Assembly (NCBI RefSeq): GCF_021390395.1
Contig: NZ_JAJUWT010000002.1
Coordinates: 310,001 to 374,000 of the forward strand
Source of the DNA: Saccharothrix sp. S26
GTDB taxonomy: Bacteria > Actinomycetota > Actinomycetes > Mycobacteriales > Pseudonocardiaceae
DNA: 64,000 nucleotides
Reading direction: 5' to 3'
Position 1 is the first letter of the stretch, and every line of letters begins with the position of its first letter. Both the position numbers and the translations under genes were made by a program. The notes beneath the pieces are model-generated. The model made no database searches and had not been told where the DNA came from. It worked only from the letters and a program-made list of their open reading frames with translations. Of this stretch, positions 1-64,000 are shown piece after piece.

Positions 1-66
1 ACCCTCGCGAGGCTCGCCAAGCGGGAGAGCATCGTGAAGTTCGTTGCTTTGGAGGCAGCGCAATGA
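1..66 (+). CDS. C-terminal end of an unidentified upstream protein (partial)
   Basis: Reading frame 1 is open from the window start and gives 21 residues ending in LEAAQ before a TGA at 64-66. The stop overlaps the ATG of the next gene at 63-65 (ATGA), so the two are translationally coupled and the operon begins upstream of the window. Too little is left to name a family. Its position as the first member of a biosynthetic operon makes it a likely enzyme of the same pathway. Confidence 0.6.
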   Translation, partial: TLARLAKRESIVKFVALEAAQ

Positions 67-1118
67 CCGTACTGATGTCCGGGGGCACCGGCTTCCTCGG
101 CCTGGCGGTGCTCCGCAGGCTGCGCGAGCCCGTCGTCGCGGTGATCCGCGGCCGGGACTTCGAGCAGCGCGGCCGGTCCCTCGCCCGCCGCAGCGGCGCC
201 GAGGTCGAGGCGGTGGAGGGGGACCTGAGGCTGCCGAACTGGGGCCTGACCGATCGCCAGGTCGACGACCTGCGCGGACGTGTGCGCGTCGTGCTCAACG
301 TCGCGGGCGACGTGGCGTGGTCGGCACCGTGGTCGCGACTCGCCAAGATCAACATTGACGGCGCGGAGCAGGGTGCGGAACTGGCCCGCAGGCTCGGCGC
401 GAAGCTCGTGCACGCCGGTTCGCTCTACGTCGGCTACGAGTCCGGCGACGAGGTCGGCGAGGTCCTCCTGGAGGAGAAGGAGAAGCTCACCAAGTACGAG
501 CGCAGCAAGCTGCGCGGCGAGTGGGCCGTGGCCCGCGCCGCACGCAAGTACGACGTGCCGTCGGTGATCGCGCGCATCCCCGCGCTGTCCGGCGACCTCG
601 ACCCCGTGTCCGGCGAGGGTGGCAGCGGTGCCAAGAAGGTCCCGCTCGCCAGGCTGATCACCAGCGGCTGGTTCAAGGTCCTGCCGTACAGCACGGGTGC
701 CCGCCTCGACGTCTGCCCGCGCGACCTCGTCGCCGCGAGGCTCGTCGAGCTCGTCGACGGCACCCAGCAGGACCTGGTCGACGTGCACAACATCGGGCAG
801 GCGGCGGCCGCGCCGTTCGTCGAGTCGTTCATCCGCGAGGCGTCGGTCGCGGCGCAACGCGAACCGCAGTCGTTCCCGCGCCCGGTGCGGATGCCCCCGA
901 ACTGGCTCAAGGCGATCTCGCTGCAGGCGGACCGGCTCGACGAGCACCCGCGCAACGCCGCGGTGATCGGCCTGCGGTACTTCGCCTCCCGGACCGTCTA
1001 CACCGGAACGGGCCTGGGCCGCGAGGTCTCCGTGCGCAGCCTGGTGAAGACGCTGGGCATGCCGCTGCACGACGATCCGCCGAAGATCGGCAGTTACTAC
1101 GCGGGGTGGCCTGCATGA
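63..1118 (+). CDS. NAD(P)-dependent reductase/epimerase, extended SDR, fatty-acyl-reductase-like
   Basis: A 351-residue protein with an N-terminal Rossmann dinucleotide motif GGTGFLG at residues 7-13, a Ser near residue 120 and a YxxxK pair at Tyr145/Lys149, the classical SDR catalytic set. The layout (NAD site at the very N terminus, then a variable C-terminal substrate lobe) fits the male-sterility/thioester-reductase/epimerase branch. It probably reduces or epimerises a pathway intermediate. The start ATG overlaps the stop of the upstream frame, and the stop overlaps the next start (ATGA at 1115-1118), so it is mid-operon. A second SDR of similar build follows directly; the two may act in sequence. 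The substrate cannot be read from the sequence. Confidence 0.85.
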   Translation: MTVLMSGGTGFLGLAVLRRLREPVVAVIRGRDFEQRGRSLARRSGAEVEAVEGDLRLPNWGLTDRQVDDLRGRVRVVLNVAGDVAWSAPWSRLAKINIDGAEQGAELARRLGAKLVHAGSLYVGYESGDEVGEVLLEEKEKLTKYERSKLRGEWAVARAARKYDVPSVIARIPALSGDLDPVSGEGGSGAKKVPLARLITSGWFKVLPYSTGARLDVCPRDLVAARLVELVDGTQQDLVDVHNIGQAAAAPFVESFIREASVAAQREPQSFPRPVRMPPNWLKAISLQADRLDEHPRNAAVIGLRYFASRTVYTGTGLGREVSVRSLVKTLGMPLHDDPPKIGSYYAGWPA

Positions 1119-2116
1119 GCGTCCTGATCGTTGGAGCCGGTGGCCACCTCGGATCGGCGCTCGCCGAGTCCGCGGCCGGCCACGACCTCGAGGTGCACGG
1201 CCTCGTGCGCAGGCCGGCCCCGCACATCGAGTCCTACGCCAAGGTGCACGTGGGTGACGCGCGCCGGGCCGGTCTCGGCTTGGCCGAGGACGAGGCCTCG
1301 TCGCTCGCCGCCGAGGTCACCTCGATCGTCGTCGCGACCGGCGGGTTCAACCTGTCGATCTCGCTGTCGGACGCCCAGGCGGAGCACGTAGTACCGCTGC
1401 GTGGCGTGCTGAGGTTCGCCCAGGCGTGCCCGAACCTGCGCAACGTCGTGCTGGTGTCCAGCCTGCTCGCCGTCGGTGACGTGAAGCAGCGGCTGCGCAG
1501 CGACCTGATCCCGGACACCATGCGGCACCGCAACTTCTACGAGTGGGCGAAGCTGCACGGCGAGAAGCTCGCGAAGGCGTCCGGCCTGCCGGTCGACATC
1601 GTGCGCGCCGGCCACGTCGTCGCCACGCAGGACGGTGCGGACCGCTCGGCGCCACCGCAGGCGTTGTTCGAACTGCTGCGGCTGCTCGCGGGCGGCTGGC
1701 CGCTGCCGGTGGTCGGGTCCAACCGCTACTGGTCGTGCCCGCTGGACTTCGCGACCCAGGTGATCGTGGACCGGGTGCGGTTCGGCACCGGTGGGTCGTC
1801 GGTGTGGGCGGTCGACCCCAAGTCGCCGACCTACGCGGAGATCTTCGACCTGATCAACGCGAGGTTCGGCGTGCGGGCCAAGCGGATCCGCAGCGCGAGG
1901 CTCGCCCGCGCCATCGGCGCGATCGTCCGGCCGAGCTGGCTCGACCTGCCGATGGAGCGCGAGGTCTTCGACTACTGCAACGCCGTGTGGGACCTCGAGC
2001 TGCGCTGCCTCGACGAGTTGCTCGAGACGGGCAGGGTCACCGCACCCGCCGACAGGAGCTACCTCGTGGAGGCGCTCGACTACGAATTCTCTCGACTGCG
2101 GGAGCGTCTGCCGTGA
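1115..2116 (+). CDS. NAD(P)-dependent epimerase/dehydratase-like SDR
   Basis: A 333-residue extended SDR. The dinucleotide motif GAGGHLG lies at residues 7-13, Ser115/Ser116 and Tyr142/Lys146 (YEWAK) supply the catalytic set, and the C-terminal third forms a variable substrate lobe. ATG at 1115 was chosen because it overlaps the previous stop; a longer frame opens upstream but would overlap the first SDR almost completely. Its own stop at 2114-2116 overlaps the GTG of the next gene. It is probably a paralogue of its neighbour that acts on the same or the next intermediate in the cluster. Confidence 0.85.
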   Translation: MSVLIVGAGGHLGSALAESAAGHDLEVHGLVRRPAPHIESYAKVHVGDARRAGLGLAEDEASSLAAEVTSIVVATGGFNLSISLSDAQAEHVVPLRGVLRFAQACPNLRNVVLVSSLLAVGDVKQRLRSDLIPDTMRHRNFYEWAKLHGEKLAKASGLPVDIVRAGHVVATQDGADRSAPPQALFELLRLLAGGWPLPVVGSNRYWSCPLDFATQVIVDRVRFGTGGSSVWAVDPKSPTYAEIFDLINARFGVRAKRIRSARLARAIGAIVRPSWLDLPMEREVFDYCNAVWDLELRCLDELLETGRVTAPADRSYLVEALDYEFSRLRERLP

Positions 2117-3609
2117 CCACTCTTCCGAGCTTCTCGCTCGACACGCCGTTCACCGACCGCAACTCGGTGCACAGCGGCCACAACTTCCGCGAGGTCGCTC
2201 CGGAACTGCTGTCACCGCTCACCTGGTCGATCATCGGCGCGGGCATGGAGCAGGGCTTCCGCGCCGCTGCCGACAAGTTCGGCCGCGAACGCCCCCGCGG
2301 CGCGCGTCCGCACTTCGTGAGCTACTTCGGCTTCCGACCGTTCTTCAACATGACGACGGTCGAGCGGCTCGCGGACGAACTGCCGCTGGTGGCTCCCGAG
2401 GACATCTGGGAGTTGCTGCTCGGTGGCCCGGCACCGGACGTGAAGCGGGAGAAGCGCCCGAGCCAGTTGCACCGGCTGAGCAGGCTCGCGGGCGGGCTCA
2501 AGTTCTTGGCCTCCAACGCCGAGGCGTTCGGCCGCGCGCACGCCGACCTCGCCGCCGCCGAGCAGGCCACGATGGACGCCGTCGAATCCGGCGGCGCCTG
2601 GCAGAGCGGTGTCGCGGTCGAGGCGGCCATCCGCGCGGGACGGTCGGCGTGGGCGCTGCACATCCGCACGACCTGCGTCGCGTTCGTCGCGTCGGCGGCC
2701 GCCAAGCGGATCCTGCAGACGCAGTACGACGAGGGCACCGCGCTGGAGCTGTTGCGCGCCAGCGCGCACCGCGAGGACGACGGTCAGAACAGCAGTGCCG
2801 GTGCCGGCGCGCTGACCGTGGACCTCGACCGGATGAACAACTACGAGGTCGCCGATGCGACCCCGGCGTTCGCCCGGTTCGGTTCGGCCAGCCTCTCGTC
2901 CGCCGCGTCGCTGCTGCGGGCCAAGCCCGCCCAGGCCAGGCCCGAGGTCGTGCCCGACCACGTCGGCGTGCCGTTCGGCACCGCTCTCGGCCCCGTCTAC
3001 GAGCGCATGGTCAAGTTCATGGGCCTCGGGCTGGGGGAGCGGGAGAAGTCCAAGGAGATCGGGCTGCGGGCGCTGCACTGCACCCGCGTCCTGCTCGACC
3101 GCGGTGCGTTCGGCGCGGAGCCCGAGGAGGCCGCGATGCTCGGCGTGCACGAGCTCCGGTCGGCCGGCTCCGTGGAGCGCAAGCGGCTCGCCGCCCAGCG
3201 CTCCGAGGAGCTCGCCGAGGCGGCCGCGCTCGACTACCCGACCGACCTGCACCACCAGAGCCGCGGCCTGACCGAGGCACGGCGTCCCCGCCGCACGGCG
3301 GCGGACACCGGCACCGCGCTCGCCCCCGGCTGGGCCGAGGGCACGCTGGTGCGGGAAAGCGACGGTGAAGAGGGCCGCATCGTCGTCGGGGACCGCGTCG
3401 ACGGCAACTACGTCCTCGCAGTGCTGCCCGACGGCGTGGTGAGCAAGTACGGCAGCGTGCTCTCGCACGTCGCCATCGTCTGCCGCGAGCTCGGCATCCC
3501 CTTCGTGGCAGGGGTCTCCGTGCCCGACGTCGACCTCGGCAAGCACGCCGTGGTCGACGGGTGGACCGGGGCCGTCACGATCTCGCGGGCGCAGCAGGCG
3601 GCGAGCTGA
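2113..3609 (+). CDS. PEP-utilising enzyme-like protein with swivelling phosphohistidine domain, no ATP-grasp domain
   Basis: A 498-residue protein starting at GTG 2113 (GTGA overlap). The C-terminal 80 residues match the mobile phosphohistidine domain of PEP synthase, PPDK and rifampin phosphotransferase: a GSVLSHVAIVCRELGIPFVAG block with the swivelling histidine at about residue 452. Near the N terminus, residues 31-39 (ELLSPLTWS) resemble the start of the substrate-binding domain of rifampin phosphotransferase. The ATP-grasp domain that normally charges the histidine is absent, and the length is about 300 residues shorter than complete enzymes. Either an ATP-grasp partner is encoded elsewhere, possibly upstream of the window, or the fold has been reused. 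A role in phosphoryl activation of a pathway intermediate is inference. Confidence 0.75.
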   Translation: MTTLPSFSLDTPFTDRNSVHSGHNFREVAPELLSPLTWSIIGAGMEQGFRAAADKFGRERPRGARPHFVSYFGFRPFFNMTTVERLADELPLVAPEDIWELLLGGPAPDVKREKRPSQLHRLSRLAGGLKFLASNAEAFGRAHADLAAAEQATMDAVESGGAWQSGVAVEAAIRAGRSAWALHIRTTCVAFVASAAAKRILQTQYDEGTALELLRASAHREDDGQNSSAGAGALTVDLDRMNNYEVADATPAFARFGSASLSSAASLLRAKPAQARPEVVPDHVGVPFGTALGPVYERMVKFMGLGLGEREKSKEIGLRALHCTRVLLDRGAFGAEPEEAAMLGVHELRSAGSVERKRLAAQRSEELAEAAALDYPTDLHHQSRGLTEARRPRRTAADTGTALAPGWAEGTLVRESDGEEGRIVVGDRVDGNYVLAVLPDGVVSKYGSVLSHVAIVCRELGIPFVAGVSVPDVDLGKHAVVDGWTGAVTISRAQQAAS

Positions 3610-3632
3610 TCATGCCGACCCCGAGGACCGCC

Positions 3633-4052
3633 TCACCGCTGCCTGATCCCGCGGTGCACCGCGCCGGTCACCAGGACGTACACCGAGTGCTTGGCGAAGT
3701 CGAGCGCGAGGGCGGACGGCCTGGTGCGGTGCCCGCGCTTGGCGCGCAGCAACAGCCGCCACGGCAACCAGACCACGGCGAGGTGGGCGGCCTCGGCGCG
3801 CCAGCCGCTCAGGCCGCGCCGCTCGAGCAGCCCGCGGGCGACACCGCCCCAGGCGCCGTAGCCCCAGTGCAGCGCGAAGTTCAGCGGGCCGCGGGGCCGC
3901 ACCTCGGCGCCCGTGGTGAGCGCGGCGGCGACCGTCACCGGCTGCACGGACTCGTGGTGGTCGGCGGCGCGAGCCTTCAACGCCCTGCTGAGCAACGTGT
4001 AGCCGGCGGTGCCCGCCAGTCCGGCGGCGGCGGCGCGGAGGTGTTGGTTCAC
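3633..4052 (-). CDS. Small predicted membrane-associated protein, function unknown
   Basis: A 139-residue protein from a GTG start, read against the direction of the surrounding operon. It has an N-terminal Ala/Gly-rich hydrophobic stretch (residues 5-22), a central GYGAWGG segment and a further hydrophobic segment around 95-105, with many Arg residues. I do not recognise a family. Actinomycetes often carry such small DUF1440-like inner-membrane proteins, but that match is weak. Its start faces the UbiA gene at 4136, so an 83-base divergent promoter region lies between them. Confidence 0.6.
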   Translation of the reverse strand: MNQHLRAAAAGLAGTAGYTLLSRALKARAADHHESVQPVTVAAALTTGAEVRPRGPLNFALHWGYGAWGGVARGLLERRGLSGWRAEAAHLAVVWLPWRLLLRAKRGHRTRPSALALDFAKHSVYVLVTGAVHRGIRQR

Positions 4053-4135
4053 GAGACCGACTGTAGGCCGGGAAGGCGCCGTCGGACCGGCACAAGTGCG
4101 GGCATGGGAATGCTCTTGCGGAAAGGACCGGTACG

Positions 4136-5068
4136 ATGACGACCTCGTCAGCCGTGTTGTCCCCGGCGCAACGGGTCGGGGCGTTCGCGAGACTCGGCAA
4201 GGCGAGCCTGTTCGAGATCTGGCTCGGCCCGGTGCTCGCCTGGTCGCTGGTGATCGGCACAGGAGTGCTCGACGTGCGGTCGAGCCTGCTGTGCCTGCTG
4301 TTCTTCGCGGCCATCGCGGTCGGCATGTGGGCGACCCACGCGTTCGACGACATCACCGGCTTCAAGGACGGCAGCGACCTGCGCAACTACGCGCCGGAAC
4401 GCAACCGCAGCCAGGTCAAACCGCTGGTGCACGGGCACCTCACCGTGCGGCAGGCGCAGACCTTCGCGTTCGTCACCGCGGGGCTCGCCGTGGCCTGCAT
4501 CGTCGGGTTCGCCGTGGTGGCCGACTTCCGGCCATGGTGGGCGTTCGTCGGCGGCCTCGGCGTCGTGGTGCTCGGCGCACAGTACTCGGCCGGCATCAAC
4601 TTCAGCTACCGGATCGTCGGTGGCGGCGAAACCCTGACCGGCGTGACGCTCGCGGCCAGCGTGTGGCTGCCGTACGCCGCGTCGTTGCAGCGGCTCGACG
4701 CGGTCGCGGTCGTGCAGGGGATCCTGTTCGGCACCTGGCTCGTGCAGGTCCTGATCTGCTCCAACAGCGCCGACGCCGAGGACGACCGCAAGGTCGGGCG
4801 GCGGACGGTCGCGGCACTGACCTCCGTGCGGGGCAACAAGGTCTTCGTGGCGGTCGTCTTCTGCTCCACGTGGCTGCTGACCATCGGCGCCGTCGCGTTC
4901 GGTGTCATGAGTCACTGGGCGGTAGTCGCCCTCCTGCCCGCCTGGGCGTTCCAGTTCTACGTGCTGCGCAACGGGCTGCGGGGCCAGTGGCGCAACAAGC
5001 GCAACTACGGCTTCTTCGCCCTGCGCCTCGCCGTTCTCGGGTTGGTGGTCGTGAATGTCCTCGCATGA
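4136..5068 (+). CDS. UbiA-family polyprenyl transferase
   Basis: A 310-residue integral membrane protein with about eight hydrophobic segments. Both metal-diphosphate motifs of the UbiA superfamily are visible: Asp71/Asp72...Asp78 in the first (HAFDDITGFKDG) and Asp213/Asp217 in the second (SADAEDD). Members move a prenyl group from a prenyl diphosphate to an aromatic or other acceptor inside the membrane. The start ATG has an AAAGGA ribosome site about 10 bases upstream. The last 14 bases overlap the following FAD monooxygenase gene. In this cluster it probably prenylates the product or builds a membrane-anchored precursor; donor and acceptor are unknown. Confidence 0.88.
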   Translation: MTTSSAVLSPAQRVGAFARLGKASLFEIWLGPVLAWSLVIGTGVLDVRSSLLCLLFFAAIAVGMWATHAFDDITGFKDGSDLRNYAPERNRSQVKPLVHGHLTVRQAQTFAFVTAGLAVACIVGFAVVADFRPWWAFVGGLGVVVLGAQYSAGINFSYRIVGGGETLTGVTLAASVWLPYAASLQRLDAVAVVQGILFGTWLVQVLICSNSADAEDDRKVGRRTVAALTSVRGNKVFVAVVFCSTWLLTIGAVAFGVMSHWAVVALLPAWAFQFYVLRNGLRGQWRNKRNYGFFALRLAVLGLVVVNVLA

Positions 5069-6473
5069 CCCGGATGTCGTCATCGTCGGAGCCAGGATCG
5101 CGGGCGCCTCGCTCGCCATCCACCTCGCCCGTGCCGGCGTGTCCGTCATGCTCGTCGACCGGGTGAAGTTCCCGAGCGACACGCTGTCCACCCACCTGAT
5201 CCAGGTCAGTGGCGTGCGGTGCATGCAGAAGCTCGGCATCCTCGACGACCTCGTGAGCACCGGGGCGCCGTTCCTGACGGCGATGCGCCCGATCTACGAC
5301 GGGATCAGCCTCGACTCGGTGGTCAAGGCGCACGAGGACTGGCCGCCCGGTGGCATCAGCATCAGCCGCAACCTCCTGGACAAGTTCCTCGTCGACATCG
5401 CCGAGAAGGAGGGCGTTGACGTCCGGCTGCGCACCTCGCTCGTCGGCGTGCTGAAGGACGCGGGTGGCCGGGTCAGCGGTGTCCAGCTCAAGTCGGCGGG
5501 CGCCACCGAGGTCGTGGCGACGACGTTGCTGGTCGGCGCGGACGGCCGCAACTCCAAGGTGAGCGACCTGGTCGGCGCCCGCACCTACAACGTCACCGAG
5601 AACCAGCGGTTCGTGTACTGGGCGGACTACGAGGGCGCTGTCGAGGAGGGCCCCGCCGCCGTGCACCACTACCGCACCGGCCCCGACTTGACGCTCGGCT
5701 TCCAGTCCGACAGCGACAGGTTCACCGTCATGGTGTCACCCGGTCTCGAGCACTTCGCCGCGTTCAAGCGCAGGCTGCCCGAAAGCTACGACGAGGCGGT
5801 GGCCGCGTGCGTGCCGCTGCGGCCGTTCCTGGCCCGGGCCAGGCGCGTCAGCTCGCTCGTCGGCACCGCCTACGTGCCCGGCTACTTCCGTGAGTCGGCC
5901 GGCCCCGGCTGGGCGCTCGTCGGTGACTCCGGGCACTTCAAGGACCCGACGGTCGGACAGGGCATCTCGGACGCGTTGCGGCAGGCCGAACGCATGGCGG
6001 CGGACCTGTCCGCGGTCGACTTCCGTGACACCGCCGCCGTGGACAAGGCCATGCGCGCGTGGTGGAAGTGGCGCGACCGGGACGCGACCCCGATGTACTG
6101 GCTCGCCTGGGACCTCGCGAAGGCGGGCGACATGGACCCCTTGGAGCGCGAGATGCTGCGCTGCATCGCGGCGGACGACCGGGTGCGGCAGATGTTCATC
6201 GACGAGGTGCTCTCGCACCGCGCGTCCCCGTACGCCGTGCTCACACCGGGCCTGATGCTCAAGGCGGCTCGGCTCCTGGTGCGCGACCGGCGGTTCACGG
6301 TGCCGCGGGTGCTGGGGATCGTCGCGAAGCGGATCGGCATGGAGATCGAACGCCAGTACCTGATGCGGCGGCCGAAGTACGCCCCGCTGCCCAAACCCGC
6401 GGGAGGCGCGGCCGCAGCGCGGTCCGGCGGAGAGGTGTGGGCAGGGGACCTGAAGCAGGAGGAGACATCATGA
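5055..6473 (+). CDS. FAD-dependent monooxygenase / geranylgeranyl-reductase-like oxidoreductase
   Basis: A 472-residue flavoprotein. The N-terminal FAD-binding fingerprint is VVIVGARIAGASLA (residues 8-21; the second Gly is replaced by Arg, as is usual in this branch), the middle motif is GADGRNS (161-167), and the ribityl-binding motif GDSGHFKDPTVGQG starts at residue 290. This is the group A aromatic hydroxylase/halogenase/prenyl-reductase fold. Relatives hydroxylate aromatic polyketides or reduce prenyl double bonds; both would suit the upstream UbiA prenyltransferase, whose gene it overlaps by 14 bases. The stop overlaps the start of the P450 gene (ATGA at 6470). The C-terminal 60 residues are basic and Ala/Gly-rich. 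Confidence 0.88.
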   Translation: MSSHDPDVVIVGARIAGASLAIHLARAGVSVMLVDRVKFPSDTLSTHLIQVSGVRCMQKLGILDDLVSTGAPFLTAMRPIYDGISLDSVVKAHEDWPPGGISISRNLLDKFLVDIAEKEGVDVRLRTSLVGVLKDAGGRVSGVQLKSAGATEVVATTLLVGADGRNSKVSDLVGARTYNVTENQRFVYWADYEGAVEEGPAAVHHYRTGPDLTLGFQSDSDRFTVMVSPGLEHFAAFKRRLPESYDEAVAACVPLRPFLARARRVSSLVGTAYVPGYFRESAGPGWALVGDSGHFKDPTVGQGISDALRQAERMAADLSAVDFRDTAAVDKAMRAWWKWRDRDATPMYWLAWDLAKAGDMDPLEREMLRCIAADDRVRQMFIDEVLSHRASPYAVLTPGLMLKAARLLVRDRRFTVPRVLGIVAKRIGMEIERQYLMRRPKYAPLPKPAGGAAAARSGGEVWAGDLKQEETS

Positions 6474-7684
6474 GCGCGGTGGTGGAGACGGTCGACTTCG
6501 ACCTGACCGACCCGGAGTTCCGGAAGAACCCGTACCCCAAGTACCAGGAGCTGCGGGAGAACCACCGGATCTTCTGGCACGAGGGCTTCAACGCGTACGT
6601 CGTCCCGCGCTACGACGACGTGGTCGAGGTGCTCAAGAGCAGCAAGTGGCACGTGCGGCCGGGGTCGAACTTCCTGGAGCGCCAGCACGCGGCCAACGAG
6701 ACCGTCGACCAGATCATGCAGGGCTTCTACTACTTCCTCGACGACCCGGCGCACCGCCGGTTGCGCAGCATCGTCTCGACGACGTTCACGCCGCGCATCG
6801 TGACGAACTTCCGCGGTCGCATCGAGCAGATCGCGAACGAGCTGCTGGACGCCTCGCTCGGCACCCGCGGCGAGATGGAGTTCATGAGCGACCTCGCCTA
6901 CCCGATGACGATCAGGGTGGTCACCGAGATCCTCGGCGCGAGTACCCCGGAGGACCAGAAGTTCTTCTACGACAAGGGCTGGGCGCTCGCGGGCCTGCTC
7001 GAGTGGGACGCGCCGAGCGAGCGGGTGAACCTCGCGGGCGAGTCGATGCTGGAGATCAGCAACCGGTTCGTCGACATCCTCGAGTCGAGGCTCGACCAGC
7101 CGCGCAACGACCTCGTCAGCGCGCTGATCCAGGCGCACGCCGAGGGACGCGCGTCGGACAGCTTCGAGATCATCTTCATGTGCGTGCTGCTGGTGACGGT
7201 CGGCTACGAGACGACCATGAACCACCTGGCCAACGGCGTGCACTCGCTGCTGACCAACCGCGACCAGTTCGAGCGGTTGCGGCGCGAGCCGGGCATCGTC
7301 TCCGGTGCGGTCGACGAGCTGCTGCGCCACGAGGCGCCCGTGCAGGTCACCGCCCGCAAGGCGATGGAGGACATCGACGTCGCGGGCACGACGATCCGCA
7401 AGGGCGAGATGGTCGTGGTGCTGCTCGGCGGGTCGAACCGCGACCCCGGCGTCTTCCCCGAGCCCGACCGCCTCGACCTGACCCGCGCCAACGCCAACCG
7501 GCACATGACGTTCGCACACGGCCCGCACTTCTGCCTGGGCGCCGCGCTCGCCAAGACCGAGGCGGAGATCGTGTTCTCCGCGCTGGCGAAGAGGTTCCCG
7601 GACGTCCGCATCGGTGGTGAACCGGTGTGGCGCGACACGGCGATCCTCCGTTCCCTCGACAAGCTCCCGCTCACGCTGGGATGA
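6470..7684 (+). CDS. Cytochrome P450
   Basis: A 404-residue soluble bacterial P450. The I-helix oxygen-activation motif reads VGYETT (244-249), the K-helix ExxR is Glu283-Arg286, and the haem-binding loop FAHGPHFCLG carries the cysteine ligand at residue 355. Length and motif spacing are normal. The start ATG overlaps the flavoprotein stop, so the two oxidative enzymes are translationally coupled and are probably consecutive tailoring steps. No redox partner gene is present in the window, so ferredoxin and reductase must come from elsewhere. Confidence 0.93.
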   Translation: MSAVVETVDFDLTDPEFRKNPYPKYQELRENHRIFWHEGFNAYVVPRYDDVVEVLKSSKWHVRPGSNFLERQHAANETVDQIMQGFYYFLDDPAHRRLRSIVSTTFTPRIVTNFRGRIEQIANELLDASLGTRGEMEFMSDLAYPMTIRVVTEILGASTPEDQKFFYDKGWALAGLLEWDAPSERVNLAGESMLEISNRFVDILESRLDQPRNDLVSALIQAHAEGRASDSFEIIFMCVLLVTVGYETTMNHLANGVHSLLTNRDQFERLRREPGIVSGAVDELLRHEAPVQVTARKAMEDIDVAGTTIRKGEMVVVLLGGSNRDPGVFPEPDRLDLTRANANRHMTFAHGPHFCLGAALAKTEAEIVFSALAKRFPDVRIGGEPVWRDTAILRSLDKLPLTLG

Positions 7685-7694
7685 AAGGCTGACA

Positions 7695-8423
7695 GTGTCT
7701 GCTTCTGGGTCAAAGATCACGGCGCGTGAGCTGAAGCTGGGCGGCTGGCTCGCGATCGGGGGCACGGTCCTCTCCGTCGTCGTCAACATGCTGCACCCGC
7801 ACCAGGACGTGCCCACCGAACCGTTCATGAAGGAGGTGCACGAGTCCGGCAACCTGTGGATCCCGCTGCACCTGGGCATCTCGATCGCGGTGGTGCTCGA
7901 CATGTTCGCGATGCTCGCGATCGGCAGGACGCTCAAGCACGTCGACCGGCCCGACCTCGTCCGCTACGCCAACGGCTCGGCGATCCTCTCGGCCGCCGTG
8001 ATGATCGTGCTGATGGGCGTCGACGGCTTCACCACCAAGCACATCGCGGACTTCTACGTCGCCGCCGACGAGGCCGGCAAAGCCGCGGCGTACCCGGTGG
8101 CGTACTTGATCCTGTTGCTGCTGCTGGCGATGCTCGGTCTGTGGTACGCGCTGTTCTTCGGCGTCGCGATGCCGCTGTACTCGCTCGCGATGCTGCGCGA
8201 CGCGTTCTACCCGCGCTGGATCGGCATGCTCGGCGTGACCGCGGGACTCGGCGGCCTCGTCACCGGTTGCCTGATCTACCTGCTGGGGTCGTCGTTCCTG
8301 GTGACCACGCTGATGTTCCTGCTGTTCTCGATGCTCGGGTTCGTGTGGCTGTTCGCTGCCGGTGTGCGCCAGGTGCGCGCGGCCGCAGAAAGCCCGGTCG
8401 CTCCCTCGGCGGTGAGGGGGTGA
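7695..8423 (+). CDS. Multi-pass membrane protein, function unknown
   Basis: A 242-residue protein from GTG 7695, 10 bases after the P450 stop. Five or six hydrophobic helices can be seen (about residues 16-34, 54-74, 90-110, 133-158, 173-193, 196-220), with charged loops holding conserved-looking His and Asp residues. No catalytic motif is recognisable. The stop overlaps the next start (GTGA at 8420-8423). It resembles the DUF4386-type membrane proteins sometimes found in actinomycete clusters; that assignment is weak. It could act with the membrane prenyltransferase or in export. Confidence 0.7.
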   Translation: MSASGSKITARELKLGGWLAIGGTVLSVVVNMLHPHQDVPTEPFMKEVHESGNLWIPLHLGISIAVVLDMFAMLAIGRTLKHVDRPDLVRYANGSAILSAAVMIVLMGVDGFTTKHIADFYVAADEAGKAAAYPVAYLILLLLLAMLGLWYALFFGVAMPLYSLAMLRDAFYPRWIGMLGVTAGLGGLVTGCLIYLLGSSFLVTTLMFLLFSMLGFVWLFAAGVRQVRAAAESPVAPSAVRG

Positions 8424-8932
8424 CCACCGTGACCGATCCCGCGATCGCCGTGGTGAAGCGGCTCTACGAGGCGTACAACCGGCACGACATCGACGGCGTG
8501 CTCGCGTGCTGGCACCCCGACGGCGTGGAGTTCCTGCCGCTCAAGGGCGAGATGCGGGCCAAGACCGAGCTCGGCCCGCACCTGCGGTCGTTCTACGGCG
8601 CGTTTCCCGACGCGCGGACGACGATCGACGCCATCGTCTCCGACAGCGCCGGGCGGGTGGCCGTCCAGGTCACCCTGGCCGGCACCTTCACCGGTGGGAA
8701 GTTCAACGGGCTCAGCGCCAACGGTCGGCCGTGGACCGCCCGGATGGCCGAGTTCTTCACCGTCGAGAACGGTCTCATCACCCGGATGGACGCTTATATG
8801 GACAGCATGGACCTCGCACAGCAGTTGCAACTGCTGCCGCCGCCCGGAAGCATTGTCGAGAAGATCATGACGGGCGCGTTCAACCTCAAGGTGGCGGTGT
8901 CGGCGAAGCGCTCCGGGAAGCGCGGAACCTAA
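8420..8932 (+). CDS. SnoaL-like / NTF2-fold polyketide cyclase-type protein
   Basis: A 170-residue protein from GTG 8420. The opening (VVKRLYEAYNRHDIDGVLACWHPD, split here as helix then strand) and the later GRPWTARMAEFFTVENGLI strand pattern are typical of the SnoaL-like NTF2 fold, which includes aldol cyclases and hydroxylases of aromatic polyketide pathways as well as many uncharacterised proteins. Residues 1-130 cover the fold; the C-terminal 40 residues are basic and may be a tail. It is the last gene of the first coupled block. Cyclisation of an intermediate is plausible but not shown. Confidence 0.75.
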   Translation: MTTVTDPAIAVVKRLYEAYNRHDIDGVLACWHPDGVEFLPLKGEMRAKTELGPHLRSFYGAFPDARTTIDAIVSDSAGRVAVQVTLAGTFTGGKFNGLSANGRPWTARMAEFFTVENGLITRMDAYMDSMDLAQQLQLLPPPGSIVEKIMTGAFNLKVAVSAKRSGKRGT

Positions 8933-9008
8933 CTGCGTATATGGCTGTGGGAGCGCATTTCGGGCTGGAGTCGTGGCGGCGGTGGCCGGTAGCGTCGTCA
9001 ACTGACTA

Positions 9009-9022
9009 CTGATCACGATCAG
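9009..9022. promoter_or_regulatory. Candidate TetR-type operator upstream of the MMPL exporter
   Basis: Perfect inverted repeat CTGATC-AC-GATCAG, 27 bases before the GTG of the exporter gene. It shares the CTGA-N6-TCAG layout with the palindrome upstream of the cluster tetR gene at 15201-15214, which suggests the same regulator binds both. Inference from pattern only. Confidence 0.4.
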
Positions 9023-9048
9023 GCCAGGCAGGGGAGCGGCTGAGTCAC

Positions 9049-11280
9049 GTGAAAGATCTTGGGCAAAAGAGATCGAAAGTCGTCCTCTTCTCCGCCGCCG
9101 CAATCCTGCTGGTGACACTCGTCACAGGTGTCGGGGTCATTCCCCATCTTTCGGGCGGTGGATTCGACGCCAACGGCACGGAATCGGTGGCGACGACCGA
9201 CGAGCTGAAGCGGGATTTCAAAGTCGGCGAGTCGGACGCCGTGTTCCTGGTGACGGCGGGCTCCGGTTCCGTCGATGATCCGGAGGCCGCCGCGGCGGGC
9301 AGCCGGGTCGCGACCGACTTGAAGGACGACAGCGCGGTCAAGTCGGTCGTCAGCTACTGGGAGAACCCGCAGCAGGGCGGTCTGCGCAGCAACGACGGCA
9401 GGTCCGCCATCGTGATCGTCGAACTCGACGGCTCGCAGAACGACAAGAGCGAGTGGCTGCGCGGCATGCACGAGCGCTACGACTCGCGGCAGGGCGCGGT
9501 GAAGGTGCAGATCGGCGGCAACGCCGAGGTGTTCCGCGCGATCCAGGACCAGATCATGGCGGACATGCTGATCGCCGAGGCGATCGCGATCCCGATCAGC
9601 ATGATCCTGCTGCTGTTCGTGTTCCGCAGCATCGTGGCGGCCCTGCTGCCCATCGCGATGGGCGCGCTGTCCGCCGCTGCGACGCTGTTCGTGCTGCGCG
9701 CGCTCACCGAGTTCACCGAAGTCTCGATCTTCTCGCTGAACCTGACCAGTGCCCTGGCCCTCGGCCTCGGCATCGACTACGGCCTGCTCATGGTCACCCG
9801 GTACCGCGAGGAACTGGCCAACGGGCACGCGGTTCCCGACGCGGTGAGCCGGACGATGCGCACGGCCGGCCGGACCGTGCTCTACAGCGGCATCACCGTC
9901 GCGCTCTCGCTCGGCACGTTGCTGCTGTTCCCCCTGCCGTTCCTGCGGTCCTTCGGGTACGCGGCGGTGCCGGTGGTCCTGGTCGCGATGCTCGGCGCCC
10001 TGGTCGTGCTGCCCGCGATGCTCAGGCTGCTCGGGCACAACGTCGAGAAGGGCTCGCTGCACCGGCTGCCGTCCATCAACCCCAGCGAGCGCAGCTGGGA
10101 ACGCCTGTCCCGCTGGACCATCCGCCGGCGCTTCCCGGTCGCGGCGGTGGGCGTCGTCGGCCTGGCGCTGCTCGCCCTGCCGTTCTTCCACATCGCCATC
10201 GGCAAGTCCGACGACAGGGTGCTCCCGCAGGACGCGTCGGTGCGCGACGTCGGCCGGCAGATCCGTGACAACTTCTCCGGCAACACGGCCTTCCCGGTCA
10301 GCGTCTACCTGCCGGACCTCGGCCGCGACGAGGCCGACCAGCGGGCGCTCGGCGAGCTGGCCGCGAAGATCTCCTCGATCTCGCAGGTCAGCATCGTGCG
10401 CGGTGCCGAGGGCATCTACGAGAAGGGCGCGCTCGGGACCCCGGTGCCGGGCATCCGCGAGGCCACGTCCACCGAGAAGTCCTCGTACCTGACGGTGTTG
10501 CTGCGCCCGAACATCGAGGTCTTCTCCGGCGAGGCCGCCGACGCGGTCGGGAGCATCCGCGCGGCAGGCCGGGAGCACGGCGCGTTGGTCGGCGGCGAGT
10601 CCGCCCGGCTGGTCGACAACAAGCAGGTCATCGCCGAGCGGCTGCCGATCGCGCTCGCACTGATCATGATCTTCACGCTGGTGCTGGTGTTCCTGCTGAC
10701 CGGCAGCCTGGTCGTGCCGATCAAGGCGCTGTTCCTGAACCTGTTGAGCCTCACCGCCACGTTCGGCGTGATGGTGTGGGGCTTCCAGGACGGCAACCTC
10801 GAGGGCCTGCTCGGGTTCACCTCGTCCGGGTACCTCGACAACGCCATGCCGGTGCTGATGTTCTGCGCCGCCTTCGGGTTGTCGATGGACTACGAGTTGT
10901 TCCTGGTGGCGCGGATCAAGGAAGAGTACGACCGCACCGGCGACAACAACCTCGCCGTCGTCGAGGGCATCAAGAAGACGGGCGCGGTGTTCACCTCCGC
11001 GGCCCTGCTGCTGGCGATCGTGTTCGCCGGCCTGATCGCCTCGAAGGTGTCGATCATCCAGATGGCGGGCCTCGGCATCGTGCTGGCGATCCTGATGGAC
11101 GCCACCCTGATCCGGTCGGCGCTCGTGCCCGCGCTCATGTCCATGATGGGCAGGGCGAACTGGTGGGCGCCGGGCTTCCTGCGCCGGTTGCACGCGAAGG
11201 TCCACCTCTCCGAGTCCATCGACGACGAGCCGGGGGCCCGGCGGGAGCGGAAGGTGCTGACCGATGCCGCCGAACGGTGA
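9049..11280 (+). CDS. MMPL/RND-type exporter
   Basis: A 743-residue transporter from GTG 9049 (GGGGAG ribosome site about 13 bases upstream). It has the two-fold MMPL build: TM1 at about residues 12-32, an outer loop, a bundle of five helices at about 170-330, a second TM near 365-385, a second loop and a final bundle at about 535-700. The DYG and DYE residues in the TM bundles (GIDYGLL and SMDYELF) are the usual proton-relay positions. Relatives export lipids, siderophores and polyketides. Located inside the cluster and overlapping the KAS III-like gene, it is the likely product exporter. Confidence 0.9.
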   Translation: MKDLGQKRSKVVLFSAAAILLVTLVTGVGVIPHLSGGGFDANGTESVATTDELKRDFKVGESDAVFLVTAGSGSVDDPEAAAAGSRVATDLKDDSAVKSVVSYWENPQQGGLRSNDGRSAIVIVELDGSQNDKSEWLRGMHERYDSRQGAVKVQIGGNAEVFRAIQDQIMADMLIAEAIAIPISMILLLFVFRSIVAALLPIAMGALSAAATLFVLRALTEFTEVSIFSLNLTSALALGLGIDYGLLMVTRYREELANGHAVPDAVSRTMRTAGRTVLYSGITVALSLGTLLLFPLPFLRSFGYAAVPVVLVAMLGALVVLPAMLRLLGHNVEKGSLHRLPSINPSERSWERLSRWTIRRRFPVAAVGVVGLALLALPFFHIAIGKSDDRVLPQDASVRDVGRQIRDNFSGNTAFPVSVYLPDLGRDEADQRALGELAAKISSISQVSIVRGAEGIYEKGALGTPVPGIREATSTEKSSYLTVLLRPNIEVFSGEAADAVGSIRAAGREHGALVGGESARLVDNKQVIAERLPIALALIMIFTLVLVFLLTGSLVVPIKALFLNLLSLTATFGVMVWGFQDGNLEGLLGFTSSGYLDNAMPVLMFCAAFGLSMDYELFLVARIKEEYDRTGDNNLAVVEGIKKTGAVFTSAALLLAIVFAGLIASKVSIIQMAGLGIVLAILMDATLIRSALVPALMSMMGRANWWAPGFLRRLHAKVHLSESIDDEPGARRERKVLTDAAER

Positions 11281-12292
11281 CGTGTTCGTCGCGGCCACGG
11301 CGGTCTGGCTCCCGCCGGCCGTCGACGCCGAGAGCGCCGTCCACGCGGGACTGTTCCACCAGAAGAGCTTCCGCCGCTGCCAGGTCGAGGCGGTCAGGGT
11401 GGCCGGGGACGAGTCGCCCGCGGAGATGGCGGCGTGGGCGGCACGCGAGGCGCTGGCCCGCAACGGCGGCGGTGCGGACCGGGTCGAGCTCGTGCTGCAC
11501 GCCAACATGTACTACCAGGGCCGGGAGATGTGGCCCGCGGCGTCGTTCGTGCAGCGCGAGTCCGTCGGCGGACGCGCTCCGGCGATCGACGTGCGGCAGA
11601 TGTCGAATGGCGGCATGGCGGCGATCCACCTGGGCCGGCACCACCTAGCGGGGTGCGCGGACGACGCGCTCGTGCTCGTGACGACGGGCGACAAGTTCTG
11701 CCCGCCGGGGTTCGACCGCTGGAACACCGATCCCGGCACGGTCTACGCCGACGGCGGAACGGCGGTTCTGCTGTCCAAGAAGGATGGCCTGGCCCGGCTG
11801 CTGTCCCTCGCGATGGTGTCCGACGCGGACCTGGAGCAGATGCACCGCGGCACGGACCCGTTCGAGGACGGTGCCCACGTGGCACCGCAGCCGATGAGCC
11901 TCGAGACGCGCAAGCAGCAGTTCGTCGAGCGCGTCGGCATGCAGTTCGCGATCGACAGGGTCGACGCCGGTCAGGACGAGGTGGTCAACAAGGCGCTGGC
12001 CGACGCCGGCGTGAAGCTCGACGAGATCGACTGGTTCGTGTTGCCCGCGTTCGGGCGGCGGCGCCTGGACCTGGGGCTCTTCCGGAGGCTCGGGGTCGAC
12101 CCGGACAGGTCGACGTGGCCGTGGGCCCGGCAGGTGGGGCATCTCGGTGCGGGGGACCAGATCGCGGGGCTCGACCACCTGGTCACGTCGGGCAAGGCCC
12201 GGCCGGGCCAGCTGTGCCTGCTGGTCGGCACCGGCGCGGGATTCTCGTGGTCCTGCGCGGTGGTCGAGGTCCGTTCGGTTCCTGCCTGGTAG
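11264..12292 (+). CDS. KAS III-like (DpsC/CerJ-type) acyltransferase or ketosynthase with Ser in place of Cys
   Basis: A 342-residue thiolase-fold protein, full KAS III length. The nucleophile elbow reads DVRQMSNGGMAAI, so the catalytic Cys position is Ser114. The canonical His-containing PHQAN block is PAFGR, and the canonical Asn block reads GHLGAGD (His293, Asp298). This Ser-His-Asp pattern recalls DpsC of daunorubicin biosynthesis, which uses a Ser nucleophile for starter-unit handling, and the CerJ group of acyl-ester-forming enzymes. The gene overlaps the exporter end by 17 bases. It probably transfers or condenses an acyl starter or side chain; which one is open. Confidence 0.8.
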   Translation: MPPNGDVFVAATAVWLPPAVDAESAVHAGLFHQKSFRRCQVEAVRVAGDESPAEMAAWAAREALARNGGGADRVELVLHANMYYQGREMWPAASFVQRESVGGRAPAIDVRQMSNGGMAAIHLGRHHLAGCADDALVLVTTGDKFCPPGFDRWNTDPGTVYADGGTAVLLSKKDGLARLLSLAMVSDADLEQMHRGTDPFEDGAHVAPQPMSLETRKQQFVERVGMQFAIDRVDAGQDEVVNKALADAGVKLDEIDWFVLPAFGRRRLDLGLFRRLGVDPDRSTWPWARQVGHLGAGDQIAGLDHLVTSGKARPGQLCLLVGTGAGFSWSCAVVEVRSVPAW

Positions 12293-12294
12293 CT

Positions 12295-12322
12295 CCCAGC
12301 ACGCCACGAGGGGCGTGCTGGG
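12295..12322. terminator. Bidirectional terminator between convergent genes
   Basis: Perfect 11-bp stem (CCCAGCACGCC paired with GGCGTGCTGGG) around a 6-base loop. It lies just after the KAS III-like stop and just after the stop of the convergent IS701-like gene, so it can end both transcripts. No long T run. Confidence 0.7.
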
Positions 12323-12328
12323 ACTCCG

Positions 12329-13435
12329 TCACACGTGGACGAGCGAGAGCTGTGACTCGGCGCGAGCCATCTCCAGCGCCGTGTACCCGGCGATCACCAA
12401 CGTGATGTGCCGGTACCAGCCGCGCCAGCTGCGCACCTCGTAGTAGCCGAGCCCGATCTCCTGCTTCGCCTTGCGGCAGTAGGCGCGCGAGTTGCGCAGC
12501 ACCTCGATCACCGGAGCGATCTCGGCGAGTTTGGTGTCCTGCCTGGTGAACGCGAGGTAATGCGCCTGCTCCTCACCCGAGGCGACGACGTGGAAGTTGC
12601 CGAAGCCCTCGGGTGTCGGGCTCGCCAGCCGCGACCGGGACAGCGAGGTGCCGCCGCACAGGAGTGTCTCCCGCACCGGTGTGCCGCCGACCGTCCGCGG
12701 CGCACCGGGACCGTCCGCGCGATCCGGCCGTAACCGGGAGAGCTCGCCCGGCGTGACCGACATGACGTGCGGGACCTGGTTGCGCTGCATGATCCGCCGG
12801 AACGTCTGCTTGTCCGGGCACTGGATCGAGTGCCCGACCCACCGCGGCACGATGCCGGCGCGGATCGTGCGTTCCACCATCTCGGCCGCGATGACCGACT
12901 TGCTGCGGTACACGACGTCGTCCGGTATGCCCGCGCGCCAACGCCTCGCCCGGTCGTCCGCCCAGATCTTGGGCAGGTACAGGTCGCGGTCGAGCACGAA
13001 CCCCTGGCCGCTCGCCGTGAGGTAGAACAGGATTATCCCGATCTGGCAGTTCTCGTGCTTCTCGGTCTCGACGCAGTACTGGCGCTCCGCGGCGACCGCC
13101 TGGCTGCCCTTCTTCGGGAACGCCACCTCGCTGACGAAGAGCGCTCCGCCGGAAGCACCGCCGATCCGAGTGATCATCGCGCGGAGGTCGTTGCGGACGG
13201 CCTCCTCGTCCCACTGGGCGCTGGTCAACAGTCGCTGCACGCCGTCGGCACGCTGCTCGCCGTCGTAGGTGCCGAACTGGTTGCCGTTGCGCCGGCCCTC
13301 GCTGGTGGCGCTGGGGAGGCCGAGCAGGTAGGTCCACATCCGGCGGCGCGGTTCGGCCCTGCCGAAGTTCACCGCGATCTCGTTGTAGACCTTCCTGAGC
13401 CATCGTTCGTAATCGTGGGCCTCGGTCGAAGTCAT
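12329..13435 (-). CDS. IS701-type transposase-like protein lacking DDE catalytic residues (domesticated)
   Basis: A 368-residue intact protein clearly related to IS701 transposases: N-terminal RRNGNQFGTYDGEQ and GVQRLLTSAQWDEEAVRNDL blocks, central ENCQIG and LYLPKIWADD blocks, and C-terminal YYEVRSWRGWYRHITL. Where active relatives have the first catalytic Asp (VDETGF) this protein has VSEVAF; where they have WVTGDEVYG it has WVGHSIQCP; and the acidic residue before the final block is missing (RAYCRKAKQEIGL). All three acidic ligands therefore appear lost while the frame stays open. No flanking terminal repeats are visible. It lies 18 bases downstream of the acyltransferase gene on the same strand, so it is probably co-expressed. 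Function unknown; a DNA-binding or scaffold role is possible. Confidence 0.8.
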   Translation of the reverse strand: MTSTEAHDYERWLRKVYNEIAVNFGRAEPRRRMWTYLLGLPSATSEGRRNGNQFGTYDGEQRADGVQRLLTSAQWDEEAVRNDLRAMITRIGGASGGALFVSEVAFPKKGSQAVAAERQYCVETEKHENCQIGIILFYLTASGQGFVLDRDLYLPKIWADDRARRWRAGIPDDVVYRSKSVIAAEMVERTIRAGIVPRWVGHSIQCPDKQTFRRIMQRNQVPHVMSVTPGELSRLRPDRADGPGAPRTVGGTPVRETLLCGGTSLSRSRLASPTPEGFGNFHVVASGEEQAHYLAFTRQDTKLAEIAPVIEVLRNSRAYCRKAKQEIGLGYYEVRSWRGWYRHITLVIAGYTALEMARAESQLSLVHV

Positions 13436-13453
13436 TTTTCCCCCAGGATCTGA

Positions 13454-14434
13454 TCAGACGTGCAGAACTGTCGCCAACTGCGTCAAGGTTCTGTCGAAGA
13501 CATCGACGTCCAAGCCCGGATCCTGGCCCGCTGGGGGCAGGAGGGGGAGGACCTTCGCGCGTTTCTCCCGCACGGCGGGATGCCTGCGCGTCATCGCCGC
13601 GCAACTCCCTCCCGGCCCGGCCTCGAGCAGCACGTGCGTGCCGTCCACGGCGAGCAGCGTGTCGAGCGCCGCCCAGAACTGGACGGGCAGGGCGAGCTGC
13701 GCGGCCCAGAACTCGGGCGTCCGCGCCTGCTCCGGACCGACCGGCAGGCCGGTCCTCGTCGACACGACGGTGATCTCGGGCGTGGACAGCCGCACACCGT
13801 CGAACGCGGCCTCGAACTCGACTGCGGCCCCGGCGCAGACGGGGCTGTGGAACGCCTGCCGGGCACGCGCCGGCTGACATGCGAACCCGTGGGCGGTCAA
13901 CGCCCGCACCACGGCCTGGAGCTCTTCCGCGGGACCGGTCAGCACCACCTGACGTGGCGTGTTGACGGCCCCGACCACCACGTCACCGACGAGGTGGGGC
14001 ACCACGTCACCGACCGCGCCGGCGACCGCGACCATGCCACCGGGCACGGTCTTGGTCATGGCCCGGCTCCGCCCGGCCATGATGCGGCCGGCGTCGCCGA
14101 CGTCGAACACCTTCGCGACCGCCGCGGCGGCCAGCTCACCCACGCTGTGCCCGATCAACGACGACGGCGTGACACCACGCGCGATGACCGCCGCACCCAG
14201 CGAGTAGCCGAGTCCGAACAGCAGCGGTTGCGCCCGTGACGCGTCGTCGAAGAGCGGACCGGGAACAGCCGAGAGCCATTCGTCCCTCAACTGGTCACCG
14301 TCGGTGTCGAGCGCCGCGAAGAACGAGTCCATCGCGGCCCGGAAAACCGGCTCGTCGCGGTACAGCCCCACACCCATTCCGTGGTGCTGAGCGCCCTGGC
14401 CCGGAAAGATCAGCGAAACGTTCTGCCCAGACAT
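13454..14434 (-). CDS. Stand-alone malonyl-CoA:ACP acyltransferase-like protein
   Basis: A 326-residue acyltransferase. The GQGAQ motif (residues 12-16), the nucleophile elbow GHSVGE with Ser97, and the catalytic His196 within AFHSP are all present; AFHS at this position is the malonyl-type signature in PKS acyltransferases. Start ATG 14434 was chosen because GGGGAG lies about 5 bases upstream, rather than the ATG 22 codons earlier. A discrete acyltransferase in a cluster usually loads an iterative or trans-AT synthase, or edits starter units as DpsD does; the DpsC-like gene nearby favours the second idea. It is upstream of the IS701-like gene in one transcription unit. Confidence 0.88.
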   Translation of the reverse strand: MSGQNVSLIFPGQGAQHHGMGVGLYRDEPVFRAAMDSFFAALDTDGDQLRDEWLSAVPGPLFDDASRAQPLLFGLGYSLGAAVIARGVTPSSLIGHSVGELAAAAVAKVFDVGDAGRIMAGRSRAMTKTVPGGMVAVAGAVGDVVPHLVGDVVVGAVNTPRQVVLTGPAEELQAVVRALTAHGFACQPARARQAFHSPVCAGAAVEFEAAFDGVRLSTPEITVVSTRTGLPVGPEQARTPEFWAAQLALPVQFWAALDTLLAVDGTHVLLEAGPGGSCAAMTRRHPAVREKRAKVLPLLPPAGQDPGLDVDVFDRTLTQLATVLHV

Positions 14435-14466
14435 ACGGTCTCCCCAACAGCCGCATGTTTCGTGCA

Positions 14467-14513
14467 CGCTGAAGACACCGTCCGTCGAACGGTTTTCCAA
14501 GCGATCTTCAGCG
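14467..14513 (-). terminator. Possible terminator or processing hairpin after the tetR gene
   Basis: Inverted repeat CGCTGAAGA (14467-14475) and TCTTCAGCG (14505-14513) enclosing a smaller ACCGT/ACGGT stem. It lies just beyond the tetR stop and before the acyltransferase start on the minus strand. It could end tetR transcription or serve as a protein site. Confidence 0.4.
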
Positions 14514-14530
14514 GAGCGCGCCGAGGAAAC

Positions 14531-15178
14531 TCAGTCGGTCTGGTCCTTCTTGGGATCGACGAGGTTCTTGAGCCCGTTCCACACGAGTTCGGAGTTCAAC
14601 CTTACAATCGTCTCTTTTGGTACGTCCCGGTTTTTCCACCACCAGGCGACCAACGCGTTGCCGGCCCCCTGGATCGACTCCGCGAGTGCGCGAGTGGCAC
14701 GCTCACGTTCGAGTTCGCTCGGCAGGTCGAGCGGCGGCATCTTGTGCAGGAGCATGGCCATCGCCTCGGTGGCCATCCGTTCGACCTGGTCGTGCACGTC
14801 CTTCGCGGCCTGATCGGCCGGTTTGTCGAGAAAGAGGATGCGCCAACCGGCTTCGTTGTCGGCGATCCAGTTGAAGAACACCTCCGTGGTGCGATGGAAG
14901 AGCTCCTCCATCGTGGTGGCGTCCGCCGGGTCGGCCCAGTGGCTGATCAGGGCCCCGGCATGGTGCTGCACAACGCTGATGTACAGGTCCGTCTTGGACT
15001 TGAAGTGGTCGTACAACCCCGGCGTGGTGATGCCGGCAGCGCGCGCGATCTTCCGCATTGAGGCCTGGTCGTACCCCTGTGCCGCGAAGACCTCGGTCGC
15101 CGCGGCACGGATAACCGCTCCTCGCTCGCTGAACGACAAGCGGGAAGTCGACTGGCCACGCCTCTGCTGTTCGGACAT
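14531..15178 (-). CDS. TetR-family transcriptional regulator (cluster-linked)
   Basis: A 215-residue repressor-type protein. The N-terminal helix-turn-helix (about residues 20-63, with RKIARAAGITTPGLYDHF as recognition region) is standard TetR; the C-terminal domain is helical with an unusual WWWKN run. Start ATG 15178 is the Met before SEQQRRG; the open frame runs further but has no supporting site. A 16-base palindrome at 15200-15215 lies just upstream and suggests autoregulation. Third-position G+C looks lower than in neighbours. It probably controls the acyltransferase unit and, from the matching palindrome at 9009, the exporter. Confidence 0.88.
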   Translation of the reverse strand: MSEQQRRGQSTSRLSFSERGAVIRAAATEVFAAQGYDQASMRKIARAAGITTPGLYDHFKSKTDLYISVVQHHAGALISHWADPADATTMEELFHRTTEVFFNWIADNEAGWRILFLDKPADQAAKDVHDQVERMATEAMAMLLHKMPPLDLPSELERERATRALAESIQGAGNALVAWWWKNRDVPKETIVRLNSELVWNGLKNLVDPKKDQTD

Positions 15179-15199
15179 CGGAATGAGCTTAACCCCGAA

Positions 15200-15215
15200 C
15201 CTGACACCTGTCAGG
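15200..15215. promoter_or_regulatory. Candidate autoregulatory TetR operator
   Basis: Perfect palindrome CCTGACA-CC-TGTCAGG, 22 bases upstream of the tetR start at 15178. The inner 14 bases follow the CTGA-N6-TCAG layout also seen at 9009-9022 before the exporter gene. Confidence 0.55.
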
Positions 15216-15739
15216 TAGGGCCGATCGTTGTGGCGCAGATCACTATTTCTGTGGTTGTCGGGCATCGGCCTCCGACGTTCGCCCGACTGGCCGGGCGTCC
15301 CATCATGACCGAAGGGGCCTTCGTCGTGGGGTCGAACGGCAAAGCCGCCGCTGCTGCATCCGGTGGGTTCGCGGCACGTGCCGTCCGTCGGCCGGACGCG
15401 GAACCTCGGCGCCACAAGGTCTTCGCTCTGTCCACTCCGGATGACCGGTGGGAGTCCGCCCCGCGGACGACTTCGACGGCCCGGAACCGCGCCTCCGAAG
15501 CACTCGAGGAAGACCGGTGGTCTGGTGGGGTGCGGGCCGGCCACCTTCGCGGTGGTCCTGGCGGTGGCACCCGGCCACCGACCGCTCGTGGTCCCTGGCC
15601 GGTCCCCGGCGTCGAGCTCCGCCGGCTCGACCCAGTCCGCCGCGCCTCGTGACGGTCAGGGGTCGTCGCTGTCGTCGTGGCCCCGCACGTGGTTCCGAAC
15701 GGGTTGGGCTGTGCGATCCGGGAGTGATGGAACGCACCT

Positions 15740-15771
15740 ACCGGATCGGTCGGGATACCGACCGGATCGGT
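15740..15771. promoter_or_regulatory. Tandem operator region before tetR/MMPL pair
   Basis: The 11-mer ACCGGATCGGT occurs at 15740-15750 and again at 15761-15771, exactly 21 bases (two helical turns) apart. A perfect inverted repeat CGGTCGG-GATA-CCGACCG (15747-15764) bridges them. The block ends 23 bases before the tetR ATG at 15795, a good position for cooperative TetR binding and autorepression. Confidence 0.6.
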
Positions 15772-15794
15772 TGGTTGTTGCGTAACGTGGAGGT

Positions 15795-16367
15795 ATGGCT
15801 CGAGCGTTGACCGACGACCAGTTGCTGGACCGCGTGGCCGGGTTGTTCGCACGGCACGGGTTCGATCACACGTCGTTGAAGGACCTGGCCGACGCGGTCG
15901 GGTTGTCGAAGGCCGGGTTGTTGCACCACTACCCCAGCAAGCAGGCGTTGTTCGAGGCCGCGCGGGACGTGGGGCGAAGTCACAGCCGGGCGCTGTTCGA
16001 CCAGGCGGCACAGGTGCCGGCCGGACCGCGGCGGGACCGGCGGGCGGTGGAGTTGTTGGTCGACTTCGCGTTGGACCGGCCCGGGTTGATCGCGTTGGAG
16101 ACCCGGGCGATCAGCTCGCTGGGCGCCGACGACGTGGACGGCGAGCGGTTGGACGCGTTGTCGCAGCACGTGCTCGCCGTGTTCGGCACCGGTGAGGGCA
16201 CCGGCGACACCGAACGGCTGGTCCGCGTCATCGGCATGCTCAGCGCCCTGGCCGTGCTCAGCCTGGCCGCCAACCACACGGGCGAGAAGACCGCGTGGCG
16301 GCCGCACATCATCGCCACCTGCCTCGACGCGCTCGGGCACCGCGACCCATCCCACCCGGAGGCCTGA
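15795..16367 (+). CDS. TetR-family repressor of the adjacent MMPL exporter
   Basis: A 190-residue regulator with an N-terminal TetR helix-turn-helix (about residues 8-52; LADAVGLSKAGLLHHYPSK as recognition helix region) and a helical ligand-binding domain ending in an LxxNHTGEK segment. GTGGAGG lies 5-11 bases before the ATG. The MMPL gene starts six bases after the stop, so the two form one operon under the tandem operators upstream. Typical role: derepress the pump on binding a toxic or lipid-like ligand. Confidence 0.9.
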   Translation: MARALTDDQLLDRVAGLFARHGFDHTSLKDLADAVGLSKAGLLHHYPSKQALFEAARDVGRSHSRALFDQAAQVPAGPRRDRRAVELLVDFALDRPGLIALETRAISSLGADDVDGERLDALSQHVLAVFGTGEGTGDTERLVRVIGMLSALAVLSLAANHTGEKTAWRPHIIATCLDALGHRDPSHPEA

Positions 16368-16372
16368 CCCCC

Positions 16373-18559
16373 ATGGCACGTCTGCTCTACCGACTCGGCT
16401 TCGGCGCGCACCGCCGCCGCCTGGTCGTCGTCCTGCTGTGGCTGCTCGTGCTCGGCGGCACGGCGCTCGGCGCGAGCACCCTGGCCGGCACGACCTCCGG
16501 GTCGTTCTCCATCCCCGGCCAGGAGTCCACCACGGCCCTGGACAAGATCTCCGAGGAGTTCGGCGCGGGCGGCGGCGCGACGGCTCGCGTGGTCGTGCGG
16601 GCGCCGGACGGGCAGCGGGTGACCTCGCCCGAGAACGCGCCCAAGGTCGCCGAGCTGGTGCGCGAGCTGGGGACGCTGCCCGGCGTCACGTCGGCGAGCA
16701 ACCCGCTCGACCCGAAAGCACCCACCGTCAACGCCGCCCAGGACGTCGCCTACAGCACGGTCACCTACGAGGCCGAGCCCGGCGACGTCACCGAGGAGCA
16801 GCGCACCGCGCTCTTCGACGCCACGCGGGGCGTGACCGGGCTGACCGTCGAGGCGACCGGTGAGGCCACCCAGGCCCCGCCGCACGTCGGCGGCCCCGCC
16901 GAGGTCATCGGCGTGATCATCGCGCTGCTGGTCCTCGCGGTCACCTACGGCTCGCTCGTCCTGGCCGGCATGAACCTGCTGACCGCCGCGGTCGGCGTGG
17001 GCATCGGCGCGCTGGGCGTCACCATCGCCACCGGCTTCATGGACCTGCAGTCCACCACCCCGATCCTGGCCGCGATGCTCGGCCTGGCGGTCGGCATCGA
17101 CTACGCGCTGTTCATCATCAACCGCTACCGGCAGGAGCTGCGCCGGGGCCGGGACGTGGGTGACGCCATCGGCACGGCCGTGGGCACCGCGGGTTCCGCC
17201 GTCGTGACCGCGGGCCTGACCGTGGTCATCGCGCTGGCCGGCCTGGCCGTGGTCGGCATCCCGTTCCTGACCCAGATGGGGGTCGCCGCCGCGTTGACGA
17301 TCGTGGTCGCGGTGCTCGTCGCCGTCACGCTCGTGCCCGCCGTGCTCGGCTACCTCGGCCGCCGCGTGCTGCCGCGCAAGCAGCGCACCGCCCCCGCCGA
17401 GACCTCCACCGAGACCCCCGCCAGGACCCCCGAAGACGCCGAGGCGCACGAACGCGGCTTCTTCCGCGGCTGGATCGGCGCGGTCACCCGCAACCGGGTC
17501 GTCGCGCTGCTGCTGGCCGTGGTGGGCCTGGGCGCGATCGCCGTGCCGGTGCTGTCGATGGAGACGACGCTGGTCGCCGCGCCGCCCGCCGACTCCAGCC
17601 AGGCGCGCGCCGAGAAGCTGCTCACCGACGGCTTCGGCGAGGGCTTCAACGGCCCGCTGGTCGTGCTTTTCGAGGGCGGGAACGCCGCCGCGACCGCCGC
17701 GTCGGCCGTGCCGTCCATCCAGACCGCCGACGACGTCGCGCTGGTCACGCCCCCGACGCCCAACGCCGACGGCACGGCCGCGATGCTCACCGTGATCCCG
17801 AAGTCGGGCCCGGCCACCGCGGAGACCGAGCAGCTGGTCACCGACCTGCGCGCCCGGCTGGCCGACGTGGACGGCGCGACGACCTACGTCACCGGCGCGA
17901 CCGCGGTCAGCGTGGACGTCGCCGTCGCGCTGGACGAGGCCATGCCGGTCTACCTGGCGCTGGTCGTGGGCCTGGCCCTGGTGCTGCTGGTGCTGGTGTT
18001 CCGGTCGATCCTGGTGCCGCTGGTGGGCGTGCTGGGCTTCCTGCTCACCATCGGCGCGTCGCTCGGCGCGACGGTCGCGGTGTTCCAGTGGGGGTGGCTG
18101 GCCGACGCGGTCAACCTCGACGGCACCGGGCCGCTGCTCAGCCTCACCCCGATCCTGATGGTGGGCATCCTGTTCGGCCTGGCCATGGACTACCAGATCT
18201 TCCTGGTGTCCCGGATGCACGAGGCGCACCACCACGGCAAGCCGCCGCCGGCCGCGATCGGCACCGGTTTCCGCCAGGCCGCGCCCGTGGTCGTGGCCGC
18301 CGCGCTGATCATGTTCTCGGTGTTCGCGGGCTTCGTGCCCGCGGGCGAGGGCCCGATGAAGTCCATCGCGTTCGCGCTGGCCATCGGCATCCTGGTGGAC
18401 GCGTTCGTGGTCCGGATGGTCCTCGTGCCCGCCGCGCTGGCCCTGCTGGGCGAGAAGGCGTGGTGGCTGCCGAAGTGGCTGCGCCGCCTGCCCGCGCTCG
18501 ACGTCGAGGGCGCGGCGCTGGAGGAGGACCGCAAGGTGCTGGTCGACGCGACCCGGTGA
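16373..18559 (+). CDS. MMPL-family exporter
   Basis: A 728-residue RND/MMPL transporter. TM1 lies at about residues 17-38, a 150-residue outer loop follows, then five helices at about 180-335 with GIDYALF; a basic linker with a TPARTPEDAEA stretch leads to TM7 near 380-400, a second loop and the last bundle with AMDYQIF. The ATG follows the tetR stop by six bases. It is unrelated in sequence detail to the cluster exporter at 9049. Substrate unknown; likely drug or lipid efflux under TetR control. Confidence 0.9.
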   Translation: MARLLYRLGFGAHRRRLVVVLLWLLVLGGTALGASTLAGTTSGSFSIPGQESTTALDKISEEFGAGGGATARVVVRAPDGQRVTSPENAPKVAELVRELGTLPGVTSASNPLDPKAPTVNAAQDVAYSTVTYEAEPGDVTEEQRTALFDATRGVTGLTVEATGEATQAPPHVGGPAEVIGVIIALLVLAVTYGSLVLAGMNLLTAAVGVGIGALGVTIATGFMDLQSTTPILAAMLGLAVGIDYALFIINRYRQELRRGRDVGDAIGTAVGTAGSAVVTAGLTVVIALAGLAVVGIPFLTQMGVAAALTIVVAVLVAVTLVPAVLGYLGRRVLPRKQRTAPAETSTETPARTPEDAEAHERGFFRGWIGAVTRNRVVALLLAVVGLGAIAVPVLSMETTLVAAPPADSSQARAEKLLTDGFGEGFNGPLVVLFEGGNAAATAASAVPSIQTADDVALVTPPTPNADGTAAMLTVIPKSGPATAETEQLVTDLRARLADVDGATTYVTGATAVSVDVAVALDEAMPVYLALVVGLALVLLVLVFRSILVPLVGVLGFLLTIGASLGATVAVFQWGWLADAVNLDGTGPLLSLTPILMVGILFGLAMDYQIFLVSRMHEAHHHGKPPPAAIGTGFRQAAPVVVAAALIMFSVFAGFVPAGEGPMKSIAFALAIGILVDAFVVRMVLVPAALALLGEKAWWLPKWLRRLPALDVEGAALEEDRKVLVDATR

Positions 18560-18563
18560 CCGC

Positions 18564-18600
18564 GACCGGTCCGGCGCCGAGACGAGGCGCCGGACCGGTC
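18564..18600. terminator. Strong bidirectional terminator
   Basis: Perfect 15-bp stem (18564-18578 with 18586-18600; core GGTCCGGCGCC) and a 7-base loop, placed between the MMPL stop and the stop of the convergent NAD-binding protein gene. Confidence 0.8.
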
Positions 18601-18607
18601 CCGGCCC

Positions 18608-19351
18608 TCACACCGACTTGGCCAGCCACTCCTCGAACGTGGTCGGCGCGATGCGGGCGTTCGCGCCCGGCAGCAGCGCGTTCCCGGCCATCTCCGGGCC
18701 GAACACGCCCGACCACGTCGGCACCAGGCGCACGTCCCGGCCCCGCGCCTGGTGCGTGCGCCGGGCCATGTCGACCAGGTCCTGCGTCTCCGGTCCCGCC
18801 ACGTCCGCGTAACGCCCCCGCGGCTCGCCGACCGCGACCTCGGCGAGGACCTCGGCCACGTCCTGCGGCGCGATCGGCTGCACGAGCAGCGGCGCGATGG
18901 TGGCGACACCGTCCTGCTCGGTCCAGCCCGCGACCATCTCGGCGAAGTCGTGGAACTGCGTGGCCGGCACGATCGTCCACGGCACGGGACCTTCGGTGAC
19001 CAGGCGTTCCTGCTCGCGCTTGCCCGCGTAGTGCACGTTGCCCTCGATGTCGGCGATGCCGACGATCGACAGCAGCACGTGGTGCCGCACGCCCGCCCGC
19101 GCCTCGGCGTCGAGCAGGGTGCGCGTCATCGTGCTGAACAGCCGCACGGTCTCGGCGCGGTCCGCCGAGGGCACGTTGACGGCGTCCACCACCGCGTCGA
19201 CCCCGTTCAGCGCCGCGTCGAGCCCTTCGCCGGACAGCAGGTCCACGCCGGCCGCGCGGCTGATGCGCACGACCTCGTGCCCTTCGCGCTCCAGCACGGC
19301 GACGGTGAGTGAGCCGATGTTGCCGGTCGCCCCGGCGACTGCGATCCGCAT
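18608..19351 (-). CDS. NmrA-like NAD(P)H-binding protein (atypical SDR)
   Basis: A 247-residue protein with a perfect N-terminal dinucleotide motif GATGNIG (residues 7-13) and no YxxxK active site, as in NmrA/HSCARG-type NAD(P)H-binding proteins and quinone-reductase-like SDRs. The C-terminal half contains a PIAPQDVAEVLAE segment common in this group. Its start faces the Rrf2 regulator gene across 83 bases, a typical regulator-target arrangement. It may act as a redox sensor or small-molecule reductase; substrate unknown. Confidence 0.85.
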   Translation of the reverse strand: MRIAVAGATGNIGSLTVAVLEREGHEVVRISRAAGVDLLSGEGLDAALNGVDAVVDAVNVPSADRAETVRLFSTMTRTLLDAEARAGVRHHVLLSIVGIADIEGNVHYAGKREQERLVTEGPVPWTIVPATQFHDFAEMVAGWTEQDGVATIAPLLVQPIAPQDVAEVLAEVAVGEPRGRYADVAGPETQDLVDMARRTHQARGRDVRLVPTWSGVFGPEMAGNALLPGANARIAPTTFEEWLAKSV

Positions 19352-19434
19352 GACGATCCCTTTCCGCTTCCGGTGTCCACCGCGAACGTATCTCGGACTA
19401 AACAGATCCGCAATATCTTGGATAGACTGGCCGG

Positions 19435-19929
19435 GTGAAGCTGCCTGTGAGCACGGAGTGGGTACTGCACTGCGCGACGACCCTGGCGCAGCTCGAACCG
19501 GGGGCCACCGCGTCGGCGGCCCAGCTCGCGGCGTACTACGACCTGCCCGCGCCCTACCTGGCCAAGCAGTTGCAGGCGCTGGTGAAGGCGGGCGTGCTGG
19601 CCGCCACGACCGGTCCGCGCGGCGGCTTCCGGCTCGCCCGCCCCGCCTCGGAGATCACGTTGCTCCAGGTGGTGGAGGCCGTCGACGGCGCTACCTCGCC
19701 GTACGAGTGCCAGGAGATCCGGCAACGCGGCCGGGGTGCGCTGCCGCCGCAGGACTGCCGGGACACGTGCGTGCTCGCCGCGAAGATGGCCGACGCGCAC
19801 GACGCGTGGCGGCGCACCCTGGCCGCCGAGTCGCTCGCCGACGTGCTCGCCGAGCTGCCGCCCACCGCGCCGGCCCGCACCCGCGGCATCCTCGCCGCGA
19901 TGGCGCCCGCACCCCGCCGGGCACCCTGA
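19435..19929 (+). CDS. Rrf2-family transcriptional regulator
   Basis: A 164-residue protein from GTG 19435. The winged helix (about residues 5-75; ATASAAQLAAYYDLPAPYLA then the wing GPRGGFRLAR) is characteristic of Rrf2/IscR/NsrR. Three cysteines follow with spacing C-x16-C-x3-C (YEC...QDC-RDTC), the region that holds an Fe-S cluster in IscR and NsrR, so a redox-sensing role is possible. It is divergent from the NmrA-like gene, which it probably controls. The shared spacer contains TATC-TTG-GATA at 19418-19428, a possible half of the operator. Confidence 0.87.
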   Translation: MKLPVSTEWVLHCATTLAQLEPGATASAAQLAAYYDLPAPYLAKQLQALVKAGVLAATTGPRGGFRLARPASEITLLQVVEAVDGATSPYECQEIRQRGRGALPPQDCRDTCVLAAKMADAHDAWRRTLAAESLADVLAELPPTAPARTRGILAAMAPAPRRAP

Positions 19930-20057
19930 CCCGCGAACCGGATTCCGCCGAACGTCTGCGCGGGCGCTGCGCCTACCGCTATAGGTGTACCCCTGGGAAC
20001 GGCCGACGGGCCCGCGCCGTCTGACGGCGTGGTGCCGAGTGGACAGGTGAGGCGGAC

Positions 20058-20357
20058 ATGAGCGGGTTCGGGGCGGTGCCCGACGAGCTGCGGCGGGCGG
20101 CCGGGCAGATCGGCGACGTCGGCGACAGGACCGCGGGCATGGTGTGGTGCGGTCCCAGCGGCGAGTACGGGCACGCCGGGGTCGCCGGCGCGTGGGAGTC
20201 GTTCATCGAGGAGATGCGCGCCCACGTGCAGCGGCTGCGCCAAGAAGCGGAGGAGCACGCCATCGGGCTGCGTGCGGCCGCAACGTCCTACGTGGACGTG
20301 GACGGTGAGCGCGCGGACGTCTTCGGCCGGCTCAACCCGCACGGGCCGGTGTCCTGA
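20058..20357 (+). CDS. WXG100-like small protein of type VII secretion type
   Basis: A 99-residue, mostly helical protein with the length and heptad character of WXG100/ESX substrates. The turn between the two helices contains GAWESF rather than a strict WxG. Its stop overlaps the next ATG by one base (TGATG), so the pair is translationally coupled, as EsxA/EsxB-type chaperone-substrate pairs are. No EccC, EccD or other secretion machine is in the window; the core apparatus must be elsewhere. Confidence 0.65.
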   Translation: MSGFGAVPDELRRAAGQIGDVGDRTAGMVWCGPSGEYGHAGVAGAWESFIEEMRAHVQRLRQEAEEHAIGLRAAATSYVDVDGERADVFGRLNPHGPVS

Positions 20358-21715
20358 TGGCGGCACGGCTCGGCGAGACCACCGACCCCAAGGCGCTCGT
20401 CCCCGGCGAGCCCGAGCTGATCTCCGGCGACCTGCGGCAGGTCGTGCGGACGTTGCGGATGGTCGTCGCCGTCGGCGAGGACCTGGGCCGGATCGACCCG
20501 GGCGGCTGGAGCGGCGCGGCCGGTGGCGCGTTCCGGTCGGCGTTGCGGGCCGAACCGCCGCGGTGGTCCCAGGCGGGGGAGGACCTCGGCGGGGGCGGGC
20601 AGCTGCTGGCCGACTACGGCGACGCGCTGGTCGCGAGCCAGCGCGAGGCGCAACGCGCCGTCGAGCTGTACCTGGAAGCGCAGGCCGCGACCCGGCTGGC
20701 CGCCGCCGAGCACGCCGTGGCGGCGCTCTCGGGCACGCCCGGCCCGTTCCAGGATCCCGGCCAGGCGGGCACGGCCCAGGCGCAGAAGGTGCTCGACGAC
20801 GCCCGGCACGGCCTGGCCGGCATCGGCGACGTGGTCGCCAAGGCGCTGGGCTGGGAGTCCGACGGCAAGGGCGGCTACAAGAAGTCGTTCGGCAAGAAGA
20901 CCTTCGGCGCGGCGCATCGCGAGAAGGACGAGGACGGCGAGGACACCGGCGGCTGGCAGTACGGCGTCGACGGGCGCTCGTACGAGAGCAAGTCCGGCAG
21001 CGAGTCCAAGCGCCTGCTCACCGACGCGCTCGGGGAGATCGCCGAGAAGATCGGCATCGACCTGCACGAGCGCGAGTGGGGCGACGACGGGCATGTCGAC
21101 GTCGCGCACGGCGAGAAGGACGGCGACTTCACGGCCGGGCCCCTCTCGGGGCAGGGCCGCATCGGCGGGTCCGTGCTCGGCGCGGACGCCGGGTACACGG
21201 CGACCGCGAGCTACGCGGGCGTCTCCGTCGGCGCGCACGCCGGTGCCTACCTGGCCAGCGGGTACGCCGACGGTGAGATCAAGCTCGGGCAGCACGCGAG
21301 CGTGTCCGGCAGCGCCGAGGGCACGATCGGCGTCGCCGGCGAGGTCAAGGGCTCGATCGGCGTGCTGGGCGCGAAGGGCAACGCCGAGGCGTTCGCGGGG
21401 GCCAAGGTGTCCGGTCAGGCCGGCGCGGAGGTGGCGGGCGTCGGCGCGGGCGTGAACGGCGAGGCGTGGGCGGGCATCGGCGGGCACGCCAGCGGGCAGT
21501 TCGGTATGGGTGAGGACGGCAAGTTCCACGTCGGAGGGTCGGTGGGGCTCGCGTTCGGCGTGGGTGGCAAGGTCGGGTTCGACGTCAGCGTCGACCCGGT
21601 CGAGGTCGTGGAGACGGTGGTCGACGTCGCGGACGACGTGGGCGAGATCGCCAAGGACGTCGGCCGCGGCGTGGAGCACGCCGGGCGCGCGATCGGCCGC
21701 CTGTTCGGCCGATGA
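20357..21715 (+). CDS. Large putative type VII-exported protein with Gly/Ala-rich C-terminal half
   Basis: A 452-residue protein. Residues 1-140 form a WXG100/LXG-like helical region (GGWSGAAGGAFRSAL turn). A charged linker of about 80 residues follows (GKGGYKKSFGKKTFG, DEDGEDTGG). From about residue 250 to 410 the sequence alternates short strands rich in Gly, Ala, Ser and Val, reading as imperfect repeats of about 10-12 residues (SVSGSAEGTIGVAGEVKGSI type), then ends in a helix with VVETVVDVADDVGEIAKDVG. No known toxin domain is visible and no immunity gene is evident. Exported surface or pore-like protein is one reading; function unknown. Confidence 0.65.
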   Translation: MAARLGETTDPKALVPGEPELISGDLRQVVRTLRMVVAVGEDLGRIDPGGWSGAAGGAFRSALRAEPPRWSQAGEDLGGGGQLLADYGDALVASQREAQRAVELYLEAQAATRLAAAEHAVAALSGTPGPFQDPGQAGTAQAQKVLDDARHGLAGIGDVVAKALGWESDGKGGYKKSFGKKTFGAAHREKDEDGEDTGGWQYGVDGRSYESKSGSESKRLLTDALGEIAEKIGIDLHEREWGDDGHVDVAHGEKDGDFTAGPLSGQGRIGGSVLGADAGYTATASYAGVSVGAHAGAYLASGYADGEIKLGQHASVSGSAEGTIGVAGEVKGSIGVLGAKGNAEAFAGAKVSGQAGAEVAGVGAGVNGEAWAGIGGHASGQFGMGEDGKFHVGGSVGLAFGVGGKVGFDVSVDPVEVVETVVDVADDVGEIAKDVGRGVEHAGRAIGRLFGR

Positions 21716-21738
21716 ACCACCCCAGGAGGACACCAGCC

Positions 21739-22224
21739 ATGGCCACCACCCTTCCGGTGCCGATCGAGTTCTCGTTGCCCGACGGGTGGCTGTCCGCGCC
21801 GCCCGACGAGGTCGGCGCGCCGCAGGCGGCGTTCGTCGCGCTGCGCCCGGCCCCCGGCGCGGGGTTCACCCCCAACATCACGATCACCGGCGAGGTCCGG
21901 GCGGACGACGCCACCTTGGCGCAGCTCGCCGAGCAGGCCGCGGCCCGGCTGGAACGCGGTGTCGGCCGGGTGGAGGTCGGCCGGCGCAACGAGCTGGAGT
22001 CGGGCTACACGCAGGTGCTGCGGCTGACCGCGCCGATCGACGGGCGACCGGTGGAGCTGGTGCAGCTCCAGGTGTTCCTGGCCCTGGCGGACGTGCGCGA
22101 CGAGCGCAGGCGGGCGGTGCTGGAGATCGTGCTCAGCGCGACGCCCGAGCAGTTCGAGGACCTGGTGGGCGACTTCCAGGCGTTCCTGAAGACCATCCGA
22201 CCGGACGAAGGGGCATCCCGGTGA
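21739..22224 (+). CDS. LpqN/DUF1795-like accessory protein
   Basis: A 161-residue protein. ATG 21739 is preceded by a perfect AGGAGG at 21724-21729, so this start is preferred to the ATG nine codons earlier. The opening PVPIEFSLPDGW and the later pattern of strands ending in DFQAFLKTIRP match the PsbP-like DUF1795/LpqN fold found next to type VII substrates in actinomycetes. No signal peptide is present in this start, so it may act inside as a chaperone. The stop overlaps the next GTG. Confidence 0.65.
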   Translation: MATTLPVPIEFSLPDGWLSAPPDEVGAPQAAFVALRPAPGAGFTPNITITGEVRADDATLAQLAEQAAARLERGVGRVEVGRRNELESGYTQVLRLTAPIDGRPVELVQLQVFLALADVRDERRRAVLEIVLSATPEQFEDLVGDFQAFLKTIRPDEGASR

Positions 22225-22700
22225 CGGAGTCCGCCGACATCCTCGTGCGCCGCATCGAGGCACTGGACACGGCCGCGGCCGACAACCGGCTGCGCGCGGA
22301 GTCGTTGCGGCGCATGACCGAAGGGCTGCGGGACGTGGTCGGCACGGCGACCTCCGGCGACGGCCTGGTGAGCGTGGTCGCCGGGTCGGACGGCGCGGTG
22401 AAGTCGATCTCGTTCGGCCCGGCCGTGCGCACGACGGACCCGGCCGCGCTGTCGTCGGCCACGCTGCGCGTGATCGCGCTGGCCCGCGCGGACGCGGCGC
22501 GGCGGCAGGCCGAGGTCGTCCGCTCCGCGCTGGGCGACACGAAGCTGCTCGACCAGGTGCTCGCCGAGGACCGGCGGGTGTTCGGCGACGAGCCGCCGGG
22601 CGAACCACCGGTCGCCGTGCCACCCCGCGTGATCCGGCGAGTCGCGCCGGTGGAGGACGAGGAGCCGATGCCCGCCTACCGGAGCCACGACGCCTGGTGA
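22221..22700 (+). CDS. YbaB/EbfC-fold protein associated with ESX-type loci
   Basis: A 159-residue protein from GTG 22221 (GTGA overlap). Two helices (residues 1-40) enclose a beta segment GLVSVVAGSDGAVKSISFG typical of the YbaB fold, followed by a long helix and a Pro/Arg-rich tail (about 115-159). Stand-alone YbaB proteins bind DNA, but longer versions beside WXG100 genes in actinomycetes (EspJ/EspL-like) are thought to be secretion chaperones. Operon position supports the latter. Confidence 0.7.
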   Translation: MTESADILVRRIEALDTAAADNRLRAESLRRMTEGLRDVVGTATSGDGLVSVVAGSDGAVKSISFGPAVRTTDPAALSSATLRVIALARADAARRQAEVVRSALGDTKLLDQVLAEDRRVFGDEPPGEPPVAVPPRVIRRVAPVEDEEPMPAYRSHDAW

Positions 22701-22778
22701 GGGCGCGGGGTGTTCAGCCGTCGGCGTGAATCTGTTCGGCGGGCGGCACCGGCCGGCGCGACGACGGGTCCACTGTGG

Positions 22779-22798
22779 AGCGGTGGTTTTCCACCGCT
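22779..22798 (+). terminator. Terminator after the type VII substrate operon
   Basis: AGCGGTGG-TTTT-CCACCGCT, a perfect 8-bp stem with a 4-base loop, 78 bases after the last stop of the operon. Confidence 0.5.
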
Positions 22799-22863
22799 GG
22801 AGCGGAAGACTTCGCCGGACGGGTGATGCGCCGCGTTCGGTCGTCCCGATCGAGGGGTGGCGA

Positions 22864-22911
22864 AACCCGTCGCCCCCCGGTCCCGGGAGCGGGAGCGGGG
22901 GGCGACGGGTT
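22864..22911. terminator. Long hairpin downstream of the cold-shock gene
   Basis: A 16-bp perfect stem (22864-22879 with 22896-22911; core CGTCGCCCCCCG) and a 16-base loop rich in G. It is 46 bases beyond the cspA-type stop on the minus strand and can also catch read-through from the plus-strand operon. Confidence 0.65.
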
Positions 22912-22957
22912 CACGGTCTCCGCCGGCGTCACGGCCGGTAGGAGCAAGCGGGGTGGG

Positions 22958-23158
22958 TCAGAGGGCGCGGACGCCGACGGCCTGGGGCCCCTTCGGGCCC
23001 TGGTTGACGTCGAACTCGACGCGCTGGTTCTCCTCGAGGCTGCGGTAGCCGTTGCCCTCGATCTCCGAGTAGTGCACGAAGACGTCCGGGCCGTCCTCGC
23101 GGGCGAGGAAGCCGAAGCCCTTCTCCGAGTTGAACCACTTCACGGTTCCCTGAGTCAT
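22958..23158 (-). CDS. CspA-family cold-shock protein
   Basis: A 66-residue OB-fold protein with both RNA-binding motifs: KGFGFL (RNP1) and DVFVHYS (RNP2). AAGGAG lies 5-10 bases before ATG 23158. Such proteins melt RNA secondary structure and are often expressed constitutively in actinomycetes. The upstream region on the minus strand is over 400 bases without a gene, leaving room for the long 5-prime leader usual for this family. Confidence 0.95.
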
Positions 23159-23577
23159 GATTTCTCCTTCGGCGGTGCCGGTGCGTCGCCCCGGTCGGGA
23201 CGTCGGGTCGGATTTCAGACGAGACTTCTCCGGCAACCCAAAGGAAGAACTTCGTCCGCAACATCATTCCCGCGAAACTTCGATGGAAACACGGACACAA
23301 AATTGACGACCACCCGGTGCAACGGCGTGGCGTCCGGGGTTTGTTCCCGGCAGCCGTCCGCAGTGACCCAGGTCACTCGAGTCGGCGGGTGCACGTCTAC
23401 AGTGGACGAGTGGTTTCGGCGTAACGCTGTGGCGGTCACCGCCCCCTGATGTGTACCGTGGGCGTCACCGGGGAAGTTCCTGTCTTGCGAACCCCCACAC
23501 CCTCGCGCCGTGCGAGGGCTCCGGACCGGCACCGCCGGCCGTGAGCACGCACGGGACGCGGAGAAAGTCGGAACCAC
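23159..23577. other. 419-base intergenic region: cold-shock leader and opposite promoter region
   Basis: No coding frame is convincing. The left part is the likely leader of the cold-shock gene (minus strand). It holds a perfect palindrome AGTGACC-CA-GGTCACT at 23362-23377, a candidate operator, and near the right end a CCCTCGC/GCGAGGG hairpin element (23494-23530) that resembles one before livJ. The middle is relatively A/T-rich and can hold promoters in both directions. Confidence 0.45.
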
Positions 23578-23730
23578 ATGTCATCCACGTACCAAGTGCT
23601 GTTCAGCCACCCGGACACGGACCGCCCCGAGGACGCGAGCGGCCCCCGCCGCGAGGAGCAGCGGTCCTACACCGACCTGTTCCGCGAGCCGGCCGACGTG
23701 CCGCCGCAGGGCACCGGCCGCACGTCCTGA
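23578..23730 (+). CDS. Small hypothetical protein (50 residues)
   Basis: An ATG-initiated frame of 50 codons with a GGAGAAAG-like ribosome site about 12 bases upstream. The product is hydrophilic and Asp/Glu/Arg/Pro-rich (FSHPDTDRPEDAS, then TDLFREPADVPPQG). No family is recognised. It was judged real from codon usage and the ribosome site only, and it may be a short regulatory or structural peptide. A hairpin element lies 48 bases upstream. Confidence 0.4.
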   Translation: MSSTYQVLFSHPDTDRPEDASGPRREEQRSYTDLFREPADVPPQGTGRTS

Positions 23731-23954
23731 CCAGCGCGTTCCCAGGTCGGGCTCACCGGTGGGACGGGCGGCGGCGCGGTCCCGATCGCCAGGTCGTCCA
23801 CGTCGATCGCGAGCCGTGCTGTCCGGGCCGAACATGACCGCGGCCACGCGCGGTGGGAACCCCAGCGCGACCCCCGCACCCACCCCTGTGCGCGGGAAAC
23901 CCCCCGGCGCCTCCGCAACACCGAGGGGTTCCCTTCACGGGCGTCGGGCCGCGG

Positions 23955-24833
23955 TCACTCCGCGCGCCACAACGCGGGCACGTTCGGTGGTTCCCAGCCC
24001 GGCTGGGCGAGGTGCCCCTGCAAGCACACGTACCCGACGCCGTTGTAGGTGACGGTCGCGCCGATCGCGTAGTTCGTGCCGACCGCCCACGTGCCGCCGC
24101 CCGGCGAGGACGGGGTGGTGGTCGTGCCGGAGGTCGGCCGGGTGGTGGTGCTCTGCGGCACGTTCAGCACGAAGTCGAACTTCGCCTCACGGCCGCTGCC
24201 GACGTTGCGCACCTCCATCAGCAGCCGCGGGTCGAAGATGGTGTCGGTGTTGTTGCGCGGCTCGCCCGGGAAGTACAGCTGGGTGGTGAGCACGGGCCGT
24301 CCCGGCGCCTGAAGCTTCACGTGGATGTGCCGGGTGCGGCCGGGGTAGAGGCCGGGCACGATCGTGGTGAGCGTGAACGTGCCGTCCGGGTTGGTGAACT
24401 GGTGGCCGCGGAACCGGAAGCCGGTGTTGTCGTACACGCCGTTGACGTCGGCCTGCCAGAAGTCCATCAGCACGTTGCCGAGAGGCAGGCACGCCAGGCC
24501 GAACACGTAGCCGGTGACGGTCAGCCTGGTGCCCGGTGTGTTCGCGTCGACCAGCGACGTGCGGCGCGGCGAGTTGGGCTTGAAGTACGGGCCCTCGGTC
24601 TGCGGCGGGGTCGGGTCGTCGCCGTCGTCGCACGCCGGCGTCAGCTCCAGCGGACCGCCGTTCGCGCCGATGGTGCGGGCCAGCGCGGGCACGCCCATCA
24701 TCGCCACCGGCAGCGCGACCCCCGCGGCGACCGCGGCGCGCAGCACCGTCTTGCGGCTCAGCGGGCGGGCGTTCGTCTCGTCGCCGAGGGGTTGCTCGGT
24801 CGTGCCGGGGTCGCCGTCCGTGGGTGCGTCCAT
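23955..24833 (-). CDS. Exported intradiol ring-cleavage dioxygenase fused to a CBM5/12 carbohydrate-binding module
   Basis: A 292-residue protein; ATG 24833 is used because GAGGAG lies 7-12 bases upstream. An N-terminal export signal with an SRKTVLR motif before an Ala/Val-rich core (residues 24-53) looks Tat-like with RK in place of RR. The catalytic domain has the non-haem iron ligands of catechol-type dioxygenases: Tyr in GVYDN, Tyr in PGLYPGR and the HIH pair. After a Thr/Ser/Pro/Gly linker, residues 246-292 (WAVGTNYAIGATVTYNG then WEP...ALW) form a chitin/cellulose-binding CBM5/12. The same fusion is known in a characterised extracellular Streptomyces aromatic dioxygenase (SACTE_2871). 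It probably attacks lignin-derived catechols on biomass. The AraC gene upstream may control it. Confidence 0.9.
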   Translation of the reverse strand: MDAPTDGDPGTTEQPLGDETNARPLSRKTVLRAAVAAGVALPVAMMGVPALARTIGANGGPLELTPACDDGDDPTPPQTEGPYFKPNSPRRTSLVDANTPGTRLTVTGYVFGLACLPLGNVLMDFWQADVNGVYDNTGFRFRGHQFTNPDGTFTLTTIVPGLYPGRTRHIHVKLQAPGRPVLTTQLYFPGEPRNNTDTIFDPRLLMEVRNVGSGREAKFDFVLNVPQSTTTRPTSGTTTTPSSPGGGTWAVGTNYAIGATVTYNGVGYVCLQGHLAQPGWEPPNVPALWRAE

Positions 24834-24957
24834 GCCTTGCTCCTCGTGGGGCGTCGGTTGGGGAATCACCACGAACGTACGGACGGCGCCCGGCCGCGGA
24901 CGATGGACTGGAACCGCTGTTCGTGGTGATCCTCGCGGTCGGCGTTGCGCGTCGCGC

Positions 24958-25863
24958 TCACTGTGAACGCCCGGCCGCGCGGCGGAACCCGCCGGGGCTC
25001 AGGCCCGTCTCGCGGCGGAAGAAGCGGCAGAAGTAGGCGGGGTCGTCGAACCCGACCCGGTGGCCCACCTGCCGCACGGTCAGCTCGGTCTTCGCCAGCA
25101 GCCGTTGCGCTTCCTGCGTGCGCGCCTGGCGGACCAGCTGCGACGGCGTGCGCCCGGTGGCCGCCTTCACCGCCTCGGTCAGGTAGCCCGGGGTGACGCC
25201 GATCCGTTCCGCGTACGCCCGCACGGACCACAGGCGGTGGTCCGTGCGGGCGGACAGCCGCACGAACTCCTCCGCCACCGCGCCGGGCCGGGCGGGCGGC
25301 GGGGCGGCCGGTGTCGCGGGCAGCCGGGCCGCGCGCACGATGAGCACCACCAGGACGTGCAGCAGCGCGCGGAGCACCGTGTCCACGCCCGGTTCGCCGC
25401 GCCGGTACTCGTCGTGCAGCTCGGCGATCGACCGGCTGATCCGGGCGTGCGTCGGCTCGTCCAGCGTCAGCCACGGCCGTTCGCTCAGCCGGCGCAGCAG
25501 GTCGCGGTCGGCGGGGTGGTCGAGCAGGAAGTCGTCGGTGAACAGCAGCACCGAGCCCTCCAGGTCGCGGGCGTCGTCCCAGTGGTGCACCTGGCCGGGC
25601 GCGATCACGCACAGGTGCGGCGGGCGCAGCTCCCAGCGGGCCAGGTCGACCACGTGCGTGCCGGTGCCGCCGGTGACGTGCACGATCTCGTGGAACGTGT
25701 GCCGGTGCGGGAACGACGCGCGCGACATCGGGCCGATGGTCTCGAACGTGCCGACCGCGAACGGCAGCGCGTCGGGCACCGGCACCTCCAGCCGGTGCAA
25801 GGGCAGCTCGCCGTCGCGTGGCGCTCGGCAGGGCGTTCCCGGTAACACGGTCGTGCCGCGCAT
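24958..25863 (-). CDS. AraC-family transcriptional regulator
   Basis: A 301-residue regulator. Residues 20-130 form a cupin sensor domain (HRHTFHEIVHVTGGTGTHVV, then APGQVHHWDD). The C-terminal 100 residues carry the double helix-turn-helix with VRAYAERIGVTPGYLTEAVK and a final FDDPAYFCRFFRRETGLSP signature. ATG 25863 with GGAGAGGGG upstream is preferred to longer frames. It precedes the exported dioxygenase gene on the same strand by 124 bases, so it may sense an aromatic or sugar and switch that gene. Confidence 0.92.
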   Translation of the reverse strand: MRGTTVLPGTPCRAPRDGELPLHRLEVPVPDALPFAVGTFETIGPMSRASFPHRHTFHEIVHVTGGTGTHVVDLARWELRPPHLCVIAPGQVHHWDDARDLEGSVLLFTDDFLLDHPADRDLLRRLSERPWLTLDEPTHARISRSIAELHDEYRRGEPGVDTVLRALLHVLVVLIVRAARLPATPAAPPPARPGAVAEEFVRLSARTDHRLWSVRAYAERIGVTPGYLTEAVKAATGRTPSQLVRQARTQEAQRLLAKTELTVRQVGHRVGFDDPAYFCRFFRRETGLSPGGFRRAAGRSQ

Positions 25864-25966
25864 CGTCGCCGATCCCCTCTCCGTTGAAGGTCCAGACCAA
25901 TTTCGGTCAGGACCACCATGGCACGGGACGGGAGGTGGTGGGAATCGCCGGGCGGCTCTCAGGCGC

Positions 25967-27463
<1,497 letters not shown>

Positions 27464-27536
27464 GGTTCCAAGGTGAGTACGCCCGTCATCTGACGGCCGG
27501 CGAGAGGTGGAACGATTTCGAATCGGGCTGGAACGG

Positions 27537-28142
27537 TCAAGCCGGCGGCAGCGCTTCGAGGCGGCGACGCACGTAAGCGAGATCCAACGAGCAGTGCCTC
27601 GCGATCCGTTCGTGCTGTCGCTTCTGCCGCTCCTCGACTTCCCGGTCGTCGGTCACGTACACCACGATGAGGGGCTTGGACCGTGCGGTGACCGCGTTGT
27701 TGACCGCCGCCCACAGCAGATCCCTGAATGTGCGCGGTCGACCCCAACAGACGTAGCGTTCCCGCACCTGGTCTGTGATCAAGCAGTGCATCGGCTTCTC
27801 CTTGACCGAGCCGGGCTTGATCCGCCACTCGTCACCGACCAACTCGGCGATGAACTCGTCAGGAGGCGACAGTCTCTTCGTCGCGTACGGGGCGTAGGAG
27901 CCGATGTTCTCGAGGGCTCGGGCGTACTCCTTCAACGGGCCGTCCTTAAGCCAGACGCGCATGCCCTCCGCTGTGTAGTAGTCCGCCAACTCCCCACCGA
28001 TCGCCTCGTCCTCGACCCACCGGGTGTAGTAGGCGGTCCGCTCGCGGGCGGGCACCCCTTCCCAGTCCAACGACCCCACTTGACGGTAGAGCTCGCGGAT
28101 GACGGAGTCCCTGATTTCCTTCGGTACGGTGATGTCCGGCAT
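27537..28142 (-). CDS. Defence-island protein of unknown function
   Basis: A 201-residue soluble protein beginning at ATG 28142 (AGGGGG just upstream). It is mostly helical, acidic then basic, with a conserved-looking WRIKPGSVKEKPMHCLITDQVRE region split by a strand, a CWGRPRTFRDLLW segment and a charged C terminus with EERQKRQHERIARHC. I do not recognise a domain with confidence. It starts 13 bases after the Vsr stop and ends the minus-strand defence operon, so it is probably an accessory, specificity or regulatory subunit of that system. Confidence 0.7.
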   Translation of the reverse strand: MPDITVPKEIRDSVIRELYRQVGSLDWEGVPARERTAYYTRWVEDEAIGGELADYYTAEGMRVWLKDGPLKEYARALENIGSYAPYATKRLSPPDEFIAELVGDEWRIKPGSVKEKPMHCLITDQVRERYVCWGRPRTFRDLLWAAVNNAVTARSKPLIVVYVTDDREVEERQKRQHERIARHCSLDLAYVRRRLEALPPA

Positions 28143-28155
28143 GCATCCCCCTTCT

Positions 28156-28899
28156 TCAGCGCTGCGCTGTGGCACGACCCAGTGCCGTGACGACCTGATC
28201 CACGACGGCATCCGTATCCTCGTGCTCCCAGCACCGGATCACCGTCCACCCGTGCTCGATCAGGGCTTGGTTGGTCTCGGCGTCGCGTCGCTTGTTGTCG
28301 AGGATCTTCGTCCCCCAGAACTCGGAGTTCTTCTTCGCCGGACGGTGGTGTTCTGGACAGCCGTGCCAGAAGCAGCCGTCCACGAACACCGCCAGCCGCT
28401 CTTTGGTGAAGACGATATCGGCGGTCCTCCGCAGTTCCGGCAGCGGTCGTACCGATACCCGATATCTCAGGCCGTGGGCGTGGAGCGCGGCGCGCAGTCG
28501 AAGCTCGGGGGTGGTGTCCCGACCCCGATTACCCCTCATCGAGGCTCGCACCTCACGCGACGACGCCCACGACTCGTCCGGGAGCGCCTCGTCGCGCACC
28601 AGACCCAGCGCGCGAGCCCTCTCCCACCCTTCGGTGAGGTTCGCCGATCGCGTGCCGTGCTCGACCGCACCCAGTGATCTCGAGATCGCGCGGTCCTGGT
28701 CCCGCCACCGCAGGTACGCGCGGATGATCCCCGATCCCTCGGACATCCTCAGCACGACGGTGCCCTTAGCGGTTCGTCCGGAACCCAGGTCCACGACACG
28801 GCGATGGGCGCCACCGGCCGCCCTGTCCTGTTCGGCGTCGACCAGTGCTCTCGCCCGGTTGGCCTTGGGTTTCCAAGCTCTCGTGGACTGACGGCTCAC
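28156..28899 (-). CDS. vsr: Vsr-like (very short patch repair) endonuclease with N-terminal extension
   Basis: A 247-residue protein from GTG 28899, whose GTGA overlaps the methyltransferase stop. The C-terminal 140 residues are a full Vsr domain: SWASS...MRGNRGRD, PELRLRAALHAHGLRYRV, the metal-binding Asp161 in TADIVF, the zinc-site and active-site block FVDGCFWHGC, FWGTKI and GWTVIRCWE. Vsr nicks next to T:G mismatches formed by deamination of 5-methylcytosine. The 100-residue N-terminal part (IIRAYLRWRDQDR then SANLTEGWERARALGL) is not in the E. coli enzyme and may be a DNA-binding module. In such islands Vsr may protect methylated sites or serve as the restriction nuclease. Confidence 0.88.
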   Translation of the reverse strand: MSRQSTRAWKPKANRARALVDAEQDRAAGGAHRRVVDLGSGRTAKGTVVLRMSEGSGIIRAYLRWRDQDRAISRSLGAVEHGTRSANLTEGWERARALGLVRDEALPDESWASSREVRASMRGNRGRDTTPELRLRAALHAHGLRYRVSVRPLPELRRTADIVFTKERLAVFVDGCFWHGCPEHHRPAKKNSEFWGTKILDNKRRDAETNQALIEHGWTVIRCWEHEDTDAVVDQVVTALGRATAQR

Positions 28900-30236
28900 G
28901 GTCGTTTCTCGGCGTCGTCGAGAACCGTCGAAACCGCCTTCGCGAACACCTCGCCCAACAGGACCGGGACGGCGTTGCCGAGTTGTTTCATCTGCTCGCC
29001 ACGAGGACCGCACAGTTCCCAATCATCGGGGAAGGTCATCACCCGTGCGGTCTCGCGGACCGTCATGTACCGGTGGTGGTAGGGGTAGGCGCTCGGTTTG
29101 TTGACGGGAGGAGCGTCGGCATCGGTGCCGATCAAAGTGTCGGTCAGCATCACCGACTCGCCGCCCGGGACACCGTGGACACCCGCCTTGACCGTCTTCG
29201 CGGGACGATCCAAATAATTCGGCGTGTGGCCGGGGTAGATGCCCGCATCCGGCCAGCCGATGTGCTCCTTGGGCATGTCGTCGTACTGCCGTCGGTCCAG
29301 TCGGGTCCAGGGGACATCGGGGAGCGGTTCGGTATCCGAGTCACCGGCCAGGGCGTCCCTCAGGGTCCGCCAAGGCTTCATCCCGTCCGAAGCCTCCTCG
29401 AGCGGCAGGACGGCCTCCGACCTGCCCATGATGTATTCCCTGACATGTTCCGGTACATCGGTACGCCGGTCGATACCTTTGTGGCGTTCCCAATACTCGC
29501 CCGACTGCATCGAGCGGATAAGCGCTCTCTCGGAATGAGTCGGCTTGACGGCCTGTCGTAGCAACTCCGCGTCGATGTCCAGGTCGCCTCGGAAACCGAC
29601 GATGATGATGCGGTTCCGAATCTGAGGCACACCGTAGTCGGCAGCATTCACGGGAAACGTGAAAACCTGGTACCGTTCGGTGGGTTTGACGTTCCCGCGC
29701 TGCTCTTTCAGCTTGAGGATAGCGTCGTGCTGGAGCCAGCTGGCCTCGGGGTCGCGCTCCTCGAACGGGAACTCCAACTCGCGGGTGATGTAGTCGAAGT
29801 AAGGCCTGAACGAGGGTCTGAGCAGACCGCGGACGTTTTCGCAGATGAACGCCTTGGGCTTGATCTCCCGGATGGCGCGGAACATCTCGGGGAACATGTT
29901 CCGCTTGTCCTCGTCGCCCTTCGCGACGCCCCCCAAGCTGAACGGCTGGCATGGAGGGCCGCCGGCGAGCAGGTCGACGGCACCTTCGAGGTAGCCCATC
30001 TTGAGGTCGCGAACATCACCGCGAACCAAGGGGATCCGTTCACCGGGTTCGGGGATGCGTTCTTCTTCGCCGCGCGGGGCAGCCACGTTGGCCTCGAGGG
30101 TGTCGCACGCGTACCTGACGAACTCGTTGAGCAGCAACGGCCGGAACCCCGAGCGGTGCACGGCCATCGCCAGGCCCCCGCCGCCCGCGAACAGCTCCAC
30201 CGACGTGCGTCCCGGCAGATCCGGTTCAGCCGACAT
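28896..30236 (-). CDS. dcm: DNA (cytosine-5) methyltransferase
   Basis: A 446-residue C5-methyltransferase. Motif I is VELFAGGGGLAMA (residues 13-25), motif IV GGPPCQPFS with catalytic Cys96, motif VI ENV (133-135), motif VIII QIRNRIIIVGF, and motif X KQLGNAVPVLLGEVFAKAV near the C terminus. A long target-recognition region lies between VIII and X. Start ATG 30236 was chosen over a longer frame. It overlaps vsr, the classical Dcm-Vsr pairing, and follows the Z1 helicase by 80 bases. It should mark host DNA as self for the linked restriction module; the recognition sequence cannot be read from here. Confidence 0.95.
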   Translation of the reverse strand: MSAEPDLPGRTSVELFAGGGGLAMAVHRSGFRPLLLNEFVRYACDTLEANVAAPRGEEERIPEPGERIPLVRGDVRDLKMGYLEGAVDLLAGGPPCQPFSLGGVAKGDEDKRNMFPEMFRAIREIKPKAFICENVRGLLRPSFRPYFDYITRELEFPFEERDPEASWLQHDAILKLKEQRGNVKPTERYQVFTFPVNAADYGVPQIRNRIIIVGFRGDLDIDAELLRQAVKPTHSERALIRSMQSGEYWERHKGIDRRTDVPEHVREYIMGRSEAVLPLEEASDGMKPWRTLRDALAGDSDTEPLPDVPWTRLDRRQYDDMPKEHIGWPDAGIYPGHTPNYLDRPAKTVKAGVHGVPGGESVMLTDTLIGTDADAPPVNKPSAYPYHHRYMTVRETARVMTFPDDWELCGPRGEQMKQLGNAVPVLLGEVFAKAVSTVLDDAEKRP

Positions 30237-30316
30237 GCGCGGGAGCCTACCGCGCCGTCGGCCGTCGTCACCGCGAGGTATGCGGGTTGTCCGCCTTGCA
30301 GGACGAGAAGATTCGC

Positions 30317-33172
30317 TCACGCGTCGACGAGCGCGTAGTAAGGCTTGTCCGGAATGGCCACCTGGTACACCAAGGGTTTGCGATCGAGCGGGAGCGTGCC
30401 ATCCGGCAGTTGCAGCCTGAATGCCATGACCACGCCGGTCGGGTGGCCATCAGTCGCGATGTCTAGCTTGAGCTTGTCCTTCTTCATCACCGGGTAGACG
30501 ATCGCACAACCCGAGGTCGGAGTCCTGCCCGGGATGCTGGCGATCGCGACGCGGTGCGCTGTTTCAGAGTTGCCGCGGATGCTGTGGTCTCCAAGCGTGG
30601 TCCGGCCGTGGACGGTGAACTCGCCGATGCCTCGGAGATTGACCCGCTTGCCGGTCTTCTGCTGGGGGAACACGACGTCCCAGCGGTCGATCAGCTCCTT
30701 GGGCAGGCTCGCTATCCAGGCGAGGTCTGCGGCGAACGTCTCCGGCGTCGCCCACTTCAGATCGCGCAGGACGGACACCATGTCCTCGTGGGACACTTCA
30801 CCGAGGAAGGCTTCGAAGGACCGGCGACCGTCCGTGAGGGAGGTGACCTGCCGCGCGGCCTCCAGCAGCGGCACGAAGGCGTCGATGTTGTGGTCGAGCG
30901 CTGCTTGATCGGTGAGCAACGGATAACCCGAGCTCGGCTCCTTGGTACGGGTTCGCCGCTCCACCAGTTTGGCGTTGTACATCTTGTTCGCGGCGGTCGG
31001 CCGAAGCCCGTGCCGGGCGACGAGCGGAGGGATGTCTTCGGGCGTGAACAGCGGGCGCCCGTCGACCATGACGGCGTACTGGCGCAGCTCCTCCCGGAAG
31101 TGTTCTTCATCGCGGCAGGCGGCTTCGAACGCGTCCCGGACGCCGGGGGTGATGAACAGGCGGACCAGGTCGCGGTACCCCTTGCGGAAGCCGAACCACC
31201 TCCCCATTTGCATCAGAGCTTCGGCGTGTCCGACCTTGCGGGAGTAGTAGGTGATGGTGAGACCTTCGACGGTGAAGCCGCGAGCGAGCTTGTTCCCGCC
31301 GACCAGCACTCGCCACACGGACCTCTTGTCGAAGTCCAAGTCCTCCTGCTCGATGTCCTTGTCGCTGTTCACCACCAGCACGGGGTTGCCGTTGGGCGCG
31401 ATCCTGCGGGCAGCCTCCCCCAGGAACCGGGTCAGGTCGTCGAACTTCGATGGCATCGGGTGCTTCAGATCGAGCGCTTCCGCCACCGGTGCGAAGTCGT
31501 CTTCGAACAGCGTCCGGAGCCGGCTGTGGGCGCGTCCACTCAGGTAACCGGCAGTCCGCCACAGTTCCTGGATGGTCTCCGCGCGCGACCGCTGGCCTGC
31601 CTTTCGCATCGTTTCGTGCACCAGCATCGTGTGGTGCTTGAACGGACCGGAGCCCTCAGCTTCCCGGTACAGCTTGAGGGCGGCGGTGAGGACGAACGAG
31701 TCGAGCGCCACCTGGAGTTCGGCGTCGTCCTCGTCCTGGCGGTCGTCCAGCAGTCGGAGGTGCGCCATCTCCTTCGAGTTGCGGAAGGTCCGCTCGACAT
31801 CGGGGTCGAGGTCGAGGTCGTGGAAGTCCTCCGCACCCATATAGCCGAGCGGCCGTTCCAGGGAGATGAGGTAGTCCTTGGGGAAGATGTCCTCCGCGTC
31901 CGTCGGGTCGACGAAGACGTTCGCGAACGGGGTGGCCGTGTAACCGATGTACTGGGCACGCGGGAGCAGTGCCAGCAGGTTGGACAGGTGCTCGTTGATC
32001 GCGGTCCGGTCCTTCTTGTCCTCGAGCCACTTCCGCGGATCGGTCGTGTTGACCGACGCCTGGTCGGACTCGTCGTCGATGATCAGCGCGGGGATGTTCT
32101 CCAGGCGGTCCGCGGTGTTTTTCAAGTCCTTGACGAGGTTGTTGAGGACACTGGCGTTCTTCTTGACGATGATCAAACGGGCGTCGCTGGTGAACAGGTT
32201 GTCGGGGTGCCACAACGGCTTCGTGCGATCCCGACGCTCGAACTCCAGCGCGGATCGTCCCTGTTGGAGGCGTCGGTAGTCGAATCTGCGGTTGGTCATC
32301 CGGTGGATGTCGGGCCTGCCGATCTGCGACGGCCACGCGCCGTGCCGGACGAAACGGTCGGCTACCCAGTCCTCGTCGTCCAGGTAGTCGATGAACTGGG
32401 CCGCGTCGGGGTCGCTCTCGTCGCTGCCGCGGAGGATGTTCTCCCGGCCGACCAACTCCATGTCCACCCGGCGCTGGGTTTGTTCGCGCAGGATGTTGGT
32501 GGTGCCTGTCATCACGATGACGAGGCGGTAGCCGGCGTCGATCGCTTTGGCGATCACACCGGTGAAGTTGGCGGTCTTGCCGCTCTGCACGTACCCGACC
32601 ACGAGCCCTTTTGTCTGCCCCGCCTTAGCTCGGGACGGGTCGATCAGGCGCTCGACGACCCGCGTGGTCGCTGTGTCCAGGTTGACGATCGCGTCGGCAT
32701 CCCAACGGCGCTGTTTGTGCAGGTAGTCGGCGTAATGTCCCCAGTAGAAGTCGCGCGCCTTCTTGACTTCGTCGGTGTACCACGGCTCCCACGGGCCTGC
32801 GATGACCGTGGTGCCGTCGCCCTTGGCGAGGGGGAAGTGGCGAGCGATCTCGGCAGCGGTCTCCGAGTCGAGCCCCAGCGCCTCGATCACCCGTGACCGG
32901 CGCTCCTCCGTGTTCGGCTCGGTGCCGGTGGTCCAAGAGTTGCCCTCGACTGGGGCGTTGTCCCACTTGGCGAGGTTCATGTGCAGATCGAGCCGGAGCT
33001 TGTCGTTGGGATCGGCCACTGCGAGGTGCTCCCTCAGCCGTCCTTCCGACACGTCGAGGCCGGGATCGAGGTCTTCGGCTTCCAACGCGGCGCGCTTGAC
33101 CAGGGCTCGTGGGGTGTCGCCCTCCATGGCGCGCAGCGCGCTGGTGTAGGCCCGGACGAATGGGGTGATCAT
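30317..33172 (-). CDS. Z1-domain superfamily 2 helicase-like ATPase
   Basis: A 951-residue protein. Walker A is GYVQSGKT (193-200), the DEAD-box-like Walker B is IIDDES (364-369), motif III is TATP (412-415), and motif VI-like QMGRWFGFRKGY is in the C-terminal half after GGNKLARGFTVEGLT, the hallmark of the Z1 family. ATG 33172 is used because it overlaps the previous stop (ATGA) and has AAGGA six bases upstream; ATG 33178 is possible. Z1 proteins are reported beside MORC/MutL-like ATPases and PD-(D/E)XK nucleases in restriction systems. It probably remodels or translocates DNA for the nuclease. Confidence 0.92.
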   Translation of the reverse strand: MITPFVRAYTSALRAMEGDTPRALVKRAALEAEDLDPGLDVSEGRLREHLAVADPNDKLRLDLHMNLAKWDNAPVEGNSWTTGTEPNTEERRSRVIEALGLDSETAAEIARHFPLAKGDGTTVIAGPWEPWYTDEVKKARDFYWGHYADYLHKQRRWDADAIVNLDTATTRVVERLIDPSRAKAGQTKGLVVGYVQSGKTANFTGVIAKAIDAGYRLVIVMTGTTNILREQTQRRVDMELVGRENILRGSDESDPDAAQFIDYLDDEDWVADRFVRHGAWPSQIGRPDIHRMTNRRFDYRRLQQGRSALEFERRDRTKPLWHPDNLFTSDARLIIVKKNASVLNNLVKDLKNTADRLENIPALIIDDESDQASVNTTDPRKWLEDKKDRTAINEHLSNLLALLPRAQYIGYTATPFANVFVDPTDAEDIFPKDYLISLERPLGYMGAEDFHDLDLDPDVERTFRNSKEMAHLRLLDDRQDEDDAELQVALDSFVLTAALKLYREAEGSGPFKHHTMLVHETMRKAGQRSRAETIQELWRTAGYLSGRAHSRLRTLFEDDFAPVAEALDLKHPMPSKFDDLTRFLGEAARRIAPNGNPVLVVNSDKDIEQEDLDFDKRSVWRVLVGGNKLARGFTVEGLTITYYSRKVGHAEALMQMGRWFGFRKGYRDLVRLFITPGVRDAFEAACRDEEHFREELRQYAVMVDGRPLFTPEDIPPLVARHGLRPTAANKMYNAKLVERRTRTKEPSSGYPLLTDQAALDHNIDAFVPLLEAARQVTSLTDGRRSFEAFLGEVSHEDMVSVLRDLKWATPETFAADLAWIASLPKELIDRWDVVFPQQKTGKRVNLRGIGEFTVHGRTTLGDHSIRGNSETAHRVAIASIPGRTPTSGCAIVYPVMKKDKLKLDIATDGHPTGVVMAFRLQLPDGTLPLDRKPLVYQVAIPDKPYYALVDA

Positions 33173-34170
33173 GTCCATCCTTGGAAGTCGCAGGCCGAGC
33201 GGATGATGCCCGGCGTCTTGTCCTCGTCCGCGAAGCCATCGAGATCGATCCGGTAGCGGATCGTCGGTATGCGGTCGATGACGACACCCCGGTCTCGCAG
33301 GTCGTCCGGAGTGAGGCGCGGGAAGGGGCCGGTCACGTGGTAACCGCGGCTCGCGGATCGCCGGGCCCAGCGCGTGGTCAGCCGTTCCCGATAATCGTCC
33401 CGCCAGCCGGAACGGGCGAGTGCGTCCTCGAAGTCGCCCTGGTGTCGACCGGGGCCGAGTTGTGCGGAAACGGCGTCGACGAGGCCGGGGAGGCTCGACC
33501 CTGTTCCCACGCCCGCCGAGGTGAGCTGGTGCGAAACCAGCCAGAGCGGACGCCCTTCCTTGGGCACCAGTTGGGTCAACGACTCGATCCAGTGCGTCCT
33601 CGACTCGGAGGTCGTCGTCTTGACCTCCACGTCGAGTTCGGGCAGTCCGAAGTCGTGCTCCTCCGCCAAGCTCCCACGCCATGCCTCGACCACCTTCACG
33701 GCACCCAGCCGCTCGATCAGACCGCCGAGAACGAGCAATTCCCCGAACAAGCCGATCTCACGTTCCCGGGTCAAGGCTTCGGGCGTCCGCAACAACGAGG
33801 ACATGCGGTCCAAGGTCGCGTGCAGTGCCCGAGCGGGCGACAGGCCGCCGAGCTGGACCCGGTCCGCTACCGAGCAGAGGATCGGGTAGGCGTCGTGGAA
33901 GAGGTCCCGAGCGGTGACGACCACCTCGAAGAATTGCTTCCCGTCACGCAGGGCGATTCGCGCGAGGATGTTGCGCAACTTGGTGTCGGGTGCGTCCGCT
34001 TTGCCCGAGACCGCGACCCTCAGACCGAGCTCCGGCACCCGGGGCTCGATGAAGATGAACGTGTCCGGTGCCCCGGCGACCGCGAGCGTGACAGGAACCC
34101 CGCTGTCGAGCATGCGGTCGAAGTTCTCGGCAGAGACGTGGCGCTCGTCGATCCTCGGGTCTGCGTTCAT
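33169..34170 (-). CDS. PD-(D/E)XK-motif nuclease, DUF4420-like
   Basis: A 333-residue protein. The nuclease core appears around residues 138-186: Glu144 in GLFGELLVLGGL, DF at 173-174 and the ExK element LDVEVKTT (Asp180, Glu182, Lys184), the signature of the PD-(D/E)XK proteins encoded beside Z1 helicases. The rest is mixed alpha/beta without recognised domains. Its start overlaps the GHKL ATPase stop and its stop overlaps the Z1 start, so all three are translated as one coupled unit. Likely role: the DNA-cutting subunit. Confidence 0.85.
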   Translation of the reverse strand: MNADPRIDERHVSAENFDRMLDSGVPVTLAVAGAPDTFIFIEPRVPELGLRVAVSGKADAPDTKLRNILARIALRDGKQFFEVVVTARDLFHDAYPILCSVADRVQLGGLSPARALHATLDRMSSLLRTPEALTREREIGLFGELLVLGGLIERLGAVKVVEAWRGSLAEEHDFGLPELDVEVKTTTSESRTHWIESLTQLVPKEGRPLWLVSHQLTSAGVGTGSSLPGLVDAVSAQLGPGRHQGDFEDALARSGWRDDYRERLTTRWARRSASRGYHVTGPFPRLTPDDLRDRGVVIDRIPTIRYRIDLDGFADEDKTPGIIRSACDFQGWT

Positions 34171-35681
34171 TGGCGTTCAGCCCGTGCCGCAGCCGTCAGG
34201 ATCGTCTGCCACAGCGCGATGTTGTCCTTGTCCTTCGGTCCTAGGTGACTGCCCTCGAACACGTTCGAGACCAGAAGGTAGAGCAACGACTTCACCAGCG
34301 GGAGGTCATTCAGGCCGCCGTGCTTGCCGCCCAGCAGCATCCTGCGGTAGCGCTTGTTCAGCCATAGGGTGCGCCTGTCGCGGTCGACGTGGAACAGTAG
34401 GTCGTCCGTGAACGTGTCCCAGCGTATGTCGATGGGTTCCTCGCCGGATTTCTCCGGGATCTCGCGCTTGATCGTATCGCGCACGCGGGGCGGCAGGCCC
34501 GCGCCCGGGTACACCATGGGCGTCCGCTTGGTCGAGCGCTTCCTCGACTCGGTGTACACCGCCTCGGCCAGGTCGAAGTACTTGTCGAGGCTCATACCGT
34601 CGGCTGATCTGGCGGAGGCCGCCAACCGGGCGAACTCCGGTCCGACGTTCACCCGCGACTTTTCCGGATTCATGCGGAACAGGCCGATGATGTCGTTGTC
34701 GATGTCCACCTCGACCCGAGCGAGCCGGAGCTTCGGATTGGGCGCGTGCACACCCTCCCAGCCGCCGGCTTGCAGGAGGCGGTCCCGCCGGTAGAAGTAA
34801 AGCCCTTGGTGGCTGACCGGGTTCCCGGTCAGCTGGAACGAAGGATTCCCCGACTGACCGGGCCATAGGTGACAGCGGAAGGCCAATTTCAGGTCACCTT
34901 CCTCGGCCGTCAAGGTCTGAGGGAAGTCGGGTCGACCGGATCGCGCGTAACCGAACGGGTTCAGCGGCGTGACAGGGATCGGTGGTCCCACGAACCCGGT
35001 GTCGACCTCGTGCACGTCGAAGTCGACGCTCAACCGGTCTTGTTCGAGGAATCGGTGGAAGACCATGCCGATGTGCTGACACGCGTTGGTGATCATGTGG
35101 TCGATGAACTCGTCGGTCCGACGCGGGTCGTCGGTGACGGGGAACGCGACCACGTCGTCCCAGCGGATCACCGTCCCGCTGCCACGCAGTTCGACGCCCC
35201 AGTCCCGATCCAGTTCCGACTCGGCGAATCGACGGGGAACCACGTCGCAGGCGAAGCTGCGGCCGCCGTCGGCCGCCAAGCGCCAACGCCGTCCGACCGC
35301 TTCGTGGCCCGCGCTCCGCGACATCACCGTCAGGATCCTGGCCTGGCTGAACGACGCGGCTTTGAGGCCCAACCCGAAGTGGCCGAGGTCGCCGTCGCCG
35401 TACTCACGTCGGCCGCCCACGGTCATCGCGGAGTCGATCGCGTCGGGCGACATGCCGTTTCCGTCATCGACCACGTAGAGCGAGGTCAGGCGCTCGCCGA
35501 CCTTGACGATTCGCACGAGGACATGTGTCGCGCCCGCGTCGATCGAGTTGTCGACCAGGTCGGCGAGAGCCGTCGGCAGCGAGTGGTTGCGACCGATGGC
35601 GTCCATCGCCCGAGGGTCGGGTGGTAGCTCGATGCTTCCCTCGGTCGGTACGGTCAGGCTCCACTCGGTCACAGGCTCCAC
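34167..35681 (-). CDS. GHKL ATPase of MORC/MutL-like type
   Basis: A 504-residue protein from GTG 35681, chosen for an AGGAG five bases upstream; the open frame reaches 35777. The GHKL motifs are clear: N box ADLVDNSIDAGA (Asn45, Asp48), G1 box VDDGNGM (Asp72, Gly74, Gly76), G2 box GHFGLGLKAAS (100-110). The C-terminal 300 residues resemble the S5-fold and insert of bacterial MORC relatives. Such ATPases dimerise on ATP and may clamp DNA. It opens the defence operon, with a TATAAT box about 140 bases upstream, and is the likely sensor or loader for the nuclease and helicase encoded behind it. Confidence 0.9.
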   Translation of the reverse strand: MEPVTEWSLTVPTEGSIELPPDPRAMDAIGRNHSLPTALADLVDNSIDAGATHVLVRIVKVGERLTSLYVVDDGNGMSPDAIDSAMTVGGRREYGDGDLGHFGLGLKAASFSQARILTVMSRSAGHEAVGRRWRLAADGGRSFACDVVPRRFAESELDRDWGVELRGSGTVIRWDDVVAFPVTDDPRRTDEFIDHMITNACQHIGMVFHRFLEQDRLSVDFDVHEVDTGFVGPPIPVTPLNPFGYARSGRPDFPQTLTAEEGDLKLAFRCHLWPGQSGNPSFQLTGNPVSHQGLYFYRRDRLLQAGGWEGVHAPNPKLRLARVEVDIDNDIIGLFRMNPEKSRVNVGPEFARLAASARSADGMSLDKYFDLAEAVYTESRKRSTKRTPMVYPGAGLPPRVRDTIKREIPEKSGEEPIDIRWDTFTDDLLFHVDRDRRTLWLNKRYRRMLLGGKHGGLNDLPLVKSLLYLLVSNVFEGSHLGPKDKDNIALWQTILTAAARAERQ

Positions 35682-36290
35682 CCCTACTCCTGTCAGGTGC
35701 ACCGGCTCGCTGGTGCGACAAGCCGCGCTGTACCCGATATAGCCGACGGTGGCCTTTTCGTTAGCCGAAGTTACCAAGATGATGTCGCCAACTCGAGTAT
35801 CGGGCTGAGCCTCAGTCCATTATAATGCCCCGCCCAGTTCGTTGATGAGCAGCGAGTCGTCTGTTCGGTCTGGAGTTGACCTCGGCGATGCTCGTGTCGA
35901 CCCAGGTCGGTAAGGGTCCGTTGATCCGACTCCTCGCTGATGGCAAGGGTTCGTCTCGGAGTCTGCGGCGAGACGAATTCACATCGCGGTCCGTCCTCTC
36001 GCACGACCCGGCGTCCGGTCGGCTCCTCGCGGCGGCACCGGTGCGACTTTCGCTCCGAGTTCTTGCCGGAGTCGACGTGCTGCGGCAATGGGTCACCGAC
36101 CGGGTCGCGGCGGGCGAGTGTGGCGATGAGGACGTCGGACAGCAGGCTCCGATCAGGCCCGATGGTGCGCACGGCGGCCAGGGGTCGGACTCCCAGGCCG
36201 AGGTCGGCGGGGTACTTCCGGTGGCATCGGCGCAACGTGTTCAAGGGTCGGACCGGAGGGAGTGTCGGAGGGGTCCGTTAGGATCGCGCG
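35682..36290. other. 609-base region between defence island and recQ
   Basis: The left 150 bases are A/T-rich for this genome and hold the presumed defence promoter. Further right, a minus-strand frame from 36244 to about 36000 (opening MNTLRRCHRKYPADLG, then VRPLAAVRTIGPDRSLLSD) has strong third-position G+C but no family resemblance and no good ribosome site; its right part loses that bias. It may be a short gene or a remnant. No transposase or integrase remnant could be recognised. Confidence 0.4.
35819..35826 (-). promoter_or_regulatory. Probable -10 box of the defence operon
   Basis: ATTATAAT contains a perfect TATAAT on both strands, rare in DNA of this composition. Read on the minus strand it is about 140 bases before the GHKL start. 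No clear -35 hexamer is seen, so strand and use are uncertain. Confidence 0.4.
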
Positions 36291-38093
36291 ATGGCTTCGC
36301 AAGAGGTGCTGCGAAGGATTTTCGGGTACGAGTCCTTCCGCGGGGACCAGCAGGAGATCGTCGACCACGTCGTCTCGGGCGGGGACGCGTTGGTGCTCAT
36401 GCCCACCGGGGGCGGGAAGTCGTTGTGCTACCAGATCCCCTCCCTGGTGCGTGAGGGGACCGGTGTCGTCGTCTCGCCGTTGATCGCGTTGATGCAGGAC
36501 CAGGTGGACGCGCTGCGCGACCTCGGGGTGCGGGCCGGGTTCCTCAACTCGACGCAGTTCCCCGACGAGCGGGCGCTGGTGGAGGCCGAGTTCCTGGCCG
36601 GCGAGCTGGACCTGCTCTACCTCGCCCCGGAGCGCCTGCGCACCGAGCAGACCACCCGGCTGCTGGAACGCGGCAGGATCGCCCTGTTCGCCATCGACGA
36701 GGCGCACTGCGTCTCCCAGTGGGGCCACGACTTCCGGCCCGAGTACCTGGCGCTGTCGCACCTGCACGAGCGGTGGCCGCAGGTGCCGCGCATCGCGCTC
36801 ACCGCGACCGCCACGCCGGCCACGCACGCCGAGATCGCCGAACGCCTCAACCTCGGTGACGCCAAGCACTTCGTGTCCAGCTTCGACCGCCCGAACATCC
36901 AGTACCGGATCGTGCCCAAGAACGAGCCGAAGAAGCAGTTGCTGGAGCTGCTGCGCACCGAGCACGCGGGCGACGCGGGCATCGTCTACTGCCTGTCGCG
37001 CAACTCGGTGGAGAAGACCGCGGAGTTCCTGACCCAGAACGGCATCCCGGCCCTGCCCTACCACGCGGGCCTGGACGCGGGCACCCGCGCGCGCAACCAG
37101 TCGCGGTTCCTGCGCGAGGACGGCCTGGTGATGGTCGCCACCATCGCGTTCGGCATGGGCATCGACAAGCCGGACGTGAGGTTCGTCGCCCACCTCGACC
37201 TGCCGAAGTCCGTGGAGGGCTACTACCAGGAGACGGGCCGCGCGGGCCGCGACGGGCTGCCGTCCACCGCCTGGCTCGCCTACGGCCTGCAGGACGTCGT
37301 GCAGCAGCGCAAGATGATCGACGACTCCGAGGGCGACCAGCAGCACCGCCGCAAGCTCATGGCCCACCTGGACGCGATGCTCGCCCTGTGCGAGACCGTC
37401 GAGTGCCGCCGCGTGCGACTGCTCGACTACTTCGGCCAGTCCTCTACGCCGTGCGGCAACTGCGACACGTGCCTGGCCCCGCCCGAGACGTGGGACGGCA
37501 CCGTGCCCGCGCAGAAGGTGCTGTCCACGATCGTGCGGTTGCGCAAGGAGCGAGGGCAGAAGTTCGGCGCGGGCCAGACGATCGACATCCTGCTCGGCCG
37601 CAAGACCGCCAGGGTCATCCAGCACGACCACGACCAGCTGAAGGTCTTCGGCATCGGCACGGAGCTGAACGAGAGCGGCTGGCGCGGCGTGGTCCGCCAA
37701 CTCCTGGCGCAGGGCCTCCTCTCGATCGAGGGGGAGTACTCCATGCTCGTCACCAACCCCGCGAGCGACGAGGTGCTCTACCAGGGCCGCAAGGTGCTGA
37801 TGCGGCGCGAGCCGGAGCGCGCGGCCAAGGTCAAGACCGCCAAGGCGGCCAAGAGCGCGCCGGTGGACCTGCCCGCCGAGGCCGCACCGGTGTTCGAGAA
37901 GCTGCGCACGTGGCGCACGGCGCAGGCGCGCGAGCAGGGCGTCCCGCCGTACATCATCTTCAACGACGCCACGCTGCGGCAGATCGCCGCCACCACACCG
38001 TCGACGTTGGACGAGCTGAGCGCGATCAGCGGCGTCGGCGAGAACAAGCTCGCCAAGTACGGTCAGCAGATCCTGGACACGTTGAGCGCATGA
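36291..38093 (+). CDS. recQ: ATP-dependent DNA helicase RecQ
   Basis: A 600-residue RecQ helicase with the full domain order. The helicase core has Walker A PTGGGKS (38-44), DEAH at 136-139 and the aromatic-rich loop after it. The RQC zinc site has Cys residues in CETVECRRVRLLDYF and CGNCDTC. The winged helix and an HRDC domain (last 80 residues, ending SAISGVGENKLAKYG) follow. It unwinds forks and recombination intermediates. It is encoded directly beside the defence island in the opposite direction, and its stop overlaps the start of the next gene (ATGA at 38090). Confidence 0.96.
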   Translation: MASQEVLRRIFGYESFRGDQQEIVDHVVSGGDALVLMPTGGGKSLCYQIPSLVREGTGVVVSPLIALMQDQVDALRDLGVRAGFLNSTQFPDERALVEAEFLAGELDLLYLAPERLRTEQTTRLLERGRIALFAIDEAHCVSQWGHDFRPEYLALSHLHERWPQVPRIALTATATPATHAEIAERLNLGDAKHFVSSFDRPNIQYRIVPKNEPKKQLLELLRTEHAGDAGIVYCLSRNSVEKTAEFLTQNGIPALPYHAGLDAGTRARNQSRFLREDGLVMVATIAFGMGIDKPDVRFVAHLDLPKSVEGYYQETGRAGRDGLPSTAWLAYGLQDVVQQRKMIDDSEGDQQHRRKLMAHLDAMLALCETVECRRVRLLDYFGQSSTPCGNCDTCLAPPETWDGTVPAQKVLSTIVRLRKERGQKFGAGQTIDILLGRKTARVIQHDHDQLKVFGIGTELNESGWRGVVRQLLAQGLLSIEGEYSMLVTNPASDEVLYQGRKVLMRREPERAAKVKTAKAAKSAPVDLPAEAAPVFEKLRTWRTAQAREQGVPPYIIFNDATLRQIAATTPSTLDELSAISGVGENKLAKYGQQILDTLSA

Positions 38094-38887
38094 ACGACCT
38101 CCGCGCCGACTGCACGCGCTGCTTCGCCCTGTGCTGCGTGGTGCCCGCGTTCGCCAAGTCGGTCGACTTCGCGATCGACAAACCCGCCCGCACGCCGTGC
38201 CCGAACCTGCGGGACGACTTCCGCTGCGGCATCCACACGAAGCTGAGGGACACCGGCTTCACCGGCTGCACGGTGTACGACTGCTTCGGCGCGGGCCAGC
38301 AGGTGGCGCAGGTGACGTTCGGCGGGACGAGCTGGCGCGACGACCCGGCGTCCGCCCAGGCGATGTTCGACGTGTTCCCGGTCATGCGGCAGTTGCACGA
38401 GCTGCTCTGGTACCTCACCGAGGCGCTGGGGCTGGAACCGGCCCGCGCCCTGCACCCCGCCGTCCGCGAGCTGAAGAAGACGATCGAGGACCTCACCACC
38501 GGCACCCCCGAACAGCTGCGGACGCTGGACGTCGGCCCGCACTGGGAGCGCGCCAACGCCCTGCTGCTGCGCGCCAGCGAGCTGACCCGGGGCAAGGGCA
38601 AGAACCGCCGGGGCGCGGACCTGATCGGCAAGGACCTCAAGGGCGCGAACCTGCGGGCGTCCAACCTGCGCGGCGCCTACCTCATCGGCGCGAAGCTGGT
38701 GAACGCGGACCTGCGGCTGGTCGACTTCATCGGCGCGGACCTGCGCGGGGCCGACCTGTCGGGTGCGAACCTGACCGGCGGCTTCTTCCTCACCCAGGCC
38801 CAGGTGGACGCGGCGAGGGGTGACGAGGCCACGAAGCTGCCCGGGTCGGTGACCCGCCCGGCGCACTGGGTACGTCGTCGGGCGTAG
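38090..38887 (+). CDS. Cys-rich (YkgJ-like) protein with C-terminal pentapeptide repeats
   Basis: A 265-residue protein fused from two parts. Residues 1-70 contain eight cysteines (8, 11, 15, 16, 37, 46, 60, 65) in a CxxCxxxCC...C...C pattern like the YkgJ metal-binding family. A helical middle follows, and then residues 178-235 are pentapeptide repeats of A(D/N)LxG type (ADLIGKDLKGANLRASNLRGAYL, split by turns), the right-handed beta-helix that mimics DNA in gyrase-protecting Qnr/MfpA proteins. It is coupled to recQ by a four-base overlap, so a DNA-linked role is plausible but unproven. Confidence 0.8.
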   Translation: MNDLRADCTRCFALCCVVPAFAKSVDFAIDKPARTPCPNLRDDFRCGIHTKLRDTGFTGCTVYDCFGAGQQVAQVTFGGTSWRDDPASAQAMFDVFPVMRQLHELLWYLTEALGLEPARALHPAVRELKKTIEDLTTGTPEQLRTLDVGPHWERANALLLRASELTRGKGKNRRGADLIGKDLKGANLRASNLRGAYLIGAKLVNADLRLVDFIGADLRGADLSGANLTGGFFLTQAQVDAARGDEATKLPGSVTRPAHWVRRRA

Positions 38888-38947
38888 GCGCGGGAGCCGC
38901 TGCCGGGCCGACGCGGTGACGGGGTGGGCGAAGCCACGCTGTGCGCC

Positions 38948-39388
38948 ATGAGACCGAAAGCGCGCAAGACGTGGCTGCTGCTGCACGTCATCTCGTCGGT
39001 GGGCTGGCTGGGCGTCACGGTGGGGATGCTCGTGCTGGCTCTGGCGGCGTTCGACGCGCCGCAGCTCTACCAGGCGATGGAACTGCTCGGCGACCTCGTG
39101 GTGCTGCCGCTGGCGCTGGGCGCGCTCGGCACCGGCGTGGTGCTGTCGCTGCGCACGAAGTGGGGCCTGGTGAAGCACAAGTGGGTGCTGGTGAAGTTCG
39201 TGCTGACCGTCGTCGCCGTGGTCGCCACGACGTTCGCGCTGCGCTCGGGCCTGCACGAGGCGGCGGACGGCGTCGTGGGCACGGCGGGCGGTGACGTGCT
39301 GGCGGCCTCGTGCGTGTCGTTGGCGCTCTACACCTTCAACACCGTGCTGTCGGTGTTCAAGCCGTGGGGCCGGACCCGCTGGGCCTGA
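38948..39388 (+). CDS. Four-helix membrane protein, DUF2269-like
   Basis: A 146-residue integral membrane protein with four hydrophobic helices (about residues 8-30, 45-65, 76-97, 115-137). An HVISSVGWLG segment in helix 1 and a WGLVKHKWVLVKF loop between helices 2 and 3 recall DUF2269-type proteins. Function unknown. Its last 32 bases overlap the end of the convergent NTPase gene. Confidence 0.75.
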   Translation: MRPKARKTWLLLHVISSVGWLGVTVGMLVLALAAFDAPQLYQAMELLGDLVVLPLALGALGTGVVLSLRTKWGLVKHKWVLVKFVLTVVAVVATTFALRSGLHEAADGVVGTAGGDVLAASCVSLALYTFNTVLSVFKPWGRTRWA

Positions 39389-41357
39389 GCTCGCCGCGTC
39401 GGCGCTCGACGGTCGCGGCCAGCTCCGCCGCGTCGCACCCGGCGAGGTGGTCGCGGACCAGGTCGTGCGGGAACCGGTGCTCGTCGACCAGCAGCACGCG
39501 GTCCCGCGCGGACGCCAGGACCGCCTTGCGGCGCAACGGGAGCTCGTCCAGCGCGAGCGGCCGGGCGAGCAGTTCGGCGACCGGGTGCCACGGCCGGTCG
39601 ACGATCGGCGTGACGGCGAGGCCGACCAGCAGACCGGTCACCGCGCCCCACTCCGCCGGCCGCACGCCCGCACCGGCCAGCGCCGCCAGCCCCACGCCGA
39701 CCGCGCCCGCCGCCGGCAGCCAGCGCAGCCCGGTGACCGGCCCGACCCGCACCCCGCGCCACACCTCGCGCAGACCGCCGATGAACGCGCCCACCACCGC
39801 GCCGGACCCGAGCCCGACGCCCAACCCGGACAGCAGCTCCGGCGACGGCCCGGTCACCACCATCACCCCGGCGGGCACGAGCGCGCACACCACCGCCCAG
39901 TACCGGTCACGCGTGACGCCGTACCCGACGAGCAACGCGACCACGACGACCACCCCGTACCCGACCGCCGCCGGTGACCGCGCGACCTGCGCGCCCAGCA
40001 GCGCGCCCAGTGCCGCCACCCCGCCGGTCACGACCGCGCCGGCCGCGAAACCCGTTGCCGCCCACAGGTTTCCCCGGCTCGGATCGCCACGGGTCACCCG
40101 GAACGAGCTGCGCGGCACCAGAACCGCCGCCACCGCGACGACCCCGGCCGCCACCAGCCCCAGCCGCACGCCCGCCACGAAGCACGACGCCGTCGCCGCA
40201 CCCGCCAACGCGCCCGGTGCGGTCCGCCGGAACAGCCGCCACACCACCTCCGGCCCGACGAAGTCCAGCCACACGTGCCGCGCCGGCAGCCGCGACCGGG
40301 CCAGCAGGTCGTGCTTGCGCCGCGCGATGCGGGCCAGGAACCGCAGCGCGCGCACCGTCCGCTCCGGACGTACCGCGCCCCGGGCCGCCGACTCCACCAG
40401 GTAGGTGTCCAGCACGCCCCGGTACTCCGCGCGCCCGGCCCGGTACGCCAACGCCAGCAGGCCGAACGCGAGCGGCGTGCGCAGCTCGTCCCACAGGTCC
40501 GGGTTCTTCTCCAGCTCGTCGTGCAGCCCGTCCAACCGCGGCGCGCACGCGGCGATCAGCTCCTGCACCACGGTGCGCGACAACGGTTCCACCCGCACGA
40601 CGGTGCGGCGGGGCAGGTGCTCGTGCTCGTCGCTCGCGGTGCACAGCACGACCTGCGGCACGTTCAGCGCGGTGATCCAGGCCAGGCACTCGACCCGGTC
40701 GGCGGGCGCCAGCTCGTCCAACCCGTCGAACAGCAGCACGAGGTTGCGCTCGCGCAGCCACGCCCGGCCGACGCGCGGCGCGATCCGGTACCGCCGCGCC
40801 AGCACGTCCAGCAGCCACACGCCGAAGTCGTCGTCACGCCGCCACCCGGCGAGGTCCACCACCACCGGGATCGGCCGGACGGGGTCGAGCGCGGCCCGCG
40901 CCAGCAGCGCCTCGGCCAGCTCCAGCAGCGACGTCGTCTTGCCCGCGCCCGGCTCGCCGAGGACGACCAGCGGGTGGCGCAGGCGGGCCGGCAGGCGCGG
41001 CCCGACCCGGGGCACGACACCGAGCTTGAGCCGCAGTTGCTCGGCCAACGACCCGTCCACCCGCGCCCGCACGAACCGCTCGACCCGGTCCAGCGCGGCC
41101 CGCCGGTTGGCCGGGTGCGCGGGACGCCGGCGCAGCAGCAGCGCGCGGAGCCGGTCCCACGCGGCGAGGCACGCGGTGAGCGCGGACAGCGCGACCAGCG
41201 CCGGCCACAGCCACCGGGCGTGCGGTCCGAGCACCGGCAGCGCCGAACCGCCGGTGGCGGCGTTAATCGCGACGGGGACGAGCACCAGGCAGGTCACGCC
41301 GCCGACCACGGCCAGGGCGACCAGGCGGGTGGTGCGGCCGAGCCGTCGCGCGTCCAT
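39357..41357 (-). CDS. Membrane-anchored NACHT-like NTPase
   Basis: A 666-residue protein. Two N-terminal helices (about residues 11-33 and 49-67) are followed by a STAND-type NTPase domain: Walker A GEPGAGKT (134-141) and Walker B LLFDGLDEL (208-216), with the DGLDE spacing typical of NACHT ATPases. A helical region follows, and then a long hydrophobic C-terminal part (about 360-560) with many Gly/Ala/Val-rich helices. ATG 41357 is chosen for a GGGAGG about six bases upstream. Some bacterial NACHT proteins sense phage, but many actinomycete membrane versions are uncharacterised; defence is only one possibility. Confidence 0.82.
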   Translation of the reverse strand: MDARRLGRTTRLVALAVVGGVTCLVLVPVAINAATGGSALPVLGPHARWLWPALVALSALTACLAAWDRLRALLLRRRPAHPANRRAALDRVERFVRARVDGSLAEQLRLKLGVVPRVGPRLPARLRHPLVVLGEPGAGKTTSLLELAEALLARAALDPVRPIPVVVDLAGWRRDDDFGVWLLDVLARRYRIAPRVGRAWLRERNLVLLFDGLDELAPADRVECLAWITALNVPQVVLCTASDEHEHLPRRTVVRVEPLSRTVVQELIAACAPRLDGLHDELEKNPDLWDELRTPLAFGLLALAYRAGRAEYRGVLDTYLVESAARGAVRPERTVRALRFLARIARRKHDLLARSRLPARHVWLDFVGPEVVWRLFRRTAPGALAGAATASCFVAGVRLGLVAAGVVAVAAVLVPRSSFRVTRGDPSRGNLWAATGFAAGAVVTGGVAALGALLGAQVARSPAAVGYGVVVVVALLVGYGVTRDRYWAVVCALVPAGVMVVTGPSPELLSGLGVGLGSGAVVGAFIGGLREVWRGVRVGPVTGLRWLPAAGAVGVGLAALAGAGVRPAEWGAVTGLLVGLAVTPIVDRPWHPVAELLARPLALDELPLRRKAVLASARDRVLLVDEHRFPHDLVRDHLAGCDAAELAATVERRRGELRPSGSGPTA

Positions 41358-41448
41358 GTGCCCTCCCACCAAGGTCGCGATCGACCGTAACGGCGTTCGC
41401 GGCGCGGGGGTAGGCGGGTTAACGTGGTCGACCGGTCACGGTCGGTGC

Positions 41449-42249
41449 TCAGCCCTTGAGGAAGTCCACCAGCAGCCGGTTGACCGCGGCGGGCTGTTCG
41501 AGGAAGCCGAAGTGGCCCGCGTCGGCCACCTCCTCGTACCGCGCGCCGGGGATGGCGTCGGCCACCTCGCGCGCCAGGTGCGGTGGCAGCACGCGGTCGT
41601 CGGCGAACCCGACCACCAGGCACGGCACGGTGATGGCGCGGTAGGCGTCGAGCCGGTTGTCGAACTCGTTCATCTCCATCTGCGCCCGCACGCCCTTGCT
41701 CACCGCGGACCCGGTGAACTCGAAGACGTCCAGCCAGTCCCGCACGCCCACGGGGTCGCGCAGCGTCGCGGGGGACAGGTTCAGCACCGCGTTCATCGCC
41801 GCGAAGTACTGCGAAGGCAGGGTGATCCCCTGGTCGTGCAGCGCGCGCTCACCCCGTGACAACGCCGTCTGCACGGGGTCGTTGCGGCCCGCGGTCGCGA
41901 GCATCACGGCCTTCGACACGAGGTCCGGCCGGGCCAGCGCCAGCTCCTGCGTCACCCGCGCGCCCATGGACGTGCCGACGACGTGCGCCCGCCCGCCGAG
42001 CGAGGAGATCAACGCCGCCACGTCGCCGACCAGGTCGTCGATGACCATCCCGGACGCGCACTCGTCGGTCGGCGGGATGCCCCGGTTGTCCACGGTCGCC
42101 ACCCGGAACCCGGCTCCGCGCAGCGCGGGCACCTGGTGCGCGTGCCACACCCGCCCCGGGCTGCCGGTGCCCATCACCATCACGACGAGGTCGCCCTCGC
42201 CCTCCACGTGGTAGCTGAGGTTGATCCCGTTGAGCGCGACGACCGGCAT
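41449..42249 (-). CDS. Alpha/beta-fold hydrolase
   Basis: A 266-residue hydrolase. The oxyanion region MVMGTGSPGRVWH, the nucleophile elbow GTSMG with the catalytic Ser, the acid in FADDRVLPP and the terminal His in DAGHFGFLEQP form a complete triad. Length and motif order match the AB hydrolase-1 family of esterases, epoxide hydrolases and C-C bond hydrolases. It is divergent from the RidA gene with 91 bases between. Substrate unknown. Confidence 0.9.
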   Translation of the reverse strand: MPVVALNGINLSYHVEGEGDLVVMVMGTGSPGRVWHAHQVPALRGAGFRVATVDNRGIPPTDECASGMVIDDLVGDVAALISSLGGRAHVVGTSMGARVTQELALARPDLVSKAVMLATAGRNDPVQTALSRGERALHDQGITLPSQYFAAMNAVLNLSPATLRDPVGVRDWLDVFEFTGSAVSKGVRAQMEMNEFDNRLDAYRAITVPCLVVGFADDRVLPPHLAREVADAIPGARYEEVADAGHFGFLEQPAAVNRLLVDFLKG

Positions 42250-42340
42250 GGGCGGCAGGGTACTGACCGGCTCCGCGCGCCCGCCATCACCGAGCGGAAA
42301 CCGCTGCGGGATCGGGGTGCGCGCGGCCTAGGGTGAGGCC

Positions 42341-42724
42341 ATGAGGCGAGTGATCCTGTCCGGTTCCACGTTCGAGGAGCAGGTCGGCTACGCGCGGGCC
42401 GTGGTCGACGGCGACTGGGTGCACGTCTCCGGCACCACCGGCTTCGACTACGCGACCATGACCATTCCCGACGACGTGGTGGCGCAGGCCGAGCAGTGTT
42501 TGGTCAACATCGGCGCGGCGCTGGCCGAGGCGGACAGCGGGTTCACCGACGTGGTGCGCGTGACCTACTACCTGCCCGACGCGAAGGACTTCGAGCCGTG
42601 CTGGCCGGTGCTGCGCGCGGCGTTCGGCGAGGTGCGCCCGGCCGCGACGATGCTGGAGTGCGGCCTGGCCGACCCGAGGATGCGCATCGAGATCGAGGTG
42701 ACGGCCCACCGCCGGGCCCGCTAG
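42341..42724 (+). CDS. RidA/YjgF/UK114 family protein
   Basis: A 127-residue protein with the RidA fold: VVDGDWVHVSGTTGFD, a central QAEQCLVNIGAALAEAD helix, and a C-terminal RPAATMLECGLADPRMRIEIE strand where the Arg that binds the substrate carboxylate normally lies. Canonical members deaminate reactive enamines and imines released by PLP enzymes. It forms trimers with active sites between subunits. Confidence 0.9.
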   Translation: MRRVILSGSTFEEQVGYARAVVDGDWVHVSGTTGFDYATMTIPDDVVAQAEQCLVNIGAALAEADSGFTDVVRVTYYLPDAKDFEPCWPVLRAAFGEVRPAATMLECGLADPRMRIEIEVTAHRRAR

Positions 42725-42788
42725 CGGCGGGTGTGCGCCGGGTCACGCCGATCGCCGGTTGAATGTGCCACCGGTGTCAGGTTCGACC

Positions 42789-43982
42789 ATGCGGGGCATG
42801 CGCATCACCGCACCTCGCACCGACACCGCGCCGAGCGCGGACAAGCTGCCCCTGCGACCGCTGCTCGCGTTGGCCACGGCCGCGTTCACCACCGTCCTCA
42901 CCGAGGCCCTGCCCGCCGGCGTGCTGCGCGGCATGAGCGCGGGCCTGGGCGTGAGCGAGTCCACGACCGGCCAACTCGTCACCGTCTACGCGCTCGGCAC
43001 GGTCACGGCGGCGATCCCGCTGTCCGCCGTGACGTCCACCTGGCCGCGCAAGCGCTTGCTGCTGACCGGGGTGGCCGGGTTCGCCCTGGCCAACACCGTC
43101 ACCGCCGTGTCCGCGCACTTCCCGCTCACGCTCGTGGCCCGGTTCGTCGCCGGCGTGGCCGCGGGGGTGGTGTGGGCGCTGCTGGCCGGGTACGCCCGCC
43201 GGGTCGCGCCCGACCACCTGCGCGGCAAGGCCACCGCGCTGGTCATGGCCGGCATCCCGGTCGCGCTGTCGCTCGGCGTGCCCGCGGGCACGTTCCTCGG
43301 CGGCGCGCTGGGCTGGCGCGCGTCGTTCTGGGCGATGACGGCGCTGGCGGTCGTGCTGCTCGCCTGGACCGCGGCGGTCGTGCCGGACCGGCCCGGTCAG
43401 CCGCGCGGCGGTCGCATCCCGGTCCGGCGGACGCTCGCGCTGCCCGGTGTGGCGTCGGTGATGGTCGTGACGCTGGTGTTCGTGCTCGCGCACACGATCC
43501 TCTACACCTACATCGCGGCCTACCTGGCGCGGCTGGGCCTGGCCGACCGGGTCGACGCGGTGCTGCTCGTGTTCGGCGTGGCGTCGGTGGCGGGCATCTG
43601 GGTCGTCGGCGCGCACATCGACCGCCGCCTGCGCGTGCTCATGATCGCCGCCGCCGTGCTGTTCGCGGTCGCGGTGACCGCGTTGGCCCTCACGCCCCTG
43701 GTCCACGTGGCCGTGGCGCTGTGGGGCCTGGCGTTCGGCGGCGTGCCGACCCTGCTGACCACGGCGGCCGGTGACGCGGGCGGCGAGGCCGCGGACAACG
43801 CGCAGGCCCTGCTGGTCACGTTGTGGAACGCGGCCATGGCGGGCGGGGGTGTCGCGGGCGGCCTGCTGCTCGACCGGCTCGGCGCGGGTTCGTTGCCGTG
43901 GAGCGCGCTGGCGCTCCTCGTGCCCGCACTGGTCGTGGTCGTGGCCGCCCGCGCGCACGGTTTCCCGGCGGCCCGGCGCTGA
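42789..43982 (+). CDS. MFS transporter, sugar-efflux / drug:H+ antiporter type
   Basis: A 397-residue, twelve-helix major facilitator protein. The first half carries the antiporter motif C-like GIPVALSLGVPAGTFLG and the loop DHLRGKATAL. ATG 42789 and 42798 are both possible starts; neither has a strong ribosome site. The overall look matches the DHA1/AraJ group that exports small molecules such as drugs, arabinose or nucleosides. No regulator is adjacent. Confidence 0.88.
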   Translation: MRGMRITAPRTDTAPSADKLPLRPLLALATAAFTTVLTEALPAGVLRGMSAGLGVSESTTGQLVTVYALGTVTAAIPLSAVTSTWPRKRLLLTGVAGFALANTVTAVSAHFPLTLVARFVAGVAAGVVWALLAGYARRVAPDHLRGKATALVMAGIPVALSLGVPAGTFLGGALGWRASFWAMTALAVVLLAWTAAVVPDRPGQPRGGRIPVRRTLALPGVASVMVVTLVFVLAHTILYTYIAAYLARLGLADRVDAVLLVFGVASVAGIWVVGAHIDRRLRVLMIAAAVLFAVAVTALALTPLVHVAVALWGLAFGGVPTLLTTAAGDAGGEAADNAQALLVTLWNAAMAGGGVAGGLLLDRLGAGSLPWSALALLVPALVVVVAARAHGFPAARR

Positions 43983-44402
43983 TCAGCGCGGCCCGTGCGC
44001 GGACCACTCGATGGCGGGGCAGCGGTCCATGACCACGTCCAGCCCCGCCGCCGTGGCCCGCTCGTAGGCGGCCTCGTCGATCACGTCGAGCTGGAACCAC
44101 ACCGCCTTCGCGCCGATCTCCACGGCCTCGTCGGCGAACCGGCCCGCCGCCTCGGACCGGCGGAACACGTCGACCACGTCGACCGGGAACGGGATGTCGG
44201 CCAGCGACGCGTAGCCCTGCTCGCCGTGCACGGTGGGCGCGTCGGGGTGCACGGGCACGATGCGCTTGCCGCGCTGCTGGAGGAACTTCGCCACGCCGTA
44301 GGCGGCGCGCTGCGGGTGGTCGGCCAGCCCCACCACGGCCCAGGTCGCGCCCTCGGCGAGGATGCGGCGGATCTTGTCGGGGTCACCCCACGGTTCGGTC
44401 AT
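43983..44402 (-). CDS. CoA-binding domain protein (YccU-like)
   Basis: A 139-residue Rossmann-fold protein. The opening RRILAEGATWAVVGLADHPQRAAYGVAKFLQQRG and the later VDVVDVFRRSE and AKAVWFQLDVIDE blocks are the usual signature of the short CoA-binding proteins related to succinyl-CoA synthetase alpha subunits. It ends head-on with the MFS gene without overlap. Biological role not established for the family. Confidence 0.9.
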   Translation of the reverse strand: MTEPWGDPDKIRRILAEGATWAVVGLADHPQRAAYGVAKFLQQRGKRIVPVHPDAPTVHGEQGYASLADIPFPVDVVDVFRRSEAAGRFADEAVEIGAKAVWFQLDVIDEAAYERATAAGLDVVMDRCPAIEWSAHGPR

Positions 44403-44492
44403 GGCACCAGCGTAGGACGGGCTGACGTGAAGGGATTTCGCGTTTACCCTGTGGACTGCCCGCCGCCGCGGAGCCTTCGAGAGGACATCTTG

Positions 44493-45767
44493 ATGCGCGC
44501 CACCCGACCGGCCCTGATCGCCGCGCTCGTCGCGGCCCTGACGACACCGCTCACCGCCCAGGCCGCGCCCGCCGACGGCCTCTACTACGTGCAGAGCGCC
44601 ACCACCGGCCTCAACGCCGGCGTCTCGGGCACCTCCGTGCTCCAGCGCAGGCCCAAGGGCGACGAGGACCACCAGCAGTGGACCCTGTCCGGCCGCACGC
44701 TGCGCGAGGGCGCGCAGTGCCTGGGCCGCAGCGGCGACCAGGCGGTGATGGTGGCGTGCGGCAGCGCCGACGCCCAGTGGGACGTGCTGCCCGACGGCGA
44801 CCGCCACCGGCTCAAGGTCCCCGGCTCGGACCGCTACCTGATCGCCTCCGGCACGGACCAGGTGCGCATCGGCACGGGGGCCGACCTGTGGTACCTCACC
44901 CCGGTGTCACCGCGCCGCACGCCCGTCCCGCCGGAGGGGCAGCGGCGGCTGGACCAGGTCACCTTCCTCACCGCCCACAATGCCTACGCCAACGGCGTGG
45001 ACGGCGGCTTCGCCCCGCCGCTGGTCAACCTCGCGCCCAACCAGGCCCGCGGCATCGAGCAGCAGCTCCGCGACGGCGTGCGCGGTTTCCAGCTGGACGT
45101 GCACCAGACGCCGGACGGCGCGATCCTGTGCCACAACAGCTGCACGTGGGTCAGCCGCCCGGTCGCGCTGTGGGTGGACGTGCAGCGGATCGTGGACTTC
45201 CTGGGCCGCAACCCGGGCGAGTTCGTCACGATCTTCCTGGAGGACTACGCGCCCGCCGAGCTGCTGCGCGCCGAGCTGGGCCGCGTCACCGGCCTGGAGG
45301 ACGTCCTGTTCCGCCCGGACCGGGCCGGCGTGCGGACCCACGGCTGGCCGACGCTGGACGCCCTGCGCGCCGCGAACGACCGCCTGCTGATCTTCACCGA
45401 CCACGGCCGGTCGGGCGACGCGGTGCCGCGCGACAGCTTCGGCGTGATGTACCAGCCGGAGTGGACGGTGGAGAACCACTGGTCCATGGGCCCCGGCCTG
45501 GGCGCGTCCGACTGGTCCTGCCACAGCCGCTGGAGCACGCCGCTGACCCGCACCGAGCCGGGCTTCCGGCCGCTGTTCGTGATGAACCACTTCCGCGACG
45601 TCCCGGTCACCGCCACCGCGACCACCGACAACGGCAAGCTCGCCGACCGGGCCCGCCGGTTCTGCGAGCCCGCCGCCCGCAAGACCCCGACCTACCTGGC
45701 CGTGGACCACTACCACCTGGGCGACCCGATGGCCGCGGTGGCGGCGCTGTCGACCGAGCGGTTCTAG
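44493..45767 (+). CDS. Secreted PI-PLC-like phosphodiesterase with N-terminal ricin-type lectin domain
   Basis: A 424-residue exported protein. Signal peptide residues 1-25 end at AQAA; GAGGA lies about eight bases before the ATG. Residues 28-140 form a beta-trefoil-like part (DHQQWTLSGRTLREG, QCLGRSGDQAVMVACG, AQWDVLP). The remainder is a PLC X-domain-like barrel with catalytic His in TAHNAYAN and the second site FQLDVHQTPDGAILCHN, as in bacterial phosphatidylinositol-specific phospholipases. It probably cleaves phosphoinositides or glycosylated lipids outside the cell. The stop region overlaps the convergent protease gene by four bases. Confidence 0.85.
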   Translation: MRATRPALIAALVAALTTPLTAQAAPADGLYYVQSATTGLNAGVSGTSVLQRRPKGDEDHQQWTLSGRTLREGAQCLGRSGDQAVMVACGSADAQWDVLPDGDRHRLKVPGSDRYLIASGTDQVRIGTGADLWYLTPVSPRRTPVPPEGQRRLDQVTFLTAHNAYANGVDGGFAPPLVNLAPNQARGIEQQLRDGVRGFQLDVHQTPDGAILCHNSCTWVSRPVALWVDVQRIVDFLGRNPGEFVTIFLEDYAPAELLRAELGRVTGLEDVLFRPDRAGVRTHGWPTLDALRAANDRLLIFTDHGRSGDAVPRDSFGVMYQPEWTVENHWSMGPGLGASDWSCHSRWSTPLTRTEPGFRPLFVMNHFRDVPVTATATTDNGKLADRARRFCEPAARKTPTYLAVDHYHLGDPMAAVAALSTERF

Positions 45768-46588
45768 CTCCCGGCCGGACGCGGCAGCCCGCAGCCGGGC
45801 GCGGTCAGGTCCACCCGGCCGCGCCCGGTCAGGCACGCCACCGCCAGGTGGGTCTGCTGGCCGTACCCGATGCCCCGGCGCACGGTCACGTTGCCCTGCT
45901 CGTCGACCTCGCACGGGTTGTTGTCCGTGCACCGCTCGCCGTCCTCGTTGCCGGTGTTGTTGATCGCGACCACCTTGCCGGTGGTCGCGTCCACGACGGG
46001 CGAGCCGGACGTGCCGCCCTTGGTGCGGCACGCCTCGGTGTAGCGCATCGAGCCCTTCCAGGTCCACCGGCCCTCGCGCAGCTCGTGCACGTAACCGTCG
46101 ACCTCGCACTGGTAGATGTGCCGCCAGTAGCCCGACACCACCCGGATCCCGATGCCGTCGCCGGGGCGTTCCGGCGACAGCTCCAACGCCCGGCCGCCCA
46201 TCGCCTCCACCTCGCCGTAGGTGGTGCCGAGCCGGTACAGCGCGAGGTCGGTGCGCGACATCGTGGCGTAGACCAGCGCCGACGCGCGCAGGGTGCCGAG
46301 GTTGCCCGCGCCGTCCGCCGCGATCAGCGTGAACTTGCGGTCCGACGGCACGTCCACCATGACCTCATCGGGCTCCATGAACCGCACGCAGTGCCCGTTG
46401 GTCATCACCAGCGCCGGGTCGGAGAGCTGGTAGGACGGCGGCCGGACCACCGCGCCCGAGCAGCCGCTCAACGACACGGTCCCGGTGAAGTCGACCTCGG
46501 TGCGCGGGGGAGCCGACGGGGCGGCGGAGGCGGGCACGGCGGACACGGACAGCACGAGCGCGGCGAGCACCGCTACCAGGTGGCGCAT
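45764..46588 (-). CDS. Secreted trypsin-like serine protease
   Basis: A 274-residue exported protein. The signal peptide (residues 1-22, ending ASA) precedes a chymotrypsin-fold domain with His in MTNGHCV, Asp in RTDLALYRL and Ser in GGTSGSPVV. Cysteines are paired as in secreted S1 proteases. There is no long propeptide. ATG 46588 places the signal correctly; upstream in-frame starts would bury it. It is convergent with the PLC-like gene. Confidence 0.9.
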   Translation of the reverse strand: MRHLVAVLAALVLSVSAVPASAAPSAPPRTEVDFTGTVSLSGCSGAVVRPPSYQLSDPALVMTNGHCVRFMEPDEVMVDVPSDRKFTLIAADGAGNLGTLRASALVYATMSRTDLALYRLGTTYGEVEAMGGRALELSPERPGDGIGIRVVSGYWRHIYQCEVDGYVHELREGRWTWKGSMRYTEACRTKGGTSGSPVVDATTGKVVAINNTGNEDGERCTDNNPCEVDEQGNVTVRRGIGYGQQTHLAVACLTGRGRVDLTAPGCGLPRPAGS

Positions 46589-46759
46589 GGACGCTGATCC
46601 AAACAGCCGCGACCGACCGCCGCACGCCCGTTCACCCACAAGCGTCATGCCCCGCCCGACGGGCCCTCGGGACGACACCCGACCACGCGCCGCGAGGGGC
46701 CCCAGGCAGATCCGCTCGCCGTCAACGGTCGCCCGGTCGGGTTCACCAGGCGGGGCCGG

Positions 46760-47269
46760 TCATTCGCCCTTCTCGCCGTCCGCCAGCTCGCGCAGGAAGT
46801 CCAGGTGGCCGACGTGCCGCCCGGTCTCCTGCACCAGGTGGGCCAGCACCCAGCGGACCGTGCGGCCCTTGCCGTCGTGGTCGCCGCGGGTCTTGTCATC
46901 CGGGCCCAGGCCCTCGAGCGCCGCCGCCGAGCGCGCCCACTCGGCGCGGTACTCGGCGATGACCGACTCGACCGTGTCGCCCTCGTGCAGCCGCCACGAC
47001 GCGTCCGCGTCCTCGCCCCACAGCGACGGCAGGTCCACGCCGCCCGCCTCGATCGACAGCCACCAGCGCTCGACCGCCGTGAGGTGGCGCAGCACGCCCA
47101 GCGCGCTCACCACCGGCGAGGTCGGGATCGGCGTCGCCGAGGCGTCCTCCCAGCTCAGTCCCTCCACCTTGGACACGGCGGTCAGGCGCAGGAACGTCAG
47201 GAACTCGGTCAGCAGCCGCAGCTCGTCGTGCGCGGCGGGCGTGGGCCACACGCGTTCATTCGAACTCAT
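46760..47269 (-). CDS. DinB-like (DUF664) four-helix-bundle protein
   Basis: A 169-residue protein. The helix LRHLTAVERWWLS with a metal-ligand His, and the C-terminal LAHLVQETGRHVGHLDFLRE with two more His residues, give the three-His metal site of the DinB/YfiT superfamily. Actinobacterial DUF664 members are often mycothiol-dependent transferases or detoxification enzymes. It lies ten bases before the ThDP enzyme gene end, on the same strand and downstream of it. Confidence 0.85.
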   Translation of the reverse strand: MSSNERVWPTPAAHDELRLLTEFLTFLRLTAVSKVEGLSWEDASATPIPTSPVVSALGVLRHLTAVERWWLSIEAGGVDLPSLWGEDADASWRLHEGDTVESVIAEYRAEWARSAAALEGLGPDDKTRGDHDGKGRTVRWVLAHLVQETGRHVGHLDFLRELADGEKGE

Positions 47270-47279
47270 GTTCGATACC

Positions 47280-48869
47280 CTACGACACCTCGCGGCGGTA
47301 CCAGCGCGGGGACGTGGTCACCGGTGGCTTCAACGCCTCACCGCGCACCACGAGCACGTTCGGGCCCGACCGCGCCGCGTACTCGTCCAGCCGGGCGCGG
47401 AACCGCGCGCCGAAACCGTCCACAACGGACGCCTCGACGCCGAAGCTGCCCGCCAGCGCCACGAAGTCCGGCGACCGCAGGTCCACCCCGAACGGCTCGT
47501 GCCCGGCCCGCACCTGGTCGTGCCGCAGCATCCCGTACCCGCCGTCGTCCACCAGCACCACGGTCACCGGCAACCGCTCCTGCGCGGCCGTGGCGAGGTC
47601 GCCCACCGCGAACAGGAACCCGCCGTCGCCGCACACCGCCACCACCCGCCCGGTCACGGCCGCGCCCAGGGCGGCGGGGAACCCGAAGCCGAGCGTGCCC
47701 CACCCCACCGGGTAGGCCAGCGCGCGCGGTCGGGTGATCCGCCCGAACCCGCCGACCCAGTACCCGGCCACGCACATGTCGGCCACCACCCGGTGGCCCT
47801 CCAGCGCCTCCAGCAGCGGCACGGCCCGCGGCTCGTCGGCCTCCACCGCCTTGCGCACCAGGCCGTTCAGCTCGGCGACCCGCTCCGCCACGCCACCGTC
47901 GGGCCGCGCGGGCACGGCGGCGGCCAACGCCGACACCACCCCCCGCGCGTCACCGCGCAGCGTCACGTCGGGCCGGTAGTTGCGGATCGCCTCCACGTTG
48001 ACGTTCAGCAGCCGCGGCGGCGCGGGTTGCCGCCAGTTCTGGGTCATCATCCCGTCGAAGTCGCTGCCCACCCCGATCACGAGGTCCGCCTCGTCCCACA
48101 GCGCGCCGACCTCCGGCAGGTGCACGGGCCCGTGCACCACGTGAGGGTGGTCGACCAGGCCGCGCCCGCCGTAGGTGGTGACGATCGGCGCGCCGATCCG
48201 CGCGGCCAACTCGCCCACCGCCGCACCCGCGCCGGACCGCGCGGCCCCGCCGCCCGCCCAGATCAGCGGCCGTTCGGCGGCGGACACCAGCTCCACCCCC
48301 GGCGTCACGTCGGGCACGGACGGCGCGCGGGTCGGGATGCGGTTCCACACGCCGGCGTCCGCGGTGAGGAAGTCGGTCGGCACGCCCAGGTACACCGGTC
48401 CCTGCGGCGCGGTGGCGGCCAGCAGCGCGGCGCTGTCGGCGTAGACGCCGATCGACTCGGCCGCCCGCAGCGTCCAGCCGCCCTTCACCACCGGCAGGAA
48501 CATCGCCCGCTGGTCGCGCGTCTCGTGCAGCGTGCCCCGGTACTCGCCGGGGCGGCGCAGCGTGGACGGGATGTCGGTGGCGATCACCAGCACCGGCGAC
48601 CCCGACGCGTACGCCTCGCCGGTCGCGCCCAGGCAGTTCGCCGCGCCGGGCCCGGTCGTCACCAGCGCCACGCCCAGCCGGCCGGTGGCGCGGGCGTAGC
48701 CGTCGGCCGCGTAGACCGCCGTCTGCTCGTGCCGGACGCCGACCAGCCGGATGCCGGAGGTGCGCAGCGCCTCCCACACGGGCAGGTTGTGCACGCCGGG
48801 CAACCCGAACACGACCTCGACGCCGTGCGCGGCCAGCACACCCAGCAACCGCTCCGCCCCGCTCACCAT
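47280..48869 (-). CDS. Thiamine-diphosphate-dependent enzyme, acetolactate synthase / benzoylformate decarboxylase-like
   Basis: A 529-residue ThDP enzyme with the usual three domains. The Pyr domain starts GLPGVHNLPVWEAL with the catalytic Glu in GVRHEQTAVYAADGYARATG, then a central domain, and then the PP domain with the ThDP-binding GDGGFLFAVGDLATA...VDDGGYG motif (Asp in place of the usual Asn). Family members decarboxylate or ligate 2-oxo acids. No small regulatory subunit gene is next to it, so it is probably not the biosynthetic acetolactate synthase. Confidence 0.87.
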   Translation of the reverse strand: MVSGAERLLGVLAAHGVEVVFGLPGVHNLPVWEALRTSGIRLVGVRHEQTAVYAADGYARATGRLGVALVTTGPGAANCLGATGEAYASGSPVLVIATDIPSTLRRPGEYRGTLHETRDQRAMFLPVVKGGWTLRAAESIGVYADSAALLAATAPQGPVYLGVPTDFLTADAGVWNRIPTRAPSVPDVTPGVELVSAAERPLIWAGGGAARSGAGAAVGELAARIGAPIVTTYGGRGLVDHPHVVHGPVHLPEVGALWDEADLVIGVGSDFDGMMTQNWRQPAPPRLLNVNVEAIRNYRPDVTLRGDARGVVSALAAAVPARPDGGVAERVAELNGLVRKAVEADEPRAVPLLEALEGHRVVADMCVAGYWVGGFGRITRPRALAYPVGWGTLGFGFPAALGAAVTGRVVAVCGDGGFLFAVGDLATAAQERLPVTVVLVDDGGYGMLRHDQVRAGHEPFGVDLRSPDFVALAGSFGVEASVVDGFGARFRARLDEYAARSGPNVLVVRGEALKPPVTTSPRWYRREVS

Positions 48870-49093
48870 GAGCCAGACGCTAGGGACGCGACGCCTCCCG
48901 GGCAACGGTGCGCTATCTTCGGAAGCGGCGTGCGTGAGCAGACGTGAGGCTGGAGCCACCCCCCGGCACCCGGGTGGCGCGATCCGCCGCGGGGTGGGGG
49001 CACCCCTGCTCATGGAGTACCACCGAAGACCATCGACCGACGCGTGACGCGTCCTTGTCTGCGCCGAGCCGGGCGGCGGGAGCGAGGACTGCC

Positions 49094-50056
49094 ATGGCGC
49101 GATCGTCGTTGACCGAGCAACTGGTCGACCTCCGCCGGAGCTACACCGGCGAGAACCTCACCCAGGCCGTGCCCGCGGTGAAGGCGGTGCTGCACGACCT
49201 GCCCGACGACCGGCGTGAACGCGTGGTCGACGCCCTGCGCGGCAAGGCCGACGTGCGCGGCCTGTTCCTGCCCGACGCCGAGGGCGACGACCAACGCGCG
49301 CTGGAGTGCGTGCTGCTGCGCGCGGGCCTGGACGCGGGCGGGCACCTGCAACTGCGCCCGCCCGCCAGCATGTTGCGGCCGGCGCACGCGTTCCGCGCCA
49401 TGGAGCCGGGCGAACGCCCGCGCGTGCACCTCACCGAGCACGCCCTCGGCCCGCTGCTGTACGAGCTGCTGCCGCGCCACGACGAGTCGTGGGTGGCGGG
49501 CGTGCCGGGGCTGCGCGTCACCCACCACCCGCGGTCGGTGGAGCTGCGGCTGGTCGGGCTGGACGCGGCGGTGCACCTCGCGGGCGTGGACGAGCGGGCG
49601 TGGGCCGACGGGATGAAGTACGTGCGCAACCTGCTGGAGGGGCGCGACCTGGGCGGGACGTTCATCGACGGCCCGCTCACCGCGGTCGAGCGCGACCATC
49701 TGGCCGAGACGCCGTACCCGACGGGCGTGGGCAGCGCGGTGCTGCGGAGGTACCACCTGTTCAGCGCCGCGCCGTGGGTGCGGGCGCTGGCGCAGGGCGA
49801 CCGGTGGTGGGTCGAGTGGCCCGCGAGCCTGGGCGTGCCGAACGTCGCCGACCGCCTGCTGCACCCCGTGTTCGGCCTGCCCGGCGCCGCGGAGACGCCC
49901 AGCGCCGGCGGCGGCCTCGGCCTGTCCACCGGGTGGTACGACCTGTACCTCCGGGAGGTCGAGGGACCCGACCCCGAGCACGAGCCCGCGCTGGCCGCGA
50001 TGCAGTGGCCGCGCGGCGTCACGGGGTGGTGGGAGCCGCCGCAGGCGGTCCGATGA
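49094..50056 (+). CDS. Hypothetical protein
   Basis: A 320-residue soluble protein with no recognised domain. The N-terminal 40 residues form helices with LTEQLVDLRRSY; the middle is strand-rich (LRPAHAFRAMEPGERPRVHLTE) and the C terminus is Trp/Pro-rich (MQWPRGVTGWWEPPQ). GAGGAC lies five to ten bases upstream of ATG 49094. A strong terminator follows the stop. It may be lineage-specific. Confidence 0.7.
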   Translation: MARSSLTEQLVDLRRSYTGENLTQAVPAVKAVLHDLPDDRRERVVDALRGKADVRGLFLPDAEGDDQRALECVLLRAGLDAGGHLQLRPPASMLRPAHAFRAMEPGERPRVHLTEHALGPLLYELLPRHDESWVAGVPGLRVTHHPRSVELRLVGLDAAVHLAGVDERAWADGMKYVRNLLEGRDLGGTFIDGPLTAVERDHLAETPYPTGVGSAVLRRYHLFSAAPWVRALAQGDRWWVEWPASLGVPNVADRLLHPVFGLPGAAETPSAGGGLGLSTGWYDLYLREVEGPDPEHEPALAAMQWPRGVTGWWEPPQAVR

Positions 50057-50071
50057 CGGGGTGAGCCGAGT

Positions 50072-50102
50072 CTCCCCGGGCGGGTGACACCTGCCCGGGG
50101 AG
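50072..50102 (+). terminator. Terminator downstream of the hypothetical gene
   Basis: CTCCCCGGGC (50072-50081) pairs with GCCCGGGGAG (50093-50102); the inner GGGT-GAC-ACCT extends the stem to about 14 bp with one wobble pair. Confidence 0.7.
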
Positions 50103-50271
50103 GCGTTCACCCTCGGCGTTCGGCGGAGCCGGGCCGTCCGATCCGACGAAGTCGGCGCCGGTGGCCGTGATCACGGCCCAACCGCGCGGACCGGGCGGCG
50201 CACGCCGGTAGACTGCGGTTTCGTCCGACGCGACCGCGTCGAGCCGCCGTCGAAGTGTCAGGAGGACCCCG

Positions 50272-50877
50272 GTGACCCATCAGGCTGCCGAGGCCCAGCC
50301 CGAGGTCGCGCCCCGGCGCGTGCTCGTGGCCGAGGACGAAGCTCTCATCCGCCTCGACCTGGTCGAGATGCTGCGCGAAGAGGGGTACGAGGTGGCCGGG
50401 CAGGCCGCCGACGGCGACGAAGCGGTCACGCTGGCCACCGAGCTGCGCCCCGACCTGGTCATCATGGACGTGAAGATGCCCAAGGTCGACGGCATCGAGG
50501 CCGCGTCGGTGATCGCGGGCAAGCGCATCGCCCCGGTCGTGATCCTCACCGCGTTCAGCCAGCGCGACCTCGTGGAGCGCGCGCGCGACGCCGGTGCGAT
50601 GGCGTACCTGGTGAAGCCGTTCGCCAAGCGCGACCTGGTGCCCGCGATCGAGCTGGCGATGAGCCGGTTCGCCGAGCTTCAGGCGCTGGAGAACGAGGTC
50701 GCCGGGCTCACCGAGCGGCTGGAGACGCGCAAGGTCGTCGAACGCGCCAAGGGGCTGCTGATGACCAAGCAGGGCCTGTCGGAGCCCGAGGCATTCCGCT
50801 GGGTGCAGCGCACGGCGATGGATCGGCGCACGACCATGAAGGCCGTGGCCGAAGCCGTCATCGAAAACTTCGGGTGA
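50272..50877 (+). CDS. pdtaR: Response regulator with ANTAR RNA-binding domain, PdtaR-like
   Basis: A 201-residue protein from GTG 50272 (AGGAGGAC seven bases upstream). The receiver domain (residues 15-130) has the acidic pocket AEDEAL, the phospho-acceptor Asp in LVIMDVKMP and the Lys in YLVKPF. The last 55 residues form an ANTAR domain (ETRKVVERAKGLLM, then AFRWVQRTAMDRR) that binds paired RNA hairpins to prevent termination. Length and order match mycobacterial PdtaR (Rv1626), which works with the histidine kinase PdtaS; no kinase gene is adjacent here either. Confidence 0.93.
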   Translation: MTHQAAEAQPEVAPRRVLVAEDEALIRLDLVEMLREEGYEVAGQAADGDEAVTLATELRPDLVIMDVKMPKVDGIEAASVIAGKRIAPVVILTAFSQRDLVERARDAGAMAYLVKPFAKRDLVPAIELAMSRFAELQALENEVAGLTERLETRKVVERAKGLLMTKQGLSEPEAFRWVQRTAMDRRTTMKAVAEAVIENFG

Positions 50878-51092
50878 GTATCCCCGGCAGTGATACCCGT
50901 TCGAGTATCGGACGGTGGCTGGAGGTCATTCTTGGTTACTGTTCGCATTGACCTTGTGACCTGCGGCGATTTGAGCTGGATTTAAGCTTGTTAACGTTGG
51001 ACCATTTTCCGGTGACTACCGTCACGATGTGGACACAGAGCAGTAAGACCACCTGTTCACCGACTTCATCTGAAGCTACGTTCCTGCCCTAA

Positions 51093-51126
51093 CCCACGCC
51101 CTCGTGTGAGGGCTCCGCCTACCGGC
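51093..51126 (+). promoter_or_regulatory. Leader hairpin element before livJ
   Basis: A CCCTC-GTGT-GAGGG hairpin followed by CTCCG lies about 30-65 bases before the livJ start. A close relative of the whole element (CCCAC-x-CCCTCG...GAGGGCTCCG...CCGGC) is found at 23494-23530. It could be a leader structure; no known riboswitch was recognised. Confidence 0.35.
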
Positions 51127-51156
51127 GGGATGGTTGGTGTCATGGGAGGTATTCCG

Positions 51157-52332
51157 GTGTCAGGAGCACGACTCGGCCGAGTTCTGGCGCTGGCGGCGGC
51201 TTCGTCGCTGGTGCTCGCGGCTTGCGCTGGAGGCGGCGGCAGTGGCGACGCGGGTGGCGACGTCACCTCGGTCAAGATCGGGTTCATGGGTGACCTCACC
51301 GGTGAGAACGCGGCGATCGTGATCCCGCCCCGGAACGGGGCCGTGATGGCGGTCGAGGAGTACAACGCCAAGAACCCGAAGGTCAAGATCGAGCTGGTGC
51401 AGTACGACAGCCAGGGCAAGGCCGACCAGGCCACCTCGTTGATCACGAAGGCCATCACCCAGGACAAGATCGCGGCCCTCATCGGCCCGGCCTTCTCCGG
51501 TGAGTCCAAGGCCATCGGCCAGCAGCTGGAGGAGAGCAAGATCCCCAGCGTCTCGGCGTCGGCCACGAACCCCGGTCTCGCGGAGAACGGCTGGACCTAC
51601 TGGCACCGCGTCGTCGCCAACGACGCCGACCAGGGCCCCGGCATCGTCGACTTTCTGGTGAAGGCGAAGAGCCCGAAGAAGGCGTTCGTCCTGTCCGACG
51701 ACCAGGAGTACAGCGTCGGCCTGGCCGACGCCGTCGCCCAGTCCTTCGAGAAGGCGAACGTGACCGTCGAGCGCGACAAGTTCGCCAAGGACGCGTCCGA
51801 CTACTCGTCCACGGTCACGAAGGTCGCCGCGGCGAACCCCGACGTGATCGTCTTCGGCGGTTACTACGCGCAGGCCGGCCGGCTGCTCAAGCAGCTGCGC
51901 GACGGTGGCGTGAAGACCACGTTCGCCTCCGGTGACGGCTCGCTCGACCAGCAGCTCGTCACCGGCGCGGGCCCCGAGGCGGCCGAGGGCGCCGTCCTGG
52001 CCTGCCCGTGCAACATCCCGACGCCCGACGTGACCGGCGCGCTGAAGACGTTCTTCGACAACTACAAGAAGAGCGCCAACGTCGACCCGGCGATCTACGC
52101 GACCGAGGGCTACGACGCCGCGACCGCGTTCATCAAGGCCGTCGAGGCCGGCAACACCACCGGCGAGAAGATCAACGAGTTCCTGAAGACCGTCAGCTTC
52201 GAAGGCGTCTCCAAGCCGATCAAGTTCAAGGCGAACGGCGAGCCCGAGAACAACGCGATCTTCATCTACCAGGTCGTCAACGGCAAGGTGAAGCTGCTGG
52301 GTGCCGCGGAGGAAGCGAAGCTCGAGGGCTGA
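51157..52332 (+). CDS. livJ: Branched-chain amino acid ABC transporter, substrate-binding lipoprotein LivJ
   Basis: A 391-residue lipoprotein. GTG 51157 is the best start because a perfect GGAGGT lies six bases upstream; the ATG at 51142 contains that site inside the gene. The signal sequence LALAAASSLVLAAC ends in a lipobox with Cys at about residue 21. The mature part is a type I periplasmic-binding fold (VKIGFMGDLTGENAA, then LIGPAFSGESKAIGQQLEE). It binds Leu/Ile/Val or related amides. It is separated from the permease genes by a strong hairpin. Confidence 0.93.
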   Translation: MSGARLGRVLALAAASSLVLAACAGGGGSGDAGGDVTSVKIGFMGDLTGENAAIVIPPRNGAVMAVEEYNAKNPKVKIELVQYDSQGKADQATSLITKAITQDKIAALIGPAFSGESKAIGQQLEESKIPSVSASATNPGLAENGWTYWHRVVANDADQGPGIVDFLVKAKSPKKAFVLSDDQEYSVGLADAVAQSFEKANVTVERDKFAKDASDYSSTVTKVAAANPDVIVFGGYYAQAGRLLKQLRDGGVKTTFASGDGSLDQQLVTGAGPEAAEGAVLACPCNIPTPDVTGALKTFFDNYKKSANVDPAIYATEGYDAATAFIKAVEAGNTTGEKINEFLKTVSFEGVSKPIKFKANGEPENNAIFIYQVVNGKVKLLGAAEEAKLEG

Positions 52333-52364
52333 TCCGGACGGATCAGGTAAGCAAGCTGGCGCGC

Positions 52365-52407
52365 TGGGGAGCGGGAGTGTCGTGGGAACGACAGCTCCCG
52401 CTCCCCA
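52365..52407 (+). terminator. Strong hairpin between livJ and livH (attenuator or mRNA stabiliser)
   Basis: TGGGGAGCGGGAG pairs perfectly with CTCCCGCTCCCCA over 13 bp, and an inner GTCGT-GGGA-ACGAC stem stacks on it. No U tract follows. The position suits partial termination or 3-prime protection that gives more binding protein than permease. Confidence 0.7.
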
Positions 52408-52457
52408 CCATTATGGCGAAGTTTCTCTCCCCGCCCGTCTCGTGAGGCAAACCTGTC

Positions 52458-53416
52458 ATGCTTGATGATTTCCTCAACCAGTTCCTGCCCAGTACGGTGG
52501 GCGGGCTGGTGTTCGGCTCCATCTACGCGCTCGTCGCCCTCGGCTACACGATGGTCTACGGCGTGCTGCGTCTGATCAACTTCGCGCATTCCGAGATCTT
52601 CATGATCGGCACGTTCACGTCGCTCGTGGTGATCACGGCCATCGCGCCCGCGTCGCCGCTGACCGGGATCGCGCTGTTCGGCGTGATGCTGTTGATCATC
52701 GTGGCGTCCGCGGCGATCTCCGGCGGCGCCGCGATGCTGCTGGAGCTCGTGGCCTACCGGCCGCTGCGCAGAAAAGGCGCCACCCGGCTCACCGCGCTGA
52801 TCTCCGCGATCGGCGCCTCGCTGTTCCTGCAAGAGCTGTTCGCGCTCGTGATCATCCCCTGGCTGACCGGCAAGCCGGGCCGCAACCAGCAGTCCGCGGC
52901 GCGCATCGTCGACCGGGACACGGTGTTCACCATCGGCAACGCGGCCGTCCGCACCGACCACATCATCGTGGTGGTCGCCGCGGTCATCATGATGATCGCG
53001 CTGGACCGCCTGGTGAACAAGACCAAGATCGGTCGCGGCATCCGCGCCACGGCCCAGGACCCCGAGGCCGCCGTGCTGATGGGCGTCAGCATCGACAACA
53101 TCGTGCGGGTGACGTTCCTGCTCGGTGGCGCGATGGCGGGTGTCGCGGGCGCGCTGTACCTCATGGAGTTCGAGAACACCGTCTTCAACGTCGGTTTCGT
53201 GCTCGGCATCAAGGCGTTCACCGCCGCCGTGCTCGGCGGGATCGGCAACCTGCGCGGCGCGCTGCTCGGCGGAATCGTGCTCGGCCTCATCGAGAACTGG
53301 GGCGCGATCTTCCTGGGATCGCAGTGGAAGGACGTGATCGCGTTCACCGTGCTGGTGGTCGTGCTGATGTTCCGCCCCACCGGCATCCTCGGCGAATCCC
53401 TGCAGAAGGCCCGCGC

Positions 53417-53420
<4 letters not shown>
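52458..53420 (+). CDS. livH: Branched-chain amino acid ABC permease LivH
   Basis: A 320-residue permease with eight or so transmembrane helices. The GLVFGSIYALVALGYTMVYG opening and the GGIGNLRGALLGGIVLGLIE block near the C terminus are hallmarks of the LivH subfamily. It forms the membrane channel with LivM. The stop overlaps the livM ATG by four bases. Confidence 0.95.
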
Positions 53421-54579
<1,159 letters not shown>

Positions 54580-54583
<4 letters not shown>

Positions 54584-55356
54584 GCACTCCCGCCCTTCAG
54601 CTGGACAACGTGACCATGCGCTTCGGCGGCGTGGTCGCCCTGCGCGAGGCGAAGCTCAGCATCGCCGCGGGGGAGATCTTCGCCCTGATCGGCCCCAACG
54701 GCGCGGGCAAGACCACGGTGTTCAACGTGGTCACCGGCGTGTACCAGCCCTCCGAGGGCCAGGTGCTGTTCAACGGCGAGCGGATCGACGGCACCAAGCG
54801 GTTCAAGATCACCAAGCGGGGCATCGCCCGCACGTTCCAGAACATCCGGCTGTTCCACAACATGTCGGCGCTGGAGAACGTGATGGTGGGCGCGGACGCG
54901 CACCACAAGACCGGTGCGATCGGCGCGACGCTCAACCTGCCCTGGCACCGCAAGGAGGAGAAGCGCGGCCGCGAGCTGGCCCGGGAGCTGCTCGACTTCG
55001 TCGGCATCCCCGGCCGGATGAGCGAGACCGCGAAGAACCTGCCCTACGGCGACCAGCGGCGGCTCGAGATCGCCCGCGCGCTGGCCACGGACCCGAAGCT
55101 GCTGCTGCTGGACGAGCCCGCGGCCGGCATGAACCCGGCCGAGAAGGAATCGCTGCAGGCGCTGATCCGCAAGATCCGCGACAGCGGCCGGACGGTGCTG
55201 CTGATCGAGCACGACATGAGCCTGGTCATGGGCGTCAGCGACCGCGTCGCGGTGCTGGACTTCGGCCAGTTGATCGCAGAAGGGCTGCCGCAAGAGGTGC
55301 AGAACAACCCGAAGGTCATCGAGGCGTACCTGGGGGTGTCCGAAGATGCTTCTTGA
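54580..55356 (+). CDS. livG: Branched-chain amino acid ABC transporter ATPase LivG
   Basis: A 258-residue ATPase from GTG 54580. Walker A is GPNGAGKT, the signature-loop position reads LPYGDQRRLEIARALA (the usual LSGGQ Ser/Gly pair is replaced by YGDQ, normal for LivG), Walker B is LLLLDEPAAGMNP, and the switch His is in LIEHDM. It energises import with LivF. The gene ends ten bases inside livF. Confidence 0.95.
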
Positions 55357-56050
55357 GGTCAAGGACATGCACGTCCACTACGGCAAGATCGCCGCGATCA
55401 AGGGCATCAGCCTGCACGTGGAGGACGGTGAGATCGTCTCGCTCATCGGCGCCAACGGCGCGGGCAAGACGACCACGCTGAAGACGATCTCCGGGCTGCG
55501 GCCGATGACCAGCGGCCAGGTGCTGTTCGACGGCGAGGACATCTCCAAGATGCCCGGCCACAAGCGGGTCATCGCGGGCATCGGCCAGTCACCGGAAGGC
55601 CGCGGCGTGTTCCCCGGCATGACGGTGCAGGAGAACCTGCTGATGGGCGCCTACACCCGCAAGGACTCGCTCGACGCCGACCTGGCCGAGGTCTACGAGC
55701 TGTTCCCGCGGCTGGCGGAGCGCAAGAACCAGTTCGGCGGCACGATGTCCGGCGGCGAGCAGCAGATGATCGCCATCGGCCGGGCGTTGATGACCAAGCC
55801 GAAGGTGCTCCTGCTGGACGAGCCGTCGATGGGCCTCGCGCCCAAGCTCATCGCGCAGATCTTCGAGATCATCAAGACGATCAACGAGCGCGGCACGACC
55901 GTGCTGCTGGTCGAGCAGAACGCGCAGCAGGCGCTCAAGCTGTCGCACCGCGCGTACGTGCTGGAGACCGGCCGGGTCGTGAAGAGCGCGCCCGGGCCGG
56001 AGCTGCTGGACGACCCCCAGGTGCGCGCGGCGTACCTCGGCGGTCACTGA
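55346..56050 (+). CDS. livF: Branched-chain amino acid ABC transporter ATPase LivF
   Basis: A 234-residue ATPase. Walker A is GANGAGKTTT, the signature MSGGEQQMIAIGRALM, Walker B LLLDEPSMGLAPK, and the switch region LLVEQNAQQAL has Gln in place of the usual His, as in most LivF. It is the last gene of the livJHMGF unit, followed by a bidirectional terminator. Confidence 0.95.
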   Translation: MLLEVKDMHVHYGKIAAIKGISLHVEDGEIVSLIGANGAGKTTTLKTISGLRPMTSGQVLFDGEDISKMPGHKRVIAGIGQSPEGRGVFPGMTVQENLLMGAYTRKDSLDADLAEVYELFPRLAERKNQFGGTMSGGEQQMIAIGRALMTKPKVLLLDEPSMGLAPKLIAQIFEIIKTINERGTTVLLVEQNAQQALKLSHRAYVLETGRVVKSAPGPELLDDPQVRAAYLGGH

Positions 56051-56062
56051 GCGTGCGGGGGT

Positions 56063-56094
56063 CCCGCCGGCCCGGCTACGGCTGGGCCAGCGGG
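56063..56094. terminator. Terminator between livF and the convergent lipoprotein gene
   Basis: CCCGCCGGCCC (56063-56073) pairs with GGGCCAGCGGG (56084-56094) with one mismatch and a 10-base loop, starting 13 bases after the livF stop. Confidence 0.6.
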
Positions 56095-56636
56095 ATCTCC
56101 GTGCTCGACTCGTCCTTCAGGTCGGTCAGCGTCGGCCCGCCGTACACGCGCAGGGCCAGCGGCTTGGCCTCCTTGGGCAGGTCGTAGTAGACGTCGTACT
56201 CCAGGCGCACGTTCGCGCCCAGGTCGATCGTCTCCGGCTGCCGCTTGATGGTCATGGCCTGCGTGTCCACCTCGTGCTCGACCTGCTGGTCGTCGACCAG
56301 CACGTGCCGGCGGGCGGCGAACGACACGCTGCTGCGGCCGTTGTTGATCACGCTCAGCCGGATCCGGACGAACTGGCCCTTGGCGTGGAACTCGGCGTGG
56401 CTGCCGATCAGCGTCGGCATCTCGGCGGTGAGCCCGAGCAGCGTGAACGCCGTGTCGCCGTCCGAGGTGGTGGGGATCTTCAGCGGCTTCTCGTCCGGCC
56501 GCACGGTCTGCGGGGGCACCGGGTAGGTCGCCGCCGAGGTCGCCGTCGTCTCCGGTCCCGCGACCACCGGGGTGCCACCGCACCCGGCCGCCGCCAGCAC
56601 CACGGCCATCACCGCCACCACGCGCCGCACGCCCAC
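56076..56636 (-). CDS. Putative lipoprotein, DUF4352-like
   Basis: A 186-residue protein with a lipoprotein signal (MAVVLAAAGC, Cys at residue 19), a Thr/Pro-rich spacer to about residue 50, and an immunoglobulin-like domain with FVRIRLSVINNG and LEYDVYYDLP strands typical of DUF4352 (telokin-like) exported proteins. Membrane-anchored outside; function unknown. It is transcribed behind the thioesterase gene on the minus strand. Confidence 0.75.
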   Translation of the reverse strand: MGVRRVVAVMAVVLAAAGCGGTPVVAGPETTATSAATYPVPPQTVRPDEKPLKIPTTSDGDTAFTLLGLTAEMPTLIGSHAEFHAKGQFVRIRLSVINNGRSSVSFAARRHVLVDDQQVEHEVDTQAMTIKRQPETIDLGANVRLEYDVYYDLPKEAKPLALRVYGGPTLTDLKDESSTEIPLAQP

Positions 56637-56691
56637 CTCCGACTCACCGCGTCACCCTGAATTGCACACCCCTGGCGGCCGAACCGCACCT

Positions 56692-57114
56692 TCACACCTT
56701 CGGGGCATCTTTCAGGAAGCACGTCAGCCGGGCCGTGCAGGCGCGCCGACCCTGGTCGTCGGTGATGACGATCTCGTAGGTGGCGGTGCTGCGGCCCCGG
56801 TGGATCGGCGTGCACACGCCCGTGACGACGCCTTCGGTGACGCCCCGGTGGTGGGTGCACGACAGCTCCAAACCCACGGCCAGCCGGTCCGGCGCCGCGT
56901 GCATGGCCGCCGCGACCGAGCCCAGCGTCTCGGCCAGCACCGCGTTCGCGCCGCCGTGCAGCAGCCCGTACGGCTGGCGGTTGCCCTTCACCGGCATCGT
57001 CCCCACGAGCCGGTCGGCATCCCATCGGGTGATCTCGATGCCGAGCTTCGAGGTCAGCTGCTCGTGGGCGACGTCCTGGTCGGCGCCGGGGATGTCCTCG
57101 GGTGCTGGCGTCAC
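56692..57114 (-). CDS. PaaI-family hotdog-fold thioesterase
   Basis: A 140-residue hotdog thioesterase. The catalytic block PYGLLHGGANAVLAETLGSVAA has the HGG motif and the active-site Glu, as in PaaI/YbgC-like acyl-CoA thioesterases, and the last strand is CTARLTCFLKDAP. It probably hydrolyses an aryl- or acyl-CoA. It is divergent from polA across 52 bases, an arrangement often kept in actinobacteria. Confidence 0.9.
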   Translation of the reverse strand: MTPAPEDIPGADQDVAHEQLTSKLGIEITRWDADRLVGTMPVKGNRQPYGLLHGGANAVLAETLGSVAAAMHAAPDRLAVGLELSCTHHRGVTEGVVTGVCTPIHRGRSTATYEIVITDDQGRRACTARLTCFLKDAPKV

Positions 57115-57166
57115 GGGTTGCTCCAGTCGGTGCAGAACTGTCGGACCCCCACCCTAGACTCGCCGC

Positions 57167-59842
57167 GTGAGCACTTCAGAAGCCTCCCGCCTGCTGCTGG
57201 TCGACGGTCACTCCATGGCCTACCGCGCCTTCTTCGCGCTGCCCAAGGAGAACTTCCAGACGGGCACGGGCCAGACCACCAACGCGGTCTACGGCTTCAC
57301 GTCGATGCTCATCAACCTGCTGCGCGACGAGAAGCCGACGCACGTGGCGGTGGCGTTCGACGTCTCGCGCAAGACGTTCCGCACCGAGGCCTACGCCGAG
57401 TACAAGGCCGGTCGCAGCGAGACGCCGGACGAGTTCCGCGGCCAGGTGAGCCTGATCGAGGACGTGCTGGGCACGCTGAACATCCCGGTGCTGTCCAAGG
57501 CCAACTACGAGGCCGACGACCTGATCGCCACGCTCACCACCCAGGCCACCGAGCTGGGCTTCGAGGTGCTCATCTGCACCGGCGACCGCGACGCGTTGCA
57601 GCTGGTCACGGACAAGGTGACGGTGCTGTACCCGGTCAAGGGCGTCTCCGAGCTGGCCCGCTACACCCCCGAGCTGGTGCTGGAGAAGCAGGGCGTGCCG
57701 CCGGAGCTGTACGCCGACTACGCGGCGGTGCGCGGCGACTCGTCGGACAACCTGCCCAACACCCCCGGCGTCGGCCCGAAGACGATCGTGAAGCTGCTCA
57801 CCCAGTTCGGCTCGCTCAACGGCCTGATCGACCACATCGACGAGGTGCCGGGCAAGGTCGGCGAGGCGCTGCGCGCCAACCTGGCCAACATCATGCTGAA
57901 CCGGCAGCTCACCGAGCTGGTGCGGGACGTGGAGCTGCCCGTGGGCCCGGCCGAGCTGGAGGCCAGGCCGTGGGACCGCGACGCCGTGCACCGGCTGTTC
58001 GACGAGCTGGAGTTCCGGGTGCTGCGGGACCGGCTGTTCTCCACCCTGTCCACCGCCGAGCCGGAGGCCGAGGAGGGCTTCACGGTCAGCGGCGGCGCGG
58101 TGCCCGCGGGCGAGCTGGCGGCGTGGCTGGACGCGCACGCGCGCTCGGGCCGGGTCGGCCTCGCGTTCCGCGCCTCGGGCGGCGACCTGGAGGGCCTGGC
58201 GCTGGCCGCGGTCGGCGGCGAGGGCGGGTACGTCGAGGTCGCGGCGCTGACCGAGGCCGACGAGAACGCGCTGGCCGCGTGGCTGGCCGACGAGTCGAGG
58301 CCCAAGGCCGCGCACGACCTGAAGCTGCCGCTGCGGGCGTTGCGGGCACGCGGCTGGGCGCTGCGCGGGGTGACCAGCGACACTGCGCTGGCCGCCTACC
58401 TGGTGCGGCCCGGCCAGCGGTCGTTCGCGCTGGACGACCTGGCGCTGCGCTACCTCAAGCGCGAGCTGCGGGCCGAGGAGCCCGACGACGGCCAGCTGTC
58501 CCTGCTGGCCGACGAGGAAGAGGAGCGGCAGAAGACCGCGCAGGCGGCGATCGTGCGGGCGTTCGCGGTGGCCGAGCTGGCCGACGCGCTGGACGCCGAG
58601 CTGGTCGCCACCGGCCAGGAGACGCTGCTGGCGGAGCTGGAGCTGCCGCTGATGATGGTGCTCGACGAGGTGGAGGCGGTCGGCATCGCGATCGACGCCG
58701 AGCACCTCGCGGCGCTGGAGGCGCACTTCGCGGCGGGCGTGAAGCAGGCCGCGCAGGACGCGTACTCGGTGATCGGCAAGGAGATCAACCTCGGCTCGCC
58801 CAAGCAGCTCCAGACCGTGCTGTTCGACGAGCTCCAGATGCCGAAGACGAAGAAGACCAAGACCGGGTACACGACCGACGCGGACGCGTTGCAGAACCTG
58901 TTCGAGGCCACCCAGCACCCGTTCCTCCAGCACCTGCTCGCGCACCGGGACGTCACCAGGCTCAAGTCGACCGTCGACGGGCTGCTCAAGTCGGTGGCCG
59001 ACGACGGCCGCATCCACACCACGTTCCACCAGACGATCGCGGCGACCGGGCGGTTGTCCTCCACCGACCCGAACCTGCAGAACATCCCCATCCGCACCGA
59101 CGAGGGCAGGCGGATCCGCGAGGCGTTCGTGGTCGGGCCGGGCTACGCCGAGCTGATGACCGCGGACTACAGCCAAATCGAGATGCGGATCATGGCGCAC
59201 CTGTCCGAGGACGAGGGCCTGATCGAGGCGTTCCGCAGCGGGGAGGACCTGCACACGTTCGTGGCGTCCCGCGCGTTCTCGGTGCCGACCTCGGAGGTCA
59301 CCGCCGAGCAGCGCCGCCGGGTGAAGGCCATGTCGTACGGGCTGGCCTACGGGCTGTCGGAGTACGGGCTGGCGCAGCAGTTGCGGATCTCGGCGGCGGA
59401 GGCGCGCGAGCAGAAGGAGGCGTACTTCGCCCGGTTCGGCGGCGTGCGCGACTACCTGCACGCCGTGGTGGAGGACGCGCGGAAGAAGGGCTACACCGAG
59501 ACCATCCTGGGCCGTCGGCGTTACCTGCCCGACCTGACCAGCGACAACCGGCAGCGTCGGGAGATGGCCGAGCGGATGGCGTTGAACGCGCCGATCCAGG
59601 GCAGCGCGGCGGACATCATCAAGGTCGCGATGCTCGGCGTGTTCCGGGCGCTGCGGGAATCGGGACTGCGGTCGCGGATGCTGTTGCAGGTGCACGACGA
59701 ACTCGTGCTGGAAATCGCCGAGGGCGAGCGGGAACAGGTGGAGGCGTTGGTCCGCGCGCAGATGGGCGGCGCGTACGCATTGTCGGTGGAGTTGGACGTC
59801 TCAGTGGGCGTCGGCCGTTCCTGGGATGCCGCCGCCCACTGA
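57167..59842 (+). CDS. polA: DNA polymerase I
   Basis: An 891-residue family A polymerase from GTG 57167. The 5-3 nuclease domain (about 1-290) has LLVDGHSMAYRAF, DYAAVRGDSSDNLPNTPGVGPKT and other metal-site residues. The 3-5 exonuclease region (about 310-480) lacks the acidic catalytic residues, as in mycobacterial PolA. The polymerase has motif A DYSQIEMRIMAHL, motif B RRRVKAMSYGLAYG and motif C QVHDELVLE. It fills gaps in repair and removes Okazaki primers. Confidence 0.97.
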   Translation: MSTSEASRLLLVDGHSMAYRAFFALPKENFQTGTGQTTNAVYGFTSMLINLLRDEKPTHVAVAFDVSRKTFRTEAYAEYKAGRSETPDEFRGQVSLIEDVLGTLNIPVLSKANYEADDLIATLTTQATELGFEVLICTGDRDALQLVTDKVTVLYPVKGVSELARYTPELVLEKQGVPPELYADYAAVRGDSSDNLPNTPGVGPKTIVKLLTQFGSLNGLIDHIDEVPGKVGEALRANLANIMLNRQLTELVRDVELPVGPAELEARPWDRDAVHRLFDELEFRVLRDRLFSTLSTAEPEAEEGFTVSGGAVPAGELAAWLDAHARSGRVGLAFRASGGDLEGLALAAVGGEGGYVEVAALTEADENALAAWLADESRPKAAHDLKLPLRALRARGWALRGVTSDTALAAYLVRPGQRSFALDDLALRYLKRELRAEEPDDGQLSLLADEEEERQKTAQAAIVRAFAVAELADALDAELVATGQETLLAELELPLMMVLDEVEAVGIAIDAEHLAALEAHFAAGVKQAAQDAYSVIGKEINLGSPKQLQTVLFDELQMPKTKKTKTGYTTDADALQNLFEATQHPFLQHLLAHRDVTRLKSTVDGLLKSVADDGRIHTTFHQTIAATGRLSSTDPNLQNIPIRTDEGRRIREAFVVGPGYAELMTADYSQIEMRIMAHLSEDEGLIEAFRSGEDLHTFVASRAFSVPTSEVTAEQRRRVKAMSYGLAYGLSEYGLAQQLRISAAEAREQKEAYFARFGGVRDYLHAVVEDARKKGYTETILGRRRYLPDLTSDNRQRREMAERMALNAPIQGSAADIIKVAMLGVFRALRESGLRSRMLLQVHDELVLEIAEGEREQVEALVRAQMGGAYALSVELDVSVGVGRSWDAAAH

Positions 59843-59855
59843 GAATGGGCCCCGA

Positions 59856-60218
59856 TCAGTCGAGGTAGCAGTACCAGCTGTACTCGTCGTCCTGGTCCCA
59901 GAAGGCGGGCTTGGCCCATTGCTTGTTGTGCTGCCACTGACAGGCGGCGTACATGTTGATGTCCTCGAGGCTGTCGTCCTCGCGGACGCAGTACCAGGTG
60001 TAGACGGTGTGCGGAGCCTCGTTGGTGACGTCGCGGTGACCCAGCTTCCGGCAGAACTCCCAGAGGTTCACGCCACCCAGGTACTCGGACCGCGGGCTCG
60101 CCGAGGCGGTGGTCGCGGTGTCCGGCGTGGCGGGCGCCGCGGAGGCGGCGACCGTCGGGCCGAACGCGAGCGCGAGACCCAGTGCCGTCACCGCCAGCGC
60201 CTTTGCCGACTTCATCAT
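59856..60218 (-). CDS. Small secreted Cys/Trp-rich protein with internal duplication
   Basis: A 120-residue exported protein. ATG 60218 is preceded by AGGAG; the signal peptide ends at ASAAPA (about residue 28). The mature part holds two related units: FCRKLGHRD...YTWYCV and AACQWQHNK...YSWYCY, each with a Cys pair that probably forms a disulfide. Similar two-part modules occur in many exported actinomycete proteins without known function. It is convergent with polA across 13 bases. Confidence 0.8.
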   Translation of the reverse strand: MMKSAKALAVTALGLALAFGPTVAASAAPATPDTATTASASPRSEYLGGVNLWEFCRKLGHRDVTNEAPHTVYTWYCVREDDSLEDINMYAACQWQHNKQWAKPAFWDQDDEYSWYCYLD

Positions 60219-60632
60219 GGGTTTTTCTCCTCGTCGGGGGAATGCTCGGTTTATCGTGCCGAGCTCGACCGAATATAGGAGTCGCCTTTCCGGGTCGGCA
60301 ATGCCCGAATGGAGTGTCGAGCCCTTGTCCGGTAGAACGGTGAAATCACCGGAACGAGATGATCCGCCACGGTAACGCACACGATTGGTGACGCTTTTTC
60401 GTGCCGTTGACCGGTGCGGGCGTCACTGGCACGGGTGGTGCGGACGGCCCTGCCTCGGGGCTCGGGTGTTCGCCGGTGGTCGCGGCTGTCCCCGCCGATC
60501 GGCGTGCCGCGGCGCGCCGCCCGGTGGCTCGCCGCGGCGGTGACCGGTTGGCCGACGCGGGTCTCCGCGTTCAGCGCCAGGGACGTGCGGGCGGCCGACC
60601 ACGTCGTCCCGGCCGTGGAACGGGTCTTGGCG
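60219..60632. other. 414-base intergenic region
   Basis: The first 170 bases are A/T-richer and probably hold the promoter of the secreted-protein gene. From about 60414 a plus-strand frame (VRASLARVVRTALPRG, then VTGWPTRVSAFSARD) runs into the regulator gene on the other strand; it has no ribosome site or family resemblance and may be an old gene remnant. No RNA gene is seen. Confidence 0.4.
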
Positions 60633-61088
60633 TCACGCCCGTGCGTCGCGCAGCGGCGTGACGCGGACGTCCCGCGCGGTCAACTCCGCGCCGCACCCCT
60701 CGCACGACACGTGCACGCCGACGTCGCCCCCGCACGTGCGGTGGTGCAGGCCGAACGACGGGCCCTCCTCCGGCGCCATCCACCGGTCGCCCCACTTCCG
60801 CAGCGCCATCAGCACCGGGTAGAGGTCCAGGCCCTTCTCGGTCAGCCGGTACTCGTACCGCGTCCGCACGTCCTTGTACGCCTCACGGCGCAGGATGCCC
60901 TCCTCGACGAGCGTGCCCAGGCGCTCGGTCAGCACGCTGCGCGAGATGTCCATGGAGGTCTGGAAGTCCTCGAACCGCCGCGTGCCCAGGAACGCCTGCC
61001 GGAGCAGCAACAACGTCCACCGCTCGCCCAGCAGGGCGGCGGGCAGCGACACGGTGCACAGCTCGTCGGCAACCTTCACGTGGGCCAT
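60633..61088 (-). CDS. HxlR-family transcriptional regulator
   Basis: A 151-residue winged-helix regulator. The HxlR signature GERWTLLLLRQAFLGTRRF and the following DISRSVLTERLGTLVEEGIL helix-turn-helix are plain. The C-terminal 45 residues carry CGG, CEGC cysteines resembling a small zinc site, more than in the shortest family members. It is divergent from the GNAT gene across 77 bases that contain a perfect palindrome, its likely operator. Confidence 0.92.
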   Translation of the reverse strand: MAHVKVADELCTVSLPAALLGERWTLLLLRQAFLGTRRFEDFQTSMDISRSVLTERLGTLVEEGILRREAYKDVRTRYEYRLTEKGLDLYPVLMALRKWGDRWMAPEEGPSFGLHHRTCGGDVGVHVSCEGCGAELTARDVRVTPLRDARA

Positions 61089-61132
61089 GCCGTCCGAGGA
61101 TACCCCTTGCGTTCGAAAAACGGATCCAGCTA

Positions 61133-61151
61133 GGGTTCGGAATCCGAACCC
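61133..61151. promoter_or_regulatory. Candidate HxlR operator in the divergent promoter region
   Basis: Perfect palindrome GGGTTCGGA-A-TCCGAACCC. It overlaps the likely -10 box TAGGGT of the GNAT gene (-35 TTGCGT at 61107-61112), so binding would block that promoter. Confidence 0.55.
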
Positions 61152-61165
61152 AAGGGGCGTCCGCC

Positions 61166-61669
61166 ATGAGAGTCCGCGAACTGCACGCCGCCGAGGCGGG
61201 CCACGCCGTCGACACCGTGTTCCACGGCCTGTCCGCGCACAGCCGCTACCTGCGCTTCCACGCCCCGGTGCCCCGCCTCACCGCGTCCATGCGCCGCCGG
61301 CTGACCGACCTCGACGGCCGCCGCAAGGTCGCCGTCGTCGCCGAGTGCCACCGCGCGCCCATAGGCATCGCCCGCCTGATCGCCACGGGCGACGACACCG
61401 CCGAGATCGCGCTCGCCGTGGTCGACCCGTGGCAGCGCCGGGGTGTGGGCACCCAGCTCGTGCACGCCCTCGGGCGGCTGGCCACCGACCTGCGCTACGC
61501 CGAGCTGCACGGCGACGTCCTGGGCGAGAACGAACCGATGCTGCGCCTGGTCGCCCGCGTCTTCCCCGGTGCGCGCCTGACCCGCGAGGAGGACGACGTG
61601 GTGCGGGTCAGCTATCCGTTGAACTACCGGTTGACCCACGAAGAGCTGGTGGCCGACCTGCGGTGGTGA
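61166..61669 (+). CDS. GNAT-family N-acetyltransferase
   Basis: A 167-residue acetyltransferase with the acetyl-CoA site VVDPWQRRGVGTQLVHAL (Q/R-x-x-G-x-G/A reads QRRGVG) and the strands ending in LHGDVLGENEPM. The opening HSRYLRFHAPVPRL is common in a subfamily beside HxlR or ATP-grasp genes. Substrate unknown. Expression is probably controlled by the divergent HxlR regulator. Confidence 0.9.
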   Translation: MRVRELHAAEAGHAVDTVFHGLSAHSRYLRFHAPVPRLTASMRRRLTDLDGRRKVAVVAECHRAPIGIARLIATGDDTAEIALAVVDPWQRRGVGTQLVHALGRLATDLRYAELHGDVLGENEPMLRLVARVFPGARLTREEDDVVRVSYPLNYRLTHEELVADLRW

Positions 61670-61674
61670 GCACA

Positions 61675-62985
61675 ATGGGCGACATGCGACGGATCTTCGG
61701 CGTGGCGCTCGTCCTGGTCCTGCTGGCTCCTCCGGCCGCGGCCTCGACGCCGCCCGGCGAGCAGCCGCTGCCCGGCTACACCATCGACAACCCGCCGTTG
61801 CCGCCCGCGCAGGTCGGCGGGCAGCCGTCACGGGTGTTGCAGGGCGTGCACGAGCACGCCGCCTACACCATCGAGGTGCCGCCGCGCTGGAACGGCCGCC
61901 TGGCCATGTGGGCGCACGGCTACCGCGGCGCGAGCACCGTGCTCACCGTCGACCCGCCCGCCTACGGCCTGCGCCAGAAGCTGCTCGACCAGGGCTTTGC
62001 CTGGGCCGCGTCCAGCTACTACGCCAACAGCTACGACGTGAAGGCCGGCGTCCTGAGCACGCACGCCCTGGCCCGGCACTTCGGCGAGCTGGTCGGCAGG
62101 CCGCGCGAGGTGTTCATCGCGGGCGTCTCCATGGGCGGCCACGTCATCGGCCGGTCGCTGGAGCAGTTCCCCGGCTTCTACCGGGCCGCCCTGCCGATGT
62201 GCGGGGTGCTGGGCGACCAGGAGCTGGTCGACTTCTTCCTCGACTACAACGTCACCGCGCAGGCGCTGAGCGGCATCCGCGCGTGGCCCGCGCCCGCCGA
62301 CTACCTGACCGCGGTGGTGCCGCGCATCCAGGCCGAGCTCGGGCTGACCGGCACGCCGAACGAGCGCGGCGCGCAGTTCGCCGCGATCGTGACCAACCGC
62401 AGCGGCGGCCCGCGCCCCGGTGCCGCGCCCGCGCTCGCGTACTGGAAGGACTTCCTGTTCGGCCTCGCGGTGCCGACCGCCGGCGAAGGGCTGGCGGCCG
62501 ACCCCGGCCAGGTCGCCACCAACGTCCTGACCCGCTACGAGCCGAACGCGCCGGTCGACGTCAACCGCGTGGTCCAGCGGGTGCTGCCGGAGAACCCGAA
62601 GGCCCGCGTGACGCCGACGTTGACCGAGGTGCCGCGCATCGCCGGCCGCCCGACCGCGCCGGTGCTGTCGCTGCACGGCCTGGGCGACCTGTTCGTGCCG
62701 TTCTCGATGGAGCAGGCCTACGAGCGCGACGTCGAGCGCCACGGCCGCGGCCACCTGCTCGCGCAGCGGGCGATCCGCGCGGTCGGCCACTGCGAGTTCA
62801 GCCCGAACGAGGTCGGTGCGGCCTGGGACGACCTGGTGCGGTGGGCGGACACCGGCCGCCGGCCCGCCGCGGACGTGGTGGACGACCCGGCCGCCGTGGC
62901 CGCGCCGGACTACGGCTGCCGGTTCACCGACCCCGCCGCCCACACCGAGCCGAACAGCACCCGCCGTTTGTTCCCGGCCTGCTGA
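61675..62985 (+). CDS. Exported alpha/beta hydrolase (S9/tannase-like)
   Basis: A 436-residue secreted hydrolase starting six bases after the GNAT stop; ATG 61684 is an alternative that begins the signal peptide directly (RRIFGVALVLVLLAPPAAAS). The nucleophile elbow GVSMGGH, the Asp in LSHGLGDLFVP-like segment (LHGLGDLFVP) and the His in VGHCEF complete a triad. The length and the MWAHGYRG opening fit extracellular esterases. A polyester, lipid or plant ester substrate is possible. It overlaps the convergent membrane-protein gene by 76 bases. Confidence 0.82.
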   Translation: MGDMRRIFGVALVLVLLAPPAAASTPPGEQPLPGYTIDNPPLPPAQVGGQPSRVLQGVHEHAAYTIEVPPRWNGRLAMWAHGYRGASTVLTVDPPAYGLRQKLLDQGFAWAASSYYANSYDVKAGVLSTHALARHFGELVGRPREVFIAGVSMGGHVIGRSLEQFPGFYRAALPMCGVLGDQELVDFFLDYNVTAQALSGIRAWPAPADYLTAVVPRIQAELGLTGTPNERGAQFAAIVTNRSGGPRPGAAPALAYWKDFLFGLAVPTAGEGLAADPGQVATNVLTRYEPNAPVDVNRVVQRVLPENPKARVTPTLTEVPRIAGRPTAPVLSLHGLGDLFVPFSMEQAYERDVERHGRGHLLAQRAIRAVGHCEFSPNEVGAAWDDLVRWADTGRRPAADVVDDPAAVAAPDYGCRFTDPAAHTEPNSTRRLFPAC

Positions 62986-63419
62986 GCGGACCGCAGCAGG
63001 CGCACGCCGATCGGGATCGCCTCGCCGAGCAGGCCGATCCCGATCGACAGCGTCAACGGGCGGGCGTCCGCGGGCGTGCCGGCGGAGGACGCGGCGAGGC
63101 CCAGCGCCAAGCTCACGGCGAACGAGCCGGCCCACACCAGCAGCGTCCACGGTGTGTACCGCTGCCACGGCACGCCGTCGCGCGTGAAGACCCGGACCGT
63201 CGCGCCGCGCGCCACGCCCAGTCCCAGGCCGACCGCCGAGCCCGCGACCAGCCACGCCCAGTCGACCGCGGTCAGGTGCACGTCCACCAGCCCGTACACC
63301 CCGAGCCCCACCAGCACCGCGGGCGGCCCGGCGAGGTCGCGCGCGTTCACCCGCTCGCCGCAGAACCGCTTCACCACCACCGCGACCACCGCCACGGCGA
63401 TCAACACCCAAGTCGGCAC
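62910..63419 (-). CDS. Small multi-pass membrane protein
   Basis: A 169-residue protein from GTG 63419 (GAGGGGGG just upstream) with about five hydrophobic helices (residues 3-18, 30-48, 53-70, 92-112, 122-142). No signature is recognised; it loosely resembles DUF1453-type membrane proteins. Its 3-prime end overlaps the hydrolase gene by 76 bases, so the true stop may need checking. It is divergent from a tetR gene across an operator-bearing spacer and is the likely target of that regulator. Confidence 0.65.
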   Translation of the reverse strand: MPTWVLIAVAVVAVVVKRFCGERVNARDLAGPPAVLVGLGVYGLVDVHLTAVDWAWLVAGSAVGLGLGVARGATVRVFTRDGVPWQRYTPWTLLVWAGSFAVSLALGLAASSAGTPADARPLTLSIGIGLLGEAIPIGVRLLRSAQQAGNKRRVLFGSVWAAGSVNRQP

Positions 63420-63447
63420 GACGCCCCCCTCGTTTCATGGCATACCT

Positions 63448-63477
63448 GTGCTAAATAACCTAGCACGGATGTGCTAG
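63448..63477. promoter_or_regulatory. Operator with three alternating half-sites before the tetR gene
   Basis: GTGCTA (63448-63453), TAGCAC (63461-63466) and GTGCTA (63471-63476) alternate in direction. The right pair forms a perfect CTAGCAC-GGAT-GTGCTAG palindrome at 63460-63477, ten bases before the tetR start. Confidence 0.6.
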
Positions 63478-63486
63478 AAAGAGGCG

Positions 63487-64000
63487 GTGCCCAAGGTCGT
63501 CGATCCCGAGGCCCGTCGCCGCGAGGTGGCCGAGGCCGTGTTCCGCGTCGTCCGCCGGCACGGCCTCGACCAGGCGTCGCTGCGCAACGTCGCCGCCGAG
63601 GCCGGGCTCGCCATCGGCTCGGTCCGGCACTACTTCGCCGACCACGACGAGCTGCTCCGGTTCGCGCTGGAGGAGCTCACCGACCGGCTCGAACGGCGCG
63701 TCCTCGCCCACGTCGCGCGGGCCCGGTCGGCGACGACGCGCGACGAGCGGGTGCGGGCCGTCGAGGACCTGCTCGGCGAACTGCTGCCGCTGGACCCCGA
63801 CCGGCGCGACGAGTCGGAGATCTGGCTCGCCTTCACCACCGCCGCGCGCACCCGGTCGACGCTGAGGCCGGCGGCACGGCGGTTGCACGAGGGGATGCGC
63901 GTGCTGGTCGGCAAGGTCCTGGCCGAGTCCGGGGTGCCGGATGCCGGGGTGGAGACCGAGCGGCTCACCTCGCTCCTCGACGGCCTCGCCGTGAACGGCG
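63487..64000 (+). CDS. TetR-family regulator (3-prime end cut by window)
   Basis: Starts at GTG 63487 with GAGG nearby. The 171 visible residues show the TetR helix-turn-helix (RREVAEAVFRVVRRHG, then NVAAEAGLAIGSVRHYFADHDELL) and most of the C-terminal helical domain; the Leu-rich SLLDGLAVNG at the window end is the usual start of the last helix. It probably represses itself and the divergent membrane-protein gene through the palindrome in between. Confidence 0.88.
   Translation, partial: MPKVVDPEARRREVAEAVFRVVRRHGLDQASLRNVAAEAGLAIGSVRHYFADHDELLRFALEELTDRLERRVLAHVARARSATTRDERVRAVEDLLGELLPLDPDRRDESEIWLAFTTAARTRSTLRPAARRLHEGMRVLVGKVLAESGVPDAGVETERLTSLLDGLAVNG

Follow-up and report, generated by a model that had tools for sequence, protein, structure and literature searches.

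What is the task of a compact block of six minus-strand genes (27537–35681 of the window, i.e., the 64-kb stretch of DNA analyzed) that encode, in this order, a GHKL ATPase, a DUF4420 protein, a Z1 protein, a cytosine methyltransferase, Vsr and a protein of an unnamed family, and do these genes constitute a single unit? The six genes and their order had been proposed in a first-pass annotation of this DNA and all are present where it had placed them (Table 1); their junctions are even slightly tighter than claimed since, with the likeliest starts, four of the five are 4-nt overlaps and the remaining one is a 13-nt gap, two of these overlaps hinging on the uncertain starts of the methylase and of Vsr. 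Indeed, an inner ATG at 30236 (446 aa) is an equally plausible start for gene 4, Vsr has an alternative shorter start at 28746 and gene 6 may have a longer form beginning at 28211, although a purine-rich site lies ahead of 28142. The host is an actinomycete of soil type.

Table 1. The six genes of the island and the two genes that flank it (window coordinates)
Feature	Position	Strand	Remarks
Gene 1: MORC-type GHKL ATPase	34167..35681	-	504 aa, GTG start; HATPase_c_3 E=1.8e-21 (Pfam)
Gene 2: DUF4420 putative PD-(D/E)XK nuclease	33169..34170	-	333 aa; DUF4420 E=2.1e-38 (Pfam)
Gene 3: Z1-domain SF2 helicase/ATPase	30317..33172	-	951 aa; Z1 E=5.8e-54 (Pfam)
Gene 4: C5-cytosine DNA methyltransferase	28896..30320	-	474 aa; DNA_methylase E=4.4e-50 (Pfam)
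Gene 5: Vsr very-short-patch mismatch endonuclease	28156..28899	-	247 aa; Vsr E=1.2e-17 (Pfam)
Gene 6: unnamed family	27537..28142	-	201 aa
Left flank: AAA ATPase, neighbour outside system	25967..27448	-	adjoins recQ where site empty
Right flank: recQ, housekeeping neighbour	36291..38093	+	recQ equivalog 776 bits

The island is, as had been claimed, poorer in G+C than its surroundings, with 0.655 (65.5%) compared to 0.711 in the left and 0.717 in the right flank (71–72%), and none of the 396 stretches of island length in the window that do not overlap it reaches so low a value. The site is an insertion hotspot between the AAA gene and recQ, whose occupancy varies among relatives: all 25 genomes of the genus possess recQ, and in two genomes the site is empty, with 138 and 159 bp, respectively, between the protein matches. 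The AAA gene was considered as a seventh member of the system and rejected; it adjoins recQ in these two genomes, of the 24 remaining genomes of the genus, 15 have a relative of it and 11 of these 15 lack a Z1 match, and the AAA profile matched one of 116 loci, ~8 kb from Z1. No tRNA was found in the 64-kb window, no Rfam match at 25000–39000 and no clear long repeats at the island boundaries. Eight of the ten cargo ORFs tested in the hotspot of relatives have no Pfam match; since these ORFs were picked by eye from ORF lists, some of them are perhaps not genes.

The conserved motifs indicate what the individual products may do. The ATPase possesses the ATP-binding motifs, resembles MutL weakly in sequence and displays at residue 293 the stretch GLYFYRRDRLL, corresponding to the MORC motif GhXhhpXXRhl of Iyer; because the protein bears this signature, the original label “MORC”, as opposed to paraMORC, is the right one. 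The pattern is carried by 93 of 94 homologues and is matched also by 19 of 2000 shuffles of the gene 1 protein. In the gene 2 product the residues E144, D173, E182 and K184 of an E-D-ExK nuclease motif are kept in 56/56 aligned homologues, and its structure model has a pLDDT of 91.2. Comparison of this model with PDB structures by Foldseek yielded no match at E ≤ 0.001 and no PD-(D/E)XK structure, and a search of PDB sequences gave a single chance-level match (E 0.89), so that the designation of the DUF4420 protein as a putative PD-(D/E)XK nuclease relies on its motifs and on the Pfam name. As to the helicase, the Walker A GKT, the DDE and the Q, R and G of QxxRxFG are kept in all 96 aligned homologues, the QMGRWFG at 655 representing an hhQXuRhFG-like SFII helicase motif. 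The PCQ, ENV and QxRxR motifs of the methyltransferase are intact and gene 5 scores 115.6 bits with TIGR00632, above the cutoff of 97.85. Vsr repairs the T:G mismatches left by deamination of 5mC and, given this biology, a role in the repair of deaminated 5mC fits better than one in attack.

Recurrence of the same genes elsewhere, on which the first-pass annotation had staked its proposal, was found by neighbourhood analysis; the six genes occur together in other genomes, mostly in unchanged order, and the cluster is therefore not due to chance. The full set is present in 5 of 25 genus genomes, that of the window included, and in two further genomes, in one of which gene 6 is relocated. Within 6 kb of Z1, in the best 80 Z1 loci of a genome scan, were found GHKL (78/80), methyltransferase (56/80), Vsr (52/80) and DUF4420 (43/80, undetected in the other 37), with five loci having the full set. 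Modification is thus not always linked to Z1, since a methylase is lacking within this distance in 24 of the 80 loci, some of them on short contigs; among Z1 loci on viral contigs 12 of 15 have a methylase within 6 kb. A conserved methylase without the catalytic cysteine was entertained as a possible reader for Z1 systems and discarded, the 13 copies obtained in a class search being mostly without Z1 nearby.

Does this association imply a common history? Divergence was correlated in two groups of loci, type A (MORC/DUF4420/Z1, n=7) and type B (GHKL/Mrr-helicase, n=10). The divergence of gene 6 follows that of GHKL, nuclease and helicase in the 7 loci of type A (rho 0.78–0.97) and that of GHKL and helicase in the 10 loci of type B (rho 0.87–0.90), whereas with the methylase rho is 0.67 in type A (p 0.042) and 0.09 in type B, the coefficients being compared by value. 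On the other hand, methylase and Vsr are correlated with rho 0.95 in type A and 0.59 in type B, where the helicase is also correlated with Vsr (rho 0.50, p 0.035). In light of these data a division of the six genes into two modules, an effector and a modification module, with partly separate histories is the better reading; the restriction-modification island of the initial proposal stands, with this amendment. Furthermore, the type A locus L139 groups with L135 and L136 of type B (support 94/93), but holding type A together gives p 0.098 in the AU test and is not rejected; it is thus suggested, not proven, that effector types have exchanged the methylase/Vsr cassette.

Searches of Pfam, NCBIfam and PADLOC with the product of the sixth gene gave no match at E 0.01; PHROGs gave only a chance-level one (E 0.083) and PDB sequences none. 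The family of gene 6 has a conserved core, W-x-K-D-x-P-x-K-E (17 aligned rows); an AlphaFold2 model built with seven sequences has a mean pLDDT of 71.9 and finds nothing by Foldseek at E ≤ 0.001, where an archaeal protein ranks first with E 0.0026 and an rmsd of 13; a likeness to EcoT38I, sixth in rank with E 0.058, is not strong enough to be used. Relatives of gene 6 have both a GHKL ATPase and a helicase next to them in 17 of the 17 other loci checked (five plus L130 and L139, of Z1 type; L026 and L131–L138) and likewise in three plasmids; the family, still unnamed, is also represented in another restriction-like gene set of different make-up, consisting of GHKL and Mrr-helicase. Its membership in the methylase cassette is disfavored because it diverges with GHKL and helicase. 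Nor does it qualify as an essential part of Z1 systems, being found in the Z1 neighbourhood of 5 of the best 80 Z1 loci; in a sixth, L026, the copy sits in a neighbouring type B locus. Our tentative proposal, possible albeit somewhat doubtful, is that gene 6 founds a family of dedicated subunits of GHKL-powered restriction machines, common to MORC/DUF4420/Z1 and GHKL/Mrr-helicase effectors; these machines would consist of an effector (ATPase, helicase, nuclease and gene 6) and of an exchangeable methylase/Vsr cassette, with gene 6 as the adaptor or site reader that makes one effector obey one-specificity cassettes.

What has been observed is the gene content, the conservation of motifs, the recurrence of the six-gene set and its co-divergence in two groups; all the biochemical steps are inferred. 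The island is probably an ATP-dependent multisubunit restriction-modification operon acting on DNA that lacks the 5mC mark of the host. The methyltransferase would mark the host DNA with 5mC and Vsr would repair the T:G mismatches resulting from 5mC deamination, while the effector, made of GHKL ATPase, DUF4420 nuclease, Z1 helicase and gene 6, would engage unmarked DNA. The Z1 motor would hydrolyze ATP and travel on DNA in the way put forward for CglI, the MORC ATPase could serve as a DNA clamp or loop-holder gated by ATP, and the putative PD-(D/E)XK protein would cut; gene 6 would belong to the effector as a subunit, its most likely part being that of an adaptor or site reader by which ATPase and helicase are coupled to the nuclease or to the target.

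Could the GHKL, Z1 and DUF4420 proteins represent instead an MZA-like immunity that senses phage otherwise than by missing methylation, with methylase and Vsr as a separate neighbour? This is unlikely, although the three proteins match MzaB, MzaC and MzaD, the same genome carries a second locus, of AIPR type and more fully MzaB-C-D-E-like, methylase and Vsr diverge partly separately from the effector and a methylase is missing within 6 kb in 24 of the 80 Z1 loci. In fact, a methylase is close to Z1 in the majority of both the genome (56/80) and the viral-contig loci (12/15) and adjoins the AIPR-type locus as well, the genes in the window share a 4-nt overlap provided that the GTG start is correct, and the scores are far below the curated MZA cutoffs (134 vs 850 bits for MzaB, 262 vs 1500 for MzaC and 79 vs 420 for MzaD).

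We regard as quite improbable a DNA-repair operon in which the MutL-like ATPase, Vsr and the helicase act on mismatches at methylated sites. The pairing of Vsr with an adjacent methylase is one of repair, the ATPase is weakly MutL-like and a MutL/Vsr parallel was raised by Iyer et al. (PMC2292703), but the operon encodes a further predicted nuclease, and its Z1 helicase is of a kind that restriction systems are known to use (PMC4267653). Patchy presence, the insertion hotspot, the low G+C and the NaeI-type restriction enzymes that adjoin some relatives likewise argue against repair.

The Mrr domain, often found in modification-dependent enzymes, occurs in the sister system sharing gene 6, but that the island is a type IV-like system attacking DNA with foreign modifications, the host methylase being unrelated to it, is hardly credible, for a 5mC methylase that is linked and has intact motifs would tend to turn the host itself into a target and no modification-reader domain was found in Pfam, PADLOC and NCBIfam searches.

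If the locus is a restriction-modification operon, what is its interest? MORC-type restriction systems have been predicted in print since 2008 (Iyer, PMC2292703), and our literature search noticed no experimental test of a MORC-type system joining Z1, DUF4420 and methylase; CglI, unlike the window locus, is without DUF4420 (PMC4267653). The present locus is compact and its motifs are intact, and relatives offer both empty and occupied sites. An unnamed subunit shared by two helicase classes, if true, would offer a handle on the choice of DNA by bacterial MORC-like ATPases; how MORC proteins pick DNA is a question posed for their eukaryotic counterparts as well.

Concerning known systems, Iyer, Abhiman and Aravind (2008, PMC2292703) described MORC operons combining restriction-modification genes, and the presence of MORC, Z1 and nuclease genes together with methylase and Vsr bears out the initial assignment of the island to this kind. 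Their third helicase type shares with it the MORC ATPase, a distinct SFII helicase with the hhQXuRhFG-like motif, a predicted E-D-ExK nuclease, a cytosine methylase and Vsr; gene 6 finds no mention in the portions of that article considered here. This kind has since been predicted in more detail by Miller (2022, PMC9523054), whose six-gene putative “Type I” defence system is built around a large Z1 protein, a protein of PD-(D/E)XK type and a cytosine methyltransferase as its core and is associated with DNA-repair endonucleases; the other three genes are not named in the relevant text, so that the likeness to the island concerns the core. The core is also remote kin of MZA (mzaABCDE; Gao 2020), described by Miller as validated: GHKL, Z1 and DUF4420 are homologous to MzaB, MzaC and MzaD, but the AIPR protein of MZA (MzaE) is absent among the six genes, methylase, Vsr and gene 6 being present instead, and the order GHKL-DUF4420-Z1 differs from that of the MZA-like locus of the same genome. 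CglI, a tested Z1-helicase and C5-methylase system, is triggered by unmethylated sites and requires ATP hydrolysis by Z1 for site-specific cleavage (PMC4267653, PMC5737866); CglI and NgoAVII have in common with the island a Z1-domain SF2 ATPase, a C5-methyltransferase and a separate nuclease subunit, but consist of three genes, their nuclease is PLD + B3, not PD-(D/E)XK (neither domain having a Pfam match in the six proteins), and no MORC ATPase, Vsr or gene 6 is described for them in the parts of these two papers drawn upon. Finally, type B (GHKL, Mrr-ResIII helicase, gene 6 and Dcm/Vsr), which resembles the Rad25-like helicase group of Iyer (PMC2292703), has the gene 6 family and the pair of methylase and Vsr in common with the island, whereas its GHKL belongs to a different subfamily without the MORC motif (one protein tested), its Mrr nuclease is fused to the ResIII helicase (Pfam, one protein) and its loci L131–L138 have neither Z1 nor DUF4420. 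The kind of gene set is thus already predicted in print; what the locus adds is the recurrence, the hotspot, the second, AIPR-type locus and the occurrence of gene 6 in GHKL + Mrr-helicase systems.

The six minus-strand genes of the island are flanked by an AAA ATPase gene and recQ, and the tight order ascribed to them in the first-pass annotation is borne out, the chosen starts giving a 4-nt overlap at four junctions and a 13-nt gap at the last. The lower G+C content that had also been proposed is equally evident, 0.655 as against 0.711 and 0.717 in the flanks, none of the 396 same-size stretches in the rest of the window being as low. The host genome comprises 9.08 Mb in 54 contigs and the nearest named relatives of the island locus are Pseudonocardiaceae.

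Genes of the island, and loci holding the cysteine-less methylase homologue
Feature	Location	Strand	Remark
GHKL ATPase	34167-35681	-	
DUF4420 protein	33169-34170	-	
Z1 helicase	30317-33172	-	
C5-methyltransferase	28896-30320	-	start uncertain
Vsr	28156-28899	-	start uncertain
gene 6	27537-28142	-	
cysteine-less methylase homologue	L035, L037, L043, L046, L048-L051, L054, L057, L063-L066, L073, L080, L099, L029		more in L153-L165

The interval between the AAA gene and recQ (window 27449-36290; L141-L150) is an insertion hotspot whose cargo varies between species. In the genus, recQ is present in 25/25 genomes and the AAA gene in 16/25, the two lying within ~15 kb of each other in 11 of these 16; the interval measures 138 bp in G013 and 159 bp in G001, six genomes have 1.5-6.9 kb of other DNA there, and the six-gene island occupies it in the window's own genome (G000), in G003 and in G024, the last having ~6 kb extra on the recQ side. 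The six-gene set occurs in five of the 25 genomes, the window's included; it is located elsewhere in G001, where the AAA-recQ site is empty, and in G009, where the AAA gene is away from recQ. Neither a boundary repeat nor an integrase was identified in the island. The cargo of one genome includes an HNH-domain ORF.

That the genes co-occur in other genomes was confirmed by a Z1-protein scan of genome contigs in which the best 80 of at least 589 confirmed loci were analysed, a sample in which close relatives are therefore over-represented. Of these 80 loci, 78 have the GHKL ATPase within 6 kb of Z1, 56 the methylase, 52 Vsr and 43 DUF4420, the misses being partly due to contigs that end early; DUF4420, when this close (43 loci), invariably adjoins Z1 on the same strand, and where it is undetected GHKL and Z1 often abut, by the gene calls of a simple script. 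The complete set in the window's order was found in five of these 80 (L022, from Goodfellowiella, L023, L024, L025 and L078) and in L130, and L139 has all six genes, but with gene 6 between Z1 and the methylase. A Z1 match of any kind was present in 14/99 genomes of the relatives search; genomes of the different sets may overlap.

A relative of the NaeI restriction enzyme of L047 (PF09126, E=1.8e-118, in a Pfam run on L047 only) occurs in eight loci, seven of them lacking DUF4420. In seven actinobacterial loci (L041, L047, L056, L059, L069, L076, L077), five of which also have methylase and Vsr, a NaeI-like protein lies within 9 kb of a GHKL-Z1 pair without detected DUF4420, as if the pair could serve other nucleases. 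In five others (L082, L086-L089) Z1 adjoins DUF1156 (methyltransferase-like) and DUF499/HEPN_Swt1 proteins, assigned by Pfam on L087 only; this is another RM-like partner set.

The proteins of the island appear intact by their motifs. The methylase has PCQ, ENV and QxRxR; the Z1 Walker A residues (G, K, T), DDE and the Q/R/G of QxxRxFG are kept in 96/96 aligned relatives, as are E144, D173, E182 and K184 of DUF4420 in 56/56; N45 and G100/G103/G105/K107 of the ATPase are kept in 93/94, the 94th having a gap. The window ATPase and 93/94 relatives carry the MORC motif described by Iyer et al., its pattern arising by chance in 19/2000 shuffles of the window protein, and Vsr scores over its NCBIfam cutoff.

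Searches of Pfam, PADLOC and NCBIfam with gene 6 gave no match; it is matched in 13/298 genomes of the order, twice by short or weak hits that were left out when the neighbourhoods of the window and ten others were compared. Three of these 11 (window, L130, L139) are of the Z1 type (type A); the other eight (L131-L138; type B) have no Z1, and their GHKL ATPase is another, larger one, accompanied by a helicase, which in L131 is a Mrr-ResIII fusion by Pfam and is matched by those of L132-L138 and L026 with E 6.4e-181 or better. Methylase and Vsr lie within the analysed stretch in 11/11. Relatives of gene 6, annotated "hypothetical protein", are also present on three plasmids (Rhodococcus, Ruegeria, Pseudosulfitobacter), overlapping by 4 bases the preceding "DEAD/DEAH box helicase" gene; the helicases encoded there match that of type B (E 1.4e-127 or better) and the "ATP-binding proteins" its GHKL (E 6.8e-113 or better), so that the trio of GHKL, helicase and gene 6 extends to another phylum. 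On the Pseudosulfitobacter plasmid an IS element separates GHKL from the helicase, and neither methylase nor Vsr is annotated nearby. An alignment of 17 gene 6 rows displays a conserved W-x-K-D-x-P-x-K-E core and an invariant KP, and towards the C-terminus tryptophans are conserved as well.

Divergence was compared by Mantel tests on pairwise identities in seven type A loci (window left out) and ten type B loci (without L026, with a cut methylase, and L188, with none). In type A, gene 6 follows Z1 (rho 0.97, p 0.0012), DUF4420 (0.86, p 0.0022) and GHKL (0.78, p 0.027), the values with methylase and Vsr being 0.67 (p 0.042) and 0.64 (p 0.055); in type B it follows GHKL (0.90) and the helicase (0.87; both p 0.0002), with 0.09 (p 0.26) for the methylase and 0.29 (p 0.13) for Vsr. 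Methylase and Vsr correlate with each other in both types (0.95 and 0.59, respectively; both p 0.0005). Leaving the plasmids out, with eight type B loci, gave the same pattern. Two modules, the effector (ATPase, helicase, nuclease, gene 6) and the methylase/Vsr cassette, are thus suggested by a few loci and by correlations taken singly rather than compared with each other, although type B helicase and Vsr (rho 0.50, p 0.035) speak against a clean split.

Exchange of the cassette between effector types is suggested by L139 (type A), whose methylase shares 75% identity with the L135/L136 enzymes (type B) and 63-67% with the other type A enzymes, the identity of its gene 6 being 49-60% with type A and 30-35% with type B. 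In a joint methylase+Vsr tree L139 groups with L135/L136 (support 94/93), but type A as one clade is not rejected by the AU test (p 0.098), so that exchange is only suggested. Should the methylases of these loci recognise one and the same site, a single mark would be obeyed by two different effectors; as a GHKL ATPase and gene 6 are what the two have in common, we infer that the latter could be an adaptor or reader.

A full-length C5-methyltransferase homologue devoid of the catalytic cysteine is conserved in 18 Z1 loci, the corresponding place being R in 17, S in 1 and a gap in 2 of 98 aligned methylase-like rows. In 17/18 loci it follows Z1 on the same strand at a distance of ~0.5 kb or less, in some with Vsr between, and a cysteine-bearing methylase is also present in 18/18. 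In a class search (394 genomes) the best 13 matches lack the cysteine by motif pattern; a cysteine-bearing methylase adjoins in 11/13, DUF6339, an unnamed protein and an HTH protein are near in 9/13 and Z1 is within the analysed stretch in 4/13, one locus (L178) being apparently from the same genome as L080. The homologue is a portable pseudo-methylase module and possibly a DNA reader; a literature search returned no matching paper.

Unlike the window, 13/15 viral-contig loci have the order GHKL-Z1-DUF4420, followed in 11/15 by a gene of a cluster whose member in the host genome is AIPR (MzaE-type); GHKL, methylase and Vsr are within 6 kb in 14/15, 12/15 and 11/15, respectively, and a pattern scan of viral contigs found no close gene 6 relative. 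In the host, contig C26 (L140:4130-13788) carries methylase (divergent), GHKL, Z1, DUF4420 and AIPR, scoring 402, 743, 121 and 418 bits with MzaB, MzaC, MzaD and MzaE, all under the curated cutoffs; the window proteins are outscored with the first three (134, 262 and 79 bits). C26 is a second, MZA-like locus, the host thus carrying both arrangements.

The MZA anti-phage system (Gao 2020) is known here from its citation in Miller et al. and from model names. In the parts of the published accounts considered, the helicase type is described by Iyer et al. together with nuclease, methylase and Vsr (PMC2292703) and a 2017 study mentions a Corynebacterium island in which Z1 and DUF4420 accompany an EcoRII-like enzyme and a Dcm-like methylase (PMC5379612); through these and Miller et al. 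the island's kind was already known and predicted. Gene 6 finds no mention in the portions of these accounts considered, which for Miller et al. are passages of the text. The window's MORC ATPase is of the kind proposed, in the same portions of Iyer et al., to loop DNA (PMC2292703). CglI, as far as the sections considered describe it, joins its nuclease and Z1 ATPase in a complex that is triggered by an unmethylated site and cuts near it, hydrolysing ~170 ATP per second per monomer, with translocation proposed (PMC4267653; PMC5737866). By analogy, the effector of the island would search for unmethylated sites and cut, while Vsr would repair the mutational cost of 5mC. A Z1 motor and a C5-methylase are common to CglI and the window, whereas the nuclease of the former is PLD-B3 and a PD-(D/E)XK protein takes that place in the latter.
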